DNA from: Kalymmatonema hyalinum WJT4-NPBG1
GTDB taxonomy: Bacteria; Cyanobacteriota; Cyanobacteriia; Cyanobacteriales; Nostocaceae
Direction of reading: 5' to 3'
Length of the DNA stretch: 61,506 nucleotides
NCBI GenBank assembly: GCA_019359075.1
Contig: JAHHIB010000050.1
Coordinates: forward strand, 1 to 61,506
Part shown: positions 1-61,506 of the stretch, one piece after another
Position numbering within the stretch: the stretch's first letter is position 1
Layout of the letters: the number at the start of each line of letters is the position of its first letter
Notes under the pieces: generated by a model
The model's database searches: none
Told to the model about the DNA's origin: nothing
The model's input: only the letters and a program-made list of their open reading frames with translations
Program-made: the position numbers and the translations under genes

Positions 1-232
1 AAACCTTACTGTAGCGACTTTTCGGAAATTTTTATCCTTTCTCTTTTTAAGAAATGAAATGTGGATTGCTCCCACCTTCTTTTGAAGACACAATATTAAA
101 TATTTGTCAATGCGTAAGTCCTATTAATCTTCTTTCTGATATCCTCAGATTTAATGACTTGTTTTTCATAAATGCCCCTACAGTGTCTTTGCATTGATGG
201 TATCATAAAACAAGAAAGGGGGGTGATAACAA
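1..232. other. Left edge; possible 5' flank of an interrupted gene
   Basis: There is no complete gene here. The first codons on the plus strand can be read as KPYCSDFSEIF before a stop at about base 55. This could be the upstream remnant of the gene whose 3' part continues after the TnpB element, but that is a guess because the fragment is so short. A purine-rich tract (about 213-226) lies just upstream of the TnpB start and can serve as its ribosome binding site. Confidence 0.3.
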
Positions 233-1471
233 GTGTTGAAAGCAATTAAAGTCAGGCTATATCCAACTACTGAACAAGAACTTGCCCTAGGGAAATCATT
301 TGGCTGTGCAAGATGGTATTGGAATTATGCACTCAATGCTTGCATTCAACACTATGAGCAAACAGGTAAATCATTACACTTAAGTGTTTATAAAGCTTAT
401 CTGCCTACTCTAAAAGTAGAGAACCCTTGGCTAAAGGAAGATTGCTACTCATCTGTTTTGCAATGTGTAGCTATTAATTTGGACAAAGCATATAAAAACT
501 TTTTTGCTGGACGTGCTAAATTCCCTAAGTTTAAATCAAAACACCAGAGGCAATCTATTCAATATCCCCAAAATGTAAAAGTAGTAGGTAACTTGCTTAG
601 CATCCCCAAAATTGGAGAAGTAAAAGCTGTATTGCATAGATCAATTGAAGGAAAGCTAAAAACAGTCACAATAAGCAAGACCCCTACAGATAAATACTTC
701 GCTTCAATATTATGTGAAGTGAAAAGTGACGTCGAGACGCCCTGGCAGGGCGTCTGTACAATAGGGGGTAAAACTATTGGTATTGACTTAGGATTGAAAG
801 ATTTTGCTATTGTTCATGATGGCAGTGAGGTACAAAAGCATTCTAATCCAAAGCACTTGAGGCGACATGAGAAAAATTTAGCACGCAAGCAGAAGAAATT
901 CGCTCGTAAAGTCAAAGGGAGTAATTCACGAAATAAATATAAAAAGTTGGTAGGTAAGGTATACGAGAAAGTATCAAATTCCCGTCAAGACTTCTTACAT
1001 AAGTTAAGTAGGAAGCTTGTAAACGAAAGTCAAGTTATTGTTGTGGAGAATCTTCACATCAAAGGGATGATACAAAATAGAAAGCTAGCAAAATCAATAT
1101 CCGATGTCGGCTGGGGAATGTTTGTTAACTTCCTGGATTACAAGTTGAAAGCGAAGGACGGTCAACTTGTAGAGATAGGAAGGTTTTTCCCTAGTTCCAA
1201 AACTTGTTCGTCCTGTAGTCACGTTATTGATGAATTACCACTTCTTATGCGTGAGTGGGATTGTCTCAAGTGTGGGACTCATCATGATCGGGATGGGAAC
1301 GCCGCATTGAACATAAGGAATCAAGGGATTCGGATATTGCAAACGAATGGCGGAGGGAACCCCGTTATTGCTGATGGAGGCTGTGTAAGACCACCTACTC
1401 GTAAGGGCAAGGGGCAACGGTCAATGAAGTCAGAAGCCCACACCGTACCCGTAAGGGTCGGTGTTGGGTAG
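233..1471 (+). CDS. tnpB: TnpB/OrfB RNA-guided nuclease of an IS200/IS605-type element
   Basis: This 412-residue protein has the TnpB layout. It has an N-terminal OrfB helix-turn-helix region (KAIKVRLYPT), then a split RuvC domain with first catalytic Asp in GIDLGLKDFA, Glu in VVENLHIKG and last Asp in HDRDGNAALNI. A four-Cys zinc finger (CSSC, then CLKC) sits between the last two motifs. All catalytic positions are present, so it may be active. No tnpA transposase lies nearby, so the element is of the solo IS1341 type. The start is GTG at 233 or TTG at 236, behind a purine-rich tract. Members of the family use an omega-RNA from the element's right end, and a conserved hairpin overlaps the 3' end of this gene. 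Confidence 0.9.
   Translation: MLKAIKVRLYPTTEQELALGKSFGCARWYWNYALNACIQHYEQTGKSLHLSVYKAYLPTLKVENPWLKEDCYSSVLQCVAINLDKAYKNFFAGRAKFPKFKSKHQRQSIQYPQNVKVVGNLLSIPKIGEVKAVLHRSIEGKLKTVTISKTPTDKYFASILCEVKSDVETPWQGVCTIGGKTIGIDLGLKDFAIVHDGSEVQKHSNPKHLRRHEKNLARKQKKFARKVKGSNSRNKYKKLVGKVYEKVSNSRQDFLHKLSRKLVNESQVIVVENLHIKGMIQNRKLAKSISDVGWGMFVNFLDYKLKAKDGQLVEIGRFFPSSKTCSSCSHVIDELPLLMREWDCLKCGTHHDRDGNAALNIRNQGIRILQTNGGGNPVIADGGCVRPPTRKGKGQRSMKSEAHTVPVRVGVG
1437..1468 (+). ncRNA. Right-end hairpin of the TnpB element (omega-RNA 3' part)
   Basis: CCCA-CACCG-ACCC pairs with GGGT-CGGTG-TGGG around a GTAA loop, with single-base bulges. It lies inside the last codons of tnpB and ends at the stop codon. IS200/IS605 right ends carry such a subterminal hairpin, which is also the 3' part of the omega-RNA. 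The second TnpB copy in this window has a matching hairpin with a TAAC/GTTA loop at 23342-23364. Confidence 0.6.
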
Positions 1472-1792
1472 TTCACTTTTTCACTGTTAATTGCACAAAA
1501 GGCAATTGCACGCGGTGATGTTGCTTATGCAGCAGGTTGCTGTTTCCGCAGCGTGGCCTGCATCAATCAAGTGTTATTTGCACTCAATGAAGATTACTTG
1601 TTGAATGAAAAGGGTGCAGTGGCAGTTGCCAACACGTTTGCTATCTGTCCACAGGATTATCAACTAAGGGTTGAGTCAGTGTTTGCTCTGTTAACTGCTG
1701 ATGCAAAATCAATAACGGAGGCGATCGCAATCCTTGAAGCAATTGAGCATGATTTGAGTCAGTGGTATGGAAATCGTCGATTAGTTGTGTGA
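1472..1792 (+). pseudogene. 3' fragment of a gene interrupted by the TnpB element
   Basis: Immediately after the tnpB stop an open frame continues without its own good start: FTFSLLIAQKAIARGD, then AACCF, then a helical region to the end at 1792. An internal GTG at 1553 could start a 79-residue product, but conserved-looking sequence extends upstream right up to the element edge. This points to a gene cut by the insertion. The helical composition (LNEDYLLNEKGA, ITEAIAILEAIEHDL) resembles the C-terminal helical domain of nucleotidyltransferase-like proteins. That family assignment is tentative. Confidence 0.5.
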
Positions 1793-1871
1793 TATCTAAA
1801 GTTCATTAACGCAGGAGTATTTGAGCGGATTTGCTACACTGTATCTTTGACTAATCTGCAAGCCTGTTTCT

Positions 1872-3002
1872 TTAGGACAAGAATGACAGCACCTCTTGCA
1901 AGAAGCGATCGCGCCCTCGCTCAGGACGGTCAAGAAACAAGTAATGTGTGCCGTCTTTTATCGTTACTGTTTTGAGCTTTGACGCTTTCACTAACTCGGC
2001 TTGTAGCGCCTTAAGGTCTGTAGGTCTTGACCAGAAATCCCGCTCACCTCGAATGACAAGTGTAGGCACAGTAATATCTGCAGCTGACCAATATTTTTGA
2101 CCACGCGCGAGGTTATAACTTTCCAATCGATATGCGCTAGGAATTCGCAAACTGGACGGCTGACGAGAGTTGCTTGTTGGGTCACTTGCCAGTGCGGCTT
2201 GCTGATAAGCTTGCGCCACTACTGGATCACGCCATTGATTCTTATCTGCCACAGGAATTGTTTTATTCCATTGAGCTACCAGTCCAGAAGCCGTGGTCAG
2301 TCGATACGCTCCTGCACTTTTGTCAAACTCTCCTGGTCGAGCTGGGTTCTCGAAGCTCTTGCCGAGTTCCCACGGTGCTTTCACGCCGTAAAGACTGTTA
2401 AGTATCACTAAGTGACTCACGTTATCATTGTTGCGGCTGGTGTACATGCCCGCCCAGTGTCCTCCTGTTGCCCAACCAACAAGCGCCACCTTACGTCCTG
2501 ATTCACGTTGCCGAATCCAGTTTACTACCGCGCTAATATCTTGTACTGCTTCAAAAGAGGTGACGGCTGGGAGATTTTGCTGAGGTAATTGATTAAGCGC
2601 CCTGGGACGAGTGGATTGTTCCCATCCTCGTACATTCATGAGATAGACAGGATGTCCAGCTTGTGCTATGTCTGCTGCAACTGAATATCCAGGGATATCA
2701 ATATCAAATGATGTTACACTGCCTGGTCCACCACCGTGAATCAGTAAAACGGGTACACGAGCATTATTTGAAGGACTATTAAATTGCACCTTGCGGACAA
2801 AAATTTGAATGCCAGGGTCACTATTGACAAAATTATCTTCCCGGGTCACTTGAGCGTTCAGGGATGTTACTTGGCTTGTCATTTGAATTGGTTTGGTTAG
2901 GTTTTGTGCTTGTATCTGACTACACGAGAAAGTCAGTGTAGTTGACAGGAGTGCAATCGTTAAAGCTTTCAAACCATGTATTGTTAAATGCTGTTTTTTC
3001 AT
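1872..3002 (-). CDS. Secreted alpha/beta hydrolase-fold protein lacking the nucleophilic serine
   Basis: This 376-residue protein begins with a signal peptide (hydrophobic residues 11-27; FSC at 25-27 could be a lipobox). It then has an alpha/beta hydrolase fold: an HGGGPG oxyanion-hole motif at 89-94, an acid motif RGERDFW near 315 and a His motif GTHYLF near the C-terminus. The nucleophile elbow reads G-W-A-T-G at 176-180, so alanine 178 replaces the expected serine. Hydrolysis by the usual mechanism is therefore doubtful. It is transcribed divergently from the LysR gene at 3257, which is its likely regulator. Confidence 0.8.
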   Translation of the reverse strand: MKKQHLTIHGLKALTIALLSTTLTFSCSQIQAQNLTKPIQMTSQVTSLNAQVTREDNFVNSDPGIQIFVRKVQFNSPSNNARVPVLLIHGGGPGSVTSFDIDIPGYSVAADIAQAGHPVYLMNVRGWEQSTRPRALNQLPQQNLPAVTSFEAVQDISAVVNWIRQRESGRKVALVGWATGGHWAGMYTSRNNDNVSHLVILNSLYGVKAPWELGKSFENPARPGEFDKSAGAYRLTTASGLVAQWNKTIPVADKNQWRDPVVAQAYQQAALASDPTSNSRQPSSLRIPSAYRLESYNLARGQKYWSAADITVPTLVIRGERDFWSRPTDLKALQAELVKASKLKTVTIKDGTHYLFLDRPERGRDRFLQEVLSFLS

Positions 3003-3094
3003 TGCTTACCTCGTTTGGTGCAACCACAAAGCTTGAAAAAAGGTTAGTAGCGAAAATTACAAATTAGACTGCTTTATCCATCAAGAGATTGCTG

Positions 3095-3132
3095 CGATGC
3101 TCCTAGAGGGAGCCGCCCTCTGGGAGCATCGC
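3095..3132. repeat. HIP1-associated intergenic hairpin repeat
   Basis: GCGATGCTCC and GAGGG pair with CCCTC and GGAGCATCGC in the divergent intergenic region between the hydrolase and LysR genes. It runs into further repeat sequence (CCTACGGCGGACGCTGTGC) ending in a HIP1 site. Similar GC-rich words recur at 7021-7060, 24760-24790 and inside the protease gene at 60932. Confidence 0.6.
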
Positions 3133-3256
3133 CTACGGCGGACGCTGTGCGCGATCGCTAAATCTGCAGCGCCTTACTTACCAGAGTAAAAATCCTAATT
3201 AAATATGTCCAATATAATTTTTGTTTTAGACTAATATCTAAAAAGTATTAAACTAG

Positions 3257-4147
3257 ATGGAACTTCGACATCTGCGTTATTTTGTGACTGTGGCGGAGGA
3301 ATTGCACTTTGGTCGAGCAGCTCAACGATTACAGATTGCTCAACCGCCACTAAGTCAGCAAATTCGCCAACTGGAGGAAGAGTTGGGTGTTCAACTTTTT
3401 CACCGCACTAAGCGCAGTGTTCAATTAACCGAAGCAGGACAGCTATTTCTAGAGGAAGCCAGTCAGATTCTCACACGAGCTGAGCAAGCAATCCAAATCG
3501 TTCAACGAGCTGATCGAGGTGAAACTGGTCGTTTGACGTTAGGCTTTGTGGGGTCTGCAACTTACAGCGTTCTTCCAGTCATTTTGAAAGTTTTTCGCAG
3601 ACGGTTTCCAGAGGTTCTTCTAAGCTTGCATGAGATGACGACAACTCAACAGGTTCAAGCGCTGCATGAAGACCGAATTCATCTGGGTTTTGTTCGTCCC
3701 CCCATATATGAGCAGGAACTGATGATTGAGTCGATTTTAAAAGAGCCATTTGTAGCGGTGCTACCAGAGTTCCATCGCTTGGCAAATGAAACGCAAATCT
3801 CGCTGCTTACGCTAGCCAATGATCCCTTCATTTTGTTCCCACGTTATTTGGGATCGGGTTTTTATGACCAAATTGTGAATATGTGCCAACAAGTAGGTTT
3901 CCAACCTCAAGTCGCACAGGAAGCAATTCAAATGCAAACAATTATCAGCTTGGTTGCAGCAGAGTTGGGAGTTGCTTTAGTCCCTGCGTCTGTGCAAAAT
4001 CTTCAACGAGTTGGGGTTGTCTACAAAGCTTTGGCAGAATCAACTTCACAGGTAGAATTGGCGATGATTTGGCGACCAGATAAGATATCGTCTGTCTTAC
4101 AAAAGTTTTTAGAAGTGACCAGACAAGTAGCTAGCTCTGGGGTTTGA
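3257..4147 (+). CDS. LysR family transcriptional regulator
   Basis: This is a 296-residue LysR regulator of normal length. The N-terminal winged helix-turn-helix (residues 1-60) contains MELRHLRYFVTVAEELHFG, then RAAQRLQIAQPPLSQQI and ELGVQLFHRTKR. The rest is the co-inducer-binding domain, with the usual GRLTLGFVGS opening near residue 92. It is divergent from the hydrolase gene at 1872-3002 with 254 bp between them, the classic layout for a LysR regulator and its target. The inducer is unknown. Confidence 0.92.
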   Translation: MELRHLRYFVTVAEELHFGRAAQRLQIAQPPLSQQIRQLEEELGVQLFHRTKRSVQLTEAGQLFLEEASQILTRAEQAIQIVQRADRGETGRLTLGFVGSATYSVLPVILKVFRRRFPEVLLSLHEMTTTQQVQALHEDRIHLGFVRPPIYEQELMIESILKEPFVAVLPEFHRLANETQISLLTLANDPFILFPRYLGSGFYDQIVNMCQQVGFQPQVAQEAIQMQTIISLVAAELGVALVPASVQNLQRVGVVYKALAESTSQVELAMIWRPDKISSVLQKFLEVTRQVASSGV

Positions 4148-4360
4148 GTAAACTACTCACTCCCTTTTGAGTAGATTACTTATCCTCTTCTAAGAAAACA
4201 GAATGGTTTGTTTTATCCATCATCAGCGATTGTGCTTAGCGCAGTGGGCGAAGCCCAATCGCCCATCTCCCCGCCAGATTGTAGTTCAAACTAAACGGAT
4301 TCGACTCGTCTAGAGTACCACAAAGGAAATCCTTCATACCCTTCATCGGGCTGTTGGAAG

Positions 4361-4391
4361 CCCTCACCATAATCTTTGATTATGGTGAGGG
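4361..4391. terminator. Bidirectional terminator-like hairpin
   Basis: CCCTCACCATAATC (4361-4374) pairs perfectly with GATTATGGTGAGGG (4378-4391) between the convergent LysR and DJ-1 genes. There is no clear U-tract, so it could also be a dispersed repeat. AATCAAAGATTATGGTGAG occurs again near 24735. Upstream, another small hairpin (GGGCGAAGCCCAATCGCCC, about 4248-4266) lies in the same gap. Confidence 0.5.
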
Positions 4392-4401
4392 AGTATGTCA
4401 C

Positions 4402-4457
4402 TTAGCTTTCCTAATTCAGCCAGCGCTTCTAAAGGTTCAGTCTAGCTGCTACTTGCT
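4402..4457. repeat. Direct repeat, copy 1 (3' end of DJ-1 gene)
   Basis: This stretch covers the last codons and stop of the DJ-1 gene plus about 27 bp beyond. It recurs in the same orientation at 6132-6187 with only about six mismatches and no gap. The two copies bracket the DJ-1 and AraC genes. Confidence 0.8.
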
Positions 4458-5124
4458 TAGACTCTGCTAGCGTTGCAGCAACAAGTCCTGCGCCTGCTTG
4501 TTTCACTTGTTCTGTCACTACGCCTGCTGTTTCTGGAGAACCAGCATTAAACGGTGGATCTGGGTTGTATTCCAGTATGAGTTGCACGAATTTGGCAGTC
4601 TCTTCGCCGTAAAGGGCAGCAGCAACAGTTAGTCCAAAATCAATGCCTGCAGTCACACCACCGCCAGAGATACGGTTGCGGTCAACGACAACGCGTTCAG
4701 TACTCACTTCAACTCCCATCTGTGCCAGGCAATCCCGAAACATCCAGTGACAGGCAGCTTTATAGCCTTGAAGTAAACCTGCTGCTGCTAGAATCAACGA
4801 TCCCGTACAAACTGAAGTGATGTATTGAGCGTTTTTTGCCTGTTCTTTCAGAAATGTTAGTACTTCGGAATCGCGCATCATTTCCACAGTTGCCATACCA
4901 CCACCCGGAACGCAAATGACATCTAACGGTGGACAATCGGCAAACGTGGTGGTCGGCTGGAGTATCAGACCTCCCATGTCTTTAACTGGCTCCAAAGTTT
5001 TCCAAACCAGGTAGACATGAGTACCGGGCAAGGTGGAGAACACTTGGTATGGTCCAGTAGCATCTAGTTGGGTGAGTTCAGGATAGATGAGCAAACCGAT
5101 TTTGTATTGAGTTGAGTTAGTCAT
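4429..5124 (-). CDS. DJ-1/PfpI family protein, isonitrile hydratase-like
   Basis: This 231-residue protein has a class I glutaminase-like (DJ-1/PfpI) fold. The nucleophile elbow is SVCTGS with Cys106, and Asp21 in QLDATGPYQVF matches the acidic residue used by isonitrile (cyclohexyl-isocyanide) hydratases. VPGGGM near 73 is the glycine loop. ISGGGVTAGID is also typical of that subgroup. It lies 92 bp downstream of, and in the same orientation as, the AraC regulator at 5217-6107, so the two probably form a unit. A DJ-1-like sensor domain is often fused to AraC domains; here the two are separate. Confidence 0.85.
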   Translation of the reverse strand: MTNSTQYKIGLLIYPELTQLDATGPYQVFSTLPGTHVYLVWKTLEPVKDMGGLILQPTTTFADCPPLDVICVPGGGMATVEMMRDSEVLTFLKEQAKNAQYITSVCTGSLILAAAGLLQGYKAACHWMFRDCLAQMGVEVSTERVVVDRNRISGGGVTAGIDFGLTVAAALYGEETAKFVQLILEYNPDPPFNAGSPETAGVVTEQVKQAGAGLVAATLAESKQVAARLNL

Positions 5125-5216
5125 CTTGTCACATATTTGTTTCTACTAGCCTCACTGTAGGCAAACATAGACGTGGTTTCTTGTATATTTTTGAGATTCT
5201 TCTTAGTAAATTCTTG

Positions 5217-6107
5217 CTATTGAGAGCGCATAACTTTTGGAGTGATACCAACCAAACGCTTGAAGTGCTTGGTAAAATGGCTTTGGTCTGCGAAGCCGCA
5301 CGCAATGCCAATTTCAACAATACTTAACTCCCTATTTTTCAACAAGAGCTTTGCTCGTTCTATCCGCTGTTGGGTCAAATATTTATGGGGAGTCATACCA
5401 ATTGATTGTTTGAATAAATGGCAAAAATAATACTGACTTACTCCCACAACTTCAGCAATGTCTGCTAACTTGATATTTTGCTCCAGATGTGCATTGATGT
5501 AGTCAATTGCGACTTTTAACCTGTGCTTACCAAGACCATCTCCATACTCTCTGATGACAGGTTTGCGGTTAGCGTATGCTTGAAGCAGACGAACTGCCAG
5601 CATTGTGGCGGCTCCTTCACCAAAAAGCCTACCTGTGTTGCATCCCGCTTCAATCTCTGCTTTGAGTGCTTTTGCTATGTGCTGGATGATGGGGTCAATA
5701 ATGGAAAATTGTGGGATGAATTCGATAACATCTCCCTTCACTGATTCATAAGCTACTTTCTCGACAAACTTGGGACAAAGGGTAACTATCAAGAACTCTC
5801 CCTCTCTGTCCCAGCTTAATCTCTGGTTAACATAAGCAGGAGTCAGCTGAATGACACCATTGTCTACTAGCTGACTGCTGAATTTGCCATCCATTCGGGC
5901 TTCAAATTGGAATTGATTGTGGGCGATCGCCAAGACATGATCAGTCAAACAGTGTTCAGGAATCGAATGAGCGGGATGACGATAGTGAATTATGCTGACG
6001 CTTTCCCATCCTGCTTGTTGACTTGACAAGATAGGAGCTTGAGGCAAAATTTGCAGAGATTCTTCCTGTTTGGTCAAATTAACGAGAAGCGTTTTGCTAT
6101 CAGTCAT
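5217..6107 (-). CDS. AraC family transcriptional regulator
   Basis: This is a 296-residue AraC/XylS regulator. The C-terminal double helix-turn-helix (about 195-295) shows LADIAEVVGVSQYYFCHLFKQ, then the second helix pair and the signature ELSIVEIGIACGFADQSHF followed by FKRLVGITP. The N-terminal 180 residues are a sensor domain with no recognised ligand. It is cotranscribed in direction with the DJ-1 gene downstream. Both lie between two copies of a direct repeat. Confidence 0.92.
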   Translation of the reverse strand: MTDSKTLLVNLTKQEESLQILPQAPILSSQQAGWESVSIIHYRHPAHSIPEHCLTDHVLAIAHNQFQFEARMDGKFSSQLVDNGVIQLTPAYVNQRLSWDREGEFLIVTLCPKFVEKVAYESVKGDVIEFIPQFSIIDPIIQHIAKALKAEIEAGCNTGRLFGEGAATMLAVRLLQAYANRKPVIREYGDGLGKHRLKVAIDYINAHLEQNIKLADIAEVVGVSQYYFCHLFKQSIGMTPHKYLTQQRIERAKLLLKNRELSIVEIGIACGFADQSHFTKHFKRLVGITPKVMRSQ

Positions 6108-6131
6108 GCTAGAACTCAGTTTCCCATTTAT

Positions 6132-6187
6132 TTAGCTTTCCTAATTCAGCCAGCACCTCTTAAGGTTCAGTCTATCTGCTATTTGGC
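6132..6187. repeat. Direct repeat, copy 2
   Basis: This second copy of the 4402-4457 sequence overlaps the 3' end of the broken gene at 6172-7195. Reading the minus strand gives a decayed version of the DJ-1 gene end, in another frame from the host ORF. This suggests a duplicated gene tail or a recombination scar. Confidence 0.75.
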
Positions 6188-7195
6188 TTAACATGATAAA
6201 CATGATATTTGACGGCTTGCAGGAGACGAGTTTGTACTTTTTCTCCTGTGTTGACATTCAAAACTGATGAATTGGCAGGAAGTTTGAAGTCAAAATTCTG
6301 GAAAGCCCAGAGAACTTGGTGACTGTCTGCACGATACACAACACCTTTCTCATCAGGTAGAATTTCGCGGTTAATCATCAAATCGTTGACCTGATTGAAG
6401 ACCTTTAGCTGTGATATGTGCCAATCAGTTGGTCGGTCGAAATCACCACGATTATTGAAATTGAAGCTCAGTTGGTTGCGCTGGACGCCCCAGTAAATGT
6501 CCCACATTGTCCGGTAAGCCAACCCACGGAAGAAGATGTCGTCAGGATTGCTACCTGCTTTTTGTAAAGCTGGTGTATCAAAAATAGCAATGCATTCCGC
6601 CCACAATGGCAAACTATTTGCGATCGCCAAGGTTGCGTGTCACTGGACGGATTTCCAGCCGCAAGGTAGTATCACTGGCTGGTTGAGGTTCAGCAGTCCA
6701 ATCAACCGTGTTGTAACGATTGCGAACGCTATGAACCATCCAATCCATAAGACCACCTTCGCGATAGTCCATTGACAATTCAAGTATCGCGGATTGATTT
6801 GTGATTTGCTGTTGCGTGATAGTGTAATTGCAAAAAGTGACTGCATTAGGATTACGAATTTCTACAAACATTGGTCTTCTTGCACTACGCAAGGGAAAAT
6901 TACCAGCTGCAATCCGACCAAAGCCCAAAAATTCGTTGTCTCGTGTCACCAGTTCTAAAGAAATACCATTGGTAAACTTGATTACCCTACTATTAGATTG
7001 GCTAGGTATATTTTGTTGCGATACGCCTAAAGGCGTCTGCGCTCCGCGCGATCGCTTTGGTACCGCTGCTGTAGGTAACAACTTATGGCAAATTCCCACT
7101 GCACCGCCAAAAGCTGCTGACAGCGTCCCAATTACGAACCCACGACGGTTAATGTTTAAGTATCGATATATCCATTTAGATGAATGACGTGTCAT
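6172..7195 (-). pseudogene. Frameshifted Tat-exported protein of unknown function
   Basis: Two minus-strand frames overlap at 6614-6630 and read as one broken gene. The upstream part starts best at 7195 (MTRHSSKW) and has a twin-arginine signal, NRRGFVIG, followed by a hydrophobic stretch. It is soluble after that, with a beta-rich sequence ending in LEIRPVTRNLGDR, then a stop. The second frame begins at that HIP1 site and continues with WAECIAIF, WDIYWG and RGDFDRPTDWH to 6172. A repeat-like insert (KRSRGAQTPLG, 7023-7060) ending in a HIP1 site interrupts the region after the signal peptide. The function is not recognised. If the stop is read through or is a sequencing error, the product would be roughly 335-340 residues. 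Confidence 0.6.
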
Positions 7196-7351
7196 GAGTT
7201 CCAATAATCTTTTGGCTTTAAGTTTGTATAGGCTGATTATATCGACATAAATTGCCACAAATCCGGCATAAATAACCAAAAAATTAATATATTATTACTT
7301 CGTGGGAAACTTATAAACCAAGATTGTCTCTATTAATTCTAATAACTGCCG

Positions 7352-7600
7352 CCTTACAACGTGTTTCCCCACCTGTTTTTGTTATATCTGCTGGTCACTT
7401 GTGGCTGGTTCTTTTTGCAAAGGCTTCGCTCTCCAAGAATTGTTGTGGAAATGCGCCAAGGAATTGAAGAAATTCACACAAGATTCAACGACAGGGAAAA
7501 GCTTTAATTTCAATTGGGATTAGGTGCGTTTATTTTGGTGGAAAGTGGCATCTTGACTTTACTGCCTCTAGTTTTAAGAGAATTATCGCTTTCTCTGTGA
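7352..7600 (+). pseudogene. Remnant of a membrane-protein gene with an in-frame stop
   Basis: One plus-strand frame stays open for 83 codons apart from a single TAA at 7505-7507. Before it: YNVFPHLFLLYLLVTCGWFFL (a membrane segment), then RQGIEEIHTRFNDREKL. After it: LGLGAFILVESGILTLLPLVL (another membrane segment), then RELSLSL and TGA. No start codon with a ribosome site is visible. It looks like a decayed two-helix or C-terminal membrane-protein fragment; the family is not recognised. Confidence 0.45.
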
Positions 7601-7655
7601 ATGCTGCAAATAAATAAACCTCTTGTAAAAGTCAATTTAATGAAAATAAAACCAC

Positions 7656-7712
7656 ATAACCACAGATGCAGAGATAATTAACTAGTGTTAATCTCTGTGC
7701 ATCTGTGGTTAT
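7656..7712. repeat. Inverted repeat, about 20-bp arms
   Basis: ATAACCACAGATGCAGAGAT (7656-7675) pairs with the complementary arm at 7691-7712 (one extra base), with an AT-rich 15-bp loop. It lies between the dead membrane-protein gene and the TauE gene. It is probably a dispersed palindromic repeat. The remaining stretch to 7915 is AT-rich and shows nothing else. Confidence 0.75.
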
Positions 7713-7915
7713 AAATATTCACTCATCATACTTTTGCAAGAAGTTTAATAGAATGGGGTAGTGCTGAAAGTTATGAAAACTTGAAATTTCGTTTTCAGCC
7801 ACCTAGCACAAAAACAATTAATCAAGTACCATAAGTATGAAAATAGAAATTCTATTTATCGGCATATAAATATCATTATTTATTTAATACCATATATAAA
7901 ATAGAGGAATAAAAT

Positions 7916-8752
7916 TTGAATATTCTAGAGTTTTCTTTACTAGTTTGGGTTGGGTCATTGACCGCAGGCTTTTTAGGAGCGCTCACTGGTTTAGGGGGTG
8001 GAGTTGTCATTGTCCCGTTATTAGTTTCAGTCTTTGGAGTTGATATCCGCTACGCTGTTGGTGCTTCCTTGGTGTCTGTCATTGCGACTTCCCTAGGTGC
8101 GGCATCTACATATATTAAGCAAGGCTACACGAATTTGCGATTGGGAATGTTTCTAGAAGTCGCAACAACAATCGGAGCTTTAATAGGAGCAATGATAGCC
8201 ACTTTTATTTCTGTCAAAGCATTGTCCATCGTCCTTGCTGTTGTTCTACTTTATTCGGCTTTCCTGTCACAACAACCCAAACTCGACAACCTTGAAAGCG
8301 AGTCACCTGACCCCACAGGAACTTATTTACAACTCAATGGTACTTACCCAACTCCTGAGGGAGTGATGTCTTACCAAGTTCATTCTGTCCCCGGTGGGTT
8401 TAGCGTGATGTTAGTCGCTGGAGTTCTTTCTGGGTTACTTGGCATTGGTTCGGGAGCATTTAAAGTCTTAGCGATGGATCAAATTATGCGTATCCCGTTC
8501 AAAGTTTCTACAACCACCAGTAATTTTATGATTGGCGTCACCGCAGCCGCATCAGCAGGAGTTTACTTAGCGCGTGGTTACATTGATCCAGGACTATCGA
8601 TGCCGGTGATGTTGGGAGTATTGCCTGGTGCTTTTTTGGGGGCGCAAGTCCTGGTAGGAGCCAAAACTCAAACTTTGAGAATTATCTTCTCTCTTGTGCT
8701 AGTGGTCATGGCGTTCAAGATGGTTTACAACAGTTTAATCGGGGGGCTTTAG
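7916..8752 (+). CDS. TauE/SafE family sulfite/anion exporter
   Basis: This 278-residue polytopic membrane protein has the duplicated TauE/SafE half-repeats. The first has GLGGGVVIVPLL near residue 27 and the second has GIGSGAFKVLAMDQ near 178, each starting a bundle of helices. The family (DUF81) exports sulfite, sulfoacetate or related organic anions, or acts in their uptake. The start is TTG at 7916 with AGAGG 13 bp upstream. The DUF1634 gene follows after a single base, a frequent pairing, so they form an operon. Confidence 0.88.
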   Translation: MNILEFSLLVWVGSLTAGFLGALTGLGGGVVIVPLLVSVFGVDIRYAVGASLVSVIATSLGAASTYIKQGYTNLRLGMFLEVATTIGALIGAMIATFISVKALSIVLAVVLLYSAFLSQQPKLDNLESESPDPTGTYLQLNGTYPTPEGVMSYQVHSVPGGFSVMLVAGVLSGLLGIGSGAFKVLAMDQIMRIPFKVSTTTSNFMIGVTAAASAGVYLARGYIDPGLSMPVMLGVLPGAFLGAQVLVGAKTQTLRIIFSLVLVVMAFKMVYNSLIGGL

Positions 8753-8753
8753 A

Positions 8754-9308
8754 ATGACTAAAACTTTTGGTTTCTGGTGGGGTTCATCTACATCATCACA
8801 AGGTCAAGTTATTAAATTCCAATTGCAGCAGGAAAAACCAGACAGTGATATTCAAGAGTTAGCCCAGCAAAGCGTTAGCATGGTGACGAAGTTTCCCAGT
8901 GACTGTGAGGTTGATGCAAACAAGGAAGGTACGAAAACAATAAGCGAACTGCAACTTGAGCAGGTACTTAGTAATTTACTAAAATACGGTGTCATCATTG
9001 CTAGCACTGTCGTTTTAATAGGTGGCATACTCTATTTAATTCGCCACGGTGCTGAAAGAGCCGACTATCATTTTTTTCAAGGAGAACCATCCTATTTACG
9101 TTCTCCCACTGGTGTTGTGGCTGCGGTGTTGTCAGGTAGTCGTCGTGGCATTATTCAACTTGGACTGCTGCTACTCGTTGCGACTCCTATTATTCGCGTG
9201 GTCATTTCTCTCTTAATTTTTCTACGACAGCGAGAATTTACATACGTTGTTATTACTTTGATAGTTCTGACTGCGCTAATTTATAGCCTTGTAGGAGCCT
9301 ATTATTAA
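8754..9308 (+). CDS. DUF1634 membrane protein, partner of TauE
   Basis: This 184-residue protein has about 75 soluble N-terminal residues followed by three predicted membrane helices: SNLLKYGVIIASTVVLIGGILY (near 80-100), the segment around LGLLLLVATPIIRVVISLLIF, and FTYVVITLIVLTALIYSLV. The pattern of LEQVLSNLLKYGVIIA and the middle helix with TPIIRV matches DUF1634, commonly encoded next to TauE/SafE genes. The biochemical role is unknown. It starts one base after the TauE stop, consistent with translational coupling. Confidence 0.8.
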   Translation: MTKTFGFWWGSSTSSQGQVIKFQLQQEKPDSDIQELAQQSVSMVTKFPSDCEVDANKEGTKTISELQLEQVLSNLLKYGVIIASTVVLIGGILYLIRHGAERADYHFFQGEPSYLRSPTGVVAAVLSGSRRGIIQLGLLLLVATPIIRVVISLLIFLRQREFTYVVITLIVLTALIYSLVGAYY

Positions 9309-9324
9309 TTTATAATTATTGGTT

Positions 9325-9357
9325 AGGGGTGCGTTATCTTGAGAGTAACGCACTCCT
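9325..9357. terminator. Hairpin of the GTGCGTTA/TAACGCAC type
   Basis: AGGGGTGCGTTA (9325-9336) pairs with TAACGCACTCCT (9346-9357). It sits between convergent genes and can end both transcripts. The same core palindrome occurs at 10354-10380, so it is also a dispersed repeat. Confidence 0.6.
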
Positions 9358-9377
9358 CAGCTACAGCTTGTACTTGG

Positions 9378-9668
9378 TTAGGTGAAAGCTTGAAATCCCG
9401 TAATAAAGCCTAGGTTTTGTTGAATTTGCTGTACTAAATAATCTCTAATTAAATTAATTCCATCGGCAGGAAATAAGACTAATAAAACAGCACCCGTTAA
9501 GGTAAACAAACCAATAATTAAAGCTAGAAATCTTCCGAAAAAACCAGGATTGATTTCAGCGAAACCCAATTTAGATTGTCCGATAACAGCAATCGTAAGG
9601 AAAATCGATCCCGCTATTAACAAGAAAGTCGTTAAAGATGAATTAGTCATATTTTTAATAAACAACAT
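9378..9668 (-). CDS. Small membrane protein of unknown function
   Basis: This 96-residue protein has two hydrophobic helices: about residues 12-30 (TTFLLIAGSIFLTIAVIG) and 44-66 (FGRFLALIIGLFTLTGAVLLV). It has a short amphipathic C-terminus. M1 is at 9668, but M7 is also possible. It is convergent with the TauE/DUF1634 operon. No family is recognised. Confidence 0.6.
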   Translation of the reverse strand: MLFIKNMTNSSLTTFLLIAGSIFLTIAVIGQSKLGFAEINPGFFGRFLALIIGLFTLTGAVLLVLFPADGINLIRDYLVQQIQQNLGFITGFQAFT

Positions 9669-9884
9669 TATCTTGATTATAGCTATTGCCTGCTTTGCTC
9701 TGTACTACGGCAAGTTTTATAAATAATAATCATTCTCGCAGATCTCGCCTTGTCCCTCATCCCCTAAACTGAGGGTGGGAATGAGAAGGAATAGGCAAAC
9801 CATGTTGGCGCTTTGATCCCGCACTAGACTTTTTCTTAGTTTTGCGGTTAAAGTACGGTTATGACATAGGCATTATGCATTATT

Positions 9885-10346
9885 ATGACAAACCTCCCAA
9901 TATTCCGTCAGGAGTCGAGCGTAGCAGGACAAACTACCCCAGAGCAGTTACAGCCGACTGTTCTTGGGGACTGGAAACAAAATACGTTTAAGAAACTCAG
10001 AGGCGGATTTTTTCTAGTTCTTGGATATTTGCTCTCACCACTATGTTGGTGGAATGACCTATTATTCAATTTACCAATTGCTTATGGTTTTGGGTATGTC
10101 TGTAGTTTATTTTACCCTAAGTTACTCTTACCTGGCTCAATTATCGGATACTGGCTTTCTAACATTATTGGTATCCTCTTAATGCAATTAGGAGCTATGG
10201 ATGTTCTACAAAATCAACCCAAGGAGCGTAATTTGAAAAAAGAATTACTTTCGGGTTTACTTACCTCAACCATCTATACTCTTGTGATTTTGGCATTAGT
10301 TCAATTGAAAATTATCAACGCTCCCATTCCGTTGTTGGGTGGTTAA
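9885..10346 (+). CDS. Membrane protein of unknown function
   Basis: The 153-residue protein has a soluble N-terminus of about 38 residues. Then come three or four membrane segments: FFLVLGYLLSPLCWW, FNLPIAYGFGYVCSLFY, GSIIGYWLSNIIGILLMQLG and LLTSTIYTLVILALVQLKII. A conserved-looking SPLCWWNDLLFNLP links the first two. It is followed by a GTGCGTTA hairpin. No function can be assigned. Confidence 0.65.
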   Translation: MTNLPIFRQESSVAGQTTPEQLQPTVLGDWKQNTFKKLRGGFFLVLGYLLSPLCWWNDLLFNLPIAYGFGYVCSLFYPKLLLPGSIIGYWLSNIIGILLMQLGAMDVLQNQPKERNLKKELLSGLLTSTIYTLVILALVQLKIINAPIPLLGG

Positions 10347-10353
10347 TTTACGA

Positions 10354-10380
10354 GGTGCGTTACGCCTGCGCTAACGCACC
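10354..10380. terminator. Hairpin of the GTGCGTTA/TAACGCAC type, second copy
   Basis: GGTGCGTTA (10354-10362) pairs with TAACGCACC (10372-10380) eight bases after the stop of the preceding gene. It may act as terminator. It is the same palindrome family as 9325-9357. Confidence 0.55.
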
Positions 10381-10463
10381 ATACATCATTTCTATAATAT
10401 TTTTTAATATTTTTGATATGGGTAAATGCACCAATAATTAAGAATCTGTGGAATTCCTAGCGA

Positions 10464-10694
10464 CTAAATGCCTATTATCGGTGTAGATTTCTCAATGACT
10501 TTAAGGTAAGGAAGTAATTCTTCTAAAGTATCAGCAAACATAAAAGGCACAGCGACTCCATCTTGAACAATCACTTGCATACAGTACTTAGAGTAGATAG
10601 GAATATCATCATTATTTGTTGCAACAGATGAATCAGGTAACGCTGTGATGACAACTTGATTAAAATAGTTCAGTACCACAAAAAACCTCTTCAA
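10464..10694 (-). CDS. Small hypothetical protein
   Basis: This 76-residue protein contains no membrane segment or signal. The sequence is mixed alpha/beta with LEELLPYLKVIEK near the end. AAGAGG lies inside the opening codons and a weak AAGG-like tract precedes the start. It lies between a membrane-protein gene and the GntR gene, in the same direction as GntR with 60 bp between. No family is recognised. Confidence 0.5.
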   Translation of the reverse strand: MKRFFVVLNYFNQVVITALPDSSVATNNDDIPIYSKYCMQVIVQDGVAVPFMFADTLEELLPYLKVIEKSTPIIGI

Positions 10695-10754
10695 GGAAAA
10701 TCATCGGTAACAGATGTATTATTCTCAGCAATTATGAAGAACTTGTGGAGATGA

Positions 10755-11432
10755 TTAGGTGTGAACGTTTTGTTGCAAGTATGCAACTAGCTGCTCTCCT
10801 GCCGTGTCAATGTGTCTTTTTAGTAGCCTAACAGCAGCTTTAGTATCGTGCTGTTGACAAGCTTCTAATAATTGATAGTGTTCCTTTTGGGACCGCTCTA
10901 GGTAATCCATCTGACTCATCTGAAGGCGGACATAGCGGTCTACATTCAGGTGCAGGGTTTTAATGATCGTCAGCAGCCGAGGACGTTCGGCGGTTGTATA
11001 GAGCGTTGCATGGAATTCCCAGTTGAGTTTCGCCAACAAACCTGCATCAGTTACCTGGTCTGTCTGTGCCAAAATCTCAGATGCCTTTTCTAAATCTGAT
11101 GGGGTTAGCTTGGGAATTGCCAGTTGAATCGCTTTCACTTCCAACGCGCTCCGAATCTCGAATATTTCTTGCGCTTCTGCTGGAGAAAGTGCCGAAACCA
11201 TTGCTCCTCGATTAAGATGGAGCGTCACCAATCCTTCTGCCTCCAGCTGACGTAGAGCTTCCCGCACAGGAATGCGGCTGACGCCAAACTGAGTCGCAAT
11301 TTCATCCTGTCTGAGGGATTGTCCTTCCTGAAAAATTCCCCGCACAATCGCTTCTCGCAAAGCATCTGCAATCAAATCTGGAGTACTGCGTTGTTGTTGC
11401 AGCACATTGGCTGCTAAGTCATTTAAGTTCAT
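10755..11432 (-). CDS. GntR family regulator, FCD (FadR-like) subgroup
   Basis: This 225-residue regulator has an N-terminal winged helix (about 10-75). It contains LREAIVRGIFQEGQSLRQ and FGVSRIPVREALRQLEAEG, the GntR recognition region. The C-terminal domain is all-helical of the FCD type, with the metal/ligand-binding His/Asp pattern (NWEFHATLY, then RHIDTAGEQ). It is divergent from leuA, and two TGTATACAA palindromes lie between the genes. A GntR/FCD protein next to leuA is not the usual leucine control, so its ligand is worth knowing. Confidence 0.9.
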   Translation of the reverse strand: MNLNDLAANVLQQQRSTPDLIADALREAIVRGIFQEGQSLRQDEIATQFGVSRIPVREALRQLEAEGLVTLHLNRGAMVSALSPAEAQEIFEIRSALEVKAIQLAIPKLTPSDLEKASEILAQTDQVTDAGLLAKLNWEFHATLYTTAERPRLLTIIKTLHLNVDRYVRLQMSQMDYLERSQKEHYQLLEACQQHDTKAAVRLLKRHIDTAGEQLVAYLQQNVHT

Positions 11433-11455
11433 AATTTCTTCAGTTAATATTTTAT

Positions 11456-11482
11456 ATTGTATACAATTTTATGTATACAATA
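11456..11482. promoter_or_regulatory. Likely GntR operator pair in the leuA divergent promoter
   Basis: A perfect 12-bp palindrome ATTGTATACAAT (11456-11467) is followed by a second TGTATACAATAT (11472-11483), which shares the TGTATACAA core. Centre-to-centre spacing is about 15 bp. FCD-type GntR proteins bind palindromes with this kind of TGTA/TACA core. The pair lies between the GntR and leuA starts, so both genes are probably controlled from here. Confidence 0.7.
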
Positions 11483-11534
11483 TTCAAAAGCATTGGTCTA
11501 ACAATCCCTTCTATTAACACCACGGGAGACAGTC

Positions 11535-13157
11535 ATGAGCATTCGACCTCAACCAGACCGGGTCATTATCTTCGACACAACGCTACGAGATGGTGAACAA
11601 TCACCAGGCGCAACACTGCTGGTAGAAGAGAAACTGGCGATCGCTCATCAACTGGCTCTACTAGGTGTTGATGTGATTGAAGCAGGATTTGCGGTAGCGA
11701 GTCCTGGAGATTTTGAAGCTGTCAGAACAATCGCTCAACAAGTCGGCGTATCGGGTGGACCGATTATTTGCTCTTTGGCAAGGGCAATTCGACAAGATAT
11801 CCAGGCTGCTGCTGAAGCATTACAACCAGCGGCTCATCGGAGAATTCACACTTTTCTTTCTACTTCAGATATTCACCTGAAGTACCAGTTGAAAAAGTCT
11901 CAGAGTGAGGTTTTGGCGATCGCCGAAGAAATGGTCGCTTATGCCAAGTCCTTTGTCGAGGATGTAGAATTCTCGCCGATGGATGCAAGCCGGACTGATC
12001 CAGAGTTCCTCTACCAGGTGTTGGAACGAGTCATTGCTGCAGGTGCAACCACCATCAACATTCCCGATACCGTCGGTTACTGCACACCCAAAGACATGGC
12101 GGCGCTGATTCAGGGTGTTCAAGAAAATGTGCCTAATATTAATCAAGTCATTCTTTCGGTTCATACTCAAAACGATTTGGGCTTGGCGACAGCAAATGCC
12201 TTGACGGCAATCGAAAATGGTGTGCGTCAGGTGGAGTGTACGGTGAATGGCATTGGTGAACGAGCAGGAAATGCCGCACTCGAAGAGATTGTCATGGCAT
12301 TGCAGGTTCGCAAACCTCATTTTAATCCCTACTTTGGTCGTTCGGTTGATTGCGATACACCCTTAACGAACATCAAGACGCAAGAAATATATAAAACCTC
12401 TTGCTTGGTTTCCCAATTCACAGGAATTGTGGTTCAGCCTAATAAAGCGATCGTTGGAGCAAATGCTTTTGCCCATGAATCTGGAATTCACCAGGATGGT
12501 GTTCTCAAACATCGGCAGACCTATGAGATTATGGAAGCTGCTGACATAGGTCTTTCTGAAAACAGCATTATTTTGGGCAAGCACTCTGGAAGGAATGCTT
12601 TCCGAACCAGGCTGCAGGAATTGGGGTTTGAGTTGAGTGAAGCAGATTTGAACAAAGCCTTTATGCGGTTCAAGGAAATCGCCGATAAGAAAAAGGAAAT
12701 GTCCGATTGGGATTTAGAGGCGATCGTTCGGGATGAAACGCAAATTCAAGTAGACAAAGGCTTTCAACTCGAACACGTCCAAGTCACCTGTGGTGATTGC
12801 ACCTGTCCGACTGCAACCATCACAGTTGTGACTCCCAACGGAGAAATTTTCACTGATGCAGCAGTGGGAACTGGTCCAGTGGATGCTGTTTATAAAGCCA
12901 TCAATCGACTTGTGCAGATTCCCAACCAACTCATTGAGTTTTCCGTCCAATCTGTGACTGGTGGAATTGATGCTCTGGGAACTGTCACAATTCGCTTACG
13001 CCATCAAGAGCGTATTTTCTCTGGACAAGCTTCTGATACTGACATTGTAGTCGCAGCAGCCTACGCCCACATGAACGCACTGAATCGCCTTTATCGATTC
13101 TTGCAAAGGCAGACAGAGAAGTCGCAGTCTCAAGATTCCACACCAGTTCATAAGTGA
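11535..13157 (+). CDS. leuA: 2-isopropylmalate synthase
   Basis: This 540-residue enzyme condenses acetyl-CoA with 2-oxoisovalerate, the first step of leucine synthesis. The HMGL-like TIM barrel opens with the signature [16 protein letters not shown] (about 14-29). The second signature [17 protein letters not shown] carries the metal-binding His pair. [13 protein letters not shown] follows. The C-terminal LeuA allosteric domain (about 400-520) begins around EHVQVTCGD and holds leucine feedback control in the family. The start ATG at 11535 follows GGGAGAC. It is divergent from a GntR regulator, an unusual genetic setting, so a second LeuA-type copy elsewhere in the genome is possible. Confidence 0.92.
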
Positions 13158-13252
13158 GACTTACTTGGCGTTCTTGACAAGGTAGTTCAGAACACTAATA
13201 AGTCGGACAGACGAAGGGATGGGTTAAATAGTCGCCCCCGCCGCCGTCCTTT

Positions 13253-13300
13253 GTCACTAGTCATTAGTCATTTGTATACAAAGGACTAATGACTAGTGAC
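13253..13300. repeat. Perfect inverted repeat, 17-bp arms
   Basis: GTCACTAGTCATTAGTC (13253-13269) and its exact complement GACTAATGACTAGTGAC (13284-13300) enclose the palindromic loop TTTGTATACAAAG. The ATTAGTCATT words belong to a dispersed repeat vocabulary seen also near 29275-29350 and 37800-37850. It lies about 100 bp past leuA and could stop its transcript. The rest of 13158-13536 contains a short HIP1-type GC-rich repeat near 13320-13350 and no gene. Confidence 0.75.
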
Positions 13301-13536
13301 ACGAAATCCCACTGCCTAAGCCCTAAGGGGCACGCTGCGCGAACAGGCGTGGGATGAGTTAAGTCATCAAAGTATAAATTTTTCTACTAGACTGAAAATA
13401 CTAGAAACAAGTAGCTAAAAATGATGTGATCTTAAAGCGCTGCTGTTTTCAGCAGATCGCTTTCAATAACGTTACAATTGAGTTCACTAAATTGTGGATG
13501 TAAGTGGCTCACCCCATATTTGGAGCAGTTATACAC

Positions 13537-13992
13537 ATGGATGAAATCTTCCTTTTTTCAGCACCTGAGATCGAGCAGTTGCTAATGGAAAATCAGATTG
13601 ACCTTGTCAAAGAGCTTAGAGAGCAAGGATTAGCAGTAGAAAGAGGTTTTACATCAGATCCGGCAAGAGAAGAGTCTAGTCAATCACGGGATGTAGCTCT
13701 AGTAATCATAGCGTCTGGTATTACATTAATTGCTCTGAGTCAGGCAATTTCTAAAATTATCGAAACGCTTGCCCGTCGTCCTGTAGTGGTGAAAGAGATC
13801 ACTTGCCGTCCCGCATTAGATGCAAAGGGAAATGTTATACGACAAAAAAATGGAGAGATTCTTATGGAGTGGAAAGAGCAGCACAAAATGCTGGAACCAA
13901 CGCAGCCTGGAAGCGAAAATCAAAGCTTAAAAGCAGAAATTAGTCTCGTAAAAGGATTGCAGTTTGAATTACTTAATGAGAAAGGATCATAG
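13537..13992 (+). CDS. One-TM protein, EACC1-like partner of the caspase gene
   Basis: The protein starts best at ATG 13537 (GGAG 11 bp upstream); a GTG at 13504 would add 11 residues. It has a helical N-terminus, a hydrophobic helix DVALVIIASGITLIALSQAI (about 53-72), then a basic TLARRPVVVKE and a small soluble C-terminal part. That order matches the small 'effector-associated constant component' proteins described beside caspase and trypsin effectors in bacterial conflict systems. I infer the resemblance by layout, not by alignment. It ends two bases before the caspase gene, so the two are an operon. Confidence 0.6.
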   Translation: MDEIFLFSAPEIEQLLMENQIDLVKELREQGLAVERGFTSDPAREESSQSRDVALVIIASGITLIALSQAISKIIETLARRPVVVKEITCRPALDAKGNVIRQKNGEILMEWKEQHKMLEPTQPGSENQSLKAEISLVKGLQFELLNEKGS

Positions 13993-13994
13993 GA

Positions 13995-15701
13995 ATGAGC
14001 AAAATTGCATTTCTTTCAGGCTCTAATGGCTCCGAAGAATTTGGTCAACTGCAGTTTGCTGTTTCTGACGCTGATGGTATTGCTGAAGCTCTTTCGGGTA
14101 TGAGATGTCAGTTTGAGGTAGTGCGCCCAAAATCTGATACTAGTCCTTATCAATTTCGAGAGTTACTTGATAAAGCAGCCGCGTCTTGTAAAACGGAGGA
14201 TACATTTATTTTCTATTTTGCCGGACACGGAGTATTGGATTCTGGTGAACTGTTCTTAATCTTAGATAATACAAACTCTCAATTGCAAACAACTGCACTC
14301 CCAACTGATGATATTCTGGCATCGATGCGTCGGTGCAGAGCCAGGAACAAACTTCTTATTTTGGATTGCTGTCATGCAGGGGGAGCAATACGGTTTCGCA
14401 GTTCGGGAACTGTACCGGTAGAAGAGCTAAAGTTAGATTCAGCAAATCATCTTATCTTGATGGCTAGTGGACGGCTCGAAAGGGTGAGAGAATCTGAGCG
14501 ACTAGGAGGAGGGTTCCTCTCCAAGAAAATTTGTGCTGCACTCGGAGAGAAGTTCCACGAAGCGGACGCTGATCAAGATTTGTGTCTCACAATCGATGAA
14601 CTGATGGACTTTCTGGAGAAGGAAACTGCTTGGCATAATAGCGTTTACCCAAAACAGAAAGTTCCTGTACCCTATCTTTTTGGGGAAAAGAAAGGAAACT
14701 TTTTCTTGACTCCTGATAAATCTCCTTGGGCTCCATATGAAATTCAATGGCCAGAAGATTCAGTGATGGTTTTGCTGCCAATACCTCCACAACATGATTG
14801 GTATGGACAAAAGCGAGAACTATCTAAATATGCTTTTGCAATTGGGAAATACCCCATAACAAATGCTCAATACCGCAGTTTTCTCAGACAAGGTGGAGCC
14901 AAAACATATTGGCCTCACGAATTATCTGGAAAGCAAGACTATTCTCGTGGTGTAGAGAAAGAGTTCATAAATCTTCTTCCGGAGGAGCCAAAGGGAGGAA
15001 GATTTGATTTTGATACTCAAGAATGGGTAGGTCCTTTTTCCCCTTGGGAAAGCGAAGATTTCAATGATCCACTCAAACCAGTAGTTTGCGTTTCTTTTAA
15101 TGAGGCATTGAGTTATAGCCGATGGGTGCACGAGCTTGCTTCAGAAAAATTTCCTGGAACTTTCACATACATTGTTACAGAACAATTATGGGAAATTGCA
15201 GCTTTTGGAACGGACAGTGGTACTCGTTGGGCTAGGCGTAGACACAGAGCATTATCAACTGATTTTGAGAGTAGTTCTAGATATACAGGAAAAGCTCATC
15301 AAAACAAGTCTTCCCCAACAAGAATTGATACTGAAGGTAAGAGAATCAATCAGTATGGGGTAACCGATATGATTGGTAATATCTGGGAGTGGTGTGGCTC
15401 TATGAACGGCTTGTTTTGTAGGTTTGGATTTGAGGAATGTTTGGCTGGATATCCTGAAAGAATCTCACTAAGAGGCGGAGGGTTTCTTGATGATATTGAG
15501 CGTGTAAATCTCATTCTTAGTGAACATGAAATTCCAAAAGGGAAAAAATCACGACATTTTGATCATGGATTTAGAATTGCTTCAATGATTCCCATTCGTA
15601 CCTTGCCAGATGAAATTCAGCGAAGGCTTCAACTATGTCCTCCTGTAGAGCTGGTTGGAAGCTCAATAGACGCTATTATTACTGAGGCTGGTGACTGGTA
15701 G
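13995..15701 (+). CDS. Caspase-like (C14) protease fused to an FGE/sulfatase-modifying-factor domain
   Basis: This 568-residue protein has an N-terminal caspase-family domain (1-240). His78 lies in YFAGHG and Cys126 in LILDCCHAGG, so the catalytic dyad is complete. After a short EF-hand-like acidic stretch (DADQDLCLTIDELMDFLE, near 195) comes an FGE-sulfatase domain (about 250-545) with AIGKYPITNAQYRSF, GNIWEWCG and SLRGGGFLDD, then HGFRIAS. The paired cysteines of true formylglycine-generating enzymes are not visible, so this half is probably a C-type-lectin-fold ligand or protein binder. Caspase-FGE fusions are known in cyanobacteria as suspected immune or self-killing effectors. It is coupled to the one-TM gene upstream. 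Confidence 0.85.
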   Translation: MSKIAFLSGSNGSEEFGQLQFAVSDADGIAEALSGMRCQFEVVRPKSDTSPYQFRELLDKAAASCKTEDTFIFYFAGHGVLDSGELFLILDNTNSQLQTTALPTDDILASMRRCRARNKLLILDCCHAGGAIRFRSSGTVPVEELKLDSANHLILMASGRLERVRESERLGGGFLSKKICAALGEKFHEADADQDLCLTIDELMDFLEKETAWHNSVYPKQKVPVPYLFGEKKGNFFLTPDKSPWAPYEIQWPEDSVMVLLPIPPQHDWYGQKRELSKYAFAIGKYPITNAQYRSFLRQGGAKTYWPHELSGKQDYSRGVEKEFINLLPEEPKGGRFDFDTQEWVGPFSPWESEDFNDPLKPVVCVSFNEALSYSRWVHELASEKFPGTFTYIVTEQLWEIAAFGTDSGTRWARRRHRALSTDFESSSRYTGKAHQNKSSPTRIDTEGKRINQYGVTDMIGNIWEWCGSMNGLFCRFGFEECLAGYPERISLRGGGFLDDIERVNLILSEHEIPKGKKSRHFDHGFRIASMIPIRTLPDEIQRRLQLCPPVELVGSSIDAIITEAGDW

Positions 15702-15755
15702 TTTTTTGCTCAAGATATTGACTATTGATTTTCATGAACGCTGTAGGTAATTGAC

Positions 15756-17123
15756 TTGGTTCTTAAAGACATAAATCAGCTTGTCTTCCATATTTCCCAA
15801 TTTTCAAGATTAGGAGCCGAAAAACTTCGCTCTGAATTATTGCCACTTACCTTTGACAATGCTCTTCGTACCGAATTTTATCGCTCCTTTTGGAAAGGAA
15901 TTGATACAGAGAAAATATCTCTTTCAACGCTTTCTACTCTACCCCTTGTTAGTAGAGAGAATATTGTACAGGCTAAGCATCTAGCGCAAGTTAGAGAAGA
16001 ACTTGTGTGTGACGAAGTTCTCACTTTAGGTACTACAGGAAACCCGTTTGTTACAGTCAAAGGAGACTGGGAGCAAAAATTTATTGAAGCTTTTTTTGAA
16101 GCTCGTAGAGATACCAGAGATTATCAGAAACGCAAACGCGTATTAAAGTTCAATGATCCCTATCATGGATATCATGTGAAAATTCCGAATGATTTTCATT
16201 GCCATCGTATGGGTATTTATGATTCAGGGGGCTTTGATTATGGGCGAGAGGTTTTACAACGCACTCATCCAGAAACAATGGTTGAAAGTCGTTGCAGTCT
16301 CTTGGTAGGACTAGAACCATTTCTTCGAGCTTTCACAATTGATACAGCGGAAAAATATCCTGAGGGATTTGACTCAGCATTAGAGGCAGTGATTTCAAGT
16401 GGTAATTTTATAACTAAGAAATGGCGTAGCCAGATGGAATACATTTGGCGAGTGCCTGTAATTGATACGTTTTCAATGAGCGAAATCTTTGGAAGTGCCA
16501 CGCAAAGTCTTGCTTGTGGTTGGTATCATTTCGACCCCTACATGATTCCAGAAGTAGTCTCATCACAGACGTTGTATCCAATTGAAGAGGGCATAGGGAT
16601 TCTAGTTTTGACTTCCCTTTATCCATTTCAAGAAGCTCAACCTCTCATACGATACGTAACAGAGGATTTAGTTGAAGTGACACATACCCTATCGTCTAAA
16701 CCTGGTGAACTTGCGATAAAACCTCTGGGCAGAGCCAAATTTGGTGTGCCATTACCAGATTCTGATGAATGGCTACTCACACCAGTAAGTGTCTGGGAAG
16801 TTCTTGATGATCTATCAGAAGTTGCTAGGAAACCAAAATTTCAAGATGCTAAACAGGTTAGGGACCCTGAATTAACTGGCTCTCCTCTTTACAGCTTGTC
16901 TTGGAGTAGAAGTGATAAAGCTATTCAAATAAGTATTTCAGTATTTCTGAAGGGCGAAGCGAAAGGCAGCCAAATTTCTAATCTTGAGCAAAGGATTCTA
17001 CAGAATCTTCGACAAATGAATAGACCACTTGCTTATTGTATGGATTCAGGTATGGTCCAGCTTCGAGTTCAATTTAATACTAATCTAGAGTCGATGGATA
17101 ATATTCTAGATATATGGATGTAG
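15756..17123 (+). CDS. PaaK-like adenylate-forming enzyme linked to the caspase gene
   Basis: This 455-residue protein follows the caspase gene by 54 bp on the same strand. It shows the marks of the acyl-adenylate-forming superfamily. LGTTGNPFV (about 92-100) matches the phosphate-binding (S/T)SGTTG loop. TFSMSEIFG (about 237-245) is in the position of the A5 motif. RYVTEDLVEV matches the A7 (YRTGDL) motif and GRAKFG the A8 hinge. The layout fits phenylacetate-CoA ligase-like/CoF-synthetase-like proteins rather than NRPS domains. Its substrate is not known. The TTG start at 15756 is the only usable start, with a stop just upstream and a poor ribosome site, so translation may depend on the caspase gene. 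Confidence 0.6.
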   Translation: MVLKDINQLVFHISQFSRLGAEKLRSELLPLTFDNALRTEFYRSFWKGIDTEKISLSTLSTLPLVSRENIVQAKHLAQVREELVCDEVLTLGTTGNPFVTVKGDWEQKFIEAFFEARRDTRDYQKRKRVLKFNDPYHGYHVKIPNDFHCHRMGIYDSGGFDYGREVLQRTHPETMVESRCSLLVGLEPFLRAFTIDTAEKYPEGFDSALEAVISSGNFITKKWRSQMEYIWRVPVIDTFSMSEIFGSATQSLACGWYHFDPYMIPEVVSSQTLYPIEEGIGILVLTSLYPFQEAQPLIRYVTEDLVEVTHTLSSKPGELAIKPLGRAKFGVPLPDSDEWLLTPVSVWEVLDDLSEVARKPKFQDAKQVRDPELTGSPLYSLSWSRSDKAIQISISVFLKGEAKGSQISNLEQRILQNLRQMNRPLAYCMDSGMVQLRVQFNTNLESMDNILDIWM

Positions 17124-17287
17124 AGAATTCTAAATTAGAAGAAAAGCCTAACACCTCTGCTGGAGCGGACTGACAGAAGATTCGGGTTAAGTTGTCAAGG
17201 TTGCTTGCAGCCGCTCAGCAGAACCGTTAGCCAGCAGGTGTTGAGCGCATCTCAATTAAGCAACAAGGCGCAAGGAGCAGGGTTCTT

Positions 17288-17848
17288 TTGTTTTCAGAGA
17301 ATTTTCTACCCCAAGCAACTGAACGGCTGATTCTCCGTCGGTTTATTGATCTGGATCTGGAACAGTTTCTTGCTTACCGCCAAGACCCTCAAGTAGCTCG
17401 ATTCCAAGGTTGGTCAATGCTCTCTGACGCTGAAGCACAGTCCTTTATTAACGAAATGCAGACGGCAGCAATCGGGATACCAGGCGAATGGTTTCAAATT
17501 GCGATTGCACACAAGCAATCCAACTTGCTACTAGGTGACATCGGGATGCAGGTTGATCTTAAAAACCCAATGATCGTGGAAATTGGTTTTACTTTGGGGC
17601 GTGAAGAGCAAGGTAAAGGATATGCACAAGAAGCAATTCAAGCTCTGATTGATGCACTGTTTCAGCTTAGAACCATCAGCAGGATTGTTGGTATCACTGA
17701 CATACGAAATGAACCATCGGTTCGTTTGCTTAAGCGATTGGGAATGAGTTTAGTGCGATGTGATGAGGTGGAATTCAGGGGTGAATTGTGTATTGAACAA
17801 GTATTTGAGTTAGAAAAAGAGGATTGGTTACTCCGTAAAGCAGGCTAA
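17288..17848 (+). CDS. GNAT acetyltransferase, RimJ/RimL type
   Basis: This 186-residue N-acetyltransferase begins with TERLILRRFIDLDLEQFLAYR, typical of RimL-like enzymes. The acetyl-CoA loop region reads EEQGKGYAQEAIQALI (about 112-127). RNEPSVRLLKRLGM follows, the conserved C-terminal helix of the family. The start is TTG 17288 with AAGGAG at 17272-17277, a strong site that settles the choice. The substrate cannot be told. It stands alone. Confidence 0.88.
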   Translation: MFSENFLPQATERLILRRFIDLDLEQFLAYRQDPQVARFQGWSMLSDAEAQSFINEMQTAAIGIPGEWFQIAIAHKQSNLLLGDIGMQVDLKNPMIVEIGFTLGREEQGKGYAQEAIQALIDALFQLRTISRIVGITDIRNEPSVRLLKRLGMSLVRCDEVEFRGELCIEQVFELEKEDWLLRKAG

Positions 17849-17879
17849 CAATTGCGGTGCAGCGGATTGAAGGAACCTA

Positions 17880-18370
17880 TTTATTGTATAGTTGTGTAGT
17901 TCGTCAGACACAACTTTTTTTGCTGCTAAAGTGTGATTAATCTCGACACCAGTACTGCGATGGCACGGAGTGCCCGCCAAGGGCGATCGCATTCATAGCT
18001 GAAGGCGTTTGTTTTAACGTCTATCTCCACGATACACACTAGCTGTTGACAACTGTAATACTCAATTAGGAACAGCAATAACATAGACAGTAGCTATAGT
18101 GCGTAGCGTTCTGCAGGAAAGGCGGGGCTTTGGCGAACGCGAGTGCGTGTCTGGAGGACTCAGCGGGCACTCCGTGCCATCGCCCCTTTGGAGCGATGGC
18201 AGCAAAAAATACAAATACAGTTGCACAATCCCATGCGATCGCTATTGTATAGTTGTGTAGTTCTTGACACTCCTACGCCTAAAAGGCGGTTCGTGCTGCC
18301 AGTGCCCAAGGCGTTGATTTTAACGTCTATCTTCACCCTCCTTACCCATTGACAGGTATTTGACATTGTT
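17880..18370. repeat. Duplicated, decayed intergenic block between GNAT and AhpD-like genes
   Basis: TATTGTATAGTTGTGTAGTTC occurs near 17883 and again near 18245. About 130 bp and 55 bp later, both copies have AAGGCGTT and TTTTAACGTCTATCT, then TTGACA. A perfect 19-bp inverted repeat joins the copies: CGATGGCACGGAGTGCCCG (17958-17976) and its complement (18164-18182). No ORF of any quality lies here. It looks like two decayed copies of one small element plus HIP1-type repeat sequence. Confidence 0.6.
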
Positions 18371-18408
18371 TTGCTTGATTTGTTGATATGTATGAGTTTC
18401 AGCCATTT

Positions 18409-18960
18409 TTAAGCGGGTTTCGACCAAGCATAGCGCTCAAACGCTTTGTCGAGTGGCGTTTGGGCAATATGATTGGTGTAGTTGTGGATGACTTTCACAG
18501 CGATACCAAGAATAACCTCTAGAACCTGCTGCTTTGTGTAACCAGCCTTCATAAAGGTCTCGATTTCGTCATCACTAACCCAACCACGAGTTTGTACCAT
18601 TCGCTGTGTAAAGTGACGAAGTGCTTGTAATTTTGGGTCTTGCAGAGGTTCACCATTTCGCATGGCATTTATATCCTCGGTTGACAAACCAACCATTTTT
18701 GCCAAACCTGAGTGTGCTGCCATGCAGTAGTGACACTCATTTTCATAATTCACTGCTAGGTATACTACCTGTTGTTCAAATGGACTAAAGCTGGTTGTGC
18801 TGAAAAGATCCCACAAAGCCATACCACCCTTCAAAAGTGCAGGGGCAAGAGCGCATATACCTTCTAGGTTGGGAATGAAGCCAAATGTTTCCTTGGCATG
18901 GTGCAGAGCTTCTTTGGACTCTTCGGGGGCGGTTTCCAGAGTGTAAATAGTAAATTCCAT
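18409..18960 (-). CDS. AhpD-like carboxymuconolactone decarboxylase family protein
   Basis: From ATG 18960 (MEFTIYTLETAPEESK) the protein has 183 residues; an upstream ATG at 18993 would add an unlikely 11. The AhpD-type redox motif is complete: Cys76 and Cys79 in ECHYCMAAHS, with His83, and a conserved Glu just before them. Members of this family are peroxidase-linked disulfide reductants or alkylhydroperoxidase-like. It is divergent from a TetR gene with two strong operators between them, so it is likely induced by the TetR ligand, perhaps an oxidant or electrophile. Confidence 0.88.
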   Translation of the reverse strand: MEFTIYTLETAPEESKEALHHAKETFGFIPNLEGICALAPALLKGGMALWDLFSTTSFSPFEQQVVYLAVNYENECHYCMAAHSGLAKMVGLSTEDINAMRNGEPLQDPKLQALRHFTQRMVQTRGWVSDDEIETFMKAGYTKQQVLEVILGIAVKVIHNYTNHIAQTPLDKAFERYAWSKPA

Positions 18961-19053
18961 TAGGTTGTATCTTGTGAAGTATTGGCATAACACAACATTG
19001 CGTGCTATAGGGTAAAGACCTGATATTTACACTCATCACACACTTGTTGCTGC

Positions 19054-19108
19054 GTAGACAAGTTTGTCTACACTCAGTAGAATACTTTAAGTAGACAAGT
19101 TTGTCTAC
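19054..19108. promoter_or_regulatory. Twin TetR operators
   Basis: GTAGACAAGTTTGTCTAC occurs exactly twice, at 19054-19071 and 19091-19108. Each is an inverted repeat of GTAGACAA with a 2-bp centre. Centres are 37 bp apart, about 3.5 helix turns. They lie between the divergent AhpD-like and TetR genes, with the second site only 20 bp before the TetR start. The repressor presumably controls itself and the AhpD-like gene. Confidence 0.85.
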
Positions 19109-19128
19109 ATGAATAAGAAAACTAAAAT

Positions 19129-19695
19129 ATGGCATCAAATACCAACCAAATTTATGATCGCATCCTAGAAACTGCCTCCCAGCTTTTCTACCAGAAGGGG
19201 ATTCAGCACGTTGGGATTAACGAAGTGATTGCTGCTTCAGACGTTGCAAAACGGACATTCTATAAATACTTCCCCTCAAAAGACCAACTCATTTTGGAAG
19301 TCATGCGCTATCGCGAAAAGCAGTGGTTGAAGTGGTTTCAGAAAGCTGTTGAGGAGCGAGGAAAAACAGCTAAAGAAAAGCTACTCGCAACATTTGATGT
19401 GCTTGGAGAGTGGTATGCTCAACCAGACTTTCGGGGATGCCCATTCATTAATGCAGTTCTTGAAATAGCAGATGCAAATCATCCCGCTCATCATGTTTCC
19501 ATATCGTTGCGTGAGGGAATTCGCACTCATATTATGAAACTAGCAATAGAAGCGGGGGTTCGTCATCCAGAAGCATTCTCTCACCAGTACTTACTGTTAA
19601 TTGGTGGTGCTAGTCTGATGGCAACAATTGAAGGAACTCCAGCAGGTGCAAACTATGCCCGTCATGCTTTATCAATCCTTATTAATGAGAGTTAG
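19129..19695 (+). CDS. TetR family transcriptional regulator
   Basis: This 188-residue TetR repressor has an N-terminal helix-turn-helix. YDRILETASQLFYQKGIQHVG is followed by INEVIAASDVAKRTFYKYFPSKDQLI (about residues 7-55). The C-terminal part is a helical ligand domain with RGCPFINAVLE near 103, seen in a common TetR subgroup with linked oxidoreductases. The ATG at 19129 lies just downstream of the second operator, so autorepression is expected. The AhpD-like gene on the other side is the obvious target. Confidence 0.93.
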   Translation: MASNTNQIYDRILETASQLFYQKGIQHVGINEVIAASDVAKRTFYKYFPSKDQLILEVMRYREKQWLKWFQKAVEERGKTAKEKLLATFDVLGEWYAQPDFRGCPFINAVLEIADANHPAHHVSISLREGIRTHIMKLAIEAGVRHPEAFSHQYLLLIGGASLMATIEGTPAGANYARHALSILINES

Positions 19696-19772
19696 TATCT
19701 GTAAGAATTGGCTCAAATTTAAATATGATGTTAGACATGACGAATGTTTGCCCTGCTATTTTCAACTGAGGT

Positions 19773-20915
19773 CTATTGCATCGCCTGTACTACTCTTGAG
19801 GCGATGTTGGACATTACTTTCTCGCGCTCTTCCAGAGGAGCTTTTGAACCAGCTATAAATACAGCGATCACCACACGTTTCCCGTCCGGCGAACTAGCAA
19901 TTCCAACATCATTTGTTGCAGTACCTATGCCGAGAACATCTGCACCCGTACCAGTCTTGTGTGCGATCGACCAATTTTCAGGTAGTCCTGCTTTTAGCCG
20001 CTTTTGTCCTGTTGGAGAATCGGTCATTATTTTTAGCAACAAAGCGGTAGAGTTCTCGGACAATAGCTGATTTGAGTTCAGCTTTGCCAAAAGGTCAACC
20101 ATAGCTTCAGGAGTAGCAGTATCCCGTGGGTCGGTGAGATACTTTTGGAGAGCAGCTTTCTTGACGCTATCTGGAATCTTTTCCACAGCTTCCGCCCATT
20201 TTTGTTCGTCAACCAATTCAGGTTGAAAGTTTTTGAGTCCCACACTCTCCGGCTGCATCTGCTGCTCTAATCTATCAACACGAATGTTGCGAATTTGCAG
20301 CTTGCTTAAGATAGCATTCACTTGCTGTGGTCCACCGACCAATCGCACCAAAGCGTCAGCTGCAGTATTATCACTTATTCCCACAGAGCGTTCTAGAACG
20401 TTTCGGAGTGGGATCTGTGCTCTATCACCTTTGAATTCCTTGATGATAGGACTCGATCCAGGAGCAAGTTCCTGACGGGTAATGGTAACTAATTGCTTGA
20501 GCGAAATCTTGCCCTCGTCTACTTGTTTTAAGACGGCTATGGCAGAAGGAAGCTTATACACGCTTTGCATGGGAAAGCGCTGCTTACCATTGAGAAACCA
20601 GCTTTGACCGCTATTAAGGTCCAAAACCCCGATGCCGACTTTACCTTGAGCTGCTGAAACATCAAGATTTTTTAACCGTTCTTGAAATAATCGAGTGTTG
20701 GACTGTGCTGGAGTGAGCTGTGCGCTTACTTTCATCATTCCACCTGCAAGCGGTGAGGTTTGATGAATTTGTTGTTGCTGTAAGGATGACTCAGCGATGC
20801 TTGGAGATGAAGAAGTTAGAGATGGTTCTTGTGCTTTGACTGGAAGCAACATAAACGAAAGCAGAATAACGACTCCAAACGAAAGGCAAAAGCGACGTAC
20901 AAAGACTGAAAACAT
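19773..20915 (-). CDS. Class A beta-lactamase
   Basis: This 380-residue secreted serine beta-lactamase has a signal peptide (1-28, ending VKA) and an unusually long 60-residue Ser/Gln-rich spacer. The catalytic motifs are all present: Ser118-Val-Tyr-Lys121, Ser181-Asp-Asn183, Glu217 in the omega loop (DRLEQQM) and Lys320-Thr-Gly. The long stretch between motifs and the VGISDNTAAD sequence resemble subclass A2 enzymes. It is probably an intrinsic enzyme, since no resistance-island features surround it. It is convergent with the TetR gene. The spectrum cannot be told from sequence alone. Confidence 0.93.
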   Translation of the reverse strand: MFSVFVRRFCLSFGVVILLSFMLLPVKAQEPSLTSSSPSIAESSLQQQQIHQTSPLAGGMMKVSAQLTPAQSNTRLFQERLKNLDVSAAQGKVGIGVLDLNSGQSWFLNGKQRFPMQSVYKLPSAIAVLKQVDEGKISLKQLVTITRQELAPGSSPIIKEFKGDRAQIPLRNVLERSVGISDNTAADALVRLVGGPQQVNAILSKLQIRNIRVDRLEQQMQPESVGLKNFQPELVDEQKWAEAVEKIPDSVKKAALQKYLTDPRDTATPEAMVDLLAKLNSNQLLSENSTALLLKIMTDSPTGQKRLKAGLPENWSIAHKTGTGADVLGIGTATNDVGIASSPDGKRVVIAVFIAGSKAPLEEREKVMSNIASRVVQAMQ

Positions 20916-21059
20916 CTATCGTTTAATTTCTAGGTGTGAATATTTTTCCTAGGCTATTATCTACTTTCTTGATGTCTGCTCTGTTTCTGGTCAAAACTGT
21001 GGTAAAATCGAAAGTTAAATATAAATAATTCGCTCGGTTGAGGATATAACATTTAACAT

Positions 21060-21686
21060 TTATTTTTCTCGAATCCACAGTGCTAGCCCACCTCCACGAC
21101 CGCGAGCTGCAATCAAGTCTTCTGTTACTAAAAAAAACGCAAAGAAGGGTAATTTCGCTACGGGTTGACTATAAAAATTCTCCGCCTGACCTTTACCGCC
21201 TCGTATCTGACCGCTGTAAATCACACGACCAAACAGACTGATTTGCATTTGGATAAAGTCAAACGCCAATAAGTTTTTTTTCCCTGGATATTGTGCTGGA
21301 CCTTGAAGCTTCAGTAAAACAGCACCCAATTGAACAGAATTGCTAATTTCCGCTGTGCCTGGAGTCGCATCTGAAGCTTGTGTGGTATTGAAGGAAATAT
21401 GGGTGGGAGCCAACTTAGGCAGATAAAAACCTTTGCCCAAAACAATTCCAGCTTTCTTTCTGACTTTTCTGGTTCCAGTGACAAAGCATAGCCGCCATTG
21501 ACCAACCAAACACTCAAAAGGATACGTCACTCGTTGCTGTTTAGCTGCTTTTTCCGCTTGCACCAAAGCATTGACTACTACTTCAGCACTAGGGCGATCA
21601 TTCCTCTGTCCTTGATACGCAGTCGCGGCGAGTGAGAGTACGCTGACAAAATCAGGTGAGGCTTGTGATGTTAAATCGACTGTCAT
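21060..21686 (-). CDS. PAP/fibrillin-like (plastid lipid-associated) protein
   Basis: This 208-residue soluble protein has features of the PAP/fibrillin lipocalin-like family found in cyanobacteria and plastids. LVGQWRLCFVTGT (near 61-73) is the usual opening strand. The central beta region contains FGRVIYSGQIRGG. The C-terminal closing motif is LPFFAFFLVTEDLIAARGRGGGLALW. Members bind small lipophilic molecules at thylakoids or lipid bodies. It stands alone and is oriented away from the next gene. The exact role is not known. Confidence 0.7.
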   Translation of the reverse strand: MTVDLTSQASPDFVSVLSLAATAYQGQRNDRPSAEVVVNALVQAEKAAKQQRVTYPFECLVGQWRLCFVTGTRKVRKKAGIVLGKGFYLPKLAPTHISFNTTQASDATPGTAEISNSVQLGAVLLKLQGPAQYPGKKNLLAFDFIQMQISLFGRVIYSGQIRGGKGQAENFYSQPVAKLPFFAFFLVTEDLIAARGRGGGLALWIREK

Positions 21687-21883
21687 GAGGGCACTCCAGA
21701 TTTTGCAACCTAATACTCTGGATAAATCATAACCTTAATATATTATCTGTTTTGCTGAATTGGATATAACCATTTGTTTAAGCTGCTTCTGCATTGGTTT
21801 GGCTCGTCGCTTGCTTACTGTATGATGTTACCCTGGTTGGCGATCGCGCTGGATGAAGATGAGGGCGATCGCAGTATATCCAA

Positions 21884-21931
21884 ATTATCCACAGTACCAA
21901 AGGTCGCACTCCAACCTATTGTATTTACTAA
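21884..21931 (-). pseudogene. Short relic of a chlH-type gene
   Basis: The minus strand here reads LVNTIGWSATFGTVDN with no stop. It matches [16 protein letters not shown] in the ChlH C-terminus of this same window. DNA identity over the core (GTCGCACTCCAAC, then ATTGTATTTAC, on the plus strand) is nearly complete. Homology stops on both sides. It is best seen as a fragment left by recombination or by decay of a second chelatase gene. The rest of 21687-22343 has two HIP1 sites and AT-rich sequence without a gene. Confidence 0.55.
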
Positions 21932-22343
21932 GTGTTTATCATTTCCACTCTTCTTCTGCCCAAGCTATTAGTCTTTTTTCACCACGTAGCATTCAACGAT
22001 TCTTAGTCTTGTCAAAATTAAGCATAAAATTACTTTGGTTTACGATTCTCAAAAAATTAGTAAAAACGTACAAACTAAAAAAAGGAAAACAATTTACATT
22101 TGTTATTGACACGCAGTGGCGTGACCAAAACATTTTTATGATTAGTTTAATTACAGACAATCATAGCGATACCAATTTCTTGGCTATTACTATCAAAATG
22201 AGGATGTAGTAATCTCGGCGAACAAAAAAGATTAATTAATCCGTTTATTGGTAAGCTGAGATTGTAGTGATTTCTAACAACGCCGGATGAATTGCTATCG
22301 CTACCCCCACAGATTAATAGGCAGAATATAGCATAAGGCGACA

Positions 22344-23144
22344 ATGCAAAAACTCCTTTTTAATGACAGAGATAGCTTTAGAGCGCAAGCCCTATTCCTT
22401 GGTAAGAAGATTAACGTAAAAACATTGGAGAATTACGTTTGCTTGGCGGCTATGCCAGTAATGGTTACAGTAGGTGAACACGGCTGTGCGGTACTGATGG
22501 ACTATGGTGCAGTTGTCCTGTTTAACCTTGAGCCTGTAGAAAAGGTAGCCTTCTTGACTAAACTATCCTCTCAACTTATTGACTCTTTTGCTGACCCGGA
22601 AACAGAAGAGGTGGAAGTTCATCTCAACGTTGCAGAGAGTGAGAGAGTTAAGGAAGGAAAAATTTTGCTGCATGATTTTAGTGTAGAACGCTTGCAGATA
22701 GTGGCTGATATTCTCGCTAAGAGTGTTGTGCTGTCTCATTATGAAACTAGCCTAGCTACTGTATTTGATCAAATTGAACCGTTTGCAGCTAGTCTCCTTT
22801 CTGAAAACAGGAGTAGACGCCAGAGTCGGGAATTACTGCGTCAACTCGGGACTACATTGTTAGTTCAACATAAGATTGTGGGTCGAGTAGAGATCATCGA
22901 TAAGCCGGATCTGCTGTGGGAATCCCCACAGCTAGAAAACTTATATTTGCGCTTGGAAGATGAATACGAAATCCGTGAGCGTCACAATGCTTTGGAACGC
23001 AAACTAGAGCTAATTTCTCAAACCGCACAAACAGTGCTGGAGTTCATGCAGCATAGCAGTAGCCAGCGAGTAGAGTGGTATGTGGTGATTCTGATTGTGG
23101 TGGAGATTCTGCTATCACTGTATGACATCCTTTTCAAAGGCTAA
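22344..23144 (+). CDS. RMD1/YagE family (DUF155) protein
   Basis: This 266-residue protein has the DUF155 pattern. The N-terminal half has GEHGCAVLMDYGAVVLFNL. The middle has HDFSVERLQIVADILAKSVVLSHYE. A long helical region (about 170-245) ends in a C-terminal membrane helix (WYVVILIVVEILLSLYDILF). The family is found from bacteria to mitochondria (Rmd1/RMND1), where it is tied to membranes and translation or meiotic division; the bacterial function is unknown. ATG 22344 is preceded by AAGGCGA. No operon partners. Confidence 0.85.
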   Translation: MQKLLFNDRDSFRAQALFLGKKINVKTLENYVCLAAMPVMVTVGEHGCAVLMDYGAVVLFNLEPVEKVAFLTKLSSQLIDSFADPETEEVEVHLNVAESERVKEGKILLHDFSVERLQIVADILAKSVVLSHYETSLATVFDQIEPFAASLLSENRSRRQSRELLRQLGTTLLVQHKIVGRVEIIDKPDLLWESPQLENLYLRLEDEYEIRERHNALERKLELISQTAQTVLEFMQHSSSQRVEWYVVILIVVEILLSLYDILFKG

Positions 23145-23341
23145 CGCTAAACTTGGAGATCGTAAACAATTGCTGGCTTTGACTAGCAATCTGGGGTAAA
23201 AGTAGCGAAGGCACTGCCTGAAACCCTTGCTGTAAAAAAGATACACAAATAAAATTGCTCTTTTACCAAAAAACGGAGAAAAAGCTTGTTTTGGCTGTAA
23301 GCTGTTGCGCTTACAATTTGCAATGCGTGACATCCTCCCAC

Positions 23342-23364
23342 CGCTAACCCTAACGGGTATAGCG
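23342..23364 (-). ncRNA. Right-end hairpin of the second TnpB element
   Basis: On the plus strand CGCTA-ACCC pairs with GGGT-(A)-TAGCG around TAAC. It lies about 75 bp past the tnpB stop on the minus strand, where IS200/IS605 right ends and omega-RNA 3' hairpins are found. The motif resembles the hairpin of the first TnpB element at 1437-1468. The stretch 23365-23435 contains further GC-rich palindromes that could belong to the same guide RNA. Confidence 0.5.
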
Positions 23365-23435
23365 CGGGCTTCCAACCTCGCGGTAGGACATTCCTGCTTC
23401 TTTGGTCGTGCCTAGACTTGCGTCCCCGGCGGGCG

Positions 23436-24624
23436 TTACCTCCACAGGCAGGCAAGACTCGCGAGTCCCGCAGCTGCAAGACCTCTTTGTTCCACCACCA
23501 TAGCGGCAGCAACATCGCGGTCTGTTGTATATCCACATTCATGACACACATGAACACGCTCCGACAGCTTCTTTTTCCCAGTATGAGTTCCGCATTGAGG
23601 ACAAGTTTGACTAGTCCCGTTAGGATTTACTTTAGCGAAGTACACCCCGCGCTTCCAACAAACCCAGGAAAGGATTTCCAAAAAACTTCCCCAAGCAGCA
23701 TCAAGACAATGCTTTGCCAACATTCCTCGACTAGTTGCTCTTAGCTTAAGATCCTCAGCAAAGACCATACCTACACCATCACAAAGTGCGTGAGCGGTGT
23801 TGATATGAAACTGCTTGCGTGTGTCATAAATGCGTTCATGCAATCTGCGTATCTTTTGCTGCACTTTACGGTAGTTAGCAGAGTATGCAGTCTTGTTTTT
23901 CAACTTGCGTTGCAGCCATCTAAGCTCGCTTTGCAAAGAATTGAAAAACCGGGGTCTTTCTACCAATTGCCCGTTAGATACAGCCAAGAACTTCTTCAAT
24001 CCGACATCAATACCAATAGAATTACCATGAGGCATGACATCAGGCACAGAAACATCGGATTGCAAAATCAACTGAGCGTACCATCCAGATGCTTTGCTGA
24101 TTACTCTAACCTGTTTGACTACAAACCCCTCTGGGATTGGACGATGCAAATTCATTGGCATGGCTCCAATTTTGGGCAGCTTGATTTGGAAACCCGTTAC
24201 AGGGTTAGATTTGAACTGGGGAAACACAAACGACCTATATTGACCAGTTTTCTTGAACCGGGGAAACCCAAAACCGCGTTCCATCATGAACTTGAACGCT
24301 TTATCAAGACGCTTCAATGCCAGAACGCAGTACTTGAGATTGAACATCTTTAAGTTCTGGGTTTTCCTTCTTGACTGGTGTCAATGCGTTTTGCTGTTTG
24401 TAGTAGTCAGGGTAGGAGAGTTCAGCCGGGATAATGTATTCAGAGCGAATAGAGCAAGCGTTGATAGCACATTTACGCGAAGCAATCCAATCTTTGCGCT
24501 CCCGCAGTGCATAGTTATACACTTTGCGGCACGCATCCATCCAAGCAAGCATTCTTGCTTCTTGAACAGCGTCTGGATAAATTCGGTAACTGTAAGTCAA
24601 CGAGAGCATTTTTTCGACCTCCAT
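23436..24624 (-). pseudogene. tnpB: TnpB/OrfB gene broken by a frameshift
   Basis: The N-terminal frame (from about 24624 or 24609, MLSLTYSYRIYP) runs to 24304. The C-terminal frame starts in the same region and runs to 23436. The join near 24310-24345 should read VQSQVL followed by ALKRLDKAF. All later features are intact: RuvC Asp in GIDVGLKKF, Glu in VFAEDLKLRA, zinc-finger CPQCG and CHECG, and TTDRDVAAA. The two parts sum to about 400 residues. A single indel explains the break. It is a different subtype from the first TnpB here, so the two are not recent copies. No tnpA is present. Confidence 0.85.
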
Positions 24625-24672
24625 GCTTATTCTAACAGACTTCACTTACCTGTTAGAAGTTCCGGTGATCAG

Positions 24673-24703
24673 AAAAAGACAGCACGTCGAGTACTGTCTT
24701 TTT
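24673..24703. repeat. Inverted repeat upstream of the second TnpB gene
   Basis: Ten-base arms AAAAAGACAG (24673-24682) and CTGTCTTTTT (24694-24703) enclose an 11-base loop. The position, about 50 bp upstream of the tnpB start, fits an IS200/IS605 left-end hairpin, or a U-tailed terminator. Confidence 0.55.
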
Positions 24704-24955
24704 CCCTGGGGAGTCCCGAATCAGCACGCCAAATCAAAGATTATGGTGAGTCCAGTCCTGTTCGCGTAGCGTCTCCGCTAGGAGAAGGAGGGTTTCCCGA
24801 CCTAGGGAACTGGCGAACCCGAAGGGCGGGGGACTTACTGCTCCCCAGACCCCACACTAGTTAAAATTTCAATCCATAGCCTCAAACTTTCGTTGATTCA
24901 ACTCGTTATTCGTCTTTGAATTTGGATTTCATCTTTTTGTATTTATAAATAAAAA

Positions 24956-24985
24956 TGTAGAGACGCGAAATTTCGCGTCTCTACA
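24956..24985. repeat. Perfect 30-bp palindrome, TGTAGAGACG family
   Basis: TGTAGAGACGCGAAA is followed directly by its complement. It lies 24 bp past the chlH stop and could form its terminator. Relatives sit at 29299-29328 and 32597-32622. Confidence 0.85.
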
Positions 24986-25009
24986 ACAGGGATATAAATG
25001 ATTTACCGA

Positions 25010-28000
25010 CTACTCAACCCCTTCAATGCGATCCTCAACCTCCTGGTACAACTCGCGCAACAATTCCAAATTGTTCTCACTCGTCTCCCAATAACCCCGA
25101 CCATTCACTTCCAACAAGGTGGAAACCATCTTGCGGAAAGAATGGGGGTTGAGGTTCAGCAACCGCTGACGCATCTCTTCATCTTTGATGAAGGTTTCGT
25201 TAGCGTCCTCGTATATCCAGTTATCGACAGCACCAGCAGTCGCACTCCAACCCATTGTATTTACCAATCGCTTGGAGAGTTCGCGCACGCCTTCGTAACC
25301 GTGAGATAACATTCCCTCGTACCACTTGGGATTTAACATTTTGGTACGGGCATCCAAACGCACGGTTTCTGATAAGCTGCGGACTTGAGCGTTAGCTGTG
25401 GTGGTGTCGGCGATGTAGGATGCTGGTGTTTTGCCATCACCCCGCAAACTTGCCACAACTTTGGTGGGATCAGAGTCGAAGTAATGGGAAACGTCGGTCA
25501 AGCTAATCTCGGAAGAGTCGAGATTTTGGAAAGTGACCTCAGCAGTTTTCAGAGTTCTTTCAAAAATCTGCCGCTCTTCTTCCATCGTACCGGGGTTATC
25601 GGCACTGAAGGCGAAGGATTTCCGCTTGAGGTACATTTCCTGCAACTCGGCTTCGCTGTCCCATGTGCTGTTTTCCACCGCCAAGTTGATGTTTGACGAG
25701 TAGGAACCAGAAGCATTGGAGAAGATGCGAGTCGCTGCTTGGCGCAGGTTGATCCCCATTTCCTCTGCTTGTTCGAGGGCGTGTTTGCGAACATAGTTCA
25801 TCGATGGTGGTTCATCGGCTTCCGCCGCCATCTTCACCCCTTGATCCAGCAGGTTCATTTGGTTGATGAACAAGTCGCGGAAGACACCAGAACAGTTGAC
25901 AACGACATCAATCCGTGGGCGTCCCAATTCTTCTAGAGGAATCAGTTCCAACTTGTTCACCCGTCCAAGGGCATCGGGAACTGGACGCACTCCCACCATC
26001 CACATGATTTGTGCCAGTGATTCCCCGTAGGTTTTGATGTTATCGGTTCCCCAAAGCACACAGGCAATGGTTTCGGGATAGTGACCGCCATTTTCTGCTT
26101 TGTTACGCCCCAGCAGTCTGTCTACAACGATTTTTGCCGATTGTACAGCAGCCGTTGTGGGGATGGATTGCGGGTCAAGGGCGTGTATATTTTTACCTGT
26201 GGGCAATACATCCGGGTTGCGGATGGGGTCGCCACCAGGACCAGGGAGGATGTACTCGCCTTCTAACCCTTGGAGTAATGCTCCCAATTCGTTGTCAGCG
26301 CAAACTTGCTGCAAGCAGAATTCCAGATACTCAAACAGCGGTTTCAAGTCTGTGACATCTACCTTGGTATAACCTGCTTTGTGCAGTGCTTCCACCCAAG
26401 GTTCTTTTTTGCCCATGTTAAAGAAGTTGAGCTTGGAAACGCGAGAAACTCGTCCTTCGGCGTCAATTTGCTCTTTCACAAGGGCGGAAACTGCGGCACG
26501 GGTTGCCATTGTGATGTCTTGCAGCAGTTGGACATCGTCTAAAATGCCTTTGTCGCTGTTTTGGTAGATATCGTCGATGTTCCGCCCGATGCTGTTGGCA
26601 ATAATACGCGGGAGACTTTGAATTTCTTCTTCTTGACGATCCAAGCTGGCAATGTTGACGAGAGTTGCGATCGCCTCCTCTGCCGAAGGTGGTTTACCAA
26701 TCACATGCAATCCACAAGGCAACAGTCGCGATTCAATCTCCATCAACTTGCGGTACACCAAGCCAACGATATTATCGCGCTCTTCAGCGGTCATATCCTT
26801 GGCATCCGTTTCTGGCAAGGCGATGTCCTTATCCAGGTTCACCATCCGGCACTTATCCATGATGGTGTTCACAATGGAAATACCGCGCCCGCTATCTTTC
26901 AAGGTTTGGTAAGAACCAATCAACTCGCTGAGTTCCTTCAAACCTTTGTACAAACCAGCATTTTCCGCCGGAGGAGTCAGGTAGGAAATTGTCTCGGCGT
27001 AGCTGCGACGCTTGGCAATTGTCGCCTCGCTGGGGTTATTTGCGGCGTAGTAATAGAGATTGGGAATTGTACCAATCAAGTTATCTGGATAACATTCTCC
27101 AGACATCCCCATCTGCTTCCCTGGCATGAATTCCAAGGAACCGTGAGTTCCGAAGTGTAGCACGGCATCAGCTTGCCAAAGCTGTTCTAGGTAGGTGTAG
27201 TAAGCTGCGAAACCGTGGTGCGGGCTTGCAGAACGCGAGAACAACAACCGCATGGGATCGCCTTCGTAACCAAAGGTGGGCTGAACGCCAATGAAGACGT
27301 TACCGAAGTGCTTACCGTAAATCAGCAAGTTTTGCCCATCGCTGTTGAGATGTCCAGGAGGTGGTCCCCAATTTTCCTCTAATTTTTGTGAGTAGGGTGT
27401 GAGTGCTTCATACTCACGAACTGGCATCCGGTAGGCAATGTTGAGTTCGGGGCTGCTGTACTGTGCCTGCGCGTCGTGGATGACTTGTTCCATCAACTCT
27501 TTAGCAGACTCAGGCAAGTCCTGCACTTCATACCCGTTATTCCTGAGGGCTTTCATCACCTCGTAAATTGAGCCGAACACATCCAGGTAAGCAGCGGTTC
27601 CGACGTTGCCTTTATCAGGTGGGAAGCTGAAAACGGTGATGGCAACTTTCTTGTGCAGCTTTGGCTTGCGGCGCAGGTTAGCCCATTTGAGGGCGCGTTG
27701 TGCCACTGCTTCGATACGGTCTTGCAGGGCGATCGCTTTTCCTGTTGTGCCATCTCGTCCTGATAATATAATCGGCTCAATCGCCCCATCCAATTCGGGA
27801 ATCGCAATTTGCAATGCGACTTGAATTGGGTGTAACCCCAAATCGCTATCCTGCCATTCTTCGGTTGTTTGGAAGACGAGGGGCAGCGCTACCATGTAAG
27901 GACGATTCAACCGTTTGAGCGCGTCAATTGCCTTAGGATGGTCTTGTCGTGCTGGTCCACCTACCAGGGCAAAGCCTGTTAAGGATACTACGGCATCCAC

Positions 28001-28996
28001 CAGTGCCGTTTTGGTAGTCGGTTCGTAAAAGTATGCTTCCACTGGTTTGGAGAAGTCCAAACCCCCAGCAAACACTGCAATAACCCGTGCCCCCATAGAT
28101 TCTAGTTCTTGCACCATTGCCACATAATGGGCATCATCACCCGTTACCAGGTGCGTGCGTTGCAATACCAACCCAACACAAGGCGCTAGCGGGTCTTTCA
28201 AATCATTGGGGATATCCTTACGACTGTTGTGCCAATTGAGGTATTCTCTGACATCCTCAAACATTGTGGGGGCAAGAGGATGCCAGACCCCCATATCGGG
28301 ATAGACAACTGGTGCTTTGTATTGTACAGACGCGCCACCTCTGGTCTCTACGCCTTTTAATACGTACTTATCAGCTAGCATCAGCAAGAAGTTTTCCAGG
28401 TTATCTGCAGAACCCCCTAGCCAATACTGAAAGCTGAGCATAAAATTTCGGGCGTCCTGTGCTTTGTCCATTGGCAGGTACTTGAGCACTTGCGGCAATG
28501 TCCGCAGCAGCTTGAGCATCCCATCTTGGAAGCCCGCGCCGGATTTTTCCTTGCGCTTTCGCATGAACTGTGCTATCGCACTCTTAGATTGCCCCAATTG
28601 TGCCAAAGAGAAGGTGCCCATTTTGTTTAGGCGCATGACTTCCGGCATTGAGGGGAACACAACGGCAACGTCCAGGCGATCGCGGTGTGGTGCTACTGCT
28701 GCTACTAACTTTTGGGCTAAGTCTTCTATAAAAATCAGCGAGGCAATAAAGATATTGGCACTTGCGATCTCCTTTTGGAACTCCTCGTAGTTCTCTTTGT
28801 CTCGGAGTTCTTCAATCAAATAGCCACTAATTTCAATCGCCAGGTTGGGATGATTCTGGTTAATTTCCCGAACCGCTTGTGACAATGCACTCTGGTACTG
28901 GGACTCTAACACGACATAGACCACCTTAATTAAATGACGCCCCCGCAGGTTGTCAGGCGCAATATGTCTAATGGTGGACTTGACGTGAGTGAACAT
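25010..28996 (-). CDS. chlH: Magnesium chelatase subunit H
   Basis: This is the 1328-residue porphyrin-binding subunit of magnesium chelatase, which inserts Mg into protoporphyrin IX at the start of the chlorophyll branch. The start at 28996 ([14 protein letters not shown]) is preferred over the upstream ATG at 29059. It gives the usual family length and has AGGAG/GAGGAA just upstream. The DUF3479 N-terminal domain is followed by the CobN/Mg-chelatase domain with conserved stretches such as [35 protein letters not shown] and [16 protein letters not shown] near the C-terminus. It is complete and undamaged. ChlI and ChlD are not in the window. Confidence 0.97.
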
Positions 28997-29059
28997 GCTT
29001 CCTCGGCTCCTTTGATGCGTGTTCTCGTTTGAGAAGTCCTCTTCGGCAAAAGCAGCCAT

Positions 29060-29351
29060 TCAGACTTCCTCTCTTAGGCAATATGAGTTTTTTACCAGAA
29101 AATGCTTGCTCAGTGGGGATTTTGTCGCCTATCTGACACAAAATGATATAAAAAATGAAATCATTTGTAACAATAGTTGACAGATTTGCGAAGTATTTAC
29201 TCGCTTATTGTAAATAAATCTTAATAAGGTTTGATGAACTGCTCTATTCTCGCAATAGGAAGGGAACCAATAACCGATGACAATGGACTAATGATTCATG
29301 TAGAGACCTGCCATGGCGCGTCTCTACAACTAATCTAATGACCAATGACCA
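29060..29351. other. Divergent promoter region of chlH and the LpxB-related gene
   Basis: It is AT-rich near chlH, with a tract of TTGACA (about 29178) and TATAAAAAAT-like sequence on the plus strand. It contains a near-perfect palindrome at 29299-29328 (TGTAGAGAC with its complement GTCTCTACA). Repeats of ATGACCAATGACC lead directly into the next gene. No ORF is supported. Confidence 0.5.
29299..29328. repeat. TGTAGAGACG-family palindrome, second copy
   Basis: TGTAGAGAC and GTCTCTACA flank CTGCCATGGCGC. The centre CCATGG is shared with the copy at 32597-32622 but not with the one at 24956-24985. Confidence 0.8.
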
Positions 29352-30725
29352 ATGACTGCTGATATTCTTATTCTCTCAAATGGTCCTGGGGAAGTGACGA
29401 CTTGGGTGCGCCCAGTGGTTAAAGCATTGCGGCAAATACTCAGTGATGACCGAAATCAAGTGAGAATTTCTGTAGTTTTGTCGCCTTGCCCCAATTCTAG
29501 TGGCAAAGAAGCAGATATTGCTCGGTCTTTCCCCGAAGTAGACCGAGTGCAGCCAGCAGATTATTTTTGGCAATTTTTGCTGTGGGGAAAGACATTTGAG
29601 AATTGGGACTGGCGGAAACGCGGTGTCGTTGTTTTCCTTGGTGGGGATCAATTTTTCCCCGTTGTTATCGGCAAAAGGCTAGGGTATCGCACCGTTATCT
29701 ATGCAGAATGGGATGCACGTTGGCACAACTTAATTGACCGCTTTGGAGTAATGAAACCCGAAGTGGCTGCGCGTGTCCCTGAAAAATTTGCCCACAAGTT
29801 CAGCGTTGTGGGAGATTTGATGCAAGAAGCCCAGGCTGAGGGAGTAGGGAAAGCAGGGGGAGCAGGGGAAGCAGGGGAAGCAGGGGGAGCAGGGGAGCAG
29901 GGGAGCAGGGGAGAAAATTCCTCTAATCACTCCACTCAGCACTCAGAACTCAGCACTGAACTCATTGGGGTACTTCCTGGATCAAAGGCGTCAAAATTGA
30001 CGCAAGGAGTACCTTTGACGTTGGCAATTGCGGAATATGTCCACGCTAGAAGACCGCAAACCAAGTTTGTGATTCCTGTAGCCCCAACTTTGGATTTACA
30101 AACTTTAGCTAGTTTTGCCGACCAAGAAAAAAACTCTTTTGTTCAAACATTTGGTTTTAGCGGTGCTTCTGTGATTGTCCCAGATGACAGTGGTAAAGGC
30201 ACGGCATTGCCGTACCGCTACGATCATCCTATCCTCAAGACAGGAACAGGTTTATGTGTGGAACTCTGGACTCAGTCACCTGCACACGATTTATTATCCC
30301 AGTGCTGCCTTTGCTTAACCACAGTGGGGGCAAACACTGCTGAACTCGGTGCTTTAGCTGTGCCAATGATTGTTTTGCTACCAACGCAACAGCTAGACGC
30401 GATGAGGTCTTGGGATGGTTTGCCTGGACTGTTGGCAAATTTGCCTTTGGTCGGTTCCGGTTTTGCTAAGCTAATTAACTGGCTAGTTTTGAGACGAAAA
30501 GGTTTGCTAGCATGGCCCAATATTTGGGCGCAGGAAATGGTCGTACCCGAACTAGTCGGAAAACTCAAGTCCCAAGAAGTCGGGGAAATGGTTTTAGATT
30601 TTCTGAGTCATCCAGAAAAATTAGCCCAAATACAAGCGAAGCTGCGGAGCATCCGAGGTGAGGCTGGTGCAGCACAAAAGCTAGCAACTTTGGTAAAGGA
30701 AGAATTAAGCAAGTACCAGAAGTAG
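29352..30725 (+). CDS. Lipid-A-disaccharide synthase-related protein (LpxB-like glycosyltransferase)
   Basis: The 457-residue protein resembles the LpxB-related family of cyanobacteria. It has a two-domain GT-B layout with ILILSNGPGEVTTWVRP at the N-terminus, RTVIYAEWDARWH near 117, and later GVLPGSKASKLTQG, GTGLCVEL, and CLTTVGANTAELGALAVPMIVLLP. The substrate is not known; ordinary lipid A synthesis is not implied. Residues about 163-204 are a low-complexity insert of Gly/Ala/Glu, then Ser/His/Gln. It is encoded by GGGAGCAGGG tandem repeats plus ACTCAGCACT repeats that are normally intergenic. The insert keeps frame and lies between the two domains, so the protein could tolerate it. Confidence 0.8.
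   Translation: MTADILILSNGPGEVTTWVRPVVKALRQILSDDRNQVRISVVLSPCPNSSGKEADIARSFPEVDRVQPADYFWQFLLWGKTFENWDWRKRGVVVFLGGDQFFPVVIGKRLGYRTVIYAEWDARWHNLIDRFGVMKPEVAARVPEKFAHKFSVVGDLMQEAQAEGVGKAGGAGEAGEAGGAGEQGSRGENSSNHSTQHSELSTELIGVLPGSKASKLTQGVPLTLAIAEYVHARRPQTKFVIPVAPTLDLQTLASFADQEKNSFVQTFGFSGASVIVPDDSGKGTALPYRYDHPILKTGTGLCVELWTQSPAHDLLSQCCLCLTTVGANTAELGALAVPMIVLLPTQQLDAMRSWDGLPGLLANLPLVGSGFAKLINWLVLRRKGLLAWPNIWAQEMVVPELVGKLKSQEVGEMVLDFLSHPEKLAQIQAKLRSIRGEAGAAQKLATLVKEELSKYQK
29838..29961. repeat. Tandem short repeats inside a coding sequence
   Basis: At 29838-29914 there are about nine degenerate units of GGGAGCAGG or GGAAGCAGG. At 29933-29961 a run of CACTCAGCACTCAGAACTCAGCACT follows in overlapping heptamer units. 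The same vocabulary is intergenic at 37320-37375 and 44129-44185. Here it lies within the LpxB-related gene in frame. Confidence 0.85.
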
Positions 30726-30756
30726 GGAAAGAAATAACTCTTTCATCTTCCTCATC

Positions 30757-31146
30757 TCATTCTCCAGAAGATTCTCCATCCCGCCGTCCCAGTTCATAAA
30801 CACCAGAACCTATACAGGCAAGTATCCCCATGCTAATTCCCCAGCTTGGACCTAAACTGATTTCTACTCCCCAATTAAATAAAGCGCCAATCACTAGAAA
30901 GGGGACAATACTGAAAAGCGAGGCGTAAAAAGCATTCTGTGATTCTCTCGCTTTCCTTGTTTTTTCAAATTCTGACTGACTCGTGTAGAGCGATCGCTCA
31001 GCAAAGTTAAACCAGCGGTTTAGTTGGTGGATAACCCATTCACTGGCTGAGGAAAAACCTAAATACAGCGCCAAAGACCACAAACTTGCTCCGGCGATCG
31101 CGATTGTGTCTAACTCAAAGCTGAAAGGCAATATTTCGGTCAGCAT
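30757..31146 (-). CDS. Small membrane protein of unknown function
   Basis: This 129-residue protein has three hydrophobic segments. The first is ELDTIAIAGASLWSLALYLGF, then comes a basic loop rich in FEKTRKARESQ. Then follow ASLFSIVPFLVIGALFNWG and the glycine-rich GISMGILACIGSGVYELG. The C-terminus is charged (RRDGESSGE). It is convergent with the LpxB-related gene, about 30 bp apart. No family is recognised. Confidence 0.6.
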   Translation of the reverse strand: MLTEILPFSFELDTIAIAGASLWSLALYLGFSSASEWVIHQLNRWFNFAERSLYTSQSEFEKTRKARESQNAFYASLFSIVPFLVIGALFNWGVEISLGPSWGISMGILACIGSGVYELGRRDGESSGE

Positions 31147-31708
31147 GGCTTGTGGGACTCGTGTGGAGGGTGCGCTTTCGCTTCTATTGAAGCTAGATTA
31201 ATTTCTTAATGCAATCTTAAGCATAAACTTAACAGCATTTTTACTTATTGGCAACGATTTCACAGGTATAATTCATGGTGCATAAATTGACATATGCAAG
31301 CCTAAGTATATACTTACCATAAAATGTAATCACCAATACTCCTAATAATTATCAGGTAATCACTAGCAACGTAAACACCCACTATTAAAAGAAGAATTAT
31401 TGCTTAAGTATAACTGCTGAAAAGTATCTACAATAGCTGTTTTACTCTAAATATCATATTTTTTATTTTCAATTAAAAATGCTCTAATTTTGACAACTCA
31501 AAAAATAGTACTTGAAACGACTTGACATAGAAAGATTTTCAAGTAAGATATGGCGATGATAAGCAAAAAATAATACGCTTTTTCTTGTGATGCAGAAGGT
31601 GAACGCAAACAAAAGCAGATGTCAATCCCTAATCAAAATTCAAACCTCTGCTCCGGTTGGATGCAACATCAATTTACTGGTAGATCTAACGGCTAGAGGG
31701 CTAAAAAA
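31147..31708. other. AT-rich intergenic region upstream of the M23 peptidase
   Basis: No gene is seen in 562 bp. The region has a perfect 14-bp palindrome TAAGTATATACTTA (31303-31316), with further TAAGTATA words near 31405. A weak promoter-like TTGACA at 31522 stands about 180 bp before the gene. The long 5' leader of the M23 gene could hold control elements, but none is recognised. Confidence 0.4.
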
Positions 31709-32545
31709 ATGAGTAAGTGGCGAGGAACAGTAGCACTTTCTGCAGTCAGTCTGTCTATATTAGGATTGAGTGTTGTAGGTTTCATCACTCTATTGTCAAA
31801 GTCAAAAACGGTTGAAGCTGTAGAATTTAACTCCAAGCAGATAGCAACGTTCAACAATTGGCAAGCAACTTCAATTCCTGTAAAAAATTCTCAGGCACAC
31901 CAGTCAAAAGCATCTATAGAATTTAAATCTAACGGGTACCAGCCAAAAGCATCTCCAAAATTTAAATCTCAGCAGGTAGCAATAGCTAACAATTGGCTAG
32001 CAGCCTCTTTTCCTGTAGAAAATTTTCACTCATACACATCCGCATTTGGCTACCGTCGTTCTGCGACTGGTGGCTCAAATTTGGAATTTCACGGTGGGTT
32101 AGATATCGCCGCCCCACAAGGTAGTTATATTCGTAATTGGTGGACAGGTACAGTCACAAAGGTTCACGACAAGGACGCCTGTGGTACATATATAGTCATT
32201 CAGTCTGGCGAATGGGAACACACCTACTGTCATATGGAAGGACAAGTTGAAACCGCAGATGGTCGCCGTTATTTCATAGATAGGGCTGGTGGAATTCAAA
32301 TTTGGGAAGGTCAGCAACTGGGTGCTGGAATGAGAATTGGTCGGGTAGGGATGACCGGGCGAACCACAGGTCCTCACCTTCATTGGGGGCTAAAATATGC
32401 CAAACAATATGTAGATCCAGCAATGGTTTTGCGAGAAATGTTTTCCCAGCAGCAAATTGCCAGAAATCCATCGCAAAGGTGGACTCCACAACAATCACAA
32501 GTCATCATTGAGGAATCAAAAGCTGTAGGCGATTCGGGATATTAA
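31709..32545 (+). CDS. M23 family metallopeptidase (LytM-like)
   Basis: This 278-residue secreted or membrane-anchored peptidase has a hydrophobic N-terminal segment (about 8-29: ALSAVSLSILGLSVVGFITLL). A low-complexity linker includes two near-repeats of QSKASIEFKSNGYQPKASPKFKS. The M23 domain (about 110-245) has the zinc ligands in EFHGGLDIAAP and in TTGPHLHWGL, and the middle His in EHTYCHM. Such enzymes cut peptidoglycan cross-links. The repeats around 63-90 have no function known to me. It stands alone and is convergent with ftsH. Confidence 0.88.
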   Translation: MSKWRGTVALSAVSLSILGLSVVGFITLLSKSKTVEAVEFNSKQIATFNNWQATSIPVKNSQAHQSKASIEFKSNGYQPKASPKFKSQQVAIANNWLAASFPVENFHSYTSAFGYRRSATGGSNLEFHGGLDIAAPQGSYIRNWWTGTVTKVHDKDACGTYIVIQSGEWEHTYCHMEGQVETADGRRYFIDRAGGIQIWEGQQLGAGMRIGRVGMTGRTTGPHLHWGLKYAKQYVDPAMVLREMFSQQQIARNPSQRWTPQQSQVIIEESKAVGDSGY

Positions 32546-32596
32546 ATGAGGAAGTGTTAATTGTTAGTTGTTTTAGTAGCCACTAACTACTAAATG

Positions 32597-32622
32597 TAGA
32601 GACGTGCCATGGCACGTCTCTA
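32597..32622. repeat. TGTAGAGACG-family palindrome, third copy
   Basis: TAGAGACGTGCCA and its complement form a perfect 26-bp palindrome between the convergent M23 and ftsH genes. It may end both transcripts. Related palindromes are at 24956 and 29299. Confidence 0.85.
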
Positions 32623-32637
32623 GAACTAACTACGTTC

Positions 32638-34542
32638 CTAACCAGACACAACTAATTGTTGCTTCTCTGGCAGTTGGGTATATTCAGAGACAATTTTACG
32701 GAATTGCTCGCCCTCTATTGTCTCCTGTTCCACGAGCAAATCGACAAGGCGGTCTACCAAAGCTCTGTTTTCACGTATGATGCGACGAGCTTCTTGGTAG
32801 CAGGTAGTTGCCATTGCTCGCACTTGTCGGTCAATCTTGATCGCCATTTCTTCTGAATACTCGGAGCGATTAACCCAATCTCGTCCGAGAAAGACATCAC
32901 TATTCTGAGTTTCTAGAGCCACTAACCCTAAGTCAGACATACCATACATCGTTATCATCTTACGAGCAAGATTTGTCACAACCTTTAGGTCGTTGCTGGC
33001 TCCACCTGTGACCTCAGCTTCACCAAAAACCTCTACTTCTGACGCCTTTCCTCCTAAGGTCATGGTGATGTTGTCTTGCAGCCAAGCCTTAGTATAAAGC
33101 CCGCTGTCAATCATTTCTTCATTCAGAATCTGCTGAGAAAAACCACCAACTCCACCAGAACGGGGAATAATTGTCACCTTATTTAAGGGGTCAGAATATT
33201 TCAGGAGTGTAGACAACAGAGCGTGTCCAATCTCATGATAAGCAATCAACCGCTTTTTCTTGCTATCCAACAGCGGGTTGAGGGTGAGCCCAATTGTCAA
33301 TCTGTCAATAGCATCATCAATTTCTAGCTGCGTAATTGCCTCTTTACGTCTACGTGCTGTGAGAATTGCCCCTTCGTTGAGGAGGTTTGCTAAGTCCGCC
33401 CCTGTAAAACCTGGTGTACGACGAGCAACAACTTCTAAAGAAACAGATGGGTCAATTTTCTTGTTACGCGAGTGGACTTGCAAAATTTCCAGACGACCTT
33501 TGCGGTCTGGTGCATCCACAATCACTTGTCGGTCAAACCGTCCTGGTCTCAGCAACGCGGTATCTAGGACATCCGGGCGGTTTGTGGCAGCAATAATAAT
33601 AATACCGGTGTTACCCTCAAAACCGTCCATTTCGGTAAGCAGTTGGTTGAGGGTTTGTTCCCGCTCATCGTTTCCGCCACCGATTCCTGCACCCCGCTGT
33701 CGTCCTACGGCATCGATTTCATCGATAAATATGAGACAGGGAGCATTTTCTTTGGCTTTCTTAAATAAGTCGCGTACGCGGGATGCTCCCACACCCACGA
33801 ACATTTCCACAAACTCAGAACCGGAAATGCTAAAGAACGGTACAGCTGCTTCGCCAGCGATCGCTTTTGCTAAGAGCGTTTTTCCTGTTCCCGGAGGTCC
33901 AACCAACAGCACTCCTTTGGGAATGCGTGCGCCCACAGCAGTGAATTTTTCTGGTTGTTTGAGGAAAGTTACGACTTCTTGTAGTTCTTCTTTGGCTTCT
34001 TCAATACCTGCCACATCCTCAAATTTCACTCCGGTTTTTGCCTCCATCTGGAAGCGAGCTCTGGTTTTACCGAAGTTCATGGCTTGGCTAGAAGCATTCG
34101 TAGAGCGGCGGAGGAACAATAACATCAAAGCAACCAGTGGCAAAATCCACATCAGGTTGATCAAAAGCCCTACAGCCGCTCTGCCATTAGCAGAGGAAAC
34201 TTCCTCAAAATCAACGTTATTGTCTTTTAGCCTGCTAATTAACTCAGCGTTTTGTTCCAAAAGCCGCACTTGTATCGGTTGTGCATCTTGCTTTTGCCCT
34301 TTTAGATAAACCCTTGCTACCTGATCGGTTTCGTCAAGCTCTACTCTTTTGACTTCCTTATTCTCGGTTTTCCTGATTAATTCGCCATAGGATAGGGACT
34401 CGCGCTCTACTTTTTGCGCCAGCGCGGGAGTACTCCCTAACATTCCTGGCAACATGATTAAACCAGCTGCTAGCGCTCCAGTAAAAGCTGCACGCTTTGC
34501 ACTTTGCTGTTTCATCAATGTCTTTTTCTCAAAATTTTTCAT
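32638..34542 (-). CDS. ftsH: ATP-dependent zinc metalloprotease FtsH
   Basis: This is a 634-residue membrane AAA protease. The N-terminal helix or signal-like segment (about 17-42) and a second membrane helix (about 124-144) bracket a lumenal or periplasmic domain. The AAA module follows: Walker A GPPGTGKT at 215-222, Walker B LIFIDEID at about 270-277 and the SRH around [18 protein letters not shown]. The protease domain has the zinc motif HEIGH at 436-440. Cyanobacteria have four FtsH forms, which handle photosystem II repair and other quality control; which form this is cannot be settled here. SD-like AAAGGG precedes ATG 34542. Confidence 0.96.
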
Positions 34543-35027
34543 AATAATTACCCTTTGTTTGCTGCTCCATAACCGAGCACTCGTTTCTATGCCTTTTCCT
34601 CTACCAAGAGTAGAAATCAGGGGTCTCTAATCTTCTAGTGTAACTTCCAAAAAAAACCATTCCCAAGTTTTTCCTCGCTATGCCGTTTCATTAAAACCGG
34701 AAAAATCCGGCAACCTTATTGCTGGTTGGCTAGTTTAGAGCTAACGATCTTGACGGAAAAACCACCCAAAACCCAAAATTTTGGGTGCAAAACAAGTCAA
34801 TTTGATGGGCGGTTTTTCACTTATGTTGCCGGATTTTTACACGTTTAGACCCAACCCTTCAATGCCTCTGTTTATTAGAATTACTTTGTTTTTGACACAT
34901 AACTGGAAGTTTAGGAATTTCTTGCTAGTCCGACTCTTTGCTAAAAAGCCTTTTAAAATACTACTTTTACATTTTATCTGTGCTGTGTCCTCGCTCCTTT
35001 AGCATAAAATTCTCTGCTAACTGCAAT
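34543..35027. other. Intergenic region with nested inverted repeats
   Basis: This is the upstream region of ftsH. It holds the three-tier palindrome described at 34701-34838. An upstream Ser/Phe-rich reading frame at 34781-35002 has no good start or codon pattern and is not called. Promoters of ftsH must lie between 34543 and about 34700. Confidence 0.5.
34701..34838. repeat. Three nested inverted repeats
   Basis: The outer arms AAAAATCCGGCAAC (34701-34714) and GTTGCCGGATTTTT (34825-34838) are perfect. The middle arms GAAAAACCACCC (34756-34767) and GGGCGGTTTTTC (34807-34818) have one G-T pair. The core ACCCAAAATTTTGGGT (34771-34786) is a perfect palindrome. No protein is encoded. As RNA it would fold into a branched or extended rod; as DNA it looks like a small palindromic mobile element. 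Confidence 0.75.
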
Positions 35028-35057
35028 TTGACATATTATGTCACAGATAGCTATGAT
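35028..35057 (+). promoter_or_regulatory. Sigma70-type promoter before a noncoding region
   Basis: TTGACA (35028-35033) is followed by an 18-bp spacer and TATGAT (35052-35057). It is one of the best housekeeping-type promoters in the window. Transcription would begin near 35064 and run into 290 bp without a convincing start codon, which suggests a noncoding RNA or a long 5' leader for the FMN reductase gene. Confidence 0.6.
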
Positions 35058-35064
35058 ATATACA

Positions 35065-35300
35065 TAGTCGTAATGACTTCATATTTTCACTGCCTTAGCT
35101 TTGGCGTGTGAGACTTTATTATTGAAGCTTTTTACTGAACAAGAAAGAACTCAGAATCATCCATCCGAACGAGTGCATGATCTGTGTACGACTGGGTGGC
35201 GAAGTTTTGGGTTCAGTCCCCCACCGAATCAAAGATTTTGTTGGTTCTCAATGAGTGGTGGGCTGAATTCCTCACTCATTGCATTCTGATTTCTGTGTTC
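35065..35300 (+). ncRNA. Candidate structured ncRNA, possibly 6S-like
   Basis: The transcript expected from the promoter above folds by eye into a rod. CAGAAT (about 35152) pairs with ATTCTG near 35283, and GAGTG with CACTC. GTTCAG and CCCACC (about 35211-35225) pair with GGTGGG and CTGAAT (about 35257-35269). GAATC pairs with GGTTC at the tip. A rod with a large one-sided bubble is the 6S RNA architecture. No candidate protein fits. No strong terminator is seen at the end. The 6S label is an inference from shape only. Confidence 0.4.
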
Positions 35301-35356
35301 TCTTGTTCTCTTGTTCTTCTTCAAGATAGTTATAGTTACGGGAATTTAATTGAACT

Positions 35357-35902
35357 ATGGTGAAAATTGTTGGCATTGGTGGTAGCTTAAGACCTCAATC
35401 CTACGCTCAAATGGCTTTGCTTCTAGCCGCGCAACGGGTGGAAGCTCTGGGTGCAGATGTTGAAATTCTCGATTTGCGGCAAATGCAATTACCATTTTGC
35501 AATGGGGAAGAAGAGTATCCAGATTATCCGGATGTTCAGCGGTTACGCGATGCGGTTAGTAGCGCCGACGGGTTAATTTTGGCGACACCAGAGTATCATG
35601 GCAGCGTGAGCGGTGTCCTGAAAAATGCCCTTGATTTGATGAGTTTTGACCAGTTGTCTGATAAAGTGACAGGATTGATTAGCGTGTTGGGAGGACAGCC
35701 TAACAGCAACGCCCTGAATGACCTACGGCTGATTATGCGTTGGGTACACGCTTGGGTGATTCCAGAGCAAATTGGGATTGGACAAGTTTGGAAAGCCTTT
35801 AGTCCTGATGGTAAGTTGTTGGATGAAAAACTCTCTCAACGTTTCGACCAATTTGCTCAGAGTTTGATTGACAATACGCGCAAGTTGAGAGGCGTGTCTT
35901 AG
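35357..35902 (+). CDS. NADPH-dependent FMN reductase family protein
   Basis: This 181-residue flavodoxin-like reductase has the family's FMN phosphate-binding loop GGSLRPQSY (about 8-16). It also has PEYHGSVSGVLKNALD (near 78-93), the second FMN motif. Relatives reduce quinones, chromate or free FMN. It starts at ATG 35357. It is preceded by the candidate ncRNA region and followed by dispersed repeats. Confidence 0.9.
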   Translation: MVKIVGIGGSLRPQSYAQMALLLAAQRVEALGADVEILDLRQMQLPFCNGEEEYPDYPDVQRLRDAVSSADGLILATPEYHGSVSGVLKNALDLMSFDQLSDKVTGLISVLGGQPNSNALNDLRLIMRWVHAWVIPEQIGIGQVWKAFSPDGKLLDEKLSQRFDQFAQSLIDNTRKLRGVS

Positions 35903-36145
35903 TCGTTTCGCGCCTTAACGTCTTGGCACGCCAGTCGCACGCGCGGGGGGAACCCCCGCACGGTGAACTAGTGCGTAGGCGGGTTTCCCAACCTAGCCAA
36001 CTGGTGTTGGCGCAGCCTCTGGAGGAGGAGACACCCGTAAGCGCAGGCACTCTCGGCGCGTAAGCTCCTCGCTCCGAGCGAGGCACACGCAGCGTCTCCG
36101 ACTGGAGTTGGGCGCTGGCTCGTCTTGGCGCGAAATTAATTCACT
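35903..36145. repeat. GC-rich dispersed repeats
   Basis: A strong hairpin GCGGGGG-GAA-CCCCCGC lies at about 35943-35959. A TTTCCCAACCTAG-type block lies at 35984-36004. HIP1-related words CGCAGCGTCTCCGACTGGAG lie near 36090-36110. Such repeats are frequent in filamentous cyanobacteria and are the same vocabulary as at 24793 and 37672. No gene is present. Confidence 0.6.
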
Positions 36146-37258
36146 TTAGTGGTGGTGATGATGATGCGCTACAGCTAACTGGGGATTAACCGCCACAGTT
36201 TGTTCTGACACCAACTCGGTAATATGAGCATTTGCCCATTGAGCTGCCATTGTTAAGAATTCAGAATTGTCGTTAACACAGGGCATCTGCACGTAGTTTA
36301 GATCAGGATGTTTTTTCTGTAGCGCATGAATGATGTGGTGTACATCTAGTAGAGTTTCATGGTTTTCTGTAGCAAAGCCAATCGGCATAAAGACAAGCGC
36401 TTTGGTACCTAATTGAATCAGGTTTTTCGCTGCTTGTTCGACATTTGGTAGCGTCCATTCAATGAGGGGTGTGTCGTGGTTTAGCCACCCAATGGAAATG
36501 AGAGGGTAGCGGTTGATTAACTGATCGCGTACTAAGTCGTAGAGTATTTGACTTTCGGTAATTCCAGAGGTGAATCCTTTGGCTTTGTGAGGACAACCGT
36601 GGTTCATCAGCACAATGCCAATCTGAGAAGGTAGGTAAGCACTGGCTAAGTCAGCGGTAATTTTCTCTTCCACAAGACGCGCTATCAAATTGATGTAAGC
36701 TGGTTCGTTGTAGAAGGATGGGATATAGCGCAGTCCTTTAACCCAGTGTTCATCACCATCTGTCAACTCAGCAAAAGCGTTGTTGACTTGCTCAATGGCA
36801 ATACCACTCGTGAAGATGGAATCGACAACCAGCAGTGGATAGATGAGTATTTTGTCAAAGCCTTGGTTTTTGATTTCTGCCAAGACTTGGTTGGGAAGGA
36901 AAGGGGCGCAGAAGTTGAAGGCTTTAAAAACTTTAACGCCTTCACCCCACTGTGCCTGTAGGTTTTTTTCAATTCCAGCGCGTTGTTTTTCAAAAATGGC
37001 ATTGTGTGGGGAAATAAAATCATGGTGTTGATGTCCCCACTCATGACGGTCAAATAATGCCAAAAGCCGTGCGAGGGGAGGATAAATCCAGGTTGGCACG
37101 GGTGCGAATTTTGCTGTCAGCAGATTTAAAGCTTGTTCATTATAGTTAGCGAAATCTTCGTAGCTTTCGACTTCGCCGTAACCCATAAGCAATACTGCTA
37201 CTCGGTCTTGACTTGACAATTGCTCAGTGGGCTGTAGTTTTTCTGGTGTGGCTACCAC
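36146..37258 (-). CDS. Ferrochelatase-family protein with a natural C-terminal His6 tail
   Basis: This 370-residue protein belongs to the ferrochelatase (HemH) family. VAVLLMGYGEVE resembles the N-terminal strand, and GFATENHETLLDVHH corresponds to the family signature that carries the catalytic Glu. A conserved His motif NHGCPHKAKG lies near 218. It lacks the C-terminal membrane (chlorophyll a/b-binding-like) segment of the main cyanobacterial ferrochelatase. It ends VAHHHHHH, encoded by CAT CAT CAT CAC CAC CAC before TAA. It may be a paralogue with a different tetrapyrrole or metal, so I give no gene symbol. The tail could bind or carry metal. Confidence 0.75.
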   Translation of the reverse strand: MVATPEKLQPTEQLSSQDRVAVLLMGYGEVESYEDFANYNEQALNLLTAKFAPVPTWIYPPLARLLALFDRHEWGHQHHDFISPHNAIFEKQRAGIEKNLQAQWGEGVKVFKAFNFCAPFLPNQVLAEIKNQGFDKILIYPLLVVDSIFTSGIAIEQVNNAFAELTDGDEHWVKGLRYIPSFYNEPAYINLIARLVEEKITADLASAYLPSQIGIVLMNHGCPHKAKGFTSGITESQILYDLVRDQLINRYPLISIGWLNHDTPLIEWTLPNVEQAAKNLIQLGTKALVFMPIGFATENHETLLDVHHIIHALQKKHPDLNYVQMPCVNDNSEFLTMAAQWANAHITELVSEQTVAVNPQLAVAHHHHHH

Positions 37259-37968
37259 AATACTTCCTCAATCCAACTTCAAAAGTTCTTAGTGTGTAGG
37301 GGCGCAATGCCTTGCATTGGTACTGAGTGCTGAGTGGAAATGACTCAGCACTCAGCACTCATGGCTCAGTGCTGTTCTTAATTTGTTGTTTTCCATACTC
37401 GTAAAATTCTATCCTATCCAGGGGGACAGGATAAAAAAGCAAATGATAGCAATATCTCTAATGACATACTCTATTAATTACTAAAGGTATATACAAAAAA
37501 AATTACTCTTAAGGTGTAAGCAAATAAAATCTAAAGGATGAAAAATAAAATACTTCATACTATCCTACCCTACGGGAAGCCCCCTACGTGAGCTACCGGA
37601 AGCCGCCCTCCGGAGGAGACTTTTGTGCGGAGGTTCCCACCAGTTGAGGAGCCAGCGCTATGCAGTCCTTGTTTCCCGACCCAGGCGACTGGCGTGAAAG
37701 TGTCCGTGGCGTCTACATACTTTATCCTTCAGGTGACATTTGCTTATCTGGCAAATTGTGTCACGCTTGATAGACTGGAATTGCCATGTTGAGTTATTAA
37801 TATGGGGACGAGTCATTGATCATTAGTAAGGAAAAATGACCAGTGACACAAAACCGTGTAACTACTCACACCTACGAAATGCATCCTGAGAACTGTTGAT
37901 AAGAAATGTTATATTTACGACAGTAACACTGCAATCCCCTTAAGGAAAAGCCGCTAGCCCAAAGACAG
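37259..37968. other. Repeat-rich 710-bp intergenic region
   Basis: ACTCAGCACT-type heptamer repeats occupy 37320-37375, including AGTGCTGAGT and ACTCAGCACTCAGCACTC. At 37565-37700 is a GC-rich dispersed repeat block with TTTCCCGACCCAGGCGACTGGCG (37672-37694). Near 37800-37850 are GTCATTGATCATTAGT words like those at 13253. No ORF is convincing. Confidence 0.6.
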
Positions 37969-38541
37969 ATGAGTATAATTATTTGCCCTGGCATCCATGA
38001 GTCAGCTTTAACTCAATACTTTGTATCGGGATTGGTAGAGCAATTTGTAGATAAAGCAAAAAATCAAGTAACAGCAAATATACTGATTGTTCCTGTCGAG
38101 GGTGGTTTATCTTTATCAGCGTTTCACATATTGCAGTTTTTACACAAACACTTGCAGGATAGGATAGAATCGCCAGTTGTATTCATTAGCTTTAGTGCTG
38201 GTGTAGTCGGGGCAATACTCGCGGCTCACGAATGGCAACAATTTGGAGGTCATGTTAAAGCTTTTATTGCTATAGATGGATGGGGAGTGCCCCTTTGGGG
38301 GAATTTTTATATCCATAGAATGAGTCATGATTATTTCACCCACTGGAGTTCTTCTCTGCTGGGAAGTGGACAAAATAACTTTTATGCAGACCCAGCTGTT
38401 GACCATTTAGAGATGTGGCGATCGCCCCAAACTGTACAGGGCTACTGGGTAGACTCTTTTTTTGGCGAATCACCGCCTCAAGAGCGCCTGAGTGCTGCTG
38501 AGTTTTTGCACTTGCTTTTAAAGCGTTATGAGGATAATTAG
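37969..38541 (+). CDS. Small alpha/beta hydrolase-like protein
   Basis: This 190-residue protein opens with IIICPGIHESALTQYF, in the place of the oxyanion strand. It has VFISFSAGVVGA near 70-81, in the position of the nucleophile elbow: Ser-Phe-Ser-Ala-Gly, with the first glycine replaced by serine. A possible acid and His are in DPAVDHLEMWRS. It lacks a signal peptide or membrane helix. The family is widespread in cyanobacteria, but its substrate is not known. Confidence 0.6.
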   Translation: MSIIICPGIHESALTQYFVSGLVEQFVDKAKNQVTANILIVPVEGGLSLSAFHILQFLHKHLQDRIESPVVFISFSAGVVGAILAAHEWQQFGGHVKAFIAIDGWGVPLWGNFYIHRMSHDYFTHWSSSLLGSGQNNFYADPAVDHLEMWRSPQTVQGYWVDSFFGESPPQERLSAAEFLHLLLKRYEDN

Positions 38542-38579
38542 TCCGGAAAATAGATTTGCCAATCAGGAGTGAGAAATTA

Positions 38580-38710
38580 GGAGTGGTTAGAGGAAGATGA
38601 AGGGGAGCAAGAGGCTAAGGATAATGAGGGGGACAAGGAAGTCGTAACTTACCCTACTTCCCTTACTTGCCCCACTTCCCCCACTCGCTCCACTCCCCCC
38701 ACTCCCCTAG
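38580..38710. repeat. Low-complexity CCCACT-type repeat
   Basis: Several degenerate units of CCCCACTT/CCCCACTC follow each other from about 38647 to 38708, preceded by GA-rich GGGGAGCAAGAGG. They lie directly upstream of the MFS gene and make a TTG start at 38711 less likely than the ATG at 38732. Confidence 0.65.
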
Positions 38711-38731
38711 TTGCTATCCTTTGAAATTCTG

Positions 38732-40006
38732 ATGTTTCCAACTGAACCTGCTGCTGTTAATAAAGGGTTTTCCGCTGTTCTCAAAAACCGTAGTTTCATG
38801 CTGCTGTGGATTGGGCAGTTATTATCTCAGTTAGGAGATAAAGTCTTTTTTGTTTTGATGGTTGCTCTACTGGAAAACTACCCACCCCTTCCTGGGTTTG
38901 CACAGAACACCATGTACTCAACTTTGATGGTGGCATTTACAGTACCAGCGATTTTGTTTGGTTCTGCAGGTGGTGTGTTTGTTGACCGCTTCTCTAAAAA
39001 ATTCGTCTTAGTTGGCTCTAATGTGATACAGGCACTGTTAGCGCTGTTGATTGCGTTTTTGCCAAAGAATTTTCTGATTTTATTGATACTGACTTTTGCG
39101 ATTTCCACATTGGCTCAGTTTTTTGCTCCTGCGGAGCAAGCTGCCATCCCTGTTTTGGTGCGAAAAGAAAATTTTATGGCAGCGAATGCTCTCTATAGCA
39201 GCACTATGATGGGAGCTTTAATTGTTGGCTTTGCGATTGGTGAGCCGATATTGAGTTTGGCTAAAAACTTGTTGGGACCAGACTATGGTCAAGAATTTGT
39301 AGTATTTGTATTATACCTGATGTCAGGATTGGCCATACAACCAATTAACTTTAGAGAAGACAAATCTTCTGCTGGCGATCGCCAGGAGGATATCATCAAC
39401 CCCTGGGCTGACTTTAAAGAGGGCTTGCGCTATCTCAAGAAAAATCGTCTGCTGTTGAATGCCTTGCTGCAACTCACAACTTTGTATTGTGTGTTTGCAG
39501 CGTTAATGGTGTTGACAATTAGATTAGCGGCAGACTTTGGTTTGAAGGAAAAACAATTTGGCTTTTTCTTGGCAGCCGCTGGGGTAGGTATGGTATTGGG
39601 AGCAGGGATTTTAGGTCACTGGGGTGAGAAACTCAACCAAAAACCCTTACCCCTGATTGGATTTTTGCTCATGGCGCTAGTTTTAGGAGTGTTCAGTTTT
39701 ACCCACAACTTGTTATTGGCTTTTGCACTTTGTGCATTGTTGGGTATAGGCGCTGCTTTCATTGGCGTACCGATGCAAACTCTCATTCAACAGCAAACAC
39801 CACCGACAATGCATGGTAAAGTTTTTGGGTTTCAAAATCATGCCGTCAACATAGCCCTTAGCGTACCACTCGCGATCACAGGTCCAGTGACTGATGCTTT
39901 AGGCTTGCGAATTGTGCTAGTGGGTATGAGTGTTGTGGTAGTTTTTGTGGGCGTTTGGGCTTGGCACAATACTCGTCGAGTATTGCGCAATGTTCTTTTA
40001 AAATGA
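38732..40006 (+). CDS. MFS transporter, LplT-like
   Basis: From ATG 38732 the protein has 424 residues and about 12 membrane helices. It has QLLSQLGDKVFFVLMVALLE in the first helix, VDRFSKKFVLVGSNVIQALLAL in the inter-helix motif A region, and SRDN-like replacement sequences in the second half. The family pattern FFAPAEQAAIPVLVRKENFMAANAL matches the lysophospholipid-transporter-like (LplT) and related enterobactin-exporter group of MFS. The substrate is unknown. Repeats separate it from upstream genes. Confidence 0.82.
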   Translation: MFPTEPAAVNKGFSAVLKNRSFMLLWIGQLLSQLGDKVFFVLMVALLENYPPLPGFAQNTMYSTLMVAFTVPAILFGSAGGVFVDRFSKKFVLVGSNVIQALLALLIAFLPKNFLILLILTFAISTLAQFFAPAEQAAIPVLVRKENFMAANALYSSTMMGALIVGFAIGEPILSLAKNLLGPDYGQEFVVFVLYLMSGLAIQPINFREDKSSAGDRQEDIINPWADFKEGLRYLKKNRLLLNALLQLTTLYCVFAALMVLTIRLAADFGLKEKQFGFFLAAAGVGMVLGAGILGHWGEKLNQKPLPLIGFLLMALVLGVFSFTHNLLLAFALCALLGIGAAFIGVPMQTLIQQQTPPTMHGKVFGFQNHAVNIALSVPLAITGPVTDALGLRIVLVGMSVVVVFVGVWAWHNTRRVLRNVLLK

Positions 40007-40315
40007 AGAATTTCTGAGTCAAGAAAGAACTCAGGACTCATTCGTCAGTACTTAGAAGAAAAAAGGATACAAGCTTATAAGTTTATTTATAGGAAACAAA
40101 AAAATTCTACCGAGACACGTACTGCGACAGCCTTGGCGTCGATGCTAAATCCGCCAAATTTATTTGTGGAAACCCAACCGCGTTCTGCGTTACAATGAAA
40201 GATTATTGCTTTTTATTCAGCAAATACCGTCGCTTATTTATTTAGCTTTTCAATTAAAATGAAGTTTTAACTACAAAATTTCAGCATCAACTTAGCCCTT
40301 GCGTGAGGTTTGACT

Positions 40316-42211
40316 GTGCGATCGCCTACCGAAATTAGTTTCCCACAAACCGAAAACCAAAGCATCTCCAATCTCTCAATCTCGCCAGTCGTGACGCCCA
40401 GACGTGCATCTGGTGGTTTCGCCCTGCTTGATAGTCTCAAGCGCCACGGCGTTGATTATATTTTTGGTTATCCTGGTGGTGCAATCCTGCCGATTTACGA
40501 CGACCTATACAAAGTAGAAGCTACCGATGGTGGCATTAAGCACATCTTGGTGCGACACGAACAAGGTGCCGCACACGCCGCCGATGGCTACGCCCGTGCT
40601 ACGGGAAAGGTAGGTGTGTGCTTTGGGACTTCTGGTCCTGGGGCGACTAATTTGGTAACAGGCATTGCCACCGCTTATATGGACTCAATCCCGATGGTCA
40701 TTGTCACGGGACAGGTGTCACGGGCGGTGATCGGCACAGATGCATTTCAGGAAACTGATATTTACGGGATAACGCTACCCATTGTCAAGCACTCCTATGT
40801 CGTGCGCGACGCCAGAGATATGGCGCGAATTGTTGCCGAAGCCTTCCACATTGCTAGCACTGGACGTCCGGGACCAGTTTTGATTGATGTTCCCAAGGAT
40901 GTGGCGTTGGAAGAATTTGACTATGTGCCTGTGGAAAAGGGAAGAGTGAAGTTACCGGGGTATCGTCCCACAGTCAAAGGAAATCCACGGCAGATTAACG
41001 CAGCGATACAGTTGATTCGAGAAAGTCGCCGTCCACTGCTGTATGTTGGTGGTGGTGCGATCGCCTCAGGGGCACACGAGGAAATTAAACAACTCGCGGA
41101 ATTATTCAATATTCCCGTCAGCACAACATTCATGGGTATTGGTGCCTTTGATGAACATCATCCCCTGTCTTTGGGAATGTTGGGAATGCACGGCACCGCC
41201 TACGCTAACTTTGCTGTCACAGATTGTGACTTGCTGATTTGTGTTGGTGCAAGATTTGATGACCGCGTGACAGGCAAGTTGGATGAATTCGCCACCCGCG
41301 CTAAAGTCATTCACATCGACATCGACCCGGCGGAAGTTGGCAAAAACCGCGTTCCTGATGTACCCATCGTCGGCGATGTGCGGAAAGTGTTGCTTGATTT
41401 GTTGCGTCGCACTCAGCAAGCAGGAACTAAGGATGCACCCAACCAAACACAAGAGTGGCTGAACCTGATCAACCGCTGGAAGGAAGAGTATCCTCTAGAG
41501 GTGCCGCACCATGCTGATAGTATGTCGCCGCAAGAGGTGATTGTAGAAATCGCACGCCAAGCACCCCACGCCTACTACACCACAGATGTAGGACAACATC
41601 AAATGTGGTCGGCACAATTCCTGAAAAATGGTCCCCGGCGCTGGATTTCCAGTGGTGGTTTGGGAACGATGGGTTTTGGCTTACCAGCAGCGATCGGCGC
41701 TAAGGTGGCGTTCCCCGATGAACAAGTCATCTGTATTAGCGGTGACGCCAGTTTCCAGATGAATTTACAGGAACTGGGAACAGCAGCACAGTATGGCATA
41801 AATGTCAAGACCGTGATTATCAATAACGGCTGGCAGGGAATGGTGCGCCAGTGGCAGGAAGCCTTCTACGGCGAGCGTTACTCCTGCTCGAATATGGAAG
41901 TAGGAATGCCAGACATTGAGTTTTTGGCAAAGGCGTATGGCATCAAAGGCATGGTGATCAAAAGCCGTGAGGAGTTGAAAGATGCGATCGCCGAAATGCT
42001 AGCACATGATGGTCCAGTTATCGTCAATGCCTACGTGACCAAAGACGAAAACTGTTACCCAATGGTTGCTCCTGGAAAGAGTAATGCCCAGATGATTGGC
42101 TTGCCACGCCAGCCACAGAAAGCCTCGTTAGAGCCAGTTTTTTGCAGCAACTGCGGTGCGAAAAACTCACATAATAACAACTTCTGTCCTGAGTGCGGGA
42201 CTAAGTTGTGA
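40316..42211 (+). CDS. ilvB: Acetolactate synthase large subunit with C-terminal zinc ribbon
   Basis: From GTG 40316 (GAGG at 40305-40308) the enzyme has 631 residues; TTG 40310 is an alternative. It is the ThDP-dependent acetohydroxy acid synthase catalytic subunit for branched-chain amino acids. The catalytic Glu is in [20 protein letters not shown] (about 76-95). The ThDP motif is [13 protein letters not shown] (about 475-487), with NN about 25 residues later. After the normal end (MIGLPRQ) there is an extra 30-40 residue tail with a CxxC-x10-CxxC zinc ribbon, CSNCGAK then CPECGTKL. That tail is not part of the standard enzyme. The small subunit gene is not nearby. Confidence 0.95.
42175..42211. 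repeat. Direct repeat copy 1: 3' end of ilvB
   Basis: The last codons of ilvB, ending CGGGACTAAGTTGTGA, recur in the same direction at 44090-44126 with about five differences over 37 bp. The copies bracket the MITE and two GNAT genes. Confidence 0.8.
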
Positions 42212-42252
42212 AGTAATCCGGGTTAATTAATTCATTTGGGGTGGGTATTACC

Positions 42253-42450
42253 CCATAGGTGTCAACTTAAGCTAAAACCCTGTCTTTAATCTCGTTTCCA
42301 GGTTCCACCTGGAAATGCCCTTGAAGCGGCTCTGCCGCTTTTAAGGCAGGCAGAGCCTCCTAAGGCTGCATTCCCAGCCTGAGGCTGGGAACGAGACAAT
42401 CTCTTAAAGCTTGTTCTATACTGGTTTTCACCTTAAGTTGACACCTATGG
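42253..42450. mobile_element. 198-bp MITE with 19-bp perfect terminal repeats
   Basis: The terminal inverted repeats CCATAGGTGTCAACTTAAG (42253-42271) and its complement (42432-42450) are perfect. They are flanked by a 7-bp direct repeat TATTACC (42246-42252 and 42451-42457), a good target-site duplication. The interior has no ORF. It holds further palindromes (CTCGTTTCCAGG, then CCTGAGGCTGGGAACGAG, about 42291-42396), so it may form a large hairpin. It is probably mobilised by a transposase elsewhere in the genome. The parent family cannot be named. Confidence 0.85.
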
Positions 42451-42503
42451 TATTACCCACCCTCATTTCTTTTTGACTCCCCAGCGTCTTGTTGACTCGC
42501 TGT

Positions 42504-43055
42504 TTAAGTAGTTGCGTCTAAAGTCCGCTTCATAACGTAGAGCGTGTGCGTTTTGTTGCCGAATTCCCTCGGTGGCGTTTTGCGTGTCACCTCGAAACCT
42601 ATTTTCTTCCAAAAAAGGAACCCTTGCTCGTTCTCTTCAATAACAGATAGCATCACCTGCTGCGCTCCATCGGCTGATACCCAACGCTCAAAAGCCCTAT
42701 AAAACTGAGAGCCTAAACCTTTTCTTCGCTGTTGGGGAGCAAGCATCATTAGCCCCACCCACCAACTGCTGTCATCAGGATAATGCCGGATTGCTTCAAT
42801 TAATCCCACCAAGACGTTGTGCGCGTCGAAAAAACCAAACATAAATTTGTCTTGCAGAGTTTTCCCTTCAGGAAGAGCGAGAAATTCCTCACGAGCGGCA
42901 GAGGGTGAGGGCGGATGCCCGTCTGTAAGATAAGCAAAATCCGCGCACTCCTCGTAGAGCCGCTGAAGAACTTCTTCATCATTTGGCTCTAGTCGCTTTA
43001 CTGTGTAGCCAGAAAGTTCCAGCGCAAAACCTGTTGAACTGTCTATACTCATCAT
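42504..43055 (-). CDS. GNAT acetyltransferase
   Basis: This 183-residue N-acetyltransferase has the acetyl-CoA loop QQRRKGLGSQFYRAFERW (about 109-126). A flexible first third (PNDEEVLQRLYEECADFAYLTDGHPPS) follows the N-terminal strand. EENEQGFLFWKKIGFEVTRK is the C-terminal helix and strand of the family. The substrate is unknown. It is divergent from the next GNAT, with only 113 bp between them. Confidence 0.85.
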   Translation of the reverse strand: MMSIDSSTGFALELSGYTVKRLEPNDEEVLQRLYEECADFAYLTDGHPPSPSAAREEFLALPEGKTLQDKFMFGFFDAHNVLVGLIEAIRHYPDDSSWWVGLMMLAPQQRRKGLGSQFYRAFERWVSADGAQQVMLSVIEENEQGFLFWKKIGFEVTRKTPPREFGNKTHTLYVMKRTLDATT

Positions 43056-43168
43056 TCAAGATGATATAATGTAATGTTGGTAATTATAATTATTCTTGCC
43101 TAGGGGGTGATACCTATGATGAGTTTCAGCAAGCAAGTAACTATCGCTACACTCTTAGGAGATTCATC

Positions 43169-44092
43169 ATGGTTATTCGCCCCATTCGCCGCGAGGAACT
43201 GGAAGTCTTCGCTAATTTCAGCGAGCAAGCTGATCTAAACGAGCATTTTCTCAATTATTTGAGAGATATGTGGGATGAAAGCTACGTTCGCCCTGAGTGG
43301 TGCTTTGTCGCTGAAGAAGCAGGATTCGTCGGGCGTATTGTTTACTGGAGTTTACCATCACTCGGCAAGCCTTTCATCTGTGATTTTTTGGAACTCCCTT
43401 GGAACGCCAACTATCTTGAAGTCGGCACACAGCTTTTACAACAAAGCTTGACACAGTTGCACCTTCATGATCATGACAGTATGGAGTATCAACTCGATAT
43501 TCCATCACGCTACTCCACATACCTTGAGAAACGAATTGAGCTGCTGGAAAACTTTGGATTTTCTCTAAAAAGGGAAACGATCCGCTTTGAGTGGAAAGAT
43601 ACTCAGACTCAGATAACGCCATCAAATCGGCTGACTTTCCGTTCGCTTAATGAAGTTGGTGAAGATGCTTTCATTGATGCCATGATGCAAGTATCGTCAC
43701 AAACTCGCGATCGTTCTATTTTGCATGAACAGGCTAGACTGGGTTTAGAGGAAGAAGCACTGGAACGCTTTCATAAGTCGAAAGCTTTCAAGTACAAACC
43801 GACGTGGTGGCAATTAGCTTACACGCAGGACGGTACTCTTGTTGGTTTGATTATGCCAGCAGAGAATGATGGTGGACCTATCATTGCGTGTATTGGTGTA
43901 ATCCCTGAATATCGGGGACAAGGCTACGTTAACGATTTGCTACAGCAGGGAACCCTCACCCTTCAGTCTAACGGTGCTGTACGCATCCGCAGTGATGCTG
44001 ACACTGTTAATGCACCGATGATCTGCGCCTTCCAACGCGCTGGGTATAAGCAGTTTGCCTCCAGAAGAGAATACTGCTATTCGATGAGGTAA
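43169..44092 (+). CDS. Double-domain GNAT acetyltransferase
   Basis: This 307-residue protein has two GNAT-type halves. The first (about 1-145) has RPIRREELEVFANFSEQ and looks degenerate. The second (about 150-305) has the full acetyl-CoA loop IPEYRGQGYVNDLLQQGTL (about 249-267). It ends with NAPMICAFQRAGYKQFASRR, a typical closing helix. The ATG at 43169 follows AGGAG at 43159. It lies between two copies of the ilvB 3' end, so it was probably brought in with the neighbouring GNAT. Confidence 0.85.
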   Translation: MVIRPIRREELEVFANFSEQADLNEHFLNYLRDMWDESYVRPEWCFVAEEAGFVGRIVYWSLPSLGKPFICDFLELPWNANYLEVGTQLLQQSLTQLHLHDHDSMEYQLDIPSRYSTYLEKRIELLENFGFSLKRETIRFEWKDTQTQITPSNRLTFRSLNEVGEDAFIDAMMQVSSQTRDRSILHEQARLGLEEEALERFHKSKAFKYKPTWWQLAYTQDGTLVGLIMPAENDGGPIIACIGVIPEYRGQGYVNDLLQQGTLTLQSNGAVRIRSDADTVNAPMICAFQRAGYKQFASRREYCYSMR

Positions 44093-44126
44093 TCACTTCT
44101 GCCCTAAGTACGGGACTAAGTTGTAA
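44090..44126. repeat. Direct repeat copy 2: decayed ilvB 3' end
   Basis: Here the plus strand reads HFCPKYGTKL and a stop, against [10 protein letters not shown] in ilvB itself. It is a mutated remnant of the zinc-ribbon tail, lying directly after the GNAT gene. ACTCAGCACT repeats follow to about 44185. Confidence 0.8.
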
Positions 44127-44181
44127 AAAGTGCTGAGTCAGTTCCTGTGACTACTCAGCACTCATGACTCAAAACTCAGGA

Positions 44182-44868
44182 CTACTTAGAAATTGGCACG
44201 TTATTAAATGCCGCTGTATCTGGCACAAACACGTCTAAACTGTTAACACCCTCGGGAATCCTTAACCAAACATAGGCATCAGCTGAGGCGTTGGGACGCA
44301 AAGAAAATAGACCAACACTACCCGTTGAGCGCTGCAAGTTAACTGCTTTATAGGTTTCGCTTGTATCAGGATTACGGGCTGTTGTACTACCAACCGATAT
44401 AATGTCACCGCCACCAACTCCATCCGAAGCAAGACGACGGATACGCATCTGCACATTCACCACATCACGATTGGCAGTTTCTGGATCTTTAATCCGCTTT
44501 ACTGAAAGTAACTCCACTTCTGCCTTTTTACCAAAAGCAGGCTGTACAAATTCACCAGGTTTAATAGCAGCACCACTGCCAGGTTTTGATTGTGGCGTTG
44601 AAGATGATACGGTTTCAATGTCAGTTGTGGGTTGTGCCGTTTTATCTCCAGATGAAGACGTTTCCAGTGGACTAGGCGTGATTTTAGAAGGAGCATTACT
44701 GGTTTCTACACTGGAAGTCTTTTGGGTAGAAGTGGTGGCGCTACTGTTACCAGCATTAGCAACATTCAGCGTCTGTTGCAGGGTAAAAACTTGGTAAGCG
44801 GTATAGCCACTGCATATTAAAGCCAAAGTCGAGAGTAAGACAGCTACACTAGATAGGAATGTACTCAC
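44182..44868 (-). CDS. Membrane-anchored protein with Ser/Thr-rich linker
   Basis: This 228-residue protein has an N-terminal anchor (FLSSVAVLLSTLALICSGYTAYQVF, about 4-28). A Ser/Thr/Pro-rich linker extends from about 35 to 100. The beta-rich domain (about 108-226) starts AFGKKAEVELLSVKRI, with VNVQMRIRRLAS and DAYVWLRIPEG in its middle and end. It looks like an extracytoplasmic DUF4352-type or Ig-like beta domain; I cannot place it in a family. It stands alone downstream of the GNAT genes, convergent with them. Confidence 0.6.
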   Translation of the reverse strand: MSTFLSSVAVLLSTLALICSGYTAYQVFTLQQTLNVANAGNSSATTSTQKTSSVETSNAPSKITPSPLETSSSGDKTAQPTTDIETVSSSTPQSKPGSGAAIKPGEFVQPAFGKKAEVELLSVKRIKDPETANRDVVNVQMRIRRLASDGVGGGDIISVGSTTARNPDTSETYKAVNLQRSTGSVGLFSLRPNASADAYVWLRIPEGVNSLDVFVPDTAAFNNVPISK

Positions 44869-45526
44869 ACCATAACCTCTACATCGTGTTTCTGCATATA
44901 CAAGTTTGTCAATCTTTCGATTTTGTCATCGAATATTTGGGTAGAAACCCCGTCCTTATAGCACGGCTTTACATTCTTTGTGAACCATTACCGCCTTGGG
45001 GTTACTGAATACCGAGTACTTTTGCGTTGTACTTTCGTCCGGGCAATTACGAACTGATATTTTTCACCCTGTACGCATAATGGTTTTGCTCCGTAGAGCC
45101 TTCCCGAAAGGGAGTAAAGTTAGCTTCGACAATGTTATTGGTCGGTACTTTCCAAAAGACACTAGCTTAACCCTCTAAACTTGTTTAATCTTTTGGTTCT
45201 AGAGCTTGGAACTAGCTTCGCATCCCAAGGTAGGAACTTAAACACTTACCAATAACGTAGTACTCAAGGTACTTAGTCTGATCAACTAATCCGCTTGACT
45301 TGAGGCTAGAAGCCCTTAGCCTTTAGGCAGGGGTGTTGACGCCATGAGTACATTTGGTGAATGACTTGCATACTAGTTGTCTAAGTTACGAGTGTACTGC
45401 GTCAGTCATCATACCGACATACTTTTATCTTCGGAAAGAGGTTTATGTTTCTTTAACCAAACTTATTATTAACTTCAGGAATATGAGCGAGAAATGAGGT
45501 TTTTAAAGATACCTTTGTTCAAAAAT
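44869..45526. other. 658-bp noncoding region, possible relic of an IS200/IS605-type end
   Basis: There is no credible gene. GC-rich palindromic words occur throughout. One example is CCTTAGCCTTTAGGCAGGGG near 45315-45334 (a small stem with GCC/GGC), followed by TGTTGACGC. Such short hairpins followed by GTGTTGACGC-type sequence are common at TnpB element right ends, so this may be an orphan element end or guide-RNA relic. Support is weak. Confidence 0.3.
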
Positions 45527-46333
45527 CTAGCTCTGGCCGCTTTCGCTGATACCCAGAATTCTGACCTCATCTCCTTGATTTAAAATTTTTCCTGCTTGTG
45601 ATACGGGTATATTTGTATTCACGCTTAACCTGAAGAAATGATTAAAACGGGTTGGCGTTGTCCAAGGTGGTAAAGACTCCTTGCGCTTAGCCACAAATAT
45701 CTTCTGAAAATTGGTTGTTAGTTTCCCTGTCTGAGAATCTCGTGCGGGAACAATGCAACGCTGACAAGGATTTATGCCTTCAAACAAGACTTCTCCTACT
45801 TGAAACTGTACAAAACGCCCAGTCTCTGTAAATAATTGGTCTTCCCAAAACGGTGGAACTCCACCAATCTCTATATTCGCTCGCATACGGAGTCGCATTT
45901 CATCGACACTGACTTCAGGAAACCAGGAAGCGACTTCTTCAAGTGTGCCTGTGCTAATCACAGTGGGTCCTTTGGCATTAATATCGTCTGGAAAGCCATT
46001 TATCGTGTTTTGCACAAATTTAACTGCAAAGCCAAAATAATCACTTAACCAGGCTTCCAGAGAGGTTCGCTGATCATCGACGTGAAAAATCGCTTTGTGA
46101 TCAGTTGCTTGAATGTGTAACGACAGTGTTTTGAACTCAGCATCAAACCTTGAACGCAGCAAGTGAACCTTGGCATTGCGCTTTCCATTGACAAAATGAC
46201 CTTGCTCATCAAATAAGGCAAACTCTCGGTCATGCTGAAGTGCGCCGCTTTCAAGAATTTTTGCTTGATTGACATCAATCCCGTCGAGAGATTTTATCGG
46301 GTAAATAGAAATCGCTGCAAGGTAGGGTGACAT
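45527..46333 (-). CDS. MOSC domain protein (molybdenum-cofactor sulfurase-like)
   Basis: The start at 46333 (MSPYLAAISIYPIKSL) gives 268 residues; an upstream ATG at 46360 adds nine. The N-terminal MOSC-type beta barrel opens with SIYPIKSLDGI. The MOSC domain (about 125-265) contains NPCQRCIVPARDSQTG, with the conserved cysteine that handles sulfur in the family. Relatives include YcbX/mARC-type enzymes that reduce N-hydroxylated compounds with molybdenum cofactor. There is no partner ferredoxin fused to the C-terminus. Function is inferred from the domain. Confidence 0.85.
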   Translation of the reverse strand: MSPYLAAISIYPIKSLDGIDVNQAKILESGALQHDREFALFDEQGHFVNGKRNAKVHLLRSRFDAEFKTLSLHIQATDHKAIFHVDDQRTSLEAWLSDYFGFAVKFVQNTINGFPDDINAKGPTVISTGTLEEVASWFPEVSVDEMRLRMRANIEIGGVPPFWEDQLFTETGRFVQFQVGEVLFEGINPCQRCIVPARDSQTGKLTTNFQKIFVAKRKESLPPWTTPTRFNHFFRLSVNTNIPVSQAGKILNQGDEVRILGISESGQS

Positions 46334-46424
46334 AAATAATTCATAAGGTACGGCATTCAAAGTTCAAAATATGCCCTACGAGCATACTACGCGGAGTGTG
46401 CAACTCCGATCCAGGAGGTACAAA

Positions 46425-46451
46425 ATGAAGAAAACCAGTGCTAGCAAGTAG
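46425..46451 (+). CDS. Eight-codon ORF with a perfect Shine-Dalgarno
   Basis: AGGAGG (46413-46418) stands six bases before ATG 46425, and the ORF MKKTSASK stops at 46451. It is too short to call a gene. It may be a leader peptide, or the leftover start of a gene lost downstream, where a TPR fragment remains at 46576. Confidence 0.25.
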   Translation: MKKTSASK

Positions 46452-46575
46452 TCTAGTCCTTAGCTATATGCAAATTCAATGCTTGACAGCTAGTCAAATG
46501 GCTAGACTGCTAAACAGAAAAAGCCTCATTGTGTAAAAATCTCTTGCTTTTCATACCTATCTGTGTAAAATTCTA

Positions 46576-46749
46576 ATGCTTTCTAAGCGTGCGACGGCTC
46601 GTAGTAATATTCCAGCGATTCAACGCTCTTTGGGATTAACATATAGCAAGCTGGGGCGAATTGATGAAGCCAATCAAGCATCCCGTCGTGCGTTAGAGTT
46701 ATCACAGCATTATCAGGCTTCACGACAACAGACTGTAGTAAGAAATTAA
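46576..46749 (+). pseudogene. C-terminal TPR fragment
   Basis: This 57-codon frame reads MLSKRATARSNIPAIQRSLG, then LTYSKLGRIDEANQASRRAL, a good TPR helix pair, and stops. It has no clear ribosome site. It is probably the 3' remnant of a larger TPR gene upstream of the aldo/keto reductase. Confidence 0.45.
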
Positions 46750-46787
46750 CACTCACGAATCATAATTTAATAGTTGGTAACTCATTT

Positions 46788-47768
46788 ATGCAGTACGTCA
46801 ATCTTGGCAAAACCGGATTAAAAGTGTCGCGTTTGTGTCTTGGCACTATGACTTATGGCTCGCGTGAATGGCGAGAATGGGTGCTGACGGAGGAAGAAAG
46901 CCGTCCATTTATCAAACGCGCCTTAGAATCGGGAATTAATTTCTTCGACACTGCCGATATGTACTCACTGGGCGTTAGTGAGAAGATTCTTGGGCAAGCC
47001 CTGAAGGACTTTGCCAGACGAGACCAAGTCATCATTGCAACTAAAGTTTACAATGCGATGGGTGATGGTCCTAATGATCGGGGACTGTCTCGCAAGCACA
47101 TCTTTGATAGTATTGATGCCTCACTACAAAGACTGCAAACAGATTATGTAGATTTGTACCAGATTCATCGCTGGGACAATGAGACACCGATTGAGGAAAC
47201 TCTTGAGGCTCTGCATGATGTCGTCAAGTCTGGAAAAGTCCGTTATATCGGTGCTTCTAGTATGTACGCTTGGCAGTTTGCCAAAGCCCTTTACACCGCT
47301 GATCTACATGGCTGGACTCGCTTCGTCTCCATGCAGAACCATTACAACTTGGTTTATAGAGAAGAAGAGCGAGAGGTACTTCCCCTAAGTCGGGCTGAGG
47401 GAATCGGGATCATTCCTTGGAGTCCTTTAGCGCGGGGTTTTTTGGCTGGTAATAGGCAAAAGAAAGGCTATGGTGAAACTGTGCGTGCCAAAACTGATGA
47501 GTTTGCCCATAACCTTTACTACAATGAAGGGGATTTTGAAATTGTTGACCGAGTTGTAGACTTAGCAAAAGCAAGAGGTGTCTCTCCAGCACAGATTGCT
47601 CTAGCTTGGTTGTTGCATCAACCAGGCGTCACTGCTCCGATCATTGGTGCTAGCAAGTTGCAACATTTGGAAGATGCGATCGCCGCTTTGGATATTAAAC
47701 TCGACGACAAGGAACGCGCTCATCTGGAAGAGCCTTACAGACCCCATCCCGTTTTAGGGCATCGTTAG
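46788..47768 (+). CDS. Aldo/keto reductase
   Basis: This 326-residue NADPH-dependent AKR keeps its catalytic tetrad: Asp and Tyr in FFDTADMYSLGVSE, Lys in VIIATKVYNAMG and His in DLYQIHRWDNETP. It has the TIM-barrel order and a cofactor motif near PIIGASKLQHLEDAIAAL. Relatives (YajO/YakC-like) reduce small aldehydes. The ATG 46788 follows 38 bp after the TPR fragment. It has no operon partner. Confidence 0.93.
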   Translation: MQYVNLGKTGLKVSRLCLGTMTYGSREWREWVLTEEESRPFIKRALESGINFFDTADMYSLGVSEKILGQALKDFARRDQVIIATKVYNAMGDGPNDRGLSRKHIFDSIDASLQRLQTDYVDLYQIHRWDNETPIEETLEALHDVVKSGKVRYIGASSMYAWQFAKALYTADLHGWTRFVSMQNHYNLVYREEEREVLPLSRAEGIGIIPWSPLARGFLAGNRQKKGYGETVRAKTDEFAHNLYYNEGDFEIVDRVVDLAKARGVSPAQIALAWLLHQPGVTAPIIGASKLQHLEDAIAALDIKLDDKERAHLEEPYRPHPVLGHR

Positions 47769-48393
47769 AATAGCTCGAAGGTGACATCTCTCCGACCTAA
47801 AGGTACGGAGCTTCTAAGAATTACTTCCTAGATTTCCTAGTTGTTTCCTTGCGGGATTTCGACTTTGACCTAGATTGAGATATCTCAACCCCTGCCAAAC
47901 CGTCTGCATAGGCGTTTTGGATTCCCGTTGATTCAACCATCCTCTTGCCGAAAGTGCAGATCTTGAGCAACCATTTGCCGAAAGTTCAAACCTGCCCCAT
48001 AAGTTTATATTATGACTTCTTATCAGATGCCTCTTAATGCTGCCAGAGTTGTCGTCTGAAGTTGTATTGGTCCTCATGAGCGAATTGCTCAACTCCTACT
48101 AAACGCCAACTAGACTGGCGGGAGTACTATCATCTGCCTACCGCCGAGCGAAACGGTTTTCTCCACCACAAGCTTCCAAACTTGACAGCTTCCATTCAAG
48201 AAGTTTATTGGTAAATACAAAAAGTCTATAAGAAAACCTCGGTTTTCATCTTGCTTTCGGTTTCCGACTATGGCATTCTTCTAGAATCAATCGGTATCTC
48301 GATTGATGAACCGGGGATTGATACTTGATTATTGCTCTATGCTGCTTGAGTGAAACGGATGGGGCAGTAGATGTAGTGCGGGAATGGAGTTGT
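47769..48393. other. 625-bp region without a convincing gene
   Basis: A minus-strand frame (47814-48092) has no family features and an unusual composition; I do not call it. Two direct repeats TTGCCGAAAGT lie at 47945-47955 and 47975-47985. A small hairpin GAAAACC-TC-GGTTTTC is at 48232-48247. It may be another degraded insertion-element end. Confidence 0.35.
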
Positions 48394-48918
48394 ATGACTA
48401 TCAAACAATTATTTTGCAGGGGTACTATTTTCCCTCTGCTAGTCGTTTCTTTAGCCGTTACCAGTGGATGCTCTGGTGATACCTCAGCTAATACTGTGGG
48501 TGGAGCGGCGGGTGAGTGGGTCATTCGGATTGTGATCGGCACTCAAGACCAAACCATTAATTATGTTCTTAGGTCCATCAGGGATTCAAAAGCTTGATCC
48601 AAGAATTCAGCCGTACCAAATTACAGCCCTCAAAAATAGTGTGATTACGTTAAAGCGAATTGGCAAATTAGATGCCAGCGTGAATCCTGATGAGGTTGCC
48701 AATTGGACGGATGAGATGATAGTTATCTGAAACAGGCTTTGAAAGAGAGCCATATCAGTGAACAAGATGTCGCTAACCTGGCGGATACGGTAATTAGTGG
48801 CAATGATGCCCTGACTCAGGAACCGATTCAAGAGCCAAAACTAGCCGCAATGCTTTCACCGGAGTTTGTTCAGCTCAACCGCCAAGTCTTTGAGTTGATT
48901 CAAAGAAGAAACACTTAA
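48394..48918 (+). pseudogene. Lipoprotein gene with two frameshifts
   Basis: The first frame, from ATG 48394 (MTIKQLFCRGTIF), has a signal peptide with lipobox VTSGC. It reads DTSANTVGGAAGEWVIRIV, then ends in a different frame. The reading shifts near 48540 to LKTKPLIMFLGPSGIQKL and continues to a stop at about 48730. A third frame begins near 48731 (KQALKESHISEQDVANLADTVI) and ends VFELIQRRNT at 48918. Together they would make about 175 residues of secreted lipoprotein with a helical C-terminus. The function is not recognised. It lies just upstream of the sulfotransferase operon. Confidence 0.65.
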
Positions 48919-49007
48919 GAGTATGGAGTTGGCTTGATTGAATCAACCTATGGTTACGATTCAGTTTGCAATTCACCACTCAATCAGTCAGAACAGGAGA
49001 GAGTAAT

Positions 49008-50162
49008 TTGGCAATTCATTTAGCAGAAAAACCAATCTTTGTCATCGGTCCAGAGCGATCGGGAACCACATTGCTCATGACCATGCTTGGCAGCCACCCT
49101 CGGATTTCGGTTCCCGAAGTTGCCTGGTTGTATCCCAGGTTTTATCCTTACCTCCATACCTATGGAGACTTGAGGCAGACAAAAAACCTGCGGGTTTTGG
49201 CAGAAGAAATGATCTTCGGTTTGAAGACTCCTTTTTGGGGATTAGACGTTAACCCCAGAACAGTGGTTGATGACATTCTCTCCTTGCTGCAAGAACAAAG
49301 CTTTGCTGGAGTCTATAGTGCCATGCTGGAATGGTACGCTAAGCATGAAGAAAAACCGCGTTGGGGAGAGAAGACACCCTATAACTTATTCTTCATTGAT
49401 GCGATCGTAAGAGACTTTCCCAACGCTCAATTCATCTACTTAATTCGTGATGGTAGAGATGCCAGTGCGGAATATCTAGAGTCTGCATTTGGTCCAACAA
49501 ATATTTACTGTGCAGCAACGATTTGGAAACTCTGTCAAGACGCTGTAAAACCCTGGCGTGAGCAACTCGCTCCAACTCAATGGCTCGATGTTTCGTATGA
49601 AACATTAGTTCGTGAACCAGAGGCCGTCTTAGACAAAGTTTGTCATTTTTTGGCAGAAGACTACAACTCGGAAATGTTGGCATTTTACAAATCAAACATT
49701 GCACAGCGCAGAGCAACAACCAAAGATCACAAACCGCTTGGGCAACCAGTCAGCGATCGCTACATCGGTATTTATAAAAACTTACTGAGTCTGCGCGATC
49801 AACAAATCTTTGCAGCGGTTGCTGGAGAAGAATTAACGGCTCTGGGCTATGACGTGGAAGTTGAACCACTCCATCTCGCTCAAGAACAGAAGGAGCTGTA
49901 TATCGAGTTGGATGGCAGAATTCGGGCAGCAACACTGGATGCCCCGGAAGGTCACATTGTTTATGAAAGCTACAACGATTGGTTAAGCGATCGCCGCGAG
50001 GACCGGAAGAAAAAAGGAATCTGGGATGAACCTCAGCCGTGGTCACTGTTCTCTCAAGGGCAGTTCTATGAAGAGCTAATTACTGGTCAGCGGGCTTGGA
50101 GAAAGTGGAAGGATTACTTTGGTGTCAAACGCCAGTATGTCAGTAATGATGTTGTGCTTTGA
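49008..50162 (+). CDS. Sulfotransferase
   Basis: The start TTG 49008 (behind AGGAGAG) is preferred to TTG 48966 for its ribosome site. The 384-residue protein has the PAPS 5'-phosphosulfate loop FVIGPERSGTTLLMTMLGSHP near the N-terminus. It has the 3'-phosphate motif FIYLIRDGRDASAEYLES about 130 residues later. The family transfers sulfate from PAPS to hydroxyl or amino groups. It is followed immediately by the transporter ATPase, so it belongs to the organosulfur operon. A donor enzyme in an import operon is unexpected; it may modify, or work in reverse on, the imported compound. Confidence 0.85.
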   Translation: MAIHLAEKPIFVIGPERSGTTLLMTMLGSHPRISVPEVAWLYPRFYPYLHTYGDLRQTKNLRVLAEEMIFGLKTPFWGLDVNPRTVVDDILSLLQEQSFAGVYSAMLEWYAKHEEKPRWGEKTPYNLFFIDAIVRDFPNAQFIYLIRDGRDASAEYLESAFGPTNIYCAATIWKLCQDAVKPWREQLAPTQWLDVSYETLVREPEAVLDKVCHFLAEDYNSEMLAFYKSNIAQRRATTKDHKPLGQPVSDRYIGIYKNLLSLRDQQIFAAVAGEELTALGYDVEVEPLHLAQEQKELYIELDGRIRAATLDAPEGHIVYESYNDWLSDRREDRKKKGIWDEPQPWSLFSQGQFYEELITGQRAWRKWKDYFGVKRQYVSNDVVL

Positions 50163-51059
50163 GTGAGCCCTATAACCGCAGCAACTAAAATGGCTTTCAA
50201 AAAATTTCCGATCGCTGCTTATGCTTGCCCCGAAACTGCCCCACTTCAGCCGTTCCAGCAGCATGAAGCTGAAATAACGCAGGGACAGATTAGCCTTAAA
50301 AACGTAACGGTTTCCTTCCAACGCCGCCATCAGAAAGTCACTGCGGTTGAAAACGTTAATCTGGATATCAAAGCGGGTGAATTTGTGGCGCTTCTGGGCG
50401 CTTCTGGGTGTGGTAAATCAACCTTGCTGAACGCGATCGCTGGCATTGTCAAGCCAACGGAAGGTAGCATCTGGATCGATCACCAGCAGGTGACTGAACC
50501 CAATCCTGCTTGTGGCGTTGTTTTTCAGCATCACTCGCTGTTTCCCTGGATGACCGTACTGCAAAATGTGTCCTTTGGTCCTAAAATGCTTGGTTTTCCA
50601 GCTGCCAGATCAGTTGGAATGCAGTTCCTCACATTAGTTGGGTTGGAGAAATTTAAGAACTATTATCCGTCCATGCTTTCGGGTGGAATGCAGCAACGGG
50701 TTGGCATTGCTAGAGCGCTCGCAACACAACCACCAGTGTTACTGATGGATGAACCCTTTGGTGCTCTGGATGCTCAAACTCGCAGCATCATGCAGGAAGA
50801 GCTCTTGAAAATATGGACAACGTTCAAAACAACGGTTGTGTTTGTCACCCATGACATTGATGAAGCCATATTCTTATCAGACCGGATTTGCATTATGCGA
50901 TCGACCCCCGGTTCTATTAAAGAAGAAGTCATGGTTGATCTCGATCGTCCTCGCTTGCCCGACGTGATGCTGACAGAACAATACATCAAAGTGCGAAAGA
51001 AAGTTCTAGCGGCAATTAGGCAAGAAAGTTTGAAATCATTTAACCATCAATCGCATTGA
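50163..51059 (+). CDS. Sulfonate/nitrate-type ABC transporter ATPase (SsuB/TauB-like)
   Basis: This 298-residue ATPase has Walker [10 protein letters not shown] (about 79-87), signature [15 protein letters not shown] (about 175-189) and Walker [16 protein letters not shown], followed by [16 protein letters not shown]. The sequence is of the SsuB/TauB/NrtD group, which drives uptake of sulfonates, taurine or nitrate. GTG 50163 abuts the sulfotransferase stop; ATG 50190 is an alternative. Neither has a strong ribosome site, so coupling is likely. The permease starts 12 bp after its end. Confidence 0.93.
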
Positions 51060-51071
51060 AAGGGTAGACAA

Positions 51072-51872
51072 ATGCGCTCTCTAGTGTGGCCTCTAAAAAC
51101 AATTCCTCCAACTCTATCAACAAATTTTCGATGGTTGGTCATCAGCCTCGTTTCGTTTCTACTTTTGTGGGGTACTGTCTCTCTACTGCTGAATGAACCA
51201 ACCTTGCTGCCAACCCCTTGGGAAGTATTCATTGGCTTCTTCAACCTGATAAAAGATGGACAATTATTAACGGATATTCAAGCCAGTTTACAGCGTGTAT
51301 TTATTGGTTTTTTTATCGCTAGTTGTCTTGCCGTTCCGTTGGGCATTATTCTTGCCTACTTTTATATTCCCAGACAAATCTTATTGCCGATTATCACCAT
51401 CCTGAGACCTATTCCTCCGATCGCCTGGATTCCATTAGCGATCTTGTGGTTTGGCATCGGTGATTCATCGAGCTACTTTATTACTGCACTTGCCGCATTT
51501 TTTCCCATCTTCATCAATTCGTTTGCGGGAGGAAAAGCCGTTGAGCATCAACATATCAACGCAGCGAAATGTTTAGGAGCCAGAAGATTTTCATTAGTGA
51601 CCACGATTTTTCTACCGTCTGCAATGCCCCAAGTCTGGGCAGGTTTGCGGATCGGTTTAGGACAGTCTTGGATGGCAGTTGTGACATCTGAATTGATTGC
51701 GGCTCAGTCGGGTTTAGGGTACATGATTCAGGCAAATCGACTCAATCTTGAAACCAGCTATGTGCTGGTAGGGATGGTGGTGATTGGCATTTTGGGATCG
51801 TCGATGAATGCGGCATTGGGGTATATCGAGCAATACGTCATTCCCTGGAAGCCAGAATATCTGCATGGATAG
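51072..51872 (+). CDS. Sulfonate/nitrate-type ABC transporter permease (SsuC/TauC-like)
   Basis: This 266-residue permease has about six membrane helices. The EAA loop region reads GGKAVEHQHINAAKCLGARRFSLV, the site where the ATPase docks. RPIPPIAWIPLAILWFGIG is typical of SsuC/TauC. It is cotranscribed with the ATPase, 12 bp upstream, and overlaps the PPOX gene by eight bases. Confidence 0.93.
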   Translation: MRSLVWPLKTIPPTLSTNFRWLVISLVSFLLLWGTVSLLLNEPTLLPTPWEVFIGFFNLIKDGQLLTDIQASLQRVFIGFFIASCLAVPLGIILAYFYIPRQILLPIITILRPIPPIAWIPLAILWFGIGDSSSYFITALAAFFPIFINSFAGGKAVEHQHINAAKCLGARRFSLVTTIFLPSAMPQVWAGLRIGLGQSWMAVVTSELIAAQSGLGYMIQANRLNLETSYVLVGMVVIGILGSSMNAALGYIEQYVIPWKPEYLHG

Positions 51873-52482
51873 CTCACTCATTACAACCCTTGCTGATTTA
51901 CGCAGGATTTATGGTTATCCTTCTGAGCGTGCTCAACGAAAATGCCTCGATTATCTTGACGTTCATTGTCGTAACTTGATTGCTGCTGCCCCATTTTTGG
52001 TGATTGCTTCCTCTCATCGTTGTGGCGCAGCCGATGTCTCACCGCGTGGAGATACTCCTGGCTTTGTGCGTGTGCTGAATGACAAAACGCTGTTGATTCC
52101 TGACCGACCCGGTAATAATCGCCTTGATACCCTGGCCAACATTATTGAAAATCCAAATGTAGCGCTGCTGTTCTTGATTCCAGGGATGAATGAAACCTTG
52201 CGTGTGAATGGCACAGCAAAAATTACACAAGCTCCAGACTTGTTACTGTCCAGTGTCATACAGGGCAAAGTTCCCAAAACTGCAATTGTAGTCACGGTTG
52301 CGGAGGCGTTTCTTCACTGTGCCAAAGCACTGCTGCGCTCAAGGTTGTGGGACTCTACTACTCAAATTGAGCGATCGCAGTTTCCCAGTGCTGGACAAAT
52401 TCAAGCTGAGCAAATTGGAGGGCTAGATGTTGCTGCTGTAGAAGCAGAGATTGAAGAGCGAAACCGAACTCGACTCTATTAA
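51865..52482 (+). CDS. FMN-binding PPOX-type flavoprotein
   Basis: The start ATG 51865 overlaps the permease stop and gives 205 residues. The split-barrel fold has HRCGAADVSPRGDTPGFVRV (about 51-70) and LIPDRPGNNRLDTLANIIENP (about 76-96), typical of the MSMEG_1061-like pyridoxamine 5'-phosphate oxidase group that binds FMN. It then has ALLFLIPGMNETLRVNG. It may act in redox handling of the imported compound. Its place between permease and binding protein shows it belongs to the pathway. Confidence 0.8.
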   Translation: MDSSLITTLADLRRIYGYPSERAQRKCLDYLDVHCRNLIAAAPFLVIASSHRCGAADVSPRGDTPGFVRVLNDKTLLIPDRPGNNRLDTLANIIENPNVALLFLIPGMNETLRVNGTAKITQAPDLLLSSVIQGKVPKTAIVVTVAEAFLHCAKALLRSRLWDSTTQIERSQFPSAGQIQAEQIGGLDVAAVEAEIEERNRTRLY

Positions 52483-52516
52483 GCTTCCAAGACAATTATT
52501 GATTTAAGGACAAATT

Positions 52517-53551
52517 ATGGCTATCTCTCGTCGATCGCTGATGAAGCGACTCACCTACGCCCTGGTTCTGCCTTCTATTTCTTGTGTGTTTTTTGCTTGC
52601 GCTGGAACGCAATCTGCCAATAACCCCAGCAGCAATAATAAAACAGCTGCTGATGGCAACGCCGTGGTTGAAGTCAATCAGGCAGAAGGTAAAACCATTC
52701 CGATTCGGATTGCCTATCCTGCTGGTATGAATGGACAAATTGCCAAGGTAATGGAGAAGGCTAAAATTGCTGAAAAGAAAGGTTTGGAGGCAAAATACAC
52801 CTTTTTCCAGAATGGTCCACCGATGATGGAAGCCTTTGCCTCTGGCAACGTTGACACCGTGATCACCAGCCCAATGCCAGTGATTAACTTTATCTCTCGT
52901 AATCCTGGAAAAGCAGTTGTCGTAGCAAGTTTGGGAAATTCAAGCTACTCTCTCATGGTTCCAAACGGCAGCAGCATCAAACAAGCCAAGGATTTGCGAG
53001 GAAAAACGATCGCGCTCTCGTTTGGTTCTGACTCCCATCTTGACTTGCTCAGGCTTTTGAAAGAGTCCAATTTGAATCCAAAATCAGATGTGAAGCTGCT
53101 GAACACGCCACCGAATGAACTACAGCTAGCCTTTGAACGCGGATTTGCGGATGCGATCGTCATTCGACAACCTCAAGTGTTGAAGCTGCAGAAGAAGTTT
53201 AATGCTCAAATTATTCACACCTGGCCGCACCGCTATATTTCCGTCATGCGTACTGACTATCTAGAGAAACATCCTCAAGCTGAAAAGCAGTACCTTGAAG
53301 CATTACGAGATTCTATTCTGTTCACAGCAACCAACAAAGAACAAGCAAGCATCTGGTTCTCTGAACAAATTCGCCTTGATCCAGAAACCATTCGCCAAGT
53401 CTCAAAAGACGACCCAAATTATACAGTAACAAAACTGGAGGATGTGTCTGTAGAAGTCACACCAGCCATCCAACAAACCCTAGAAGATTGGGCTAAGTTT
53501 AGCTATGAGACTGGCATTACAAAAAAAGAGGTTTCCTGGAACTGGAAGTAA
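52517..53551 (+). CDS. ABC transporter substrate-binding lipoprotein, SsuA/NMT1-like
   Basis: This 344-residue periplasmic protein has a signal peptide with two arginines (SRRSLMKRL) and a lipobox near FFAC (about residue 28). The rest is a type 2 periplasmic binding fold of the nitrate/sulfonate/bicarbonate group. It has IRIAYPAGMNGQIAKVME, GNVDTVITSPMPVINFIS and LRGKTIALSFGSDSHLDLL. The next domain continues FADAIVIRQPQVLKLQ. A Ser/Asn linker follows the lipobox. It is the extracellular binding protein for the transporter at 50163-51872. The ligand is likely an organosulfonate or a similar anion. Confidence 0.92.
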   Translation: MAISRRSLMKRLTYALVLPSISCVFFACAGTQSANNPSSNNKTAADGNAVVEVNQAEGKTIPIRIAYPAGMNGQIAKVMEKAKIAEKKGLEAKYTFFQNGPPMMEAFASGNVDTVITSPMPVINFISRNPGKAVVVASLGNSSYSLMVPNGSSIKQAKDLRGKTIALSFGSDSHLDLLRLLKESNLNPKSDVKLLNTPPNELQLAFERGFADAIVIRQPQVLKLQKKFNAQIIHTWPHRYISVMRTDYLEKHPQAEKQYLEALRDSILFTATNKEQASIWFSEQIRLDPETIRQVSKDDPNYTVTKLEDVSVEVTPAIQQTLEDWAKFSYETGITKKEVSWNWK

Positions 53552-53640
53552 TTTTGACGGCAGATAAACCAGGGAAGTAATAACAAATGGCACTAACCGA
53601 ATCATTAATGACTAAACATTGTGGTTTACGTACCACCAAA

Positions 53641-55614
53641 TCATAAATTGCTCTTCTGTAAAAACTCTGGTTGAACCCAGTGATTCAAATCAATGGTCTT
53701 CAGATGCTCATTCCCTGGTATTTGACTGAGTTGATGAATGTGTAAATTCAACCAATCTGAACGCATAGCGGTTTCTGAAAAAAAGCGCCCAGGTTGGCTT
53801 TTTGGATCGGAGGTGCTTAAAATTTGAGCGATGATTTCAGTATCCACTCGTGTCCACTGGCTCACTAACCGAAGTGCAGCGGGTGTTCTGTCGTACCACT
53901 GTTGAGCAGCGGTTAACGCTTTCAAATAAGCAATCACAACTTCGGGATAGCAGTCTGCTAACTTGGCGCGAACCACTACTCCATAGAACACGGGCAAATT
54001 CTCTAAACGCTGGTCGGATAGATAGCGGAATTTTCCCTGGCGACAAGCGACATCAGGGAAGGGGGCAAAGTGAGCGTAGCCATCGGCTAAATGAATTGGG
54101 AACTCAAAGGCTTTAGCAGAATTCGGATGTTCGAGGGAAGCAAGGTGAACATTACTCAAAAGATTCGCCGCTTGTAGCGATCGCATCACCATACTGTGAG
54201 CGGAGGAATTGAAGGGAACGGCAAGCACCCGTCCACGCAAGTCTTCAAGGCTTTCCAGGTTCGATTGATTCGGCACAATCACTGCATTACAAGAACCATC
54301 GGGATTCGATGACACAAAGCTGACCAAACGAGTTTTTTGAGCGTCCGTCTGTTCTGGCTGCACAGCACTCAACAGCAATGGATAGTCACCCAAAATGCCG
54401 ATATCTAACTGTCCAGAATGCAGTTTCTCGACGATCGGTGCCCCTGTTGTCCAGTCTGACCAACGAATCTGATACCGAGTGGCACTATAGCGTCCGTCCT
54501 TTGGAAGGAAGTGTTCCAACAAACCTAACCGTTGCATGATGAGCCCTGCCGCGATCGCGGGAATCGTGCGATTTTGCACGCCAATGGATAACGTGAGCGT
54601 TTCCGGTTTGCGGGGATTGACATCATGCAGAAGAAAACTGGGCGATCGCAAGCGCACGGTTGAAGCAGAATCATCCGCATGATTGGACGGTTGAATTGAA
54701 GCAATAAATTTTTGAGCCGGATTGAGATGAGCTGCCTTGCGGGTTTTCAAGGTCGTTTCATTCAATGTATCGACTTGCTTTGATGTGAGTAGATAAACAT
54801 TTCCTGGTAAAGCAAATTCTTGCAACGGAATTGCAGCTAACGTTCCAGATTGACAATCCGATTTGAACTCAAACTCAGACGCAAAACCCAAATAATTTCC
54901 TTGAGTCATGTACGTTCGCATCAGGCTGATCGTATCAACCGTTTCGAGTCGGGGAAACTCTGCTAACGATAGCCCTAATTCTGCTAATCGAGACTCAAAC
55001 ACAAGACGACTGGGAGAACCCTCTGGCAAAATCACCCAGGGATCATTTTTCAAGTCTTGAATGCTTAACCAACGCTGCTTTGCGAGAGGATGATTGGAAG
55101 CAACAAAGGCAGAATAATGAATCGTATCAATGCACGTTGTCGTGATATCTGAAAGCCCATCAAAACTGACATCAGAAATTCCGATATCAACCTGATGATT
55201 GGTCATTGCTCGGTACAGAGATTCAACCGACTCGAACGTCATACATCGAGTCTGAATCTCAGGATGCTGTTGGCGATAGTTGAACAAAAGATTCGGTAGC
55301 CAGCCTTCAGCGATCGCCGTTGTGCAACCGATTTTGAGGCTGCCGACCTTGCCTTTTTTAATCTCCTCGATCGTTTGTAAAAGCTGATGCTCAAGCTGAA
55401 TTAATTTTGGGGCTTCTGCTAGCAAAAAGTGTCCTACTTCTGTGAGTTCAACTTTTCTTCCTAACCGATAAAACACAGGGGTTCCTAATTCAGATTCCAG
55501 CGATTTAATTTTGGCGCTGACGGCAGGCTGCGTCAGATTCAAGGCATCGGCTGCATCCGTAAAACTGAGGTGTCGAGCCACCTCTAGAAAAACTTTAATT
55601 TGATAAATTTCCAT
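53641..55614 (-). CDS. LysR regulator fused to an ABC substrate-binding domain
   Basis: This 657-residue protein is more than twice the length of a normal LysR. Residues 1-300 are a complete LysR: winged helix with LSFTDAADALNLTQPAVSAKIK and a co-inducer domain starting GSLKIGCTTA. After a linker (about 300-335) comes a second binding-protein-type domain of the nitrate/sulfonate SBP kind. Examples are TLSIGVQNRTIPAIAAGLIMQRLGLLEHF, GAPIVEKLHSGQLDIGILGDYPLLL, LEDLRGRVLAVPFNSSAHSMVM and CYPEVVIAYLKALTAAQQW. No signal peptide is present, so this SBP domain is cytoplasmic. It is divergent from the AprA-like gene and convergent with the SBP gene. It probably senses the imported ligand or a product. 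Confidence 0.92.
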   Translation of the reverse strand: MEIYQIKVFLEVARHLSFTDAADALNLTQPAVSAKIKSLESELGTPVFYRLGRKVELTEVGHFLLAEAPKLIQLEHQLLQTIEEIKKGKVGSLKIGCTTAIAEGWLPNLLFNYRQQHPEIQTRCMTFESVESLYRAMTNHQVDIGISDVSFDGLSDITTTCIDTIHYSAFVASNHPLAKQRWLSIQDLKNDPWVILPEGSPSRLVFESRLAELGLSLAEFPRLETVDTISLMRTYMTQGNYLGFASEFEFKSDCQSGTLAAIPLQEFALPGNVYLLTSKQVDTLNETTLKTRKAAHLNPAQKFIASIQPSNHADDSASTVRLRSPSFLLHDVNPRKPETLTLSIGVQNRTIPAIAAGLIMQRLGLLEHFLPKDGRYSATRYQIRWSDWTTGAPIVEKLHSGQLDIGILGDYPLLLSAVQPEQTDAQKTRLVSFVSSNPDGSCNAVIVPNQSNLESLEDLRGRVLAVPFNSSAHSMVMRSLQAANLLSNVHLASLEHPNSAKAFEFPIHLADGYAHFAPFPDVACRQGKFRYLSDQRLENLPVFYGVVVRAKLADCYPEVVIAYLKALTAAQQWYDRTPAALRLVSQWTRVDTEIIAQILSTSDPKSQPGRFFSETAMRSDWLNLHIHQLSQIPGNEHLKTIDLNHWVQPEFLQKSNL

Positions 55615-55733
55615 ATTTTTTTGAGCTGCGATCGCTCATGTTTAATCAACTCAATTTGTGCATCGAATTATTTTATCAGGTTATAGAAGGTATGAATAGA
55701 TAATGAGTTACATTTGTCGCAAAATAGAATCAG

Positions 55734-55799
55734 GCTGAGCTGGATTGATCAAACGACATGATGAACAGCTCAGCTCATGAGTTGTAACGAGGCTGAGCT
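55734..55799. promoter_or_regulatory. Candidate operator region of the LysR-SBP regulator
   Basis: GCTGAGCT (55734-55741) and its complement AGCTCAGC (55767-55774) form an inverted repeat; a third copy of GGCTGAGCT stands at 55791-55799. The LysR-SBP gene starts at 55614 and the AprA-like gene at 55888, so this is the divergent promoter. The T-N11-A motif of LysR boxes was not separately settled. Confidence 0.45.
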
Positions 55800-55887
55800 A
55801 TTCAAGCCAGTCACCAAAATATTCCCTAAAGCTTTCAATTTCATTGTTCAATTAAACGTTTTTCTGAGTTCAACAGAGGAGTTCTAC

Positions 55888-57603
55888 GTGAGTACTCAAG
55901 TGACTACTCAATGGATGAAGACGGATGTTCTTGTCATTGGTGGCGGCACTGCTGGAACAATGGCTGCCATTAAAGCGAGACAAGCAAATCCTGAAGCCGA
56001 TGTGCTGATTTTGGAGAAGGCAAACATCCGTCGCAGTGGCGCGATCGCAATGGGGATGGATGGTGTCAACACAGCGGTGATTCCCGGTCATTCCACACCG
56101 GAACAGTACACCCGCGAAGTCACGATCGCCAACGATGGCATTCTCGACCAGAAAGCGGTTTATCAAACGGGCAAGCTAGGTTTTGATGTAATTCAAGAGC
56201 TGGAAAGCTGGGGCGTAAAGTTCCAGAAAGATCCCCAAGGCAACTATGATCTGAAGCAAGTGCATCGGGTGGGCAAATATGTGTTGCCGATGCCAGAAGG
56301 CAAAGACTTGAAAACTATTCTGACTCGACAGGTGAAACGGCATAAAGCCAGAGTTACTAATCGCGTTATGGCAACCCGTGTGTTGGTGCAAGATGGACGG
56401 GCGATCGGAGCAGTTGGGTTTGATGTTCGCAATGGTGACTTCATTGTGATTCAAGCCAAAGCGGTGGTTCTCTGCACTGGGGCTTGCGGACGGTTAGGGC
56501 TTCCGGCTTCTGGATACCTTTATGGTACTTATGAAAACCCCACTAATGCAGGCGACGGCTACTCGATGGCCTACCATGCTGGAGCCGAACTGAGCAACAT
56601 CGAATGCTTTCAGATCAATCCCCTGATCAAAGACTACAACGGGCCTGCTTGCGCTTATGTTGCAGGTCCGCTGGGTGCTCAAACGGTCAATGCAGAAGGC
56701 TACCGCTTCATTAATTGCGATTACTGGAGTGGTCAAATGATGCTGGAAGTTTGGAAGGAACTGAATTCCGGCAAAGGACCCATCCAGCTAAAAATGACGC
56801 ACCTGGATGACGACACGATCGCTGAAATTGAATCGGTTTTATGGGCAAATGAACGCCCTAGTCGTGAACGCTTTCATGCAGGTCGAGGGGAAAACTACCG
56901 CACTCATGGTGTGGAAATGAATATCTCTGAGATTGGCTTGTGCAGTGGTCATAGTGCATCGGGTGTGTGGGTGAATGAAAAAGCTGAAACGACTATGCCT
57001 GGTCTCTACGCAGCCGGAGATATGGCAGGTGTACCCCACAATTACATGATTGGCGCATTTGTGTTTGGTCGTCTGGCAGGAGAGAACGCGATCGACTACA
57101 TCCAAGATTTAGATTACCTTGAGCCTGATCCAGAGTTTCTAGAGACAGAAAAAGCCAGAATCTACGCCCCTCTCAACCAATCCAATGGCATCCCTCATAC
57201 TCAGGTGGAATATAAGCTGCGGCGACTTGTAAATGACTACTTGCAACCGCCCAAAGTGAGCCAGAAGATGGAAATTGGCTTGCAAAACTTTGTTCGTTAT
57301 CAAGAAACCCTGGAATTAATGGGTGCCCGTGATCCGCACGAATTAATGCGCTGTATGGAAGTTCATTTCATTCGCGATTGTGCCGAAATGGCAGCTCGTG
57401 CTTCCCTTTACCGTCGTGAAAGTCGCTGGGGATTGTATCACTACCGTTTAGATTATCCCGAAAAGAACAATGAAGAATGGTTCTGCCACGTCAACTTGAA
57501 AAAGAATGAGTCTGGTGAAATGGTGCTGTTCAAGCGTCCTGTTAATCCATACGTTGTTGAAGTAGATGTCAACAGAGAAGTCTACGACGTTGCAACCCGA
57601 TAA
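55888..57603 (+). CDS. Adenylylsulfate-reductase-alpha-like FAD oxidoreductase
   Basis: The start GTG 55888 (behind AGAGGAG) gives 571 residues; ATG 55777 is less likely. This is a flavoprotein of the fumarate reductase/AprA superfamily. VLVIGGGTAGTMAAIKAR (about 14-31) binds the ADP part of FAD. NIRRSGAIAMGMDGVNT follows, similar to AprA. Further FAD contacts are at AVVLCTGACGRL and GLYAAGDMAGVPHNYMIGAFVFGRLAGENA. It is paired with a 2x[4Fe-4S] ferredoxin, as AprA is with AprB. Whether it acts on adenylylsulfate is doubtful, since no ATP sulfurylase or Qmo genes are here. An organosulfur substrate is a better guess. Confidence 0.75.
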   Translation: MSTQVTTQWMKTDVLVIGGGTAGTMAAIKARQANPEADVLILEKANIRRSGAIAMGMDGVNTAVIPGHSTPEQYTREVTIANDGILDQKAVYQTGKLGFDVIQELESWGVKFQKDPQGNYDLKQVHRVGKYVLPMPEGKDLKTILTRQVKRHKARVTNRVMATRVLVQDGRAIGAVGFDVRNGDFIVIQAKAVVLCTGACGRLGLPASGYLYGTYENPTNAGDGYSMAYHAGAELSNIECFQINPLIKDYNGPACAYVAGPLGAQTVNAEGYRFINCDYWSGQMMLEVWKELNSGKGPIQLKMTHLDDDTIAEIESVLWANERPSRERFHAGRGENYRTHGVEMNISEIGLCSGHSASGVWVNEKAETTMPGLYAAGDMAGVPHNYMIGAFVFGRLAGENAIDYIQDLDYLEPDPEFLETEKARIYAPLNQSNGIPHTQVEYKLRRLVNDYLQPPKVSQKMEIGLQNFVRYQETLELMGARDPHELMRCMEVHFIRDCAEMAARASLYRRESRWGLYHYRLDYPEKNNEEWFCHVNLKKNESGEMVLFKRPVNPYVVEVDVNREVYDVATR

Positions 57604-57650
57604 ATAATTCATCAATTCAATAATCACTCACAACAGGAGTTTTTGATCGG

Positions 57651-57878
57651 ATGGCATTCATCAATCAACGAGTCGATGTTCCCGTCACTGTGGATGAATC
57701 AAAGTGTTTGGAGAAATGCACAGCCTGCATCGAAGTTTGCCCCCTAGATGTGTTAGCCAAGAATCCCGAAACAGGCAAAGCCTACATGAAATACGACGAG
57801 TGCTGGTTCTGTCTCCCCTGCGAAAAGGAATGCCCTACAGGAGCCATCACCGTCCAAATTCCATTCCTATTGCGCTAG
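57651..57878 (+). CDS. 2x[4Fe-4S] ferredoxin, AprB-like
   Basis: This 75-residue protein has both cluster-binding motifs: CLEKCTACIEVCP (first) and CWFCLPCEKECP (second). Sequence around them (VCPLDVLAKNPETGKAYMKYDECW) resembles the ferredoxin part of adenylylsulfate reductase beta. It lacks AprB's long C-terminal tail. It is the likely electron carrier for the flavoprotein 48 bp upstream. AGGAG stands close before the ATG. Confidence 0.9.
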   Translation: MAFINQRVDVPVTVDESKCLEKCTACIEVCPLDVLAKNPETGKAYMKYDECWFCLPCEKECPTGAITVQIPFLLR

Positions 57879-57888
57879 AGGAGTGTCT

Positions 57889-58863
57889 ATGCCTGCAAAT
57901 ATCGACTCTGAACTGAATCAATGGCTAAAGCTGCTGCGATCACCTAACGAAAGCGATCGCCTGGTTGCCGTCAAAACTTTACAGCATTTAGGTGATGAGG
58001 ATGCTCTGGAACCTTTGATCACCGCCCTGAAAGACGAGAGTATCACGGTGCAAAAGTTAGCAGTGACGGCTCTGTGGGAATTGGCAAACCCTGCTGTTGT
58101 TCCAGCCCTAATCCAATGTCTGGCATCACCGGATGAAGAGATTCGAGACGAAGCGCGATCGGCCCTGGGAGAATTAGTGTCTCCCGATCATCTGCTGTTA
58201 CTGCTAGATGCATTGCAACAAGAGAACGTCAGTCTGCAACTGAGTGTGCTGTTTCTGCTGCGAAAGATTCATGACGTGCAGTCCTTACCCTATATTCTGC
58301 CGTTTTTTAAATCAGACAGGGCAGAGTTACGAGAAGCTGCTGTCACCACGCTGCGCTATCTGAATCAGGTGAAACAGTGCCCATCTGCGATCGCCCTTCT
58401 GTCCGATCCAGACCCAGCAGTCCGACGTTCAGCCACATTGACATTGGGACACTTAGCAGATGCGGATGTTGTTTCTGTCCTTTGTCACGCTCTGACTAAC
58501 GATGCGGATTGGCAAGTGCGCCGCAATGCGGCCAAATCCTTAGCACTACACGCTAATCCAACGGCTGTATCTGCTTTGGAAATGGCATTAGCAGATTGTC
58601 ACTGGCAGGTGCGAAAGTTTGCCCTGCAAGCTCTGCAAAAAACACCCGATGATCGCACCTTACCCGCTTTAATTCAAGCTCTCACCGATGAATATTCCGA
58701 TGTCCGTCGAGATGCCGCGATCGCTCTCGGTGCGTTGAAAAATTCAGCCGCTCTGAATGCACTTCAGCAAGCCTTAGATGATCCGGATCGAGATGTCTGC
58801 ATCTACACTCAACGGGCAATTAAGTCGATTCAGGAATCCTTGCAGGAACACTCCAATGCCTAA
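57889..58863 (+). CDS. HEAT-repeat (PBS lyase-like) protein
   Basis: The start ATG 57889 (GAGGAG just upstream) gives 324 residues; GTG 57883 adds two. The protein consists of about nine HEAT-like repeats, with the pattern LVAVKTLQHLGDEDALEPLITAL and similar units (for example VRRNAAKSLALHANPTAVSAL). It has no other domain. HEAT scaffolds often hold partners or cofactor-assembly factors. Its place between the ferredoxin and the Mrp ATPase suggests a role in assembling the Fe-S oxidoreductase. The Mrp gene starts within its last codons. Confidence 0.9.
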   Translation: MPANIDSELNQWLKLLRSPNESDRLVAVKTLQHLGDEDALEPLITALKDESITVQKLAVTALWELANPAVVPALIQCLASPDEEIRDEARSALGELVSPDHLLLLLDALQQENVSLQLSVLFLLRKIHDVQSLPYILPFFKSDRAELREAAVTTLRYLNQVKQCPSAIALLSDPDPAVRRSATLTLGHLADADVVSVLCHALTNDADWQVRRNAAKSLALHANPTAVSALEMALADCHWQVRKFALQALQKTPDDRTLPALIQALTDEYSDVRRDAAIALGALKNSAALNALQQALDDPDRDVCIYTQRAIKSIQESLQEHSNA

Positions 58864-59935
58864 TTCGCAAACACTCTTTCAGCCCATCAATCCATCTACT
58901 GCTACACCAACTGATTCACTTGCAGAAACACGTAAACAAGAGGTTGTTCAGCACTTGAAGCAGGTAATTGAACCCATTCTTAAAAACGATATTGTTAGCC
59001 TGGGAATGGTGCGTAACTTGCGTGTTGTGGACGATTACATTTACCTGCGGCTCTACATTGGTCAGTATCAGCACCACTTCCAAGAACAGATTCAAGCAAC
59101 CTTATCCCCTCTATCCTGGTGCAAAAAGACCTATATTCAGCCTTGCACTATTCCGGGCGTGCGGACAACCCTGGCAATTTCGAGCGGCAAGGGAGGTGTG
59201 GGAAAGTCAACGGTGGCTGTGAATTTGGCAGCGGCTCTCAGTCTGCAAGGGGCAAAAGTAGGGTTGCTTGATGCCGACGTTTATGGCCCTAATGTGCCTC
59301 AAATGCTGGGATTAGGACACGCTGATGTACAGGTGATCGGTACCCCAAACGGGCAACGATTTCTACCATTGGAGGCGCATGGAATTAAAGTCATGTCCGT
59401 CGGACTGCTCGCCGAACCTGATCATCCTCTCGCCTGGCGTGGGCCTGTGCTGCACAAAATTGTGACCCAGTTTATTCAGCAAGTGGATTGGGGTGATTTG
59501 GATTATCTACTGATTGACCTACCTCCTGGAACCGGAGATGCCCAAATTACCATCATTCAAGAAAGCCCAATTTGCGGCGTCATTTTAGTGACCACTCCTC
59601 AGCAAGTCGCGATCGCTGATGTCCGTCGCAGTGTTCATATGTTTCGTCAGGTTGGTGTTCCAGTGCTTGGCGTTGTGGAAAACATGAGTTATCTGATTTG
59701 CAATCACAGTGGAAACGCTCTGCCGATTTTTGGTAATGGCGGCGGCACTCAGTTATCAACCGAACTTCGCACTCACCTACTGGGTCAAATTCCAATTGAG
59801 GCTCGTATCTGCACTGGGGGAGATATAGGAAAACCGTTAACACTGACTGATCCAAGCTCTGCGATCGCTCAGGTACTGACTCATGTTGCAGCCAATCTCG
59901 AAGCAACGTTTTGTTCCAGATCTAGCCTTGGTTGA
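58856..59935 (+). CDS. mrp: Mrp/NBP35-family P-loop ATPase with part of the Cys pair missing
   Basis: The start ATG 58856 overlaps the HEAT gene by eight bases and gives 359 residues. An N-terminal MIP18/DUF59-like region (about 20-100) is followed by the deviant Walker A GKGGVGKSTVAVNLAAAL (about 112-129). Then come DADVYGPNVPQML (switch I) and LLIDLPPGTGDAQIT (switch II). The Mrp/ApbC family carries and inserts Fe-S clusters using a CxxC near ENMSY. Here the motif is ENMSYLICNHSG, with only the first cysteine. The start is set by coupling. It likely supports the Fe-S proteins of the operon. Confidence 0.88.
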   Translation: MPNSQTLFQPINPSTATPTDSLAETRKQEVVQHLKQVIEPILKNDIVSLGMVRNLRVVDDYIYLRLYIGQYQHHFQEQIQATLSPLSWCKKTYIQPCTIPGVRTTLAISSGKGGVGKSTVAVNLAAALSLQGAKVGLLDADVYGPNVPQMLGLGHADVQVIGTPNGQRFLPLEAHGIKVMSVGLLAEPDHPLAWRGPVLHKIVTQFIQQVDWGDLDYLLIDLPPGTGDAQITIIQESPICGVILVTTPQQVAIADVRRSVHMFRQVGVPVLGVVENMSYLICNHSGNALPIFGNGGGTQLSTELRTHLLGQIPIEARICTGGDIGKPLTLTDPSSAIAQVLTHVAANLEATFCSRSSLG

Positions 59936-60062
59936 TTACCCAAAACGATGCACACGAGAACGGACTGTGCCATTGAGATCCTTGTGAACTTTCTGTTTAG
60001 CGATCGCAAGAAGGCGGGGCGGAGCATCATAACTCGTTTTTGTCCGACTTCAGAAAATCGCG

Positions 60063-61317
60063 TTGCTCCCGAAAAACTTTTACTTCGCTCACCCCTACTT
60101 AAGTCAGAAAACAGAGCAGATTCAGCTGACAGCTCTTAAGCGGTTGTTGCAGAAGTTATCTACTTGCATACTCATCGTGTTAGTGAGTGTTGCTATTGTA
60201 TTGCTCAGTGGTTGGTTAAGCCCTGCTTATGCCTATGAGGGTTTGGCTAGTGTTGGCAGCACTCTTGTTGCCCAGGTTGACCCGGAATCTAATTTTGTCA
60301 CAGAAGCTGTAGACAAAGTAGAGTCTGCTGTCGTTCAGGTAAATGTCTCCCGCACTTTGGGAGGGGATGTGCCAGATGTCCTCAAACCCTTTGTAGGTGG
60401 TGCTAGGGGAGTTCCGCCTTCGGGACAAATTTTGCGGGGACTTGGCTCTGGTTTTGTGATTGACCCTACTGGTCTGATTCTGACTAATGCTCATGTTGTG
60501 GATGAAGCAGATACGGTCACTGTGTCCTTTCAAGATGGTCGCATCTTGGCAGGTAAAGTTTTAGGAAAAGACCCAGTGACCGATGTAGCTGTTATTCAGG
60601 TACAAGCAGAAAATAATTTACCGACGGTTGTTATAGGTGATTCTGATCAAGTCCGACAGGGGCAATGGGCGATCGCTATCGGTAATCCATTGGGTTTACA
60701 AGAAACCGTAACTGTTGGCGTAATTAGTGGAACTGAGCGCTCTAGCGTAGACATCGGTATACCGGATAAGCGTGTTGGTTTTATTCAAACTGATGCCGCA
60801 ATCAATCCTGGCAACTCCGGTGGACCATTGTTAAATGCCAAAGGTGAAGTCATTGGCATTAACACTGCCATCCTTCGGGGAGCACAGGGACTTGGCTTTG
60901 CGATTCCGATCAACACTGCAAAAGCGATCGCGTAGCGTGCCGGAGGCATTCGCCCAGCAGCTCATCGCCACAGGGCAAGTTCAACATCCCTACATTGGTA
61001 TCCAGATGGTCGCTCTCAACCCGCAAGTTAGACAGCAAATTAACAATGCTCCCAACAGCAAGATTCAGGTTGAAAATGACCAAGGACTTTTGGTTGTCTC
61101 TGTTGGAAGAGGTACCCCAGCAGCAAAAGCAGGACTCCAAGCAGGGGATGTGATTGAAGCAATCAATAGCGAACCAGTGACAAAAGCAAACCTGGTTCAG
61201 CGGCTTGTAGACAAAGCTGGAGTCGGCGGCAATTTGCAAATGGACGTTCGGCGAAATAGGCAGACTGTGGCATTGACAGTCGAACCTGAGCAACTTCCCA
61301 ACATTCAAAGTCGGTAA
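60063..61317 (+). pseudogene. HhoA/DegP-type serine protease broken by a 22-bp insertion
   Basis: The first frame (from TTG 60063) has a signal peptide and a trypsin-like domain with His in LTNAHVVD, Asp in DPVTDVAVIQV and Ser in INPGNSGGPLL. It ends in a stop at 60933-60935 just after NTAKAIA. The second frame continues with QQLIATGQVQHPYIGIQMV and a PDZ domain to 61317. Removing the 22 bp at 60932-60953 restores an exact NTAKAIAQQLIATG join. The insertion begins right after a HIP1 octamer and ends in CGC. All catalytic residues remain, so a truncated protease without PDZ could still be made. Three such proteases exist in typical cyanobacteria. Confidence 0.85.
60932..60953. repeat. 22-bp repeat insertion at a HIP1 site
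   Basis: It lies between GCGATCGC (60924-60931) and CCAGCAGCTC. It begins GTAGCGTGCCGGAGG and ends CATTCGC. It resembles HIP1-linked dispersed words elsewhere in the window (GCGTAGCG near 18098 and 24767). Confidence 0.8.
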
Positions 61318-61455
61318 CTTGTCCAATTTTTCTATCTCACCCGCAAGAAAACGGCTGTAAACTGGTAGCGATAATCTATTTAACCCAAGTTGCGGGTTAT
61401 CTGAGTTCGAGCGCTTCGCAGTCTGAGATTAATGCGATCGCCAATGCCAATTTAG

Positions 61456-61476
61456 CGGTTGCGCAGAGCGCAACCG
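61456..61476. terminator. Hairpin near the right edge
   Basis: CGGTTGCGC (61456-61464) pairs with GCGCAACCG (61468-61476) around AGA. It stands about 140 bp after the protease gene. It may be a terminator or a repeat. The last 190 bp carry one HIP1 site and no gene. Confidence 0.5.
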
Positions 61477-61506
61477 TCACTCAGAGTTAGTTCCAATGAA
61501 GAGTCT

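Follow-up and report, generated by a model that had tools for sequence, protein, structure and literature searches.

Gene Organization of the Locus

The window, that is, the entire stretch of DNA analyzed, comprises 61,506 nt of Kalymmatonema hyalinum WJT4-NPBG1 (contig JAHHIB010000050.1, assembly GCA_019359075.1), in which the initial annotation placed the gene cluster studied at 49008–59935. All the genes that the initial annotation had named there were recovered by gene calling and profile searches, as were the two overlaps that it had taken as signs of tight coupling, permease/PPOX and HEAT/Mrp, of 8 bp each, with both downstream genes starting at an ATG; the PPOX start was picked on the basis of a permease overlap common to the window and to a second genome, G046. 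The set cannot be regarded as the single operon then proposed, because a previously overlooked minus-strand gene, encoding a LysR regulator fused to an SsuA-like domain, divides it into two plus-strand runs, 48966–53551 and 55888–59935 (Table 1). In the first run, the ATPase gene starts directly behind the sulfotransferase stop; in the second, the most likely start of the flavoprotein gene is a GTG preceded by AGAGGAG, the ATG at 55777 being disfavored by the alignment of relatives. The binding-protein remnant consists of fragments 82 and 81% identical to residues 269–325 and 321–368, respectively, of the binding protein from another locus (L066), the second fragment containing one TGA. No second permease or ATPase was found in the window.

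Table 1. Features of the K. hyalinum cluster (positions within the window).
Feature	Position	Strand	Remarks
Long canonical SsuA-like binding protein, remnant	48551–48855	+	Two fragments, different frames, one stop
Sulfotransferase (Sulfotransfer_3), accessory	48966–50162	+	PF13469, E 3e-37
ABC transporter ATPase	50163–51059	+	Nearest models SaoA, NtrCD, TauB; below every curated cut-off shown
ABC transporter permease	51072–51872	+	Nearest models SaoP, TauC; below cut-offs
FMN-dependent PPOX-type flavoprotein, accessory	51865–52482	+	TIGR04025, 258 bits (cut-off 170)
SsuA-like substrate-binding protein of accessory cassette	52517–53551	+	TIGR01728, 131.5 bits, below cut-off 163.5
LysR regulator with C-terminal SsuA/NMT1-like binding domain	53641–55614	-	HTH_1 5–61, LysR_substrate 88–280, NMT1_2 389–587
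Divergent intergenic region, presumed promoters	55615–55887		Between LysR-fusion and flavoprotein genes
AprA/PAPS-reductase-like FAD flavoprotein, core	55888–57603	+	NCBIfam NF006131 (PRK08275), 1009.5 bits (cut-off 587)
AprB-like two-[4Fe-4S] ferredoxin, 75 aa, core	57651–57878	+	Eight invariant Cys
HEAT-repeat protein, core	57883–58863	+	NF010374 (HEAT half), 92 bits
Mrp/ApbC-type Fe-S carrier ATPase, N-terminal FSCA domain	58856–59935	+	PF10609, PF01883; overlaps HEAT gene by 8 bp

The sulfotransferase and the PPOX protein, which had been counted as members of the set, proved to be rare accessories: their cassette with the transporter was seen in two genomes, that of the window and G046. 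A sulfotransferase match at E ≤ 1e-100 occurred in 1 of 386 genomes of the phylum, the window's own, and the copy in G046 (locus L021) is 90% identical to it. The window enzyme carries the PERSGTT and RDGRDA motifs and adjoins the transporter, upstream of a relative of PAPS reductase, which arrangement would fit a loop specific to this window, with the sulfotransferase working in reverse on an imported sulfate ester and PAP, and a PAPS-reductase-like pair releasing sulfite and returning the PAP. With the cassette confined to two genomes and the PAPS-binding loop absent from the flavoprotein, we consider this scheme hardly credible.

Conservation of the Core Genes

In a collection holding one genome per species, at least 588 pattern-matching stretches encoded a relative of the flavoprotein, of which 80 were kept as named loci—spanning Prochlorococcus single cells, Pseudomonas, Paraburkholderia, Acinetobacter, and a myxobacterial bin—and complemented with 13 annotated plasmid loci. 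The core across these loci is formed by the flavoprotein, a two-[4Fe-4S] ferredoxin of 75–81 aa, and the HEAT protein, to which a transporter resembling SsuABC and a factor for Fe-S assembly are usually added. Both the ferredoxin and the HEAT genes were present in all 38 non-cyanobacterial loci with at least 6 kb downstream; of the 31 cyanobacterial loci with at least 4.5 kb downstream, 30 had both genes, the exception (L080) having neither. Thus, upon searching for the gene order as the initial annotation had suggested, we found the core homologues together in 68 of the 69 loci with enough sequence, and not scattered. This clustering is far beyond chance. Besides the transporter, flavoprotein, and ferredoxin, the common set includes the HEAT protein, Mrp or DUF971, and a regulator: among those same 38 loci, a GntR gene was found in 36, DUF971 in 34, and a long SsuA-like protein in 32, while at least one of the three transporter genes was absent in 7. 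In Tsukamurella the flavoprotein and the HEAT protein are fused in one polypeptide, and the NCBIfam model NF010374 (PRK13800) likewise describes the same kind of flavoprotein fused to a HEAT domain, which in the window is encoded by a separate gene. We found no description of the module in the open-library literature, where the names of the two NCBIfam models brought up a single paper, on fungi.

The Flavoprotein and Its Relatives

The flavoprotein qualifies as a full NF006131 member, the match covering residues 41–601 of the frame opened at 55777, although that family's name, "fumarate reductase/succinate dehydrogenase flavoprotein subunit," is generic and misleading; the plasmid copies with an annotated gene carry such a generic complex-II name. 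The motifs QFHPT, HY-MGG, and GANRL-N, which we take to surround the catalytic residues of SDH, FRD, and NadB, occurred in our alignment in each of the four SDH sequences and in that of NadB, but in none of the 12 family rows. An identity as SDH, fumarate reductase, or L-aspartate oxidase was rejected on these grounds and on scores far below the listed cut-offs. The active site does not match that of L-aspartate oxidase; such a match would have spoken against the first description.

The designation "AprA-like" holds for fold and descent. The NF006131 flavoproteins form a clade of their own joined to the PAPSR-like clade (support 98/96), and the top fold matches of the model were the PAPS reductase of M. 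thermolithotrophicus (MtPAPSR, 8a8o) and an APS reductase (2fja), the predicted structure being of low quality in the pocket (mean pLDDT 66; rmsd to 8a8o 8.3 Å). By sequence, the designation does not extend to identity as an APS or PAPS reductase, because the nucleotide-binding residues are lost. The position of AprA Arg265, which presumably has a role in APS binding, is occupied by Leu243, invariant in sets of 14 and 22 aligned members; since this Arg is so replaced, the mechanism of AprA does not necessarily apply here. Arg265 is kept in the PAPSR-like rows and absent from the 12 family rows, as is the PAPS-binding Lys-Arg-Ser loop—the substrate-loop residues of MtPAPSR named in PMC10322725—in whose place the window reads G-K-Y-V-L-P-M-P. 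Thus, where MtPAPSR and AprAB have the nucleotide loop and Arg265, this family has other invariant residues; Asn58, Lys245-Asp246, and His352 are common to it and to the PAPSR-like rows.

If the protein were a genuine reductase of APS or PAPS, or if it oxidized sulfite like AprAB in reverse, this would agree with the 323.7 bits to NF005331 (MtPAPSR type), the 196.1 bits to TIGR02061 (aprA), and the nearest solved structure, but both scores miss the curated cut-offs (557 and 641.75), and neither an ATP sulfurylase nor an APS kinase is annotated in the 13 plasmid loci, whose gene tables are incomplete, whereas the PAPSR-like operon of Ilyobacter has cysC and cysD. With the substrate loop and Arg265 absent as well, we judge that identity very unlikely. 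MtPAPSR and AprAB are tied to sulfate activation; the present module is tied to a transporter.

AsfRABC, an arylsulfonate system known from Pseudomonas putida S-313 and from Cupriavidus metallidurans and linked to sulfonate use (PMC4267179, PMC2864759), also brings together a LysR regulator, a flavoprotein, a ferredoxin, and a binding protein, as in the window. The flavoprotein is not AsfA, with which it shares 23–27% identity (27% over 245 aa in C. metallidurans NC_007974.2, a record without annotation in which we took the gene to be Rmet_4334 on the basis of its replicon, its place in the order, and its AsfB-like partner), and the AsfA rows form a separate clade (100/100). In addition, AsfB measures 108–111 aa versus 75 aa for the window ferredoxin, and we know of no HEAT, Mrp, or DUF971 partner of AsfAB. 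Asf homologs are present in other cyanobacterial genomes that also hold the module.

Ferredoxin and Fe-S Assembly Factors

The gene adjacent to that of the flavoprotein, 47 bp away, encodes the ferredoxin, in which eight Cys and Trp52 were invariant in the 12 aligned members. This AprAB-like arrangement of an FAD subunit plus a separate two-[4Fe-4S] subunit, the cofactors being predicted, is shared with MtPAPSR and AprAB. The score against TIGR02060 (aprB) was 38.0 bits (cut-off 135.65), and among PDB matches AprB (3gyx_B, E 7.5e-10) and the PAPSR beta subunit (8a8o_C, E 3.1e-8) were outranked by archaeal polyferredoxins (best E 4.6e-18). The conserved Trp beside the second cluster has its counterpart in placement in Trp42 of MtPAPSR, proposed for electron transfer in PMC10322725, where an N5 attack on the sulfur is also proposed; an N5 adduct was observed in APS reductase (PMC7662398).

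The Mrp protein scored above the Pfam cut-offs for PF10609 (314.8 bits) and the FSCA domain PF01883 (35.9 bits), and below that of the NCBIfam ApbC model (290 bits; cut-off 348); the next-best copy in the same genome is 52% identical over residues 122–374. Mrp was found in 29 of the 31 cyanobacterial loci versus none of the 38 others, and DUF971 in 0 and 34, respectively. HCF101 and Mrp/ApbC proteins likewise combine FSCA and ParA domains; DUF971 is the third domain of HCF101 (PMC7980591), in which it belongs to one protein, whereas in most of the non-cyanobacterial clusters it is a separate protein.

Transporter, Regulators, and Neighboring Genes

The transporter is of the type found in the Ssu and Tau systems, yet its proteins fell below the corresponding cut-offs (score/cut-off: SsuA_fam 131.5/163.5; TauC 170/342; TauB 223/357; SsuB 184.5/395), and the ATPase and permease were as close to the Sao and nitrate models as to the Tau models. 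This transporter class also carries compounds other than sulfonates. In profile searches, the binding proteins and the domain fused to the regulator were nearest to SsuA models, the C-terminal part of the LysR fusion and the canonical transport binding protein sharing 33% identity. Outside the cyanobacteria the regulators are of the GntR-UTRA type. By eye, no shared operator motif was found in the listed part of the alignment of 18 divergent intergenic regions.

Downstream of the LysR-type clusters, genes of the sulfite/sulfate-exporter type stand at 7 of the 10 cyanobacterial loci with at least 4.5 kb downstream (TauE in 6 and a YeiH-type protein, annotated as a putative sulfate exporter, in 7), and because such genes adjoin the clusters, sulfite may be the product. 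None was found in L065, L066, and L093, which have the LysR fusion, or in the 22 cyanobacterial loci without it (20 with at least 4.5 kb downstream), and a search of the 38 non-cyanobacterial loci at a threshold of 100 bits gave none either. That the substrate were not organosulfur at all, but another small anion or a heterocycle that is imported and then reduced or oxidized by the flavoprotein, would be in keeping with this last absence, with the unreached substrate-specific cut-offs, with regulators that outside the cyanobacteria give no pointer to sulfur, and with the loss of Arg265; we deem it improbable in view of the binding proteins fitting the SsuA family best, the exporter-type genes at those seven loci, a sulfur enzyme as sister group, and the co-occurrence with SsuD described below.

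As first noted, and unlike the known Ssu and Tau operons, the window cluster contained no SsuD or TauD in profile searches. SsuD was encoded in 12 of the 14 genomes with the flavoprotein versus 6 of the 46 without it (Fisher p 9e-7, kinship ignored), which result, along with luciferase-type, TauD, or AsfA genes near several cyanobacterial loci and in 7 of the 38 others, would suit a module of electron supply, in which the pair fed an oxygenase encoded elsewhere. Such a role is the one given to AsfAB in PMC4267179, namely that of a supplier of electrons during oxygenation with Ssu and not of the cleaving enzyme. Nevertheless, none of the 38 non-cyanobacterial clusters had a luciferase-type or TauD-type match inside the cluster, the flavoprotein is not AsfA, and G046 and G056 have the module with no SsuD above the cut-off (SsuD being the oxygenase searched for), so that we regard this role, too, as improbable.

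Proposed Function

The reading that we tentatively favor, and to which we accord close to an even chance, is that of a module for organosulfur scavenging that couples the import of a sulfonate-like compound to an AprAB-like enzyme, which would free sulfite from it by reduction. The SsuABC-like transporter would import the compound (R-SO3-), which would be sensed by the LysR regulator through its relative of the transporter binding domain. In the cytosolic flavoprotein–ferredoxin pair, the FAD would receive electrons by way of the ferredoxin's clusters and conserved Trp, and its reduced N5 might then attack the sulfur to form a FAD–sulfite adduct, to be resolved into sulfite plus R-H. The sulfite would be assimilated, any surplus being exported by the TauE- or YeiH-type proteins where present; the HEAT protein could act as a scaffold or as a partner subunit, and the Fe-S clusters may be loaded by Mrp or DUF971. 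Cleavage without oxygen is plausible. The broader proposition—a widespread, oxygen-independent, reductive desulfurization of organic sulfonates or other organic S-oxyanions by an AprAB-type enzyme, its nucleotide pocket rebuilt to take an imported organic substrate, with a dedicated HEAT subunit, an Fe-S loader of its own, and, in some cyanobacteria, a regulator with a captured relative of the transporter binding domain—is possible, albeit doubtful.

The cluster is shared in much the same form by many unrelated bacteria while filed under a misleading generic name, and a unit of this small size and completeness lends itself to testing through the expression of three genes. If the proposal is true, a common route to free sulfonate sulfur without SsuD- or TauD-type oxygenases would have been overlooked, and the chemistry of the APS reductases would reach beyond nucleotide substrates.

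Organization of the genes in the window

The window belongs to an 8.4-Mb genome that is 95% complete. The set had initially been annotated as one operon, a reading that we dropped because a minus-strand LysR gene divides it into two runs on the plus strand. The overlaps noted at the permease/PPOX and HEAT/Mrp junctions did hold, each comprising 8 bp, and both recur in the genome of a relative, G046.

Features of the window and their coordinates
Feature	Coordinates	Strand	Remark
Run 1: sulfotransferase, ABC ATPase, permease, PPOX flavoprotein, SsuA-like binding protein	48966-53551	+	
LysR::SsuA/NMT1-like fusion, 657 aa: complete LysR regulator plus C-terminal domain	53641-55614	-	between the runs
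Run 2: AprA-like flavoprotein, 75-aa ferredoxin, HEAT protein, Mrp ATPase	55888-59935	+	
Remnant of the canonical binding protein	48551-48855		

The extra domain of the LysR fusion is 33% identical to the canonical transport binding protein, the long SsuA-like protein of the common cluster. Of the 37 cyanobacterial genome loci, 14 have a comparable gene on the minus strand ahead of the flavoprotein; among these, the matches in two Prochlorococcus loci are weak (about 247 bits). No common operator was recognized by eye in the listed part of an alignment of 18 LysR-flavoprotein intergenic regions.

Conservation of the core module

Gene content was scanned by profile searches in all the sampled loci: 14 neighborhoods from relatives, the flavoprotein gene being intact in 13; 13 annotated plasmid loci of the NF006131 flavoprotein family, with incomplete gene tables, all annotated loci being from the plasmid collection; and 80 named genome loci, which are the best 80 of at least 588 confirmed and lean towards close relatives. 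Presence meant a match anywhere in the locus of at least 100 bits (60 for the ferredoxin, 50 for DUF971), so that some permease and ATPase matches may represent other transporters.

When the gene order was sought in other genomes, as the initial annotation had proposed, the core proved to be kept together. The 38 of 43 non-cyanobacterial loci with at least 6 kb downstream all contained the ferredoxin and the HEAT protein, together with a GntR regulator (36), DUF971 (34), an ABC ATPase (34), the long SsuA-like protein (32), a permease (32), and an extra FdxA (9), Mrp being found in none. At least 4.5 kb of downstream sequence was available in 31 of the 37 cyanobacterial loci; among these, ferredoxin and HEAT were each present in 30, Mrp in 29, and DUF971 in none; locus L080 was without ferredoxin and HEAT, and L078 and L082 were without Mrp. 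The ferredoxin gene lay within 300 bp of that of the flavoprotein in 59 of the 75 loci having it downstream, the largest gap being 3994 bp. In Tsukamurella, flavoprotein and HEAT form a single protein of about 890 aa, the same arrangement as in the NCBIfam model NF010374; the HEAT protein of the window matches the HEAT half of that model. Because of these counts and fusions, we define the core as flavoprotein, ferredoxin, and HEAT protein, usually accompanied by a transporter and an Fe-S factor. The flavoprotein exceeded its cut-off in 17 of 386 sampled genomes of the phylum.

Several individual loci deserve description. Two Prochlorococcus single-cell genomes (L098, L099) carry the flavoprotein (74% identity), ferredoxin, and HEAT along with the canonical transporter, Mrp being seen in L098. 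HAD, methyltransferase, GNAT, and VOC genes separate flavoprotein from ferredoxin in Nostoc edaphicum (L043:14995-21150), and other genes part the two in several further cyanobacterial loci. The relative G018 (L034:7491-8448) retains flavoprotein and HEAT as fragments only, a decayed copy.

Descent, fold, and active site of the flavoprotein

The window flavoprotein falls within NF006131 at 1009.5 bits (cut-off 587), followed by NF010374, the fused form (913), the PAPS-reductase-like NF005331 (324), aprA (196), TfrA (169), SDH (155), and NadB (116). In a tree of 28 rows, which carried long-branch warnings, odd composition in four rows, and an arbitrary root, the 12 family rows formed one clade (100/100) joined to five PAPS-reductase-like proteins (98/96), with five AsfA rows (100/100) and six SDH/NadB-type rows (99/97) apart from them. 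The structure prediction, which had a mean pLDDT of 66.2 and a pTM of 0.73 and was weak around the pocket, matched first the PAPS reductase of Methanothermococcus thermolithotrophicus (MtPAPSR, 8a8o; TM 0.70, rmsd 8.3 A) and next the APS reductase 2fja, with fumarate reductase at rank 5 and L-aspartate oxidase at rank 49; we regard this match as agreement at the level of the predicted fold only. The initial description as AprA-like was thus sustained for fold and descent.

Because the model was weak there, the pocket residues were assessed by sequence alignment only, with numbering from codon 55897. Asn58 (aligned with AprA Asn74), Lys245-Asp246, and His352 are common to the family and the PAPS-reductase-like rows; Leu243 replaces AprA Arg265 as a family-invariant change, and we take Asn74 and Arg265 to be functional residues of AprA. 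Also family-invariant are Tyr212-Glu213, in place of a Trp-Tyr pair of MtPAPSR, and a loop, VH-x2-G-x-YVLPMP-x-G, at the site of the Lys-Arg-Ser residues of MtPAPSR; PMC10322725 names the former pair as FAD-binding and the latter residues as PAPS contacts. Since some residues are common to the PAPS-reductase-like rows and others are changed and family-invariant, the FAD domain and fold appear AprA-like, and the substrate pocket looks rebuilt.

An identity as an APS or PAPS reductase was rejected on the NF005331 and aprA scores and the changed pocket residues. An identity as SDH, fumarate reductase, or NadB was likewise rejected: SDH and NadB motifs are absent from the aligned family, and such proteins form a separate clade. 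The active site did not match that of L-aspartate oxidase, a match that the initial annotation had named as a refutation.

A plasmid operon of Ilyobacter polytropus (L158:5381-8860), comprising APS kinase, a PAPS-reductase-like flavoprotein, a ferredoxin, and CysD, probably encodes a bacterial equivalent of the PAPS reductase of methanogens.

Ferredoxin and Fe-S supply

Eight cysteines and a tryptophan beside the fifth are kept in 12 of 12 ferredoxin members. In the PDB profile comparison archaeal polyferredoxins ranked highest, with scores summed over several domains; first among small subunits come AprB (3gyx_B) and the beta subunit of the PAPS reductase (8a8o_C), Trp42 of which is proposed as an electron carrier in PMC10322725. 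The Mrp of the window comprises FSCA and ParA domains, and most non-cyanobacterial clusters have DUF971, which PMC7980591 gives as the third domain of HCF101; CxCxxC occurred in 11 of 14 DUF971 matches inspected. Fe-S supply thus seems, from domain content, to be encoded with the cluster.

The accessory cassette

The initial annotation had joined a sulfonate-type transporter, the sulfotransferase, and the PPOX flavoprotein to the module. These genes are real, but the sulfotransferase and PPOX were rejected as core parts: among the scanned loci, the cassette of run 1 occurs in the window and G046 only. Of 386 genomes sampled from the phylum, only that of the window had the sulfotransferase at E<=1e-100, G046 (which has the gene) being evidently outside that sample; no PLSDB plasmid record covered 80% of it.

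G046 carries the canonical transporter and the cassette side by side. The window retains the canonical binding protein as a remnant, no second permease or ATPase was matched within it, and no intact canonical binding protein was found in its genome, where, at 95% completeness, a copy elsewhere is possible. For these reasons the window appears to be a variant whose accessory transporter outlived the canonical one.

Comparison with the asf system

AsfAB, together with SsuD, constitutes the known flavoprotein/ferredoxin pair of sulfonate use; PMC4267179 describes the pair as necessary for the use of aromatic sulfonates and interprets it as a source of electrons. The AsfA of C. metallidurans, described in PMC2864759, was placed by similarity in NC_007974.2; it shares 64% identity with a cyanobacterial protein of 535 aa from the relative G008, whereas its identity to the window flavoprotein is only 27% over 245 residues. 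An asfRABC identity was accordingly rejected, this AsfA representing a different flavoprotein family with cyanobacterial members too. AsfA-type genes occur in 4 of 37 cyanobacterial loci (L075, L076, L081, L092), and one, in pieces, adjoins the cluster of Sinorhizobium fredii.

Cyanobacterial AsfA/AsfB-type genes lie at L053:8643-10656, with luciferase-type and TauD genes downstream; L055:7410-9449, with an NMT1-type binding protein; L056:6456-8650; and L054:6280-8342.

The proposed link to sulfur

SsuA models are closest for the binding proteins and the extra domain of the regulator, and Sao, nitrate, and Tau models for the ATPase and permease, all below cut-offs. Exporter-type genes, comprising TauE/SafE (PF01925) and YeiH-type (PF03601, under the annotation YeiH or putative sulfate exporter), were sought with profiles that, like the oxygenase ones, had 1 to 4 seed sequences each, the seed families being checked. 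Of the 10 cyanobacterial loci of the LysR type with at least 4.5 kb downstream, 7 have such genes after Mrp (TauE 6, YeiH-type 7), and both also occur in L073, a locus not assigned to that type; none was found in L065, L066, L093, or any of the 22 other cyanobacterial loci, nor, at 100 bits, in the 38 non-cyanobacterial loci. PLSDB records show TauE-type genes near the Aquabacterium and Acinetobacter clusters.

Among 60 relatives, the window genome included, SsuD exceeded its cut-off in 12 of 14 genomes with the flavoprotein versus 6 of 46 without it (Fisher p 9e-7, kinship ignored). The exceptions, G046 and G056, have the flavoprotein with SsuD not over its cut-off, which suggests that the module does not need SsuD.

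Plasmid clusters of Pseudomonas sp. MPC6 and bacterium NT-25 (L050:5566-13622, L051:5564-13684) hold a complex-II-like enzyme, a fumarate hydratase, and sulfite/sulfate-exporter-type genes, and perhaps serve for a sulfonated dicarboxylic acid.

Among the papers listed in searches of the open literature, none was recognized as a description of the cluster. The module is real, widely conserved, and without a fitting name; we propose as the most probable reading, at slightly less than an even chance, that it would import an organosulfur compound and release sulfite reductively by means of an AprAB-like enzyme, the substrate, product, and chemistry all being putative.
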